A stretch of 29,441 nt of DNA from a virus. The stretch spans positions 1 through 29,441 of the IMG/VR virus record IMGVR_UViG_3300048064_000115. One strand, written 5' to 3'. This document shows positions 1 to 29,441 of this stretch, one piece after another. A model generated the notes under the pieces. That model worked only from the letters and a program-made list of their open reading frames with translations. It ran no database searches and was not told the origin of the DNA. How positions within the stretch are numbered: the first letter of the stretch is position 1; every line of letters starts with the position of its first letter. The translations under genes were made by a program, and so were the position numbers.

Positions 1-171
1 TCCGACATGGTGATAGGCTTGGAGCGAAACCAGCAAGACCCTGAGCATAAGCATGTTACGACGGTTCGTGTGTTAAAGAATAGATTCTCAGGTGACACCG
101 GAGTGGCAACTAACCTTGCATTTAATCCTGTTACCGGACGCATGAGTGAGTATACTTTTGAAGAGTTATGA
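1..171 (+). CDS. T7 gp4-like DNA primase-helicase, C-terminal end only
   Basis: The first 56 codons are the end of a replicative helicase of the T7 gp4 type. The piece contains GLERNQQ, which matches the T7 region carrying the arginine finger that reaches into the neighbouring subunit's ATP site, and RVLKNRFSGDTG, a hallmark of the end of the RecA-like helicase core. In the family this ring-shaped enzyme unwinds the replication fork and primes the lagging strand. The protein ends about 20 residues after this motif with a short EYTFEEL tail, shorter than the long acidic tail of T7 gp4 that docks on the polymerase. The stop overlaps the next start as ATGA. The primase and zinc domains would lie upstream of the window. 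Confidence 0.93.
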   Translation, partial: SDMVIGLERNQQDPEHKHVTTVRVLKNRFSGDTGVATNLAFNPVTGRMSEYTFEEL

Positions 172-770
172 AAGTCTTGGTAGCGTGTGAGTTCTCTGGT
201 GTCGTTCGCGATGCGTTTATTAAGCGCGGCCACGATGCAGTGAGTTGTGACATACTTCCTAGTGAAGCTCCCGGCCCACACCACATGGGTGATGTTACTG
301 AATTGTTAAACCAAAGATTTGATTTGATGATTGCTCACCCACCTTGCACCTATCTAACTAACTCTGGTGTTAAGCACTTACACACTGACATTACTCGGTG
401 GTTTAAATTGTTTGATGCGGCGGCGTTCTTTAAGACGTTACTTAACGCTCCTAACATAACTCACATTGCTGTTGAGAATCCTATCATGCACCGCTATGCT
501 CGCGAGATCATCGGAAGTAAGCAGTCACAGATTGTGCAGCCTTGGATGTTTGGTCACACCGAAAGTAAGGCGACAGGTTTTTGGTTAAAAAATTTACCGC
601 CACTTTTCGAAACGATGAATGTAAAGCAAGAGATGTTATCCCTTCCCAAGAATCAGACACACAAAGTTCACTACGCTTCACCCGGTAAAGATCGGTGGAA
701 GAACAGGTCGGTCACTTGCCAAGGTATTGCGGATGCTATGTCTGAACAGTGGGGCGACTTATTAATTTAA
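168..770 (+). CDS. Small DNA cytosine methyltransferase-like protein
   Basis: A 200-residue protein of a type common in phages and usually annotated as a DNA (cytosine-5) methyltransferase. The N-terminus VLVACEFSGVVRDAF (residues 3-17) resembles the glycine-containing SAM-binding motif I, CDIL (27-30) fits the acidic end of the next strand, and HPPC at 57-60 fits the catalytic Pro-Cys motif IV. It is much shorter than a full C5 methyltransferase (over 300 residues), and I see no clear target-recognition domain, so the specificity and even the exact reaction are open. It starts inside the helicase stop codon (ATGA) and so is translationally coupled to the replication genes. It may mark phage DNA against host restriction. 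The family is certain; the function is moderately likely. Confidence 0.75.
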   Translation: MKVLVACEFSGVVRDAFIKRGHDAVSCDILPSEAPGPHHMGDVTELLNQRFDLMIAHPPCTYLTNSGVKHLHTDITRWFKLFDAAAFFKTLLNAPNITHIAVENPIMHRYAREIIGSKQSQIVQPWMFGHTESKATGFWLKNLPPLFETMNVKQEMLSLPKNQTHKVHYASPGKDRWKNRSVTCQGIADAMSEQWGDLLI

Positions 771-866
771 TGGCTAGGTATCCTTACTCCCTCTTCTTTT
801 AGACGAAGTAAAACTAACTATGACAGCCGGGAATAGACCGGCACTTAACATTAACAACAACTAAGA
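771..866 (+). promoter_or_regulatory. Longest intergenic gap, leader of the DNA polymerase gene
   Basis: This 96-base gap is the longest in the window and lies just before the DNA polymerase gene. It contains a small perfect inverted repeat, GCCGG at 826-830 and CCGGC at 838-842 with a 7-base loop. A 14-codon open frame runs from an ATG at 820 to a TAA at 862-864, right before the polymerase ATG at 867. The last 20 bases are A/C-rich (AACATTAACAACAACTAAG) with no Shine-Dalgarno sequence. I cannot recognise a phage promoter. The hairpin, or translation of the mini-frame, could affect polymerase expression, but this is inference. Confidence 0.3.
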
Positions 867-2711
867 ATGAAAAAACATAAGATGCTCTACTTTGATATAG
901 AGACTAACGCTATCGACTTCTGGCCTACACTCGCTGGGTTAAAAGATCTACACTGTATCTCCATCTACGACCCGGATGCACGTAAGATGCACTCGTTTAG
1001 TTCCAACGCTAACAACCTAGATGAAGGTGTGGCCATGTTGAACGCCGCGCATAACATCTGTGGTCACAACGCGATCAACTTTGATGCACCGGCCCTCCGA
1101 AAGCTAGGCTATGAGATAACAGCACGGGTCGTGGACACCAAGGTCATGTCCCAAGTCATCCACCCTGATCTCTTTACGGAAGACTGTAGACGTGGCGAAG
1201 AGTTCCCCAAGAACCTACGAGGACGACACAGCTTGAAGGCATGGGGTCTCCGCTTGGGTAACGAAAAGGATGACCACGGTGCCACCGAAGACTGGACTAA
1301 GTGGAGCCAAGAGATGCAAGACTACTGTGAGCAGGATGTTAATGTGGTGGTGGATCTGTTCCTTCACTTCATGTCCGGTAAGCCATCAGCAGAGATGTTA
1401 TTTCTTGAGCATGACTTCGCCGAGTTGATGACACAACAGGAGATTAACGGGTGGCCATTCGACATCAAGAAAGCTAACGAGCTTGCCGAAGAACTTATGG
1501 CACGACGGGCTGAACTCCGGGACGAACTACAAGACATGTTCCCGTCAACCACCGAGGAGATGAAGACCCCAAAGGGTTGGCAAGTTGAGGTGAATGGTAA
1601 GACTTACACGGCTGCAACCAAGGGTGGCCTTAAGCTTGTCCTCAAGGAGAATAAGTTGAAGCAAGTTCTCGCAGACAAGGCAGCAAAGACTGGTAACAAA
1701 ACCAAGACCATCCCATTCAACCCTAACAGCCGGGATCAGATAGCAGAACGCTTGATGAAGATGGGGTGGAAGCCAGAGGCTTACGAAGGGAAGCGACCTA
1801 AGATTGATGAGGCAGTCCTTAAGGAGATTGATAAACCAGAGGCTAAGTTGTTATTGGAGTATCTCCTTATTAGCAAACGCCTAGGACAGGTAGCCGAAGG
1901 TCGCCAAGGGTGGTTAACATTAGTCAAGGACGGACGCATCCACGGTGAGGTCAATACAAACGGCGCGGTTAGCGGACGATGCACGCACAGCAAACCTAAC
2001 CTATCGGCCGTGCCAGCGTCGAGAGCAGTCTACGGTTCCCAGTGTCGTGATCTGTTTACAGCACCGGAGGGGAAAGTGTTAGTTGGGGCAGATGCTAGTG
2101 GTTTGGAATTACGCGCACTTGCCCACTTCTTGCACCCTTACGATAACGGAGCATACGCAAGGACAATCCTAGAAGGGGACATCCACACCGTCAATCAAGA
2201 GGCCGCAGGATTACCCACAAGAGACCACGCCAAGACCTTCATCTACGCTTTCCTTTACGGAGCCGGTGACCAGAAGATTGGATCTATTGTTGGTGGAAGT
2301 AGACGAGAGGGTAAACGATTGAAGGCCGAGTTCATGCGAAAGACTCCGGCGATCAAGAAACTACAACATGCTATCGAGCAAGCTCTCAAAGGTAAGCAGT
2401 GGCTAGGTGGATTGGATGGTCGCCGGCTTCCAGTTCGCTCGCATCACTCTGCCCTCAATCTTTTGTTGCAGTCGAGCGGTGCGGTGCTGCTCAAAAAAGC
2501 CCTTGTTGTATTTAGTCAAACTGCACCTCACCCCTACGAACTCCACGGTAACATCCACGATGAGGTCCAGTTTAGTTGCCTTGAGGAACACGCGGAGGAA
2601 CTCGGTCAACTATTCTGTGACTCACTAGCCAAGGCTGGTAAGTTGTTACGCTTCCGATGCCCACTCGACGGTGAGTATAGCATTGGTAAAACCTGGAAAG
2701 ACACACACTAA
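867..2711 (+). CDS. Family A DNA polymerase, T7 gp5-like
   Basis: A 614-residue replicative DNA polymerase (T7 gp5 has 704). The 3'-5' proofreading exonuclease is at the N-terminus: DIET with D10 and E12, GHNAINFDAPAL around 70, and YCEQDVNVV near 155. The polymerase motifs follow closely: motif A DASGLELRALAH (catalytic D409), motif B RDHAKTFIYAFLYGAG (K456, Y460, Y464) and motif C IHDEVQ (D565, E566). Tyr460 is at the site equivalent to Phe762 of E. coli Pol I, as in T7. The thumb region corresponding to the T7 thioredoxin-binding loop (about residues 226-284) is shorter, lysine-rich and divergent, so the processivity partner may differ. The start lacks a Shine-Dalgarno sequence; a second in-frame ATG at 882 is possible. 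Confidence 0.97.
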   Translation: MKKHKMLYFDIETNAIDFWPTLAGLKDLHCISIYDPDARKMHSFSSNANNLDEGVAMLNAAHNICGHNAINFDAPALRKLGYEITARVVDTKVMSQVIHPDLFTEDCRRGEEFPKNLRGRHSLKAWGLRLGNEKDDHGATEDWTKWSQEMQDYCEQDVNVVVDLFLHFMSGKPSAEMLFLEHDFAELMTQQEINGWPFDIKKANELAEELMARRAELRDELQDMFPSTTEEMKTPKGWQVEVNGKTYTAATKGGLKLVLKENKLKQVLADKAAKTGNKTKTIPFNPNSRDQIAERLMKMGWKPEAYEGKRPKIDEAVLKEIDKPEAKLLLEYLLISKRLGQVAEGRQGWLTLVKDGRIHGEVNTNGAVSGRCTHSKPNLSAVPASRAVYGSQCRDLFTAPEGKVLVGADASGLELRALAHFLHPYDNGAYARTILEGDIHTVNQEAAGLPTRDHAKTFIYAFLYGAGDQKIGSIVGGSRREGKRLKAEFMRKTPAIKKLQHAIEQALKGKQWLGGLDGRRLPVRSHHSALNLLLQSSGAVLLKKALVVFSQTAPHPYELHGNIHDEVQFSCLEEHAEELGQLFCDSLAKAGKLLRFRCPLDGEYSIGKTWKDTH

Positions 2712-2719
2712 AAAGATCT

Positions 2720-2941
2720 ATGAAAAAATGGAAAAAGAAACTAAAGCAAGCCACTGTTGAACTCTCTTCGGGTGACTATCCTGTTTGGTGGGATGGATTC
2801 CGAAACGTGTTGGTGCATAGAGAAACATCTGACTGGAACGACAACCCTTACGTGGAGCAGATTGAACCGTTAGAGTATAAAAACTACAAGGCTGGAGCTA
2901 TGGCAGCGGAATCCTTACTTGCACACCAATACGATGAGTAA
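2720..2941 (+). CDS. Small hypothetical protein between polymerase and exonuclease
   Basis: A 73-residue protein of unknown function. The N-terminus is very basic (MKKWKKKLKQ); the middle is aromatic (YPVWWDGFR) and the C-terminus acidic. There is no signal peptide or membrane segment. It sits 8 bases after the polymerase stop, and its own stop codon overlaps the exonuclease start (ATGAGTAA), so it is likely co-translated with these replication genes. The tight fit makes it very likely to be real; I do not recognise the family. Confidence 0.75.
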   Translation: MKKWKKKLKQATVELSSGDYPVWWDGFRNVLVHRETSDWNDNPYVEQIEPLEYKNYKAGAMAAESLLAHQYDE

Positions 2942-3683
2942 GAAAATATACATAGATGGCGACATGCTTCTTTACCGTGCTGCCTTTGCAGCCGAGAAGG
3001 AGATCCGATGGGACGATGACATCTTCACAGTCCACTCTGACTTCAGTGACCTCAAGGATTCCTTTATCATGGTGACTGATTGTATCTGTGAGATCCTTGA
3101 CGCATACGAAGACAACGGTGATGAGATAACGATGGTGTTCTCGGATCGCTACACGTTTCGCCATGAGATAAACCTACAGTATAAAGCACACCGCCGGGAC
3201 AAGCGATCACCCCTAGGCATCAATGACCTTCGTGAGTGGGCTTGTGATGAGTGGACGGCTCTTAAGGTGGACCGCTTGGAAGCCGACGATGTTCTAGGTA
3301 TCATTGGTAGCCGTGACCCCGATGGTTCGATTATTGTTAGTGGTGACAAGGACTTCGCGACTGTGCCTTGCACGTGGTATAACTTCCTTAAGGACGACCT
3401 ACGAAAGATAACAAAAGAGGAGGCCGACTTCCAACACCTAGTGCAAACCCTTGCTGGTGACGCAACCGATGGTTACTTTGGTGTCCCAAGGGTGGGCCTA
3501 AAGACAGCCGAAAAGATCCTTAACAAGGACGGTGCCGAGTGGCAGACTGTTGTTAACACCTACGAGAAAGCTGGGATGAACGAGGAGGATGCCCTACTCA
3601 ATGCCCGGATGGCCTTCATCCTTAGAGATGGATACTACAACAAAGAAACCAAGGAGATAAAGCTATGGACCCCAACACAATAA
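2934..3683 (+). CDS. 5'-3' exonuclease, T7 gp6-like (FEN superfamily)
   Basis: A 249-residue nuclease that in the T7 family degrades host DNA to nucleotides and removes RNA primers. It has the ordered acidic motifs of the FEN/5'-3' exonuclease fold: IDGDMLLYRAA at 6-16 with D8 and D10, EADD with D118 and D119, SGDKDF with D138 and D140, and AGDATD with D176 and D179. A helix-hairpin-helix-like GVPRVGLKTAEKIL follows. I chose the ATG at 2934 because it overlaps the upstream stop and puts the first catalytic Asp close to the N-terminus; an upstream in-frame ATG at 2919 would add five unlikely residues. Confidence 0.93.
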   Translation: MSKKIYIDGDMLLYRAAFAAEKEIRWDDDIFTVHSDFSDLKDSFIMVTDCICEILDAYEDNGDEITMVFSDRYTFRHEINLQYKAHRRDKRSPLGINDLREWACDEWTALKVDRLEADDVLGIIGSRDPDGSIIVSGDKDFATVPCTWYNFLKDDLRKITKEEADFQHLVQTLAGDATDGYFGVPRVGLKTAEKILNKDGAEWQTVVNTYEKAGMNEEDALLNARMAFILRDGYYNKETKEIKLWTPTQ

Positions 3684-3976
3684 CAATCGAAGGCACCGCC
3701 GAGGAGCGCAAACAGATCCCATTGTATCGTGGGTTGATGTGTTATTTTCCCCATGCCTTGGTGGAAGTAGCCAAGCAAAGCTACAAAGGTAACATCCAAC
3801 ACCACCCCGAAGATGAGATATGGTGGGACATGAGTAAGTCCAAGGATGAGCTTGATGCCATGCTCCGACACATGCTTGAAGGGGAGTGGGCGGCTGTTGC
3901 TTGGCGAGCTTTAGCGCATCTGGAACGAAGTTGTATAGCTAATAAGGACCATAGTAGGAAAGTCCAACATGAGTGA
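3665..3976 (+). CDS. dATP/dGTP diphosphohydrolase-type domain protein
   Basis: A 103-residue protein with the pattern I associate with the phage family annotated as dATP/dGTP diphosphohydrolase N-terminal domain (formerly DUF5664). The signature is YRGLMCYFPHALVEVAKQS at 21-39, then GNIQHHPED and WWDMSKSKDELDAMLRHML, with a closing WRALAHLE helix. The fuller enzymes act on purine dNTPs; here only this single domain is present, and no MazG partner is visible nearby. The gene overlaps the exonuclease end by 19 bases and has one of the few good Shine-Dalgarno sequences here (AAGGAG, 8 bases before the ATG). A role in nucleotide metabolism is inferred from family name and position. Confidence 0.72.
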   Translation: MDPNTITIEGTAEERKQIPLYRGLMCYFPHALVEVAKQSYKGNIQHHPEDEIWWDMSKSKDELDAMLRHMLEGEWAAVAWRALAHLERSCIANKDHSRKVQHE

Positions 3977-4160
3977 TTACATTCCTAACATCCCAGATGA
4001 CCTTATAAAGTTCTTGGACGAACGCGTGCCAAGCAAAGATTTCTCCCCTAGCGATTCGCTTCGGGAGATTGATTTTTATATGGGGAAGCGAGAACTTGTT
4101 AACTTTCTAAAAACCCTTCATGAAGACCAGTTAGAGAACCAATTCCTTACCCCCGAATAA
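3969..4160 (+). CDS. Small hypothetical acidic protein
   Basis: A 63-residue acidic protein without membrane segments. The pattern IPDDLIKFLDERVP, then LREIDFYMGKRELVNFLKTLHEDQ, looks like short proteins seen in other marine podoviruses, whose function I do not know. The start overlaps the stop of the preceding gene by 8 bases, and an AGGA lies 9 bases upstream. The next gene starts 4 bases after its stop. The gene is well supported by packing. Confidence 0.68.
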   Translation: MSDYIPNIPDDLIKFLDERVPSKDFSPSDSLREIDFYMGKRELVNFLKTLHEDQLENQFLTPE

Positions 4161-4163
4161 CCC

Positions 4164-4373
4164 ATGTGCATGAGTGTCAAAACGCCTAAACCGCAGGAGC
4201 CCCCGGCTAGCCCCCCACCCCCAACAGCCGTAGCTGAAACAGTCCAACAACCGGAGCAAGCCAGCCCGATGAAAAAGAAGAGACGTGGTGCTGCATCCCT
4301 TGTGTTACGGAGACCAACCATGGGTGGCTTAGGAACAGCCTCAAGCACTGGCATTAACACCTCTAACTACTAA
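4164..4373 (+). CDS. Small proline-rich protein with basic linker
   Basis: A 69-residue low-complexity protein with three parts: a proline-rich N-terminal half (PKPQEPPASPPPP), a basic patch KKKRRG near residue 38, and a glycine/serine/threonine-rich end (GLGTASSTGINTSNY). Proteins of this build recur in T7-like and other podoviruses close to portal and capsid genes and are often listed as structural or hypothetical. Here it opens the accessory block that precedes the portal. A second in-frame ATG lies at 4170. No enzymatic function is suggested. Confidence 0.68.
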   Translation: MCMSVKTPKPQEPPASPPPPTAVAETVQQPEQASPMKKKRRGAASLVLRRPTMGGLGTASSTGINTSNY

Positions 4374-4382
4374 CAACACGAT

Positions 4383-4706
4383 ATGCCAAACTTTAGCACA
4401 GACATAACACTTGCCAACTCCAACCTAAGCGGTGGTGCTGGTGCCTTTGATTCATCAACCACACCCGCAGTCAACACAGGGACCGGGACACCTAGTGGAT
4501 TCTTTGTAGCCGGGACATTCGACGGAGCAACCGTTAGCCTTGAGCAAAAGATCGGGACCGCTTGGGTAGCCCTCGGTGACGACACAACTCTCACTGGTAA
4601 CGGTGGTGGATTGTTCACTACTCCCTTGTCAGACATCCGCGTAAATGTTACAGGTGCCGGTAGCTCCTTCAGTGTGAAGGTTGTTATCAAACCAATCTAT
4701 CTATAG
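4383..4706 (+). CDS. Small beta-rich hypothetical protein, possibly structural
   Basis: A 107-residue protein rich in Gly, Thr, Ser and Val, with alternating hydrophobic segments (ATVSLEQKIG, DIRVNVTGA, SFSVKVVIKP). This looks like a compact beta-sandwich of the kind used for capsid decoration or tail appendages. There are no Cys, signal or membrane segments. The start follows a TAACAACACGAT leader without a Shine-Dalgarno sequence, and the next gene begins 5 bases after the stop. A virion role is inferred from composition and from the adhesin genes directly downstream. Confidence 0.68.
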   Translation: MPNFSTDITLANSNLSGGAGAFDSSTTPAVNTGTGTPSGFFVAGTFDGATVSLEQKIGTAWVALGDDTTLTGNGGGLFTTPLSDIRVNVTGAGSSFSVKVVIKPIYL

Positions 4707-4711
4707 GGAAT

Positions 4712-6034
4712 ATGTCGAAGAAGAAGGACAGCTTGAAGCCTTGGCTAAGTAGACCTGCCATCAACAGGAGTGTTACGCTTCCGTTAACCAGGCCGCTTAC
4801 GCAAAGGCTAAGTAACTTGAATGAGTTTCACCCCAACGAGCTTGATCCCTTCCTTCTTTTTGACGCTCGGGATTCCATGATTGGAACCCTAGAGAACCCA
4901 ACACTAGACCTAGACCCAAGCAAGCCGGATACGCTTAATGTCATCACAGCGACCCGCGCAGGAACCGCGACTTACACAGATGCCAACGGTAACATAGCGA
5001 CCGCTAGTCCTGACACGGTGCGCGTGGACCACGTTGATGGAGTGCCGATGATTCTGGTGGAGCCTAGTGCGACGAACTTGGTCACTTACAGTGAGGACTT
5101 TACCACTGGCTGGACAGCGGATGACGTAAGCATTACGGGTGGGCAATCATCTCCTGACGGTGGTGAGGTTGCTACGTTGCTAAAAGGTAACACTAATTCC
5201 TCGCGGCACAACATTGCTCGATTTGGAACGACTAATACAGTAACTGGTTCATTTAGTCTTTTCGCAAAAGCTAAAGAATTAAGATATTTACAAATAGCAA
5301 GTGCAAACACAGCATCACAATACGCTAATTTTGATTTGTTAAGCGGGACAATAGGAACTGTTGCTTCAGACTTTTCTAATGCGACAATAGAAACTTATCC
5401 TGATGGTTGGTATAGAATTACTGTCGTTTCACCTAATCGGTATAACGCTTATTATATTTCTTTAGTGTCTGGTTTGACTGCTGGATGGTTGGAGTCGTGG
5501 GCTATGCCGAATGATACAGATGGCTTATACATCTGGGGCGCACAGCTTGAGGAATCTTCAGTCGCCACGTCTTACATCCCGACAGCAAGCGGAAACGCCG
5601 CAGCAAGAACGCGAGCCTCTGACGAGCTTGTGATTTCCGGCAGTGACTTTAGTGACTTCTTTAATGGAAGCGCGGGAACATTTTTCATCCAAGCCCAGAA
5701 TAGAACTCCCGAACTTAACGGTGCAGTCTTGATGGGACAAAATAGCAATAAGTTATTTTTCTACAAATCAAATCCGAACCGTCTCTCTACGTATGATGGA
5801 GGTAGCTTTACACATCACGATGGACTTGTAGCTAATCAACTGTTTAACGCTGCCGTGACTTTTAACACGTCAAACCGAAGTTCATCTTTAGACGGCTCGG
5901 CTTTAGATACAGACACTATTAACACACAATGGGCAGGAGCTGACATTTTAAAAATAGGCTTTGGATACTCAAATAATTTTAATGGTCACTATCGCAGAAT
6001 CCTCTTTTGGCCTTATCACTCAGACTCTCTATAA
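4712..6034 (+). CDS. Spike/fibre-like carbohydrate-binding protein
   Basis: A 440-residue protein resembling phage proteins annotated as head-spike fibre or carbohydrate-binding domain proteins. A basic N-terminus (MSKKKDSLKPW) is followed by DPFLLFDARDS and a TRAGTATYTDANGN segment around residues 80-95, then the typical EPSATNLVTYSEDF (about 119-132). A jelly-roll-like domain follows, ending in DGLYIWGAQLEESSVATSYIPT (about 270-292). The last 140 residues look like a LamG/concanavalin-like domain. It probably binds a surface polysaccharide of the host. Base composition switches sharply inside the gene (see findings). It sits between replication and portal genes, not at the usual T7 fibre position. 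Confidence 0.8.
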   Translation: MSKKKDSLKPWLSRPAINRSVTLPLTRPLTQRLSNLNEFHPNELDPFLLFDARDSMIGTLENPTLDLDPSKPDTLNVITATRAGTATYTDANGNIATASPDTVRVDHVDGVPMILVEPSATNLVTYSEDFTTGWTADDVSITGGQSSPDGGEVATLLKGNTNSSRHNIARFGTTNTVTGSFSLFAKAKELRYLQIASANTASQYANFDLLSGTIGTVASDFSNATIETYPDGWYRITVVSPNRYNAYYISLVSGLTAGWLESWAMPNDTDGLYIWGAQLEESSVATSYIPTASGNAAARTRASDELVISGSDFSDFFNGSAGTFFIQAQNRTPELNGAVLMGQNSNKLFFYKSNPNRLSTYDGGSFTHHDGLVANQLFNAAVTFNTSNRSSSLDGSALDTDTINTQWAGADILKIGFGYSNNFNGHYRRILFWPYHSDSL

Positions 6035-6037
6035 CAA

Positions 6038-9000
6038 ATGGCACTCAATCTATCCACACTGACCAGCCCAGCGACATCTGGTGACGTTCTAGCAGAAGCC
6101 CTGACGACCGCTGATTTCCTTGAGCCAGTTCCGGTTCTTCGCAACTTGGCTCGGGGTTCACAAAAGGGCGGCGATGCGAAACAAGACGTGGCCCTAAACC
6201 AGCCTAAAGCGTTGCCGCTCATCAAGAATCCACAGGGCAAACTTGGTGGTTATCTTTATATCCCGAACGTCTCAGGAAACTACGCGACTGGGCCGAGTGT
6301 TACCATTGGCTCCAACCAGACTTGGGAAGCTGAAGTAGACATGGTGATTACTCAGTTTGGAAACTTCATTCAGCCAATGGGCGGGGGGCCGTATTTTACC
6401 GGTTTCGGATTGCTGTTATACGCAGACGGGTCAATGAGGCTCTTCTCAAAACATTGGGCCGCGCAGCAATCGATAACGGGTATTACACTAAACAAGCCTT
6501 TCAATTTAAAATACGGGCACGACGGAACTGACCTTTATGCTAATATCGATGGGAACAGAGTTTACACAACCGTCGCTCCAAGCCAATCAAGTTCAATTAC
6601 TCATACCCTTGAGATTGCTCAACAAGCATTGACGCACGCTGGCAACTACGCGATTCAAAAGGCCAAGCTCACGGTCAACAATGCGGTCGTCTTCGATTGT
6701 GATTTCAACGGTTCAACGAGCATTAGGCACGGTGACACCAAGTTCCAATGCGCGACTGGCCAGATTGTTACAATCAACCAAGACTCAAGCTCATCGAACG
6801 ATGTGGCCACCATTATTAAAAAAAGCGTCTTACGCTTCGATGGTGTAAACGACAATCTCAAAGGATTGCTTGGGACAACAGTGACAGAAGGGTATGCGTT
6901 CTTGACCTTTAGTGTCCTCGGGGGAGGCGGCGAGCAATTCGCAACCTGCTTTGGATTAAACTCCACCGGAGGTTCTACAATTTCAACTGACGGTTATGCG
7001 ATTACTCACAGAAACTCAGAGCGACTACAGTCTTTTAATTCAAACGTTGCGCTTGACCACACAGGATTGTTTGATGATTCAAATCGTGATATTCTTCACG
7101 AAGTAAAATTTAAGTCTGGTTCTCAAATCTCAAAGATTAACAACGCCGACCTGCTTTCTTCTAGCGCAACTACAACAATAAACTCGGAAGAGTTTAGTAT
7201 AGCCGAGCGAGTTACTAATGGACTTAACACAGCCATCGACCTAGAGTTCCTTGCGCTCTTCCCTGCGACCATCACCGACGCCCAAGCTGACTCAGTTCGT
7301 AATTATATTAATAATAGGAACAACGTGTTCGACCTAAAGGACGGCTTTGGGTATTACTTCTACGATGCCACCAAGGCCCCAGTCGGCCCGATAACAACAG
7401 GCTCGGCCTCATGGAACGGACGTATCGTAGGCAGCGACAATGGCGACTCTGACCGCTATGCGACACAAGGCACAACCAACGATGCCCCAGTGTCTGACGG
7501 CTATGTTGTTACCTTCGCAGACAACAGCGACCACCTAGATATTCCATCGACAACCCAAGCTGGCTGGCAGGTCGTAGGGACGAGCCTCGGAACCTTTGTG
7601 TATCGCGTGGATTCCGATGCGGTCACTGAGATTAATCTTTTGGGTAACTTAGGTAACGCAACGTATCGCAAAGCTGGTGATTTGTATGGTGTTATCTTGT
7701 TGCCCGAAAGTGCGACTGGTGCCGACATCGAAGACGCTCGCAAACTTTTGATTGACCGAGGCGCGGCAGATGGTGCATTTGCTGGCTCTCTTTTTGCAGC
7801 TTGGTATGGTCGCGCTGACATTGTAAATTTTAAACATGTAAACACGAGTAGCGTAACGGCAGCTCATTTCGCTTGGTATTCTTGTAACAGCCTCAACGAA
7901 TTTCCTGCGTTAGATTTAAGTAACTCAAATCGGTTTGAATCCTCATGGCAAGGCTGCTCTGCCCTAACGTCATTCCCGGCGGGCGCAAAGCTAGGCACGA
8001 GCGCGTCCAATGTGAACTTTACGAGCGCATTCCAGTCTAGCGGACTCACGAGTTTTCCTGCTCTTGACCTTAGCACCGGCACCAACTTTGCAAGCGCATT
8101 TCAAAGCAGTGACCTCGCGTCATTTCCGGCTGGAATTAACATGAGCAATGGGACTAACTTCGCGAACACATGGCGCGATACAGATATTGTAGAATTCCCG
8201 CTCCTTAACTTAGACAAGTCATCAGTATTTTTAGGGGCTTGGAGGTTCAACAATCTTATGACAACATTCCCCGCTGGATTTTTTGACACTTGGAATCCGG
8301 GGTCCATGAACAACTTTGTTTTCAATGACACATGGGCGGGCTGCACGGCTTTAACTGCTCAATCGGTAGAGAACATTCTTGTGTCCATCGACGCCTCCGG
8401 CCAATACGCGACTTCCAACGGTGCATCTGGTTCTAGTGCCATCACTGACACGGGGATAGACATCAGCTACAATGTATCCACTGGTTCACTCAGTGCCGCG
8501 ACGGACGCCGCAATCGACAGTCTAATCGGCAAAGGCTGGCAAGTGTTTATCAACGGAGTCTTGACGGTTCCTGCCATCAATAACATCCTAGTCTTGTCAC
8601 CCGCAGCCGCTTACAGTCTCCGCTCGTTTGACTCTAATGATGACCCGAATGTTGTTAATGTTCGCCGTTCAAACGACAACGCGACCAGCGACTTCACGGC
8701 ATCCGAGGTTAGCGATGGGACGCTTGTGGCTTTCGTAGGCGCAGGAAACGACGGCCTCGTCACCACATGGTATGACCAAGGTGGCACTAACCACGCAAAC
8801 CAAATTATTGCCTCAAGACAACCTAAGATTGTCAATGGTGGCGCGTTGGTTACTGAGGGTGGTCTGGCTGCACTCGACTTTGATGGGAGCAATGATTACT
8901 TGAAGATGACCAGCAATGTCTTTGCAGAAAATCTTGAGGTAGCGATTGTTAACCACCTTCAAGATGGTAGCTCTTCAAACCCACGACTCATTACTCTTTC

Positions 9001-9394
9001 TAACGGGACCGACGACAACTTTATGGTCTTACATCAGAAATCAACTGATTATTTATTATTAAGATGTCACTCTAGTGAAGGAGGCGCTACTACCTCAAGT
9101 CGGTTCGGTGCTGCTGGTGTAATTGATGATTATAATTTAATTTATGCTACTTCTAAGTTGTCATCAGATTCTTATACTTGCTCTGTGGACGGGGTGTCTC
9201 AATCGGAAGTAGCAGGACCTGCGGTCGGCTCGGGTAGTTATTCGATTTCCACAATAGGTGTGCGGTCTGACATATTCTCGGGCAGCTATATAACCGGAAC
9301 AATCCAAGAGGTTATCGTCTATGACACCGACCAGTCCGCCAACCGCCTAGGCATTGCGGCTAACATCAACGACCACTTCGACATCTACAGCTAA
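6038..9394 (+). CDS. Large multi-domain adhesin (LamG, leucine-rich repeats, arabinofuranosidase-like)
   Basis: An 1118-residue, probably virion-bound receptor-binding protein. After an N-terminal segment (1-75) there is a LamG-like jelly roll (about 76-230) and a second one starting at LRFDGVNDN (about 267-430). Residues 595-790 hold degenerate BspA-type leucine-rich repeats with the pattern SFPALDLS..TNFASAFQSS. The C-terminus (about 853-1118) has AAYSLRSFD, VVNVRRSNDNATSDF, LVTTWYDQGG and ALDFDGSNDYL. That order is typical of phage tail domains resembling the alpha-L-arabinofuranosidase B catalytic fold; I see no proof of catalysis. The start is 3 bases after the spike gene stop, and the stop overlaps the next ATG (TAATG). 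Confidence 0.8.
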   Translation: MALNLSTLTSPATSGDVLAEALTTADFLEPVPVLRNLARGSQKGGDAKQDVALNQPKALPLIKNPQGKLGGYLYIPNVSGNYATGPSVTIGSNQTWEAEVDMVITQFGNFIQPMGGGPYFTGFGLLLYADGSMRLFSKHWAAQQSITGITLNKPFNLKYGHDGTDLYANIDGNRVYTTVAPSQSSSITHTLEIAQQALTHAGNYAIQKAKLTVNNAVVFDCDFNGSTSIRHGDTKFQCATGQIVTINQDSSSSNDVATIIKKSVLRFDGVNDNLKGLLGTTVTEGYAFLTFSVLGGGGEQFATCFGLNSTGGSTISTDGYAITHRNSERLQSFNSNVALDHTGLFDDSNRDILHEVKFKSGSQISKINNADLLSSSATTTINSEEFSIAERVTNGLNTAIDLEFLALFPATITDAQADSVRNYINNRNNVFDLKDGFGYYFYDATKAPVGPITTGSASWNGRIVGSDNGDSDRYATQGTTNDAPVSDGYVVTFADNSDHLDIPSTTQAGWQVVGTSLGTFVYRVDSDAVTEINLLGNLGNATYRKAGDLYGVILLPESATGADIEDARKLLIDRGAADGAFAGSLFAAWYGRADIVNFKHVNTSSVTAAHFAWYSCNSLNEFPALDLSNSNRFESSWQGCSALTSFPAGAKLGTSASNVNFTSAFQSSGLTSFPALDLSTGTNFASAFQSSDLASFPAGINMSNGTNFANTWRDTDIVEFPLLNLDKSSVFLGAWRFNNLMTTFPAGFFDTWNPGSMNNFVFNDTWAGCTALTAQSVENILVSIDASGQYATSNGASGSSAITDTGIDISYNVSTGSLSAATDAAIDSLIGKGWQVFINGVLTVPAINNILVLSPAAAYSLRSFDSNDDPNVVNVRRSNDNATSDFTASEVSDGTLVAFVGAGNDGLVTTWYDQGGTNHANQIIASRQPKIVNGGALVTEGGLAALDFDGSNDYLKMTSNVFAENLEVAIVNHLQDGSSSNPRLITLSNGTDDNFMVLHQKSTDYLLLRCHSSEGGATTSSRFGAAGVIDDYNLIYATSKLSSDSYTCSVDGVSQSEVAGPAVGSGSYSISTIGVRSDIFSGSYITGTIQEVIVYDTDQSANRLGIAANINDHFDIYS

Positions 9395-9630
9395 TGTATT
9401 ATACATCACAAGACAAAGAGACACTTGACGCTTACAACGCAAAGATTGTTACTGGCGAAAACTACGATGGCACTACAACAGTCCTGTGGGCTAATGTGGT
9501 TGAGCATCACGAAGGTGGTATGTTTGCAATTCTTAAGCACAACGGTTACCAGCTCATCGACGGCGAAGAGGACGCACCTACGGTTGATAACATCTCTGAT
9601 TTCTTTCCACCACTTGAGGAACTAAACTAA
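9394..9630 (+). CDS. Small acidic hypothetical protein after the adhesin (1 of 3)
   Basis: A 78-residue acidic protein, coupled to the adhesin by a TAATG overlap and to the next gene in the same way. Recognisable stretches are YTSQDKETLDAYNAK and a C-terminal DFFPPLEEL. There are no membrane segments or known motifs. Small genes placed after large fibre genes often encode chaperones or fibre accessory proteins, which is the best guess here. The +1 frame (9425-9625) is also open but lacks independent support. Confidence 0.7.
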   Translation: MYYTSQDKETLDAYNAKIVTGENYDGTTTVLWANVVEHHEGGMFAILKHNGYQLIDGEEDAPTVDNISDFFPPLEELN

Positions 9631-9953
9631 TGAACGACGAAACCCATCGCTTCTTCCGCTTCAGCAACGAGGCATCTTATGACACTTTGACAGCCGCTGG
9701 TAACACCGCAAGGAACCTACCAGACGAACAAAGTGAACGCTGGCTTGCTCTTTGGGATAAGACTTTCTTAGACCCTGAGACCAACAGCGATAGGTTATAT
9801 TGTGTTAAACGCAGTGGCATCCTTGAGTCCGATAACTTTGACCTAGAGGGCATTGAGGAAATCAACCTTGAGACCTACCTACAACGCCTAAGCTGGGAGC
9901 CACCTGTCGAAGAAGACCTAGAGCTTCTCGACGAACTTGAACTGATAGACTAA
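9630..9953 (+). CDS. Small acidic hypothetical protein after the adhesin (2 of 3)
   Basis: A 107-residue, strongly acidic protein (the C-terminus is EEDLELLDELELID). The N-terminal part has THRFFRFSNEASYDTLTAAG and a tryptophan-rich ERWLALWDKTF. A weak GAGGAA lies about 10 bases upstream of the ATG. It overlaps both neighbours by one base (TAATG), so the three small genes form a tightly coupled unit with the adhesin. A fibre-assembly or accessory role is inferred from position only. Confidence 0.7.
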   Translation: MNDETHRFFRFSNEASYDTLTAAGNTARNLPDEQSERWLALWDKTFLDPETNSDRLYCVKRSGILESDNFDLEGIEEINLETYLQRLSWEPPVEEDLELLDELELID

Positions 9954-10291
9954 TGGACGAACAACAAGAACCACTCACAGACATTGAGCAATCCCGCGCT
10001 GACACTGGGTTTCGTTATTACGTCGTCAAGCCAGACGAACTCTACACGGGACTTGTTGCAGCCGTAGACTCTGACCGGGGCTATCCTAACAAACAAGGCA
10101 CTACGCTCACCGGACTTCCACCTGTTGCTAACCTGGCAGAAGCTACCGACGGCAGTGGACGACTTATAGCCATCGACTGCTGGCGCTTTACATCCAACGA
10201 CGACGCTATGCTTGAAGATGCCGAGGGTGTGCAGGAGTTAACCCAACTAGAATTTTTATCAATCAAACCTCAACCCGAGGAACTACTTTAA
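9953..10291 (+). CDS. Small acidic hypothetical protein after the adhesin (3 of 3)
   Basis: A 112-residue acidic protein, the last of three coupled small genes. Visible segments are FRYYVVKPDELYTGLVAAVD, a central TTLTGLPPVANL and a C-terminal LEFLSIKPQPEELL. The shared ending of short hydrophobic and PP/EEL tails in the first and third proteins hints at related roles, but the alignment is too weak to call them paralogues. The portal gene follows after a 12-base TAACAATAACAC-type leader. Confidence 0.7.
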   Translation: MDEQQEPLTDIEQSRADTGFRYYVVKPDELYTGLVAAVDSDRGYPNKQGTTLTGLPPVANLAEATDGSGRLIAIDCWRFTSNDDAMLEDAEGVQELTQLEFLSIKPQPEELL

Positions 10292-10303
10292 CAACAATAA
10301 CAC

Positions 10304-11857
10304 ATGCACGTCGAGACAGCACAGCAACTCTATACCACCCTAGAAGGCGCACGGTATTCCTACCTTGACCGAGGACGGGCCTGTTCAAAGCTGACGCTTC
10401 CTTATGTTATGCCTGAGGAGGGCTTCGGTCCCCACAGTCGCCTAGAGACACCTTTCAGTGGCGTCGGTTCCCGTGGTGTTAACAATCTTGCCTCTAAGCT
10501 GTTGCTTGCGTTGTTGCCTCCTAACTCACCTTTCTTTAGATTCCAAGCCAACGAAAAGAAGCTTGCCGAGGACGAGACTCCACCTGAGTTAATGAGTGAG
10601 ATCGAAGCATCTCTCCAAGCCCTTGAGGAGCTAGTGATGGATGAGGTTACCCGAGGTGCATACCGGGTTGCTCTTCACGAAGCCCTTAAGCATCTCATCA
10701 TCACCGGTAACGCTTTGTTATATCTACCGGATGAAGGAGGACTCCGAGTCTTTCACCTCGACCGCTTTGTTGTCCAGCGTGACCCTATGGGTAATTTGTT
10801 ATCTGTGGCCACCAAGGAGTCTGTTGCATTCAGCACTCTTTCGGAGGAGATACGCCAACGACTTCAACAACAAGATCCGAACCTTGCCGAAAGTGACGCT
10901 AAGGTGGACTTGTTTACCTCTTGTAAAAGGAACGCCAAACACTGGGTGATCACTCAGGATGTTAATGGTGTAGATATTCCGTATGCTGGTGGTAAGGTAA
11001 CAATGGACCGCAACCCATTCATCCCTTTAAGACTTTCTAGGATTGACGGTGAAGCTTACGGACGTGGGTTCGTTGAGGAATACCTCGGTGACATCCAGAG
11101 TCTCGAAGCGTTGACCCGTGCTATTGTCGAGGGATCGGCTGCTGCTGCTAAGGTTCTCTTTCTTGTTAACCCTAATGGCACCACAAGAGCCCGGACGTTA
11201 GCTGAAAGCCCCAACGGTGCGATTGTCCAAGGCAACGCCGCTGATGTTAACACTCTCCAGCTAGATAAGTTCAACGACTTTAGGACAGCCCAGGTTACCA
11301 TGGAAGCAATCAAGGACCGCCTTGGTGCTGCCTTCTTGTTGACCTCAGGTGTAGTCCGACAGGCCGAGCGTGTGACAGCCGAAGAGATCCGTATGTTATC
11401 CCAAGAGCTTGAGGCTTCCCTAGGTGGTCTTTACTCGCTCCTTGCTGCTGAGATGCAATTACCATTGGTGAAACGCATCATGTCAGTCATGCAAAAGAAG
11501 AAGATGTTACCTAAGCTTCCTAAGGACTTGGTGAAGCCAGTTATTGTTACCGGGGTAGAGGCCCTTGGTAGAGGTAACGATCTTTCTAAATTAGATTTAT
11601 TCCTTGCCGGTGCTGCTCAGGTCGTAGGACCAGAAGCTATCGGCCAGTTTGTTAATGTTGAAGACTACTTTAAGCGTCGTGCAACTGCTCTCGGTATCAA
11701 GACCGAAGGACTCATCAAGAGCGCCGAGCAGATGCAACAAGAAGCACAGATGCAACAGATGCAAGCTATGACTGAGAAGCTAGGACCAGCCGGTATTAAA
11801 GCCTTGAACGATCAGGCGTTGGCGGGTAACATGCCATCAGTCGAACCACAAGAATAA
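10304..11857 (+). CDS. Portal (head-tail connector) protein, T7 gp8-like
   Basis: A 517-residue portal protein (T7 gp8 has 536). The family forms the dodecameric ring through which DNA enters and leaves the capsid and nucleates head assembly. Diagnostic segments are RGRACSKLTLPYVMPEEG (about 25-42), FSGVGSRGVNNLASKLLLALLPP (two pieces, about 50-72), FVVQRDP, GEAYGRGFVEEYLGDI (about 246-261) and RVTAEEIRMLSQELEASLGGLYS (about 360-382). The C-terminus is Met/Gln-rich, as usual. The start has no Shine-Dalgarno sequence, only TAACAACAATAACAC. The scaffold gene follows after 2 bases. Confidence 0.95.
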   Translation: MHVETAQQLYTTLEGARYSYLDRGRACSKLTLPYVMPEEGFGPHSRLETPFSGVGSRGVNNLASKLLLALLPPNSPFFRFQANEKKLAEDETPPELMSEIEASLQALEELVMDEVTRGAYRVALHEALKHLIITGNALLYLPDEGGLRVFHLDRFVVQRDPMGNLLSVATKESVAFSTLSEEIRQRLQQQDPNLAESDAKVDLFTSCKRNAKHWVITQDVNGVDIPYAGGKVTMDRNPFIPLRLSRIDGEAYGRGFVEEYLGDIQSLEALTRAIVEGSAAAAKVLFLVNPNGTTRARTLAESPNGAIVQGNAADVNTLQLDKFNDFRTAQVTMEAIKDRLGAAFLLTSGVVRQAERVTAEEIRMLSQELEASLGGLYSLLAAEMQLPLVKRIMSVMQKKKMLPKLPKDLVKPVIVTGVEALGRGNDLSKLDLFLAGAAQVVGPEAIGQFVNVEDYFKRRATALGIKTEGLIKSAEQMQQEAQMQQMQAMTEKLGPAGIKALNDQALAGNMPSVEPQE

Positions 11858-11859
11858 AT

Positions 11860-12624
11860 ATGGAAAGCGTTACATTTAGCGAACCCACAGAACAGGAGAA
11901 TATGTCTCTTGAAGAACAGGCTGCTATGCAAGATGAGCAAGCCAAAGAACAACAGCCCGAAACGGCTGAAGCAACTCCACAAGACCGCCCTGAGTGGTTA
12001 CCGGAGAAGTTTGATAACCCGGAGGCTTTAGCAGACGCTTACAGCAACCTCGAAAAGCAGTTCCACGAGAACAAAGCCGAGCCATCCGAGACCGAAGAAG
12101 ACAACGCCACGAGCGAACCAGAGGTAACCAACACTGCTGTCACCAGCGCCTCCGAAGAATACTTCGAGACCGGTGAGCTATCCGAGGAGACCTATAAGTC
12201 CCTTGAGGCTAACGGCATCCCTAAGGAGATGGTTGATATGTATGTTAACGGCTACGAAGCCGTGGCTAACCAACAACAACAAACCTTGATGAAGGAGGCC
12301 GGAGGCGCTGAGAACTACGAGGCTATGTCCGAGTGGGCAGCAACAGCTTTAACAGACCAAGAACAAGAGGTGTATAACAACACTGTCGAGTCAGGGGATG
12401 TTAACGCAGCAACTATGGCTATCCGTGGTCTCTATGCTCGCTTTCAGTCGGACGGTGGAACACCTGTTTCTCTTGTCCAAGGCGACACCTCGGGAACAGC
12501 CGGGGCATTGCCCTTTAGCTCCTCTAAGGAGATGACGATTGCTATGCAAGACCCGCGCTATAGTTACGATAACAAATACCGGGAGCAAGTCTCACAACGA
12601 CTATCAGTCACAACCGCATTCTAA
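11860..12624 (+). CDS. Scaffolding (capsid assembly) protein, T7 gp9-like
   Basis: A 254-residue acidic protein rich in Glu, Gln and Ala with no Cys. It lies between portal and capsid genes as T7 gp9 does (307 residues). Family landmarks are DRPEWLPEKFDNPEALADAYSNLEKQ (two pieces, about 42-67) and a C-terminal region ending DPRYSYDNKYREQVSQRL, which is the capsid-interacting end in this family. It acts inside the prohead and leaves before DNA packaging. A later ATG at 11902 would give a shorter form; the first ATG, 2 bases after the portal stop, is preferred. Confidence 0.9.
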   Translation: MESVTFSEPTEQENMSLEEQAAMQDEQAKEQQPETAEATPQDRPEWLPEKFDNPEALADAYSNLEKQFHENKAEPSETEEDNATSEPEVTNTAVTSASEEYFETGELSEETYKSLEANGIPKEMVDMYVNGYEAVANQQQQTLMKEAGGAENYEAMSEWAATALTDQEQEVYNNTVESGDVNAATMAIRGLYARFQSDGGTPVSLVQGDTSGTAGALPFSSSKEMTIAMQDPRYSYDNKYREQVSQRLSVTTAF

Positions 12625-12626
12625 TT

Positions 12627-12815
12627 ATGTCAGCTATTATTACTTACATCCTCGACAACAAAACTGAACTCCTCAGTGCCATCTCTATGGTCATTGCCGC
12701 TTGTTCCGCTATCGCCGCTCTTACACCTACACCTGTCGATGACGGGTTGGTCAAGAAGCTTTACAAGGTTGTCGATTTCCTTGCACTTAACATTGGTCGT
12801 GCCAAACAAAAATAA
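12627..12815 (+). CDS. Small membrane protein, conserved-type phage protein
   Basis: A 62-residue protein with one hydrophobic segment (about residues 16-33, LSAISMVIAACSAIAALTP) followed by a PTPVDDGLVKKLYKVVDFLALNIGRAK tail. Proteins with the TPTP..D and D.LALN.G.AK pattern are common next to the scaffold or capsid genes of tailed phages. They are usually called hypothetical and sometimes holin-like. One transmembrane helix and a basic C-terminus fit a membrane role, but holin activity cannot be asserted. The start is 2 bases after the scaffold stop, without a Shine-Dalgarno sequence. Confidence 0.75.
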   Translation: MSAIITYILDNKTELLSAISMVIAACSAIAALTPTPVDDGLVKKLYKVVDFLALNIGRAKQK

Positions 12816-12840
12816 CAACATTTAAACACACACGCACCAC

Positions 12841-13176
12841 ATGTCTGTGTCTCTGCTAGTCAAGTTACTTATATCGTTTCCTCGGTTAGCAGAGGCATTT
12901 CGTGGTCTTATGGAAGCCTATGAAGAGAAACTATATGTTGAGCGTCACAGCAACATGCGTGATGTTATTGATGAGTGGATGCACTCCGACTCTTCGTCCG
13001 ACAAAGCTCCCTTACTTTTTAGAGAAGGCCAGAGAGCAGACGTGGACAACGGACCAGAAGCAGACGGTGGGGGAGATGTTACATTACATCAACGACCTAG
13101 AGAACAACCAACATGCCCGCTAAACGAAAAGGATTGTCCCTTCGCAAAGAACACAAGTCAGACAAAGGAGGCTTAA
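12841..13176 (+). CDS. Hypothetical protein, outer member of a nested gene pair (i-spanin-like position)
   Basis: A 111-residue reading frame. The first 50 residues look genuine: an amphipathic hydrophobic start (SLLVKLLISFPRLAEAFRGL) and a charged helix (EERHSN-type, ending MRDVIDEWM). The last 60 residues are disordered-looking, charged and glycine/proline-rich, and they are co-encoded with the lipoprotein at 12920-13123 in the +1 frame, which has the more natural codon use there. A short gene carrying a nested lipoprotein gene is the layout of Rz/Rz1 spanins, but a clear N-terminal membrane helix is lacking, so i-spanin is only a possibility. Confidence 0.55.
   Translation: MSVSLLVKLLISFPRLAEAFRGLMEAYEEKLYVERHSNMRDVIDEWMHSDSSSDKAPLLFREGQRADVDNGPEADGGGDVTLHQRPREQPTCPLNEKDCPFAKNTSQTKEA
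12920..13123 (+). CDS. Small lipoprotein nested in another frame (o-spanin/Rz1-like candidate)
   Basis: A 67-residue protein with a textbook lipoprotein signal: a basic n-region MKRN, a hydrophobic stretch and a lipobox LMSGC with the lipidated Cys at 21. The mature part is about 47 residues (TPTLRPTKLPYFLEKA, then a QTVGEMLHYINDLENN helix). It is encoded in the +1 frame fully inside the 12841-13176 gene, and its end overlaps the next gene by 11 bases. Nested small lipoproteins in lytic phages are typically o-spanins that fuse the outer and inner membranes at lysis, which would mean a Gram-negative host. A GTG at 12902 and an ATG at 12935 are alternative starts. Confidence 0.65.
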   Translation: MKRNYMLSVTATCVMLLMSGCTPTLRPTKLPYFLEKAREQTWTTDQKQTVGEMLHYINDLENNQHAR

Positions 13177-13364
13177 CAGAAAAAGGGCGCAAGTATTACA
13201 ACCGAAAGACAGGTAGTAACTTAAAGAAACCGCAACCAGAGGGAGGCCCGAGGAAGCGGTCTTTTTGTGCGCGTAGTCTAGGTATTTTAAAAAAACACAA
13301 CATAAGCTGTTCAAAGACTCCCGACAAGAGAGCATGTAAAGCCCGTAGAAGGTGGAAATGCTGA
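13113..13364 (+). CDS. Small basic Cys-containing conserved phage protein
   Basis: An 83-residue, very basic protein of a type frequent in marine phages. The signature is DKGGLTEKGRKYYNRKTGSNLK (two pieces, about 17-38), PQPEGGPRKRSFCARSLG (about 40-57) and a C-terminal RACKARRRWKC. Four cysteines (52, 66, 75, 83) could bind a metal. I recall such proteins carrying a DUF label (possibly DUF6321), but I am not sure of the number. DNA or RNA binding is plausible from charge. The gene starts inside the end of the lipoprotein gene. Confidence 0.78.
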   Translation: MPAKRKGLSLRKEHKSDKGGLTEKGRKYYNRKTGSNLKKPQPEGGPRKRSFCARSLGILKKHNISCSKTPDKRACKARRRWKC

Positions 13365-13395
13365 ACCCAACCCCAACACTAACAATAATAACACT

Positions 13396-13518
13396 ATGCC
13401 CAAAGTAGGAGATAAGTCGTATCCGTATACCCCCAAAGGTAAGAAAGCAGCTAAGAAAGCCGCCAAGCGGAAGGGGTTGAAGATCATGTCAAAGAAGAAG
13501 AAAGGAAAGGGGACTTGA
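13396..13518 (+). CDS. 40-residue lysine-rich protein
   Basis: A short gene encoding MPKVGDKSYPYTPKGKKAAK followed by more lysine-rich sequence, ending KKKKGKGT. Proteins starting MPKVG..K.PYT..GK..A are common small phage proteins located near capsid genes. About 40 percent of residues are Lys, so DNA association in the capsid is conceivable. The leader is ACACTAACAATAATAACACT, without a Shine-Dalgarno sequence. The stop overlaps the TTG start of the next gene (TTGA). Confidence 0.68.
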   Translation: MPKVGDKSYPYTPKGKKAAKKAAKRKGLKIMSKKKKGKGT

Positions 13519-13841
13519 GGGAAATAAACGAGAACCTCCTGTTAGGAGATGTTATTCAAATAGATTTCCTAGACCACGTGCAAGATGCAACTGATGGTCC
13601 CCTTGAATGCTCAGTCTATGGTTCACTTACGGACATAGGCGATAACTACCTTACTGTTACCTCATGGCACGGCTGTGAAGATAACACAACAACTTTCACC
13701 ATTATTACAAGCTGCATAAGTAGCTTGGTGGTGTTTAAACCAAACGTCATCATAAAGATAGACTCCCCCGAGGCCGACGATGAGACCCACTGCGGTGGAC
13801 AATCAATAGCTCCGAACCCGGTTACGGACACATCCGAATGA
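13515..13841 (+). CDS. Hypothetical acidic protein with a TTG start
   Basis: A 108-residue acidic protein that I do not recognise. The N-terminal half looks like a small beta barrel (LLLGDVIQIDFLDHV, ...CSVYGSLTDIGDNYLTVTSW) and includes several Cys. No ATG occurs in the frame, so translation must begin at TTG (13515), which overlaps the previous stop. This start is preceded by one of the few purine-rich ribosome-binding stretches in the window (AAAGGAAAGGGGAC). The coupling and that site support the unusual start. Confidence 0.62.
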   Translation: MREINENLLLGDVIQIDFLDHVQDATDGPLECSVYGSLTDIGDNYLTVTSWHGCEDNTTTFTIITSCISSLVVFKPNVIIKIDSPEADDETHCGGQSIAPNPVTDTSE

Positions 13842-13880
13842 GGACAACCTTAACAACAACAATTAGAAAAACCAAATATT
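13842..13880 (+). promoter_or_regulatory. A/C-rich leader of the major capsid gene
   Basis: The 39 bases before the most highly expressed gene contain no Shine-Dalgarno sequence. They hold TTAACAACAACAATTAG and then an A-rich stretch to the ATG. CAA-repeat leaders are known to enhance translation by keeping the start site unstructured. The same TAACAA motif precedes several other genes here (10292, 4374, 12816, 18791, 19306). Whether a promoter also lies here cannot be decided. Confidence 0.4.
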
Positions 13881-14900
13881 ATGGCTAACGGAGATACATC
13901 CGCGTCCCGATTGGGACAAGTTAATGCGAGCGGAGCAGTTGATGCTTTGTTCCTTAAGGTGTTCTCAGGAGAAATCCTGACCACCTTCGAAGAGTTCAAC
14001 GTGATGAAAGACCTTCACACGGTTCGGACTATATCCAACGGTAAGTCTGCTCAGTTCCCTGTAACTGGCATTGCTACCGCTAAATACCACACCCCAGGTC
14101 AGAACATTGCTGATGCCGGTAACAGCTACCTCAGTGCTATTAAACACGCTGAGAAACTTATCAGCATTGATGATGTCCTACTTGCCTCTACGTTCATTGC
14201 AAACATTGATGAGCTTAAGAACCACTACGATGTCCGAAGCATTTATGCTCAGGAACTCGGTAAGGCTCTTGCCAAGCGTTTCGATCTTGCAACCATGAAG
14301 ACCCTTACGGCTGCTGCTCGTTCGGCTGCGACTATTACTGGCGGTAAAGCTGGTATCGCAATCGATGGAGGTGAGCCGGGTGCTTTCACTGGAACTGTGA
14401 TTCAAGCCAAGCTCTTTGAGGCTGCTCAGAAGCTTGACGAGAACGACATCCCTAACGATGGAAAGCGTTTCGCTATCCTTAAGCCAGCCGATTACTACAC
14501 ATTGCTTGCCTCTGGTGAAGAGGTTATCAACCGTGACTTCGGTGGTCGTGGTGATGTTGCTACTGGTCGCATCCCAATGGTTGCTGGTATTAACATCTAC
14601 AAGTCAAATCACCTTGTTGACGTAGCTATCGGCGCTAGTTCACAAAACGGACAAGACGCAAGTGCTTCTGTGAAGAACGACGTGTTTGGCTCTGGTGGAA
14701 TCGGATACAACGCCGACATGGACAAGACCTTCATCATTGGTGGACACCCATCGGCGATTGGAACTGTCAAGCTCCTTGACCTTGCTACCGAAAGCGACTA
14801 CAAGGTCGAACTCCAAGGAAGCCTGTTCGTAGCTAAGTATGCTATGGGCCACGGTGTCCTTCGCCCCGAAGCTGCCTTTGAAATCAAAGACGCTGACTAA
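13881..14900 (+). CDS. Major capsid protein, T7 gp10-like
   Basis: A 339-residue major head protein (T7 gp10A has 344), expected to have the HK97 fold and to build the icosahedral capsid. Family landmarks are DALFLKVFSGEILTTFEE (about 21-38), VRTISNGKSAQFPVTG (about 48-63), DDVLLASTFIANIDELKNHYDVR (two pieces, about 97-119) and a C-terminal GHGVLRPEAAFEI. Codon use is strongly biased to codons ending in C or G, or in T for Gly, Val and Ala, as expected for a highly expressed gene. A strong terminator follows directly. No frameshift site producing a longer second form is visible. Confidence 0.96.
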   Translation: MANGDTSASRLGQVNASGAVDALFLKVFSGEILTTFEEFNVMKDLHTVRTISNGKSAQFPVTGIATAKYHTPGQNIADAGNSYLSAIKHAEKLISIDDVLLASTFIANIDELKNHYDVRSIYAQELGKALAKRFDLATMKTLTAAARSAATITGGKAGIAIDGGEPGAFTGTVIQAKLFEAAQKLDENDIPNDGKRFAILKPADYYTLLASGEEVINRDFGGRGDVATGRIPMVAGINIYKSNHLVDVAIGASSQNGQDASASVKNDVFGSGGIGYNADMDKTFIIGGHPSAIGTVKLLDLATESDYKVELQGSLFVAKYAMGHGVLRPEAAFEIKDAD

Positions 14901-14920
14901 TACCCCCTAATAACCCCAAC

Positions 14921-14966
14921 GGTCGCACTCCTTTCTTTAATGATTGGGGTGCGGCCTTTTCCTTTT
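14921..14966 (+). terminator. Rho-independent terminator after the major capsid gene
   Basis: An 11-base-pair stem pairs GGTCGCACTCC (14921-14931) with GGGGTGCGGCC (14946-14956), including two G-T wobbles, around a 14-base loop. It is followed by a T/C tract TTTTCCTTTT. It corresponds in position to the T7 T-phi terminator, which lets capsid mRNA exceed the downstream tail-gene mRNA through partial termination. It is the only convincing terminator in the window. Confidence 0.88.
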
Positions 14967-14976
14967 CCCACTTACT

Positions 14977-15573
14977 ATGGCTACCCTTACCTCCAAACTT
15001 GACGCTGTTAACACCATGCTCGGTTACGTTACCGAAGCACCTGTAAACTCTATTGCTAACACTACTGCTTTGCCGCCATCTGCTGCACTTGCTAAAGGTG
15101 TTATTGACGAAGTGTCACGTGAGGTTCAACAAGATGGGTGGCACTTTAACACAGCCCAAGACTACAAGTTGGAAGCCAATGCCTCCAATAAGTTTGTGTT
15201 ACCTGACAACGTCCTACAAGTGGACACAGTTGACACCACCTATGATGTAGTCCAACGAGGCACCACATTGTTCGACCGTAAGAACTACACTGATGTCTTC
15301 ACTGAAGACGAGCTTAAGGTTAACATAACATTTTTACTTGAATACGAAGAGCTACCAGAACAGGCTCGACGTTACATCGCCCTCAAAGCATCCCGGATGT
15401 TTGCTAACAGACTTGTTGGCTCCCGTGAGATTGAGGCACTTATTTACCGTGATGAGATTCGCGCCAAGGCAGCTATGGAAGAAGCTGAAGGTAACAACTC
15501 AGATCGAACAATCTTTGACAACTACGACACTGCTACACGTATCGGCATCAACCGCCGCATTGACCTTGCTTAA
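14977..15573 (+). CDS. Tail tubular protein A (adaptor), T7 gp11-like
   Basis: A 198-residue adaptor that connects portal and nozzle in T7-type tails (T7 gp11 has 196). Landmarks are TSKLDAVNTMLGYVTEAPVNSI (two pieces, about 4-25), VSREVQQDGWHFN (about 47-59), a central LFDRKNYTDVF and PEQARRYIALKASRMFANRLVGS (two pieces, about 126-148). The ATG at 14977 begins MATLTSK, which fits the family; an earlier in-frame ATG at 14944 lies inside the terminator hairpin and is rejected. No Shine-Dalgarno sequence. Confidence 0.94.
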   Translation: MATLTSKLDAVNTMLGYVTEAPVNSIANTTALPPSAALAKGVIDEVSREVQQDGWHFNTAQDYKLEANASNKFVLPDNVLQVDTVDTTYDVVQRGTTLFDRKNYTDVFTEDELKVNITFLLEYEELPEQARRYIALKASRMFANRLVGSREIEALIYRDEIRAKAAMEEAEGNNSDRTIFDNYDTATRIGINRRIDLA

Positions 15574-15576
15574 ACG

Positions 15577-18327
15577 ATGGCTAACATAACAACTACCGTT
15601 CCTAACCTCATCCAAGGGGTCAGCCAACAGTCACCTCAGGTGCGTCTAGCTGGTCAATGTGAGGAACAGATCAACGGTCTTTCCACCGTCACCAAAGGAC
15701 TCACTAAGCGTCCTCCGGCACGGCTCATAGACAACCTAGGGGCTGTAGCTCTTGAGGGTGACTTCCTGCACTTCATCAACCGGAGTGAGACTGAAAGGTA
15801 TGTTGTTACTATTGAGCATCGGACCACAGGTGACGGCTCAGGTGTTATCAGGGTGTTTAACCTAGAGACCGGAGACGAAGCATCTGTTGAAGGCGGCACT
15901 GGTGGTTACACGGTCAGTGGCGATTATCTTAAACTAGCAACAGCTAACAAGTCCCACGAACAGCTTAAAGCTCTTACCATAGGTGACAGCACGTTCCTTC
16001 TTAACACTGATGTTACTGTTGGTAAGACAGCCGAGAAGTCCGAGGCGCTTGATTCGTCCCGTGCCTTAGTGTTTGTTAAACAAGGAGACTACGCTAAGAA
16101 GTATGGTCTTAAGTTCAGAGACAAAGGAACCTTTAGTGGCGGTGGTGCAACTTTTAGTATTACTTGGGCAGAGGAAAGGACTGGGTTCTTCGATAATAAA
16201 TACATTTATCAAATCAGCAGTATCAGTGTCATTAGCGGTGGATCAGGCTACACATCCGACGATGAGCCAACGATTGAGTTTCCGACAGGAGTAGAATGGC
16301 AGATCCGTCCTGAGTTCGATATTACTGTAGATTCAACGACACAGGCTGTAACAGGAGTAACACTTCTTCATAAAGGATTAACAACAGTATACGACTCGCA
16401 ACAAAGCTTTGCCTCATCAATCCCTGCGTCCCCTGCTTATGACGAAGTTCATGTTGTCACTCATAAGGCATCACACAACGACCAAGCAGCCGATACAGTT
16501 AACATTGCCCAAAGACTTACTACCGTCCTAAATGGAGGCAACGCCGATGATAATACTGTTATTGATGAACAACAACCGGAACATTCTACTGGACCTTTCC
16601 CTGTAGCCGCCGCTTACACCTCAAAGGACAAAGACGGCTCTATCCTCATCAACCGCAACGACGGCCAAGACTTCTTCCTTGAAGCATTCGATGGTCTTGC
16701 TGGTTCCGGCCTAGGACTCGTCCACAAAGAAGTCGATTCGCTGTCGGATCTACCTGTGCGTGGACCTGATGGTTTCCGGGTTGCTGTGCGTGGCTCTGCT
16801 GACGCTAACGAGGACGACTACTATCTCCGCTTTGAGACTAACGACGGTCAATCCTTTGGTGAAGGAGGATGGGTAGAAGACGTAGGACCAGACCTCGACA
16901 TCGCTCTCGACCCCGACACCCTTCCCCTTCAGCTTGTTAACACAGGCCCGAACACCTTTACAGTTAACACTACCGGGTGGGCCAAGCGTAAGTCAGGCGA
17001 TGATGATACCAACCCATTTCCATCCTTTGTCGGCAAGAAGCTTAACAACTTTGTCTTCTTTAAGAACCGCCTAGGATTCATCTACGAGGACTCTGTGGTG
17101 CTTTCGGAAGCCGGAGAACTCTTTAACTTCTTTAGGACCACCGTAAGGACTCTGTTGGATACCGCTCCGATTGATGTTACATCGGCAACCGCTAACGTAA
17201 CAAACCTTCGAAGCAGTGTAGCCTTCCAAGAGAACCTGTTGTTATTTGCCGACCGGGGACAGTTTGTTCTTAAGGGTGATCCCTTGACCAACGAAACAAT
17301 CACTCTTGAGGCAGTCACCAACTATGATGTTAACACATCCGAAGATCCCCTTGCTGTTGGCTCTTATGTCTATTTCCCATTTAAGCGTGGTAACTTCCTC
17401 GGTATGCAAGAGTATTCTCTCAATGCCACCACGGACGTTTACGACTCGGATGACATTACCACACAAGTTCCAGGATACATCACCAACGGTAACATCCTTG
17501 TAACATCAGGGTCAACAGCTACCGACCTCATTGCTCTTAGCTCAGGAGGCGACACCATCTACGTCTACAAGTATTTCTTTAACGGACGGGAAAAGGTTGT
17601 TAGCTCATGGAGCAAGTTCAAGATGCCCTTCAATGTCCTAAGCCTAGAGTTCATCAATAGCTCCCTGTTTGTTGTCGGTGACAAAGATGGCGACACCCTG
17701 TTGACTGAGATGAAGTGTGAAGAGCTACGTCTTGAGGACGACACCCTTGACAGCTTTACGATCCACCTTGACATGCTCAAGAAGAAAACCTTTGTTGGTA
17801 ACCCCACCTCCACACCTACCGCCACCTTGATCGACCTTGGGTTCACTCCCGGTCCTGATGATGTTGTTGAGGTGTATGACAGCCACGGTAACCGGGTAAC
17901 TGTTAACTTTGTCAACGGCACCCAAGCAAGCATCCAGTCCTACAACCGGACGTGCTTCAGTGGTGTTCGATACAACCTAGAATACACCTTCAGTGAGCCA
18001 GTGTTCAAACAAGGTAACCCACCAGTGTCCTCGGGTCTTGCCCGCATGATCCTTAGGAATGGCACCTTGTTCTTTACGGACGCTGTGGATTTCCAAGTTG
18101 AGGTAACACCAGTTGCTAGGGACAAGCGTATCTTTACCTACAGTCCTAACGTCATTAACATCACCTCGACGGACACCCTGCTTTCACAAGACGGTAAGTT
18201 GCGATTCTCGATCTTTACACAAGCCAAGGATTCGCTTATTAAGATTGTTAACTCAAGTGCATTTGCATCTAACTTCCAAGCCTGTGAATTCGAAGCCAAC
18301 GTCCATACCCGTTCAACTAGAATATAA
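15577..18327 (+). CDS. Tail tubular protein B (nozzle), T7 gp12-like
   Basis: A 916-residue tail nozzle protein, longer than T7 gp12 (794). The N-terminus is diagnostic: NLIQGVSQQSPQVRLAGQCEEQINGLS (two pieces, about 8-34), then TKGLTKRPPARLI. Further conserved parts are PFPSFVGKKLNNFVFFKNRLGF (two pieces, about 486-507), ENLLLFADRGQFVL and YVYFPFKRGNFLGMQEY. The family forms the hexameric nozzle to which fibres attach. It begins 3 bases after the gp11 stop, and its last 44 bases overlap the likely start region of the gp13-like gene. Confidence 0.94.
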   Translation: MANITTTVPNLIQGVSQQSPQVRLAGQCEEQINGLSTVTKGLTKRPPARLIDNLGAVALEGDFLHFINRSETERYVVTIEHRTTGDGSGVIRVFNLETGDEASVEGGTGGYTVSGDYLKLATANKSHEQLKALTIGDSTFLLNTDVTVGKTAEKSEALDSSRALVFVKQGDYAKKYGLKFRDKGTFSGGGATFSITWAEERTGFFDNKYIYQISSISVISGGSGYTSDDEPTIEFPTGVEWQIRPEFDITVDSTTQAVTGVTLLHKGLTTVYDSQQSFASSIPASPAYDEVHVVTHKASHNDQAADTVNIAQRLTTVLNGGNADDNTVIDEQQPEHSTGPFPVAAAYTSKDKDGSILINRNDGQDFFLEAFDGLAGSGLGLVHKEVDSLSDLPVRGPDGFRVAVRGSADANEDDYYLRFETNDGQSFGEGGWVEDVGPDLDIALDPDTLPLQLVNTGPNTFTVNTTGWAKRKSGDDDTNPFPSFVGKKLNNFVFFKNRLGFIYEDSVVLSEAGELFNFFRTTVRTLLDTAPIDVTSATANVTNLRSSVAFQENLLLFADRGQFVLKGDPLTNETITLEAVTNYDVNTSEDPLAVGSYVYFPFKRGNFLGMQEYSLNATTDVYDSDDITTQVPGYITNGNILVTSGSTATDLIALSSGGDTIYVYKYFFNGREKVVSSWSKFKMPFNVLSLEFINSSLFVVGDKDGDTLLTEMKCEELRLEDDTLDSFTIHLDMLKKKTFVGNPTSTPTATLIDLGFTPGPDDVVEVYDSHGNRVTVNFVNGTQASIQSYNRTCFSGVRYNLEYTFSEPVFKQGNPPVSSGLARMILRNGTLFFTDAVDFQVEVTPVARDKRIFTYSPNVINITSTDTLLSQDGKLRFSIFTQAKDSLIKIVNSSAFASNFQACEFEANVHTRSTRI

Positions 18328-18790
18328 TAACGTCTACCTTAGGTCAGCCCGTAAATCTGACTGTGAAGAGGTAGGCATCAACATGCGCCACATCGACAAA
18401 CTTGAATGTTTGTTAACCAGTGGGTCCACCCCAACACAAGCCCTAACCTTAGGGTTAAAGCAAGACTACCACACGTGGACCATATGCGCCAAAGACGACC
18501 ACGCTCCCTTAGCTTGCTTTGGGATCGGTGAGCTTATCAAGGATAACACCAACTACATCTGGTTGTTATCAACCGATAGGCTGCTTCAAGTTGCGGGCTT
18601 TGAGTTTGCTAAAGCTAGTAAAGCTTGGCTTTCCTTTATTGTTAACCACTACAAACTACCATGTGTCAACCACGTCCACGTCCAAAACACCACAGCTATT
18701 CGATGGCTTAAGTGGTGTGGTGCTGAGTTCTCCGATGACGACTCCACCGACTTCCTTTCATTCCAAATCAATCCCTCTTTATCTAAATAA
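18284..18790 (+). CDS. GNAT-fold protein, T7 gp13-like, non-ATG start
   Basis: About 168 residues with the acetyltransferase-like fold seen in T7 gp13, which is needed for internal core assembly. Core segments are VYLRSARKSDCEEVG (the first strand and helix), PLACFGIGELI, YIWLLSTDRLL, FAKASKAWLSF and VHVQNTTAIRWLKWCGAEF, the classical end of GNAT domains. No in-frame ATG precedes the first strand: the nearest, at 18383, would remove it. I give the GTG at 18284; an ATA at 18305 is the other option. The frame is open back to 18113, but that part is gp12 shadow. A 13-base junction repeat surrounds the stop. Confidence 0.8.
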   Translation: MNSKPTSIPVQLEYNNVYLRSARKSDCEEVGINMRHIDKLECLLTSGSTPTQALTLGLKQDYHTWTICAKDDHAPLACFGIGELIKDNTNYIWLLSTDRLLQVAGFEFAKASKAWLSFIVNHYKLPCVNHVHVQNTTAIRWLKWCGAEFSDDDSTDFLSFQINPSLSK

Positions 18791-18795
18791 CAATT

Positions 18796-19305
18796 ATGTG
18801 TAATCCTATCGTTATGGCTGTAGCTAGTGCTGCATCTTCCTATGCTGGGCAACGGGCTGCGGCAAACGCCCAAGAAAAAGCTCAAGCACAAGCCTCTGCT
18901 GCTGAACAAGTTAGAGCGCAACGTGCTAATACAGCGGTAAGACTAAGAGAGGCGCAGGAAAACACAGCCCGGTCACAACGCACCGAAGCCGCGCAAGTTC
19001 AGACTATGGAAGCAAAGTCACGTGCGCGTTTAATTGCTCTTACGGAGTCAGGTATTGCTGGTATGTCCTTAGAGAGGTTGACCGATTCGTTGACAGCGAA
19101 ACAAGCAAGATACGCGTTCTCTGAGAAACAACAGCAGAAGATGCAAGCACAGCAGACTGGATTAGAGTTAGAGGAAGGAGCCATACGCTCACGAATGAAC
19201 CAGCTTAGAATCAACCAGCCAATCAAACAAGCCAGCCTATTGGAAGCAGGGTTACAAGGCATGCAAACCGGAATGCAAACCGCTCAGGTGTTTCCCTCTA
19301 AATAA
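18796..19305 (+). CDS. Internal core protein, T7 gp14-like
   Basis: A 169-residue alanine/glutamine-rich, helical protein (T7 gp14 has 196). The start MCNPIVMAVASAASSYAGQR, then AAANAQEKAQAQASAAEQVR, is typical of gp14-like proteins. They are ejected from the capsid first and form the outer-membrane part of the trans-envelope channel. An internal LIALTESGIAGMSLERL segment (about 76-92) is also family-like. The gene follows the gp13 stop by 5 bases (TAACAATTATG). Codon use is less biased than in capsid and nozzle genes. Confidence 0.87.
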   Translation: MCNPIVMAVASAASSYAGQRAAANAQEKAQAQASAAEQVRAQRANTAVRLREAQENTARSQRTEAAQVQTMEAKSRARLIALTESGIAGMSLERLTDSLTAKQARYAFSEKQQQKMQAQQTGLELEEGAIRSRMNQLRINQPIKQASLLEAGLQGMQTGMQTAQVFPSK

Positions 19306-19314
19306 CAATTTTAA

Positions 19315-22300
19315 ATGACAACAGAAGATCTTAAAAAAGCACTCTCTCAGGACACACGGGAGAAAGTTGATGTTAATCTTGGTCAAGTCTCACTGCGATC
19401 AACAATCAGCCGTGGCGGTCAATACAACGTAGTAACACAAGAAACCCCCAAGGAGAACTCGTTTACTCAATTATCGAAAGCGTTAAATCAGTTCCCTCAA
19501 CTTGCTGGTCAATTTAAAAACATTCAACAACAAGCGGGGATCGAGAAAGTCCAAGGGATGTCCCCTATGGAGATTAAAGAGGAGCTAAAGAAACGCGCAG
19601 AGGGCGGCGACGAATCAGCAAAAAGTTTTATCTATGACTTGTTTCAGAAAGAGGCCGTTGATGAAGAACTGTATCGTCAGGTGTTAAAGACGGAAGTCAT
19701 TCCAAAGTTACAGACCTTAGAGGCTGAGTTATCAAACGCTTCTCCATCAGAGATGAACAAAATCTTAAACTCTGAAGACCCAATCGCAGAGCTTGAGAAG
19801 CGTTACAACGATGTGATACCGGGTGAAGTAGATGCAATGGTCGCTAATTCATCTCACCAAAAAGCGTTACACAATGAGATGTTACGTAGGATTCCGGGAC
19901 TCGCTGGTAAAACCCACGCTACCTTGATCGATAACAGACGCAAATTTATTAACTCAGCATCACAAGAGAACATCCTTATGGACGACTCCAGTGAGTGGAC
20001 TAACACACCTTTAGATGATTCTTTTGGCGCGGTAGACCTCAACACTGAGGACATTCCACCTCTTCCAGGGGATGACGTGACTTATAACGAAGGTGCTGGC
20101 GGGTCAGTGCTACCTTCGAGCGACCCGTTTAATACGGAACCTAAAGATCCTGTGGTGAACCAAGAGAAACCTAAGTTACCTAGGGTTGCTCCTGCTGGTC
20201 CTCTGGTGTTACCAGCCACGCTTGATACGTTCCTAAAAGAACCCGGCAGTGAACTAAACTCTCTTGAACAATTCATGCGAGGAGAAGCAGACTACGTGAG
20301 TGTCTCAGCGAACCCAGCGCAACAAGGTGACGAAAGTATTTTAACAGAGTTTTCCTTTGTCGATAAGACCGGAACTACAAACAACTTAGAGAACGTCCCG
20401 ATTAAGGTAGAGGCAACGACTAACGCAGGGAAGACCTCGCCGAAAGGTTTTTTTGGAATAGTTACCGAGGGCATATCCGAAGCGGTTAAAGGTGCTAAGT
20501 ATATCCAAGAAGGAACAGCACCCGAAACTGTCGTAGACAAAAAGCCGGTAAAGTTAACCGCAAGCCAAGAAGTTGAATTAGATGTTAATACATTAAAACA
20601 AGAGAGAGAAGCAAAAGCTTACACACACGCCTTTTCTAACGATAACAAATACCGAAGAGGAGTCGCGGATATACAAGCGGGTAAGAATCTAGATGACCCT
20701 CAAAAGTGGCGCGAAAAAGTTGAAAACTCATCCCTTCAATTTCTACAAGCAAACATTCAAGAAAATCTAAATGTCACTGACACCTATCTTGAGCAAGTTA
20801 AAAACGGCGAGCTAACTCTCGACGGTAAGAAATACTCTAACCTATACATATCACGTCTACAACGGATGGTTGATGCCGAAGAGAAGCGTCAGGAGACAAC
20901 CGATGACTCGTTTGGATCAGAACTGGCCTTGGCTGAACAAATGAAGATTTCGCAAATATTGATTGATGCCAAGAAAATGACGGCTGATCAAGTCCAAGAA
21001 GAGTTAGCTTCTTCTGTTATTAGGGCTGAAACCCTGTTTAATAATAAACAAATCGGAAAATCTGAGCGTGACGATCTAATTGCTGATGCAAATAACAAAC
21101 GAGAATTGATAGGACAATTTGGAATAACTGACGACGTTGACTTCTACGCCTTGATACCCAACCGAGAAACCATCCTTCAGAATCTAGGTAAAACAGACTT
21201 AAGTAGAAAATATCAAAGCTCGGATTCTTTAGTTGAAGCTTGGGAATCTCTGGGAAAAGACGTATCAGGCTTGAAAGTTACACAAGAAGACGACTGGCAA
21301 GGAAAAGCCAAAGACACTTGGAATACAATCCTGTATGATGCACCGCAAAAGACATGGTTAAAAGCCAGTGAAAAAGCTGCTCGTGACATTATGAAGGAAT
21401 ACGAGCAGCGTGGAATTAAAGACCCACGTCTATTTAATGTTACTACCGAAGACGGTCGTGAGTTAACAATTCGTGAGCTATACCGGGAAAGATTAGAAAC
21501 CTATTTTAAAGAAGAAGCTGATAAAACTTCTGATAATGCGCTTGAGGAAATAAGAAAACGCGCTGAAAAATTTAGGGGTGAGGCTTCGGTTGATCGACTA
21601 GCTAACAAGGCTGGTGTAAAACCCACCGATTCGTTTGAAAGAGCGCAGACAAAAATCGCAATGGCGTTAGAAGAAAGTAAAGGTAAAACCGACTTTCTGG
21701 ATAAGGATGGTAAAATGGTTCCCACACAAAGTAACGAAACCTCTGAGAACGCTTTGGATCGCTTTAACATCACCGTTTCGGACGATGACGCTCTTAAATT
21801 GATGAAAAATAAAAACTCAAATTACGACACGCGACAGCAGTTAATTGAGCAAGTCTATCGTAAAACCACCCCTTCGTATTACTTAGATCAAGCGTTTGCG
21901 GGTGCGGTTTATGAAAGAGATAAAAAGTTTAATAAAGCAGATGAACACAGAGCAAAAGTTATAGAACGATCTAAGTATATTGGATTGCCTATGCAGCTAC
22001 ACAGGGACGGTGCGGTTATTCGTTACCAAGGAACCACAGCAGGGAAATCCCCGGAACGCGGTAACTACAGCCCGAGAAAAGGAGTGCCTAGTTATACTCT
22101 TGAATTAAACCCAGACGGCGATGGACCTGATGGAAATAAATTACCTCCTCTTTATTCACGCAGAGATACACCTAAGACTCACATCTATAGTTACTACGCA
22201 GCAAGAGCCGGAGCTTATAACGTATTTGATGACTTAGATGAGTTGTTTAAAAAGTATTTCCCAGATGGAACGGAAGAACAAAAGATACAATTTAGAACTG

Positions 22301-22365
22301 ACCAAGTAGAACTAGCTCGTAAGATTGGCTTCGGACTGCCAGCTAAAGAGAAAACTCCTAAATAA
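19315..22365 (+). CDS. Internal core protein, T7 gp15-like
   Basis: A 1016-residue protein at the gp15 position, much longer than T7 gp15 (747). In T7 this protein is ejected and forms the periplasmic tunnel that spools DNA into the cell. The sequence is mostly charged helix. Residues 1-210 and about 430-1016 look like the helical family body (ending with YYAARAGAYNVFDDLDELFK). Residues about 212-425 differ: a Pro/Gly/Ser-rich, disordered-looking insert containing PRVAPAGPLVLPATLD and FVDKTGTTNN. No enzymatic motif is visible. The leader is TAACAATTTTAA without a Shine-Dalgarno sequence. Confidence 0.85.
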   Translation: MTTEDLKKALSQDTREKVDVNLGQVSLRSTISRGGQYNVVTQETPKENSFTQLSKALNQFPQLAGQFKNIQQQAGIEKVQGMSPMEIKEELKKRAEGGDESAKSFIYDLFQKEAVDEELYRQVLKTEVIPKLQTLEAELSNASPSEMNKILNSEDPIAELEKRYNDVIPGEVDAMVANSSHQKALHNEMLRRIPGLAGKTHATLIDNRRKFINSASQENILMDDSSEWTNTPLDDSFGAVDLNTEDIPPLPGDDVTYNEGAGGSVLPSSDPFNTEPKDPVVNQEKPKLPRVAPAGPLVLPATLDTFLKEPGSELNSLEQFMRGEADYVSVSANPAQQGDESILTEFSFVDKTGTTNNLENVPIKVEATTNAGKTSPKGFFGIVTEGISEAVKGAKYIQEGTAPETVVDKKPVKLTASQEVELDVNTLKQEREAKAYTHAFSNDNKYRRGVADIQAGKNLDDPQKWREKVENSSLQFLQANIQENLNVTDTYLEQVKNGELTLDGKKYSNLYISRLQRMVDAEEKRQETTDDSFGSELALAEQMKISQILIDAKKMTADQVQEELASSVIRAETLFNNKQIGKSERDDLIADANNKRELIGQFGITDDVDFYALIPNRETILQNLGKTDLSRKYQSSDSLVEAWESLGKDVSGLKVTQEDDWQGKAKDTWNTILYDAPQKTWLKASEKAARDIMKEYEQRGIKDPRLFNVTTEDGRELTIRELYRERLETYFKEEADKTSDNALEEIRKRAEKFRGEASVDRLANKAGVKPTDSFERAQTKIAMALEESKGKTDFLDKDGKMVPTQSNETSENALDRFNITVSDDDALKLMKNKNSNYDTRQQLIEQVYRKTTPSYYLDQAFAGAVYERDKKFNKADEHRAKVIERSKYIGLPMQLHRDGAVIRYQGTTAGKSPERGNYSPRKGVPSYTLELNPDGDGPDGNKLPPLYSRRDTPKTHIYSYYAARAGAYNVFDDLDELFKKYFPDGTEEQKIQFRTDQVELARKIGFGLPAKEKTPK

Positions 22366-22374
22366 TTTTACCAT

Positions 22375-25300
22375 ATGAATATATTTCCAAAGACGGTTAA
22401 TTCGTTTACTTCAATGTCCTCGCCCCAAATAACGGGGAGAGCTTCTCTTAGTGACCCAGACTACGAACACCTAGACATCCCGGACGATGAAGATGATGTT
22501 GGCGTGTTTGAAGACATAGGGACCGGGGTAGTGGCTGGGTTAGAAGGTTTCGGAAGATCTATGGTAGGGCTCGCTGATATGACCCTTGGTGGCATGTTTG
22601 ATATGGACGAAGAGTTCTACACCAAACGACATTTTGATAGACCTACTGGAATCGCCGGTGGACTCGCAGAAGGTATAACACAATTCGCCGCCGGTTTGAT
22701 TCCCGGAGGGTTTGCTGTTGGTTTGTTAAGTAAAGCGGGACGCGCTGCCACTGCCATTCGATTTGGTGAAAAGACCACTAAGACAATTAAAGGAATAACT
22801 ACTGGTGCGCTTGCTGATTTTGCGGCCTTTGACGGACATGAAGCGCGTTTAAGTGACCTGTTGGCTGAACACACTGATGTCCTTTCGGGAGTTACCGAAT
22901 ACTTAAAGTCAAACCAAGATGACTCTGAGTTTGAAGGACGAATGAAAAATGTTATTGAAGGCGGTGCTATTGGAGGAGCAGTAGGGTCACTGGTATGGAC
23001 TGGCGCGAAACTTATTAAAGCCATGAAAACCTTTGATGGTTCAAAAAAGTCGGTTGATAAGTTAAATCAAGCAAGAGATGATCACAATGCGAGTCTTAGA
23101 GAAAACGCCGGTGAGACGGAACAAGGTCAAAAACTTGCCGATGAAGTCACTAAAGAACAACAGAATCTTGACCCAAATAACCTAATTCCAGGAGCGAAGA
23201 CTGAGGGTAAAGAAGGGACAACCGAGTTGCCTGATGATTTTGAGAATGTTAGTGGAGAACAAGCAATATACGCAAGTGAACGTCTAACCGAAGCCATTCT
23301 AGGAGCTAACACTAAAGCCGAGATGGACGACATCTTTAAAAGCTTTACGCCCGACCTCGTTGCGAAAGATGCTGCAAGTAAAGAAAAACGAGCAGCAGAG
23401 ATGATTCAAATACTAGAAACCAGTGGGATGTCTGCTGAAGGTATTAAGAAAGCAATAAGAGGTGGGATATTAGATGACGACACGAAATTATTAGCAATGA
23501 AACAAGCGCGGGCGGGACAGCAGATTTCGATTATTGGAATGAGAACTGCCGTTGACCGTCTTACAACAATAGGCGCTAAACGTGAAAAAGAATTAGCAAA
23601 GTCTGCACCGGATCAATTAGAATTGCGTAAACTGACACTACTTGCTACAGCGGAACAACGGAGGTTAAAGTATTTCACAGCAACGCAAGCTGCTTACGGC
23701 ACTGAGTTCTCCAAAGGTTTACTAGACCGTAAAAATAAATTTGTCGTATCTTTGCAAGAAAGTTTAGGAATTAAATCCTCTGATCAAAAACTTGATGAAA
23801 GATACACGCGTGAAATGGCTGATGTTATTGCAGATGACGATGACTTAGCGGACGCGATGGCTGAGATTAACATCCAAGATACGGACAAAGCAGCCGAAGA
23901 TTTACTGAGCGAAGCTGATGAGTTTATTGACCCTACTAAAGGACAGCCTACAAAAGATAAACAGAAAAGCATCAGCAAAAAGCGGTTAAAAGCCAAAGAA
24001 AGTCTTACACGTCGAAAGGAATCTCTTGAGAAACAACTTGAGATTAAACGAAAAAGAGCAGCAGAGTTATCAGGAAAAGATCCGGACGAAATAAAAGGAG
24101 AAGCAAAAGCACCTGAGATTGAGGAAGATGGGGATGCCTTTAAGTTGAAGGAAGAGATACGATCATTGGAAGAGAAAATCAGTTATCACGATCAAGCCTA
24201 CAGAGACGAGCAAGACATCATAACATTACGCGAAGAGGAATACTATGTGGATACTCTTAGTCCGAATGAATACAAAGCTAGAGTCACAGCTAAAGAGGCG
24301 GCTAAGAATCGAGCGGCCAAAGCTAAAGGAACTTCATCAACAACCGTCAAGAACCTTAAGAAGATTGTTAAATCCAAGGCCGACCGAAAGATAAAAATTG
24401 CCAACGCAAAGGAGACCTTAGATTCCTTAAGAGCCGATCTATTACAGAAAGGCAAAACAACCAAAGGACAATTAGATCCCTCTACCTTTAAAGTTGACCC
24501 GGAGATGGATGACATCCTTGCTCGCATTGATTCAGCCAAAAAGATGATCCGAGAAGAGAACGACATCCAAAAGGTTATTGAAGATGTGCAAGCTCTTTCA
24601 AAATTAACAGATCAACAATTCACCGATCTAAGCAACGCGCAAGCAGCTAGAAGAAAAGTCCTCAATACAACTCCTACCACTCGTCTTCAAGAACTCCGGA
24701 GACAACGAAATGAATATGTTAAGCGACGCAAAGACGCTATTAACGGAGCCGGTAGAGGATTCACTACAAAGAAAGCTTTTGATAACTGGTTGAAGACTCG
24801 TCCGGGGGACATGGAGAAAGGGTTTGATACCTTTATGAAGCGAATGATGTATGCTGCTGACGGAGAAAGCCCGTTAGATGCTTTTGTTAAAATTAACGAG
24901 ATGTCTCAGATGAGCGGGTTTGATAAGTTCACTAACTTTGGTGTTCGATTATTTCAGCGTAACCTTCTGTCTGGACCAGCAACTACCACACTAAACGTGT
25001 CTATGCCTCTTGCGGTTCGCTTATTAACAAAAATGGAACGCATTGTCGGTGCTGGCGTTGGCGCTATTAAGGGTGATGAAGCCCAACAACAAGTCTTTAA
25101 AGAAGCTTTGAAATTCCACCAACAAGCTGAAGACTTTAAAATGGTAATCAAAGCTGGAGCTAAAGGCACTAGAACCAAGTCCGATGTGGTCACAGGCGCT
25201 AACTCCCCGTTCACAGACGCTTCAAGTAAACCAAACATCGACGCACTTGACCCTGAGCTTTACGGGGTGAATAAGGACAGCACCTTTGGTAAAGCAATGG

Positions 25301-27045
25301 GATGGGTTAACACTTGGTTTAACCTTCCGTTTGCATTGAACGCGGGTGGTGATTCCATGAACAAAGCAGCCGCCGGATTATCTAATCTTCGCGAACGCCT
25401 GACCAACCACGTCCACACTGATAAGAACTGGGTCAACAAACCAATCGAGGCTAAGGACGCGTGGGTCAAACAGACTATGGATAAAGCGTTTCTTGAGGAC
25501 GGCGCAATGTATAGCGAAAGCCGGATTCACTCTGTCCTTGCTAAACAGGCGCGTGAGAATGTCCTTAAAAGCGAACAAGCTGGACAAGTGATTGACAACC
25601 CAATGCTCATCCCAAATGAGCTTCGCAAGTTAACACTAGAGAATAGAGACAGCTTTATACGCGACCAAGATGCTCTTAAGTTAATTGAAGAAACCAGACA
25701 ATTCACAAGAGAAGTAACCTTCACTGATCCTAATCAAGGTGAGTTTGTTAGTCTAGTAAACAGAGCTAGGGAGAAATTTCCTCCATTAACACTAATCCTT
25801 CCATTTGTTAATACCCCCGCACAGATCCTTTCGTTTGGGTTAAAGAGAACTCCATTTGGATACGGGTATGAAAAAATCGCACCGTTACTTTCTAAGAAAG
25901 CAGCAGAACGTCGTGCTGGAATGGCAGCAATGAGTCCAATGCAAAAGGCTGAGTATCAAGGAAGAATGGCAACCGCTACAGCGGGAAGTGCTGCTCTTCT
26001 TTACTATGCCTACTTAAACAAAGATAAGATTACTGGAAGTGGACCACGTAACCCGGACGAGATAAAAGCACTCAGAGCTACTGGATGGCAGCCTAACTCA
26101 TTTGTTATTGGTGATGAAGACAATCCAACCTACGTGAGCTACCAACGTCTTGACCCGTTTGCCACCATGATTGGAATTGCAGCCGACATCGCAGACCACA
26201 TGACAATGAACCCGAAGCTTGAGCCTGGAAGTTCAGAATCACTTATGGCTTTAAGTTTCTCGATGGCTGAAAACATAACTGATAAATCATTCCTTCGTGG
26301 ACTAAATAACGTCTTAAACGCTGTCCAGCAGCCTGAGATCTATGGTCCTAAGATTGGACGGGACATTGTTAGCGGCATGGCTGTGCCTATGTCTGTTAAC
26401 CAGTTTAAAGATCTCGGAGAAAGTGAAGTTATGATTAGGGAGTCACGGAGTGTAGTAGACGCTGTTCTTCGCAAGCTTCCTATTGCCGCTGAAAAAATAC
26501 CACCCAAACGGACATTCCTAGGGGAAGCGATTTACAAGCAGAACCCTGTGGGATTATTAGGTGTTATGAACCCGGTCTACGTCTCTAGTAAAAAGAACGA
26601 CAGTGTAGATAAGACAATCCAAGAGTTAGTATACGGATTCTCCATGCCTTCAACAAACTTCATTGGAAACCGCGAGACTGATATGAGGGAATTCTATAAC
26701 GCTGCCGGGGATCAGGCTTACGACCGTTTCTTGGAACTAACCGGAACAACTAAAATTAAAGGAAGAACATTAAGAGAATCCCTAAAAGGTTTAGTTAATT
26801 CGCGTAAATTTAAAGCATTTACAAAATCCGTAAACGATGCCGGTGGTCAATCACAGCTTATTGATAAAGACCCCAGAGTTACAGAAATGAACAAAGTGCT
26901 TTCAGCTTACAGACGTAAAGCAAAGCGCGAAATGAGCTTAGAGTTTCCTGAGCTAATTCAAGCCGTTAAAGACATTAACACTAAGAAAAAGCAGCTTAAT
27001 AAAGCAGCCGCTGAAGAACTTAACAACCCTATCCCAACCTTATAA
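22375..27045 (+). CDS. Internal core protein, T7 gp16-like, without visible transglycosylase domain
   Basis: A 1556-residue protein, the largest in the window (T7 gp16 has 1318). The N-terminal part has an acidic start, then glycine/alanine-rich possible membrane segments (ITQFAAGLIPGGFAVGLL, about 101-118; GGAIGGAVGSLVWTGA, about 198-213). Between them is DFAAFDGHEARLSDLLAEH, characteristic of ejected phage internal proteins. Residues about 530-800 are a highly charged coiled-coil-like region rich in Lys and Glu. The last 700 residues match the helical body of gp16 (FPPLTLILPFVNTPAQIL). The lytic transglycosylase domain found at the T7 gp16 N-terminus is not seen. In the family this protein forms the inner-membrane DNA translocation channel. 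Confidence 0.88.
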   Translation: MNIFPKTVNSFTSMSSPQITGRASLSDPDYEHLDIPDDEDDVGVFEDIGTGVVAGLEGFGRSMVGLADMTLGGMFDMDEEFYTKRHFDRPTGIAGGLAEGITQFAAGLIPGGFAVGLLSKAGRAATAIRFGEKTTKTIKGITTGALADFAAFDGHEARLSDLLAEHTDVLSGVTEYLKSNQDDSEFEGRMKNVIEGGAIGGAVGSLVWTGAKLIKAMKTFDGSKKSVDKLNQARDDHNASLRENAGETEQGQKLADEVTKEQQNLDPNNLIPGAKTEGKEGTTELPDDFENVSGEQAIYASERLTEAILGANTKAEMDDIFKSFTPDLVAKDAASKEKRAAEMIQILETSGMSAEGIKKAIRGGILDDDTKLLAMKQARAGQQISIIGMRTAVDRLTTIGAKREKELAKSAPDQLELRKLTLLATAEQRRLKYFTATQAAYGTEFSKGLLDRKNKFVVSLQESLGIKSSDQKLDERYTREMADVIADDDDLADAMAEINIQDTDKAAEDLLSEADEFIDPTKGQPTKDKQKSISKKRLKAKESLTRRKESLEKQLEIKRKRAAELSGKDPDEIKGEAKAPEIEEDGDAFKLKEEIRSLEEKISYHDQAYRDEQDIITLREEEYYVDTLSPNEYKARVTAKEAAKNRAAKAKGTSSTTVKNLKKIVKSKADRKIKIANAKETLDSLRADLLQKGKTTKGQLDPSTFKVDPEMDDILARIDSAKKMIREENDIQKVIEDVQALSKLTDQQFTDLSNAQAARRKVLNTTPTTRLQELRRQRNEYVKRRKDAINGAGRGFTTKKAFDNWLKTRPGDMEKGFDTFMKRMMYAADGESPLDAFVKINEMSQMSGFDKFTNFGVRLFQRNLLSGPATTTLNVSMPLAVRLLTKMERIVGAGVGAIKGDEAQQQVFKEALKFHQQAEDFKMVIKAGAKGTRTKSDVVTGANSPFTDASSKPNIDALDPELYGVNKDSTFGKAMGWVNTWFNLPFALNAGGDSMNKAAAGLSNLRERLTNHVHTDKNWVNKPIEAKDAWVKQTMDKAFLEDGAMYSESRIHSVLAKQARENVLKSEQAGQVIDNPMLIPNELRKLTLENRDSFIRDQDALKLIEETRQFTREVTFTDPNQGEFVSLVNRAREKFPPLTLILPFVNTPAQILSFGLKRTPFGYGYEKIAPLLSKKAAERRAGMAAMSPMQKAEYQGRMATATAGSAALLYYAYLNKDKITGSGPRNPDEIKALRATGWQPNSFVIGDEDNPTYVSYQRLDPFATMIGIAADIADHMTMNPKLEPGSSESLMALSFSMAENITDKSFLRGLNNVLNAVQQPEIYGPKIGRDIVSGMAVPMSVNQFKDLGESEVMIRESRSVVDAVLRKLPIAAEKIPPKRTFLGEAIYKQNPVGLLGVMNPVYVSSKKNDSVDKTIQELVYGFSMPSTNFIGNRETDMREFYNAAGDQAYDRFLELTGTTKIKGRTLRESLKGLVNSRKFKAFTKSVNDAGGQSQLIDKDPRVTEMNKVLSAYRRKAKREMSLEFPELIQAVKDINTKKKQLNKAAAEELNNPIPTL

Positions 27046-27051
27046 AATACC

Positions 27052-28113
27052 ATGTCAGCCACAAGTGGACTATCATTCTATCTATCCGCATTCTTAACAC
27101 CCTCAACAGCCCAGACTCTTAACTATGGTTTTGAGACTCTTGTTGACGATGACATAACCGTAGTTTTCATCAACGGAAGTAACACTCGTTTGGTGCTTAC
27201 TAAAGGTGTCGATTACACGTTAAACACTACTACACAGGAAGTTACATGCACAGCGGCGACGTGGATTTCCTTGTCATCTGTAAGTAGTATTGTTGACTCT
27301 TCCTCAAAGATAAGGATCTTTCGGACTACCTCAATACAGCCCTCGGTTGACTTTAAGTCTGGCGCTGTGTTAAGCGAAGGAGATCTCGACACCGCCTATA
27401 AGCAAGGTCTCTTTGCCGCACAGGAGATGGCTGAAGATGCCGCCGCCACAAGCGCAGGAGTTCAAGCTGTTACAGAAAATATGCTTGAGACCGGAGCCGT
27501 GACCGCAACTAAGATAGGCGCAAACGCTGTGACTGAAGCACGCATACTTAACAGCGCAGTCACTAACGCAAAGATTGCAGACAATGCTGTTAACGCCGCG
27601 AAGATCCAGAATGGAACAGTAGGATCAGATGAACTTGCGACTGGATGTGTAACATCAGCAAAGATCGGAGCTAACCAAGTCACAAGCGCACAGATAGCTG
27701 ACAATAGTATTGGTTACACCGAGATCTCAAACGCATCAGCTTCGGCTGTTAAAGCCGCCGTAGAGACGGAAGCAGCGTCAAGCCCAATAACACCTGACGT
27801 TCTTAGGTATAGTCCATTCTCTCCAAGATGTTATGGATCAGTTAGTCTCGCTACAAATACAGATACCACTATTTCAAATACGTTTAATGTCGCTTCTGCA
27901 TCCGCTAATGGTGTCGAACGAACGATTAACTTTGCGGTTGCGCTAGACACAGCGGACTATGTTGTGATTACAAGTATTAAAGCTACAGGAGCCGGTTATG
28001 ACGCCCCGTCAATCGTCAGTAAATCAACATCAGGATTTGTTGTAGACTTTAACAATAACTCCGGATCAGGCAGGGCTCTAGACTTCGTTGTCTTCGGAAG
28101 CACCCTTAGCTAA
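27052..28113 (+). CDS. Short tail fibre, T7 gp17-like N-terminal domain with repeat stem
   Basis: A 353-residue fibre (T7 gp17 has 553). Residues about 18-140 match the T7 fibre N-terminal attachment domain: DDDITVVFING, GVDYTLN, KIRIFRTTSIQPSVDF, then GAVLSEGDLDTAYKQGLFAAQE. That domain binds the nozzle/adaptor ring. Residues about 150-225 are tandem imperfect repeats of about 10 residues (TATKIGANAV, TNAKIADNAV, NAAKIQNGTV, TSAKIGANQV), typical of trimeric beta-helical stems. A small C-terminal domain of about 100 residues (FNVASASANGVERTINF) follows. It is short for a receptor-binding fibre, so it may carry another adhesin. Confidence 0.92.
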   Translation: MSATSGLSFYLSAFLTPSTAQTLNYGFETLVDDDITVVFINGSNTRLVLTKGVDYTLNTTTQEVTCTAATWISLSSVSSIVDSSSKIRIFRTTSIQPSVDFKSGAVLSEGDLDTAYKQGLFAAQEMAEDAAATSAGVQAVTENMLETGAVTATKIGANAVTEARILNSAVTNAKIADNAVNAAKIQNGTVGSDELATGCVTSAKIGANQVTSAQIADNSIGYTEISNASASAVKAAVETEAASSPITPDVLRYSPFSPRCYGSVSLATNTDTTISNTFNVASASANGVERTINFAVALDTADYVVITSIKATGAGYDAPSIVSKSTSGFVVDFNNNSGSGRALDFVVFGSTLS

Positions 28114-28121
28114 CACAAGAT

Positions 28122-28283
28122 ATGAACTCCTCAGTCAATACACCCTTAGTAGGTATCACCGGATTGATTGCAAATATAACACTCGAACAAGTTAACACCA
28201 CTGTGGCTATTGCGGTAGGACTCTCCACGTTGATCTATATGTTAATAAAGATACGACACCTCTTAAAACAGAAACAGAAATAA
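28122..28283 (+). CDS. Holin-like small membrane protein at the T7 gp17.5 position
   Basis: A 53-residue protein with one clear transmembrane helix (about residues 27-44, TTVAIAVGLSTLIYMLIKI) and a basic C-terminal tail RHLLKQKQK. It lies between the fibre and small terminase genes, exactly where T7 encodes its class II holin gp17.5 (67 residues, one membrane helix). Position, size and topology support holin function; sequence similarity is not evident. It starts 8 bases after the fibre stop, with leader TAACACAAGAT. Confidence 0.68.
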   Translation: MNSSVNTPLVGITGLIANITLEQVNTTVAIAVGLSTLIYMLIKIRHLLKQKQK

Positions 28284-28285
28284 AA

Positions 28286-28516
28286 ATGAGCGACGAAAAA
28301 CGAAGCATCAAGATGGAGGGTCTACAAGACCTTCTCATCGACACATTCATTGATCAGATCAAAAGTGGTGAAGCACCTCCTGCCTTGTTAAACGCTGCAC
28401 GTCAGTTACTTAAGGATAATAACATCACAGCCAGCATCACTAAGGATTCACCCTTGGAGGCACTTGTAAATTTACTTCCCTTCGAAGATCCGACTGATAA
28501 GGTTGTTAATGAATGA
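28286..28516 (+). CDS. Small terminase subunit, T7 gp18-like
   Basis: A 76-residue DNA packaging protein (T7 gp18 has 89). The pattern GLQDLLIDTFIDQIKSGEAPPALLNAARQLLKDNNITA (three pieces, about 12-49), followed by SPLEALVNLLPFED, is typical of T7-type small terminases. They bind concatemeric DNA and regulate the large subunit. The start is 2 bases after the holin-like stop in an A-rich context. The stop overlaps the large terminase ATG (ATGA). Confidence 0.9.
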   Translation: MSDEKRSIKMEGLQDLLIDTFIDQIKSGEAPPALLNAARQLLKDNNITASITKDSPLEALVNLLPFEDPTDKVVNE

Positions 28517-29441
28517 GTGACATCCCACCACAGCTTAAGGACTTCCGTAACTTCCTTTGGATGACATGGAACCACCTTACGCTACCCGCACCCACCCCTA
28601 TCCAATACGAGATAGCCGAGTGGATGCAAAACGGTCCACGACGAGGTGTTATCCAAGGGTTCCGAGGTGTCGGTAAGTCATGGATCTGTTCAGCCTTTGT
28701 TGTCCACCAACTCCTCCTAGATCCACAAAAGAACATCCTTGTTGTCTCGGCATCCAAGAACCGCGCTGATGACTTCTCTACGTTCACCCTTAGGTTGATC
28801 CACGAGATGCCCGTCTTGGCTCACCTGATGCCTGGGGACAAACAACGCTTCTCTAAGATCTCCTTTGATGTCGGACCAGCCCAAGCATCCCACGCTCCCT
28901 CGGTCAAGTCCCTTGGTATAACATCCCAGCTTACCGGCTCCCGTGCTGACATCATTGTTGCTGACGACGTAGAAGTCCCTAACAATTCAGCCACCCAATC
29001 AATGCGTGACAAGCTCTCAGAGCAAGTCAAGGAGTTCGAAGCTATCCTTAAGCCTGAGGACAACAGCCGCATCCTTTTCCTTGGGACACCTCAGTGTGAA
29101 GACAGTATCTATAACAAGATGCTTGAGCGTGACTACGAGATGCGAGTGTGGCCAGCAAAGAAGGTAACATCCGATAAGTCCGAAAAGATCTACAAGGGTA
29201 ACATAGCTGACTCCTGTATTGATGACGATAACGTCGGAGACCCTACCGAACCCACACGCTTTGGTGACATCGACCTAGCCGAACGTGAAGCATCCTATGG
29301 TAAGTCCGGGTTCGCTATGCAGTTCATGCTGGACCCTAAGCTGTCCGACTTGGACCGCTATCCATTAAAGATCAATGACCTGATTGTTATGGATCTTGAT
29401 AATGAGACGGCACCCGAAAAGCTTGTGTGGGCGCAAGTCCC
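28513..29441 (+). CDS. Large terminase subunit, T7 gp19-like, N-terminal part
   Basis: The first 309 codons of the packaging motor, cut by the window end (T7 gp19 has 586 residues). The ATPase domain is clear: PTPIQYEIAEWM (about 27-38), Walker A GFRGVGKSW (49-57), NILVVSASKNRADDF, a Walker B region ADIIVADDVE (D151, D152 and E154) and a coupling-type ILFLGTPQ. The nuclease domain would follow beyond the window edge. It starts in an ATGA overlap with the small subunit. The frame is open to the last base. Confidence 0.95.
   Translation, partial: MSDIPPQLKDFRNFLWMTWNHLTLPAPTPIQYEIAEWMQNGPRRGVIQGFRGVGKSWICSAFVVHQLLLDPQKNILVVSASKNRADDFSTFTLRLIHEMPVLAHLMPGDKQRFSKISFDVGPAQASHAPSVKSLGITSQLTGSRADIIVADDVEVPNNSATQSMRDKLSEQVKEFEAILKPEDNSRILFLGTPQCEDSIYNKMLERDYEMRVWPAKKVTSDKSEKIYKGNIADSCIDDDNVGDPTEPTRFGDIDLAEREASYGKSGFAMQFMLDPKLSDLDRYPLKINDLIVMDLDNETAPEKLVWAQV

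Follow-up and report, generated by a model that had tools for sequence, protein, structure and literature searches.

A lipoprotein gene nested within another gene between scaffold and capsid of a T7-like phage, a candidate spanin-like pair

The stretch of DNA analyzed here (the window, 29,441 nucleotides) is a 29.4-kb record from a T7-like phage, the capsid protein of which is 80% identical to that of AP013544.1, the complete genome of a marine phage that is uncultured and assigned to Ayaqvirus S45C18 (Autographiviridae). Between its scaffold and capsid genes lie genes for a 62-aa protein with one transmembrane segment and for a 111-aa protein (the outer gene), a DUF6321 gene, and two further small open reading frames (ORFs), with a lipoprotein gene nested inside the outer gene (Table 1). 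Judged by its position, the 62-aa protein has a putative holin-like role. A 53-aa protein encoded elsewhere in the window is a candidate for the main holin, based on its position relative to TerS, where its place matches that of T7 holin 17.5, and on the hydropathy of its AP013544 counterpart; a search for a family match to this protein gave none. The DUF6321 gene is a neighbour that lies outside the spanin-like pair discussed below. It is missing from four relatives (L031, L040, L042 and L044) in which the outer gene and the lipoprotein gene are intact, and because it varies in this way among close relatives, the scaffold-capsid interval appears to gain and lose genes frequently. In the internal virion protein region, a 1016-aa protein (19315-22365) has no match in PHROGs at E 0.001 or in Pfam at E 0.01, and a search of bacterial genomes for a host by way of prophages returned no match.

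Table 1. Features of the window discussed in the text
Feature	Position	Strand
Scaffold	11860-12624	
62-aa membrane protein, one transmembrane segment (PHROG 9685, E 2.6e-13); cassette gene 1	12627..12815	+
Outer gene, 111 aa, ATG start; proposed for the i-spanin slot	12841..13176	+
Nested lipoprotein gene, 67 aa; proposed o-spanin	12920..13123	+
Codon for Cys21, the lipidation site of the nested lipoprotein; invariant in alignment A1	12980..12982	+
DUF6321 gene (Pfam PF19846, E 4.1e-19); begins inside the 3' end of the outer gene	13113..13364	+
Capsid	13881-14900	
53-aa protein with a single transmembrane segment, between tail fibre and small terminase; candidate main holin	28122..28283	+

The nested ORF is contained entirely within the outer gene, in the +1 frame. 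Its start is placed at ATG 12920 because this is the only start common to every relative, a later ATG at 12935 and an upstream GTG at 12902 not being shared by all. The resulting product begins MKRNYMLSVTATCVMLLMSGC, continues TPTLRPTKLPYFLEK and ends LHYINDLENNQHAR. Its lipobox, LLMSGC, had been described as perfect from the window alone; it does pass the PROSITE pattern PS51257, but the methionine at position -3 breaks the pattern [LVI][ASTVI][GAS]C. The lipobox is conserved among relatives, with 60 of the 61 related records matching PS51257 and the lipobox cysteine invariant; the one exception, LLMPGC in L074, fails at position -2. An N-terminal lipoprotein signal with a lipobox cysteine is one feature by which an o-spanin is recognized; linkage to a partner gene, with the lipoprotein gene overlapping or embedded in it, is another, and embedding in the +1 frame is found in all relatives of the clade. 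An apparent absence of the lipoprotein from L040, L043, L044 and L180-L183 was dismissed, as a strict lipobox filter had missed frames that direct reading shows.

In the AP013544 copy of the lipoprotein, strong hydrophobicity is confined to the signal peptide. The mature protein has many charged residues, is predicted with low confidence by AlphaFold2 to form helices at residues 29-38 and 44-66, and contains no cysteine besides the lipidated one. A C-terminal transmembrane segment was sought in the mature protein and none was found. The alternative raised in the preliminary description, a unimolecular spanin, combines a lipobox and a C-terminal transmembrane domain in one protein, and is therefore not supported; moreover, a conserved partner overlaps the lipoprotein gene in every relative. 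Family matches are weak but consistent: PHROG 456, annotated "Rz-like spanin", is the family matched by most lipoprotein members (13/14, E 0.0015-0.0064, best 0.0015), and the annotated o-spanin of Rhizobium phage Pasto gives an identical PHROG 456 score (E 0.0064). Against the Pfam LysC (Rz1-like) family the nested lipoprotein scores E 0.094, under the family cut-off. No second lipoprotein candidate was detected on the coding strand of the complete AP013544 genome, and with only three weak hits on the opposite strand an alternative lipoprotein was rejected.

Searches for relatives gave 45, 62, 75 and 77 viral contigs in partly overlapping sets, with 62 distinct outer genes, of which one is cut by a contig end and 61 are full length. 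All 61 contain the nested gene, at outer-protein identities down to 57%, and in all of them both frames and a lipobox-type signal are kept. By itself, the window sequence barely outdoes a chance inner frame: when the outer protein is recoded synonymously, the +1 stretch still stays open and carries a lipobox in 5% of cases. The case rests on family conservation. The first 26 codons of the outer gene show an ordinary third-position pattern. Ahead of the overlap, the mean pairwise differences at codon positions 1/2/3 of the outer gene are 0.291/0.058/0.456; inside the overlap they are 0.280/0.172/0.204. Across outer codons 75-88, in which the outer third position is the inner second position, the values are 0.303/0.166/0.026, which puts third-position divergence at 0.026 against 0.456 outside the overlap; therefore, the freest position has shifted to the inner-frame wobble base. 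In addition, inner-frame identity exceeded that of a null preserving the outer protein (p<0.05) in 10 of 13 comparisons. The inner frame is thus under selection, as codon-position substitution shows, and the outer and nested genes are both real and co-conserved, which bears out the codon-level conservation in two frames that the preliminary description had proposed as a check.

The outer protein consists of a conserved core (residues 3-51) and an extension (residues 52-111) that runs through and beyond the lipoprotein frame to a C-terminal CPx5CP motif, invariant in the aligned relatives. The motif could be viewed as a mere consequence of the overlap with DUF6321, but it is retained in the four relatives without DUF6321, indicating that it is kept for the outer protein itself. 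The outer gene had been noted to lack an obvious signal-anchor, and this was upheld: the KD19 maximum is 1.33, the longest uncharged run is 7 residues, and Lys8 and Arg/Lys15 near the N-terminus are conserved. Judged from sequence, the N-terminal type II (N-in/C-out) transmembrane domain of an i-spanin is absent. The two invariant cysteines would supply the periplasmic cysteine seen in spanin pairs, their periplasmic placement being putative. AlphaFold2 gives helices at residues 3-12, 14-36 and 40-48 followed by disorder, at low confidence (pLDDT 60), and PHROGs, Pfam and NCBIfam gave no family match worth naming. Other sources of an anchor were also considered. The upstream gene ends at 12815 and the outer frame is open only from 12826, with a stop between the genes that closes the outer frame and excludes both a frameshift fusion with the upstream membrane protein and a longer outer start. 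The upstream 62-aa protein is itself an unlikely i-spanin, as the positive tail after its membrane segment suggests a C-in orientation.

Using homologues of the 62-aa membrane protein as bait for a survey of the cassette, we found a lipoprotein ORF no more than 160 nt downstream of 14 of 18 distinct homologue genes, against a background of 0/267. The genes of sister autographiviruses run in the order portal, scaffold, membrane protein, a 52-61 aa protein, an overlapping +1 lipoprotein, and an Amidase_3 endolysin (E 2.8e-24) directly after the lipoprotein within the scaffold-capsid interval, usually followed by DUF6321 and then capsid. Profile comparison relates the window lipoprotein family to the sister lipoprotein (E 1.6e-23), hhalign relates the outer core (residues 3-51) to the sister 52-61 aa partner (E 5.4e-14), and tblastn from single L249 sequences recovers the AP013544 pair (E 8e-7 and 1e-3). 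Five IMG/VR autographiviruses (L227, L245, L246, L249 and L261) have homologues of both proteins in the same gene order and register as the window, but differ in that the 61-aa partner ends inside the lipoprotein frame and the endolysin is adjacent. The window lineage has no endolysin gene next to the pair; its member AP013544 carries an amidase from that Pfam family beside TerL. Because the sister homologues of both proteins sit with Amidase_3 between scaffold and capsid, the window pair is assigned by homology to a lysis cassette, membership of which is seen in the sister phages. Throughout, the partner overlaps the lipoprotein in the +1 frame, in several sequence-unrelated versions. In some phages with the same first gene the lipoprotein is a far stronger match to a spanin family, namely PHROG 8971 Rz-like spanin in L243, L269 and CGphi29 (E 1e-10 to 1e-11) and PHROG 1275 Rz-like spanin in LUZ100 (E 1.6e-12).

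Similar arrangements exist in named phages. Like the window, T7 has its lipoprotein gene (gp18.7) wholly inside the partner gene (gp18.5) in the +1 frame in the late region of an autographivirus, and the embedded spans are close, at 0.24-0.84 of the outer gene in the window and 0.27-0.85 for 18.7 in 18.5. However, the T7 pair adjoins TerL, and the two pairs, compared by family matches and not by direct sequence, have no family match in common. The KD19 of gp18.5 is also modest at 1.35, but gp18.5 has 19 uncharged N-terminal residues, against a run of at most 7 in the window protein. In Rhizobium phage Pasto, endolysin, holin, i-spanin and o-spanin are annotated between scaffold and capsid of a T7-like genome, and the o-spanin overlaps the i-spanin in the +1 register of the window pair; the Pasto genes are overlapped and not embedded, and the sequences look unrelated. 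The Pasto i-spanin CPT_Pasto_043 (L108:3304-3597, MT708545.1) has an annotated start that omits the transmembrane segment. A start at L108:3214 restores it and makes the protein a canonical i-spanin, in contrast to the outer protein of the window. Pseudomonas phage LUZ100 carries the same first gene (gp37, 41% identity) in the same interval, with a short partner that has a weakly hydrophobic N-terminus and a +1 overlapping lipoprotein, as in the window, although partner and lipoprotein sequences differ and the architecture is overlapped. That partner is an unannotated 78-aa ORF (OP329100.1 20275-20511; L104:3078-3314), and the lipoprotein that overlaps it is gp38 (OP329100.1 20426-20617; L104:3229-3420). 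Salicola phage CGphi29 has the same first gene, a partner and an overlapping lipoprotein named Rz-like spanin in RefSeq (SLPG_00043-00045); its lipoprotein is of the PHROG 8971 type, unlike that of the window, and as the neighbouring genes are unannotated the likeness covers these three genes.

We consider it likely, with moderate confidence, that the two genes specify a two-component spanin-like lysis pair, with the nested gene coding for the o-spanin and the outer gene for its partner in the i-spanin slot. The lipoprotein itself is very probably an o-spanin, given its lipobox, its embedding in the +1 frame, its place in a lysis cassette, its consistent though weak match to PHROG 456 and its status as the only coding-strand lipoprotein candidate of AP013544. 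For the outer protein, the +1 register, the near-T7 geometry and the invariant C-terminal CPx5CP point to the i-spanin slot; it is termed a candidate i-spanin only, because it has no canonical transmembrane anchor. Against a pair stand this missing anchor, the weak direct matches to spanin profiles, the low AlphaFold confidence and the non-adjacent endolysin. A periplasmic cysteine is present in at least one component of 507 of 528 surveyed two-component pairs (PMC6139136), and two conserved cysteines in the i-slot protein with none extra in the mature lipoprotein would be in line with these statistics. As proposed, the lipoprotein would be exported and receive its lipid at Cys21, then sit in the outer membrane and extend two short helices into the periplasm. 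The outer-gene product would attach to the inner membrane through its N-terminal hydrophobic or amphipathic helix, with its C-terminal tail, which carries the CPx5CP cysteines, turned towards the lipoprotein. After opening of the inner membrane by the holin and removal of the peptidoglycan by the amidase, the pair would join or disrupt both membranes and virions would be released. We infer the outer-membrane location, the anchoring and orientation of the outer product, the contact within the pair and the lytic role. The original suggestion of a divergent spanin therefore stands as regards the o-spanin-type lipoprotein, its conserved lipobox and the T7-like +1 geometry, but the position between scaffold and capsid is no sign of divergence, as sister phages keep the lysis cassette and its amidase there, and Pasto does likewise.

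Alternatively, the lipoprotein could be an o-spanin while the outer protein is a cytoplasmic, membrane-surface, antiholin-like regulator of the 62-aa protein, with the i-spanin located elsewhere, missing or replaced by a host factor. The amphipathic N-terminus with its fixed charges, the want of a clear transmembrane segment and the small sister homologue core of just 52-61 aa would suit such a regulator, and 31 phage genomes are reported in which the lipoprotein has no type II membrane protein linked to it (PMC6139136). Nevertheless, we regard this as unlikely, though a serious competitor: sequence-unrelated partners invariably overlap the lipoprotein gene in the +1 frame, the CPx5CP motif outlasts the loss of DUF6321, and nowhere else in AP013544 is there a convincing type II membrane protein, the nearest approach being a 57-aa protein in the early region with a short tail. 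Phages also encode lipoproteins that have no part in lysis, and lambda bor adjoins Rz/Rz1. An outer-membrane role of this kind, for example in superinfection exclusion or envelope modification, would agree with the weak direct spanin profile scores, yet it appears improbable given that the sister homologues abut the endolysin gene, that the same first gene co-occurs with confident o-spanins, and that the +1 overlap is with a co-conserved partner. That the inner frame is merely a chance opening within a single gene, as the recoding figure of 5% might allow, has a negligible likelihood in view of its retention in all full-length relatives, its codon constraint and a sister-phage homologue that reaches far beyond the partner gene.

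Returning to the spanin-like pair, its architecture differs between lineages. In a portal-protein tree all ten embedded representatives fall in one clade (100/100) and every pair-bearing relative outside it is overlapped (L265 being scored so by analogy with L270), such that a single change suffices. The partner frame of sister phages terminates at codon 38 of the lipoprotein (codon 27 in L240), with further stops in the remaining outer frame, whereas in the window clade the outer frame continues past the lipoprotein stop. From the outer branches, and dependent on the root, we infer that the change was from overlapped to embedded. In a 2018 survey, no spanin family combined the embedded with any other architecture, and stop-loss was raised there as a possible route (PMC6139136). 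The embedded window clade beside overlapped relatives is a mix absent from the families of that survey and, within the open-access literature searched, looks new. Because the ten embedded representatives form one clade next to overlapped relatives, the route between the two architectures is open to direct study. More tentatively, with somewhat less than an even chance, a widespread lysis cassette may exist that consists of the PHROG 9685 protein, a short amphipathic-helix protein and an overlapping lipoprotein, with a spanin partner that is not of type II, and within a single family lengthening of the partner gene across the lipoprotein gene would have turned an overlapped pair into an embedded one.

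If so, such a partner would account for some "orphan" o-spanin lipoproteins and for some genomes that seem to lack spanins. The usual target of spanin surveys is a lipoprotein gene adjoining one for a type II membrane protein, and a 2025 dataset drops i-spanin candidates without transmembrane regions (PMC12596118); if pairs like the present one are spanins, transmembrane filters miss them. LUZ100 is a case in point, as no apparent spanin equivalents were reported for it (PMC10134795) and yet the same interval holds the unannotated partner and an overlapped lipoprotein matching an Rz-like PHROG. That the layout reveals an unannotated spanin-like pair in this phage also looks new within the open-access literature searched. 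The partners of the confident o-spanins in L243 (2683-2886) and L269 (2685-2915) match PHROG 9219, which has no assigned function (E 6e-8 and 9e-7), and the CGphi29 partner (L185:3182-3397) does so weakly (E 0.014). All three have amphipathic N-termini and no clear transmembrane segment, and are possible overlooked spanin partners.
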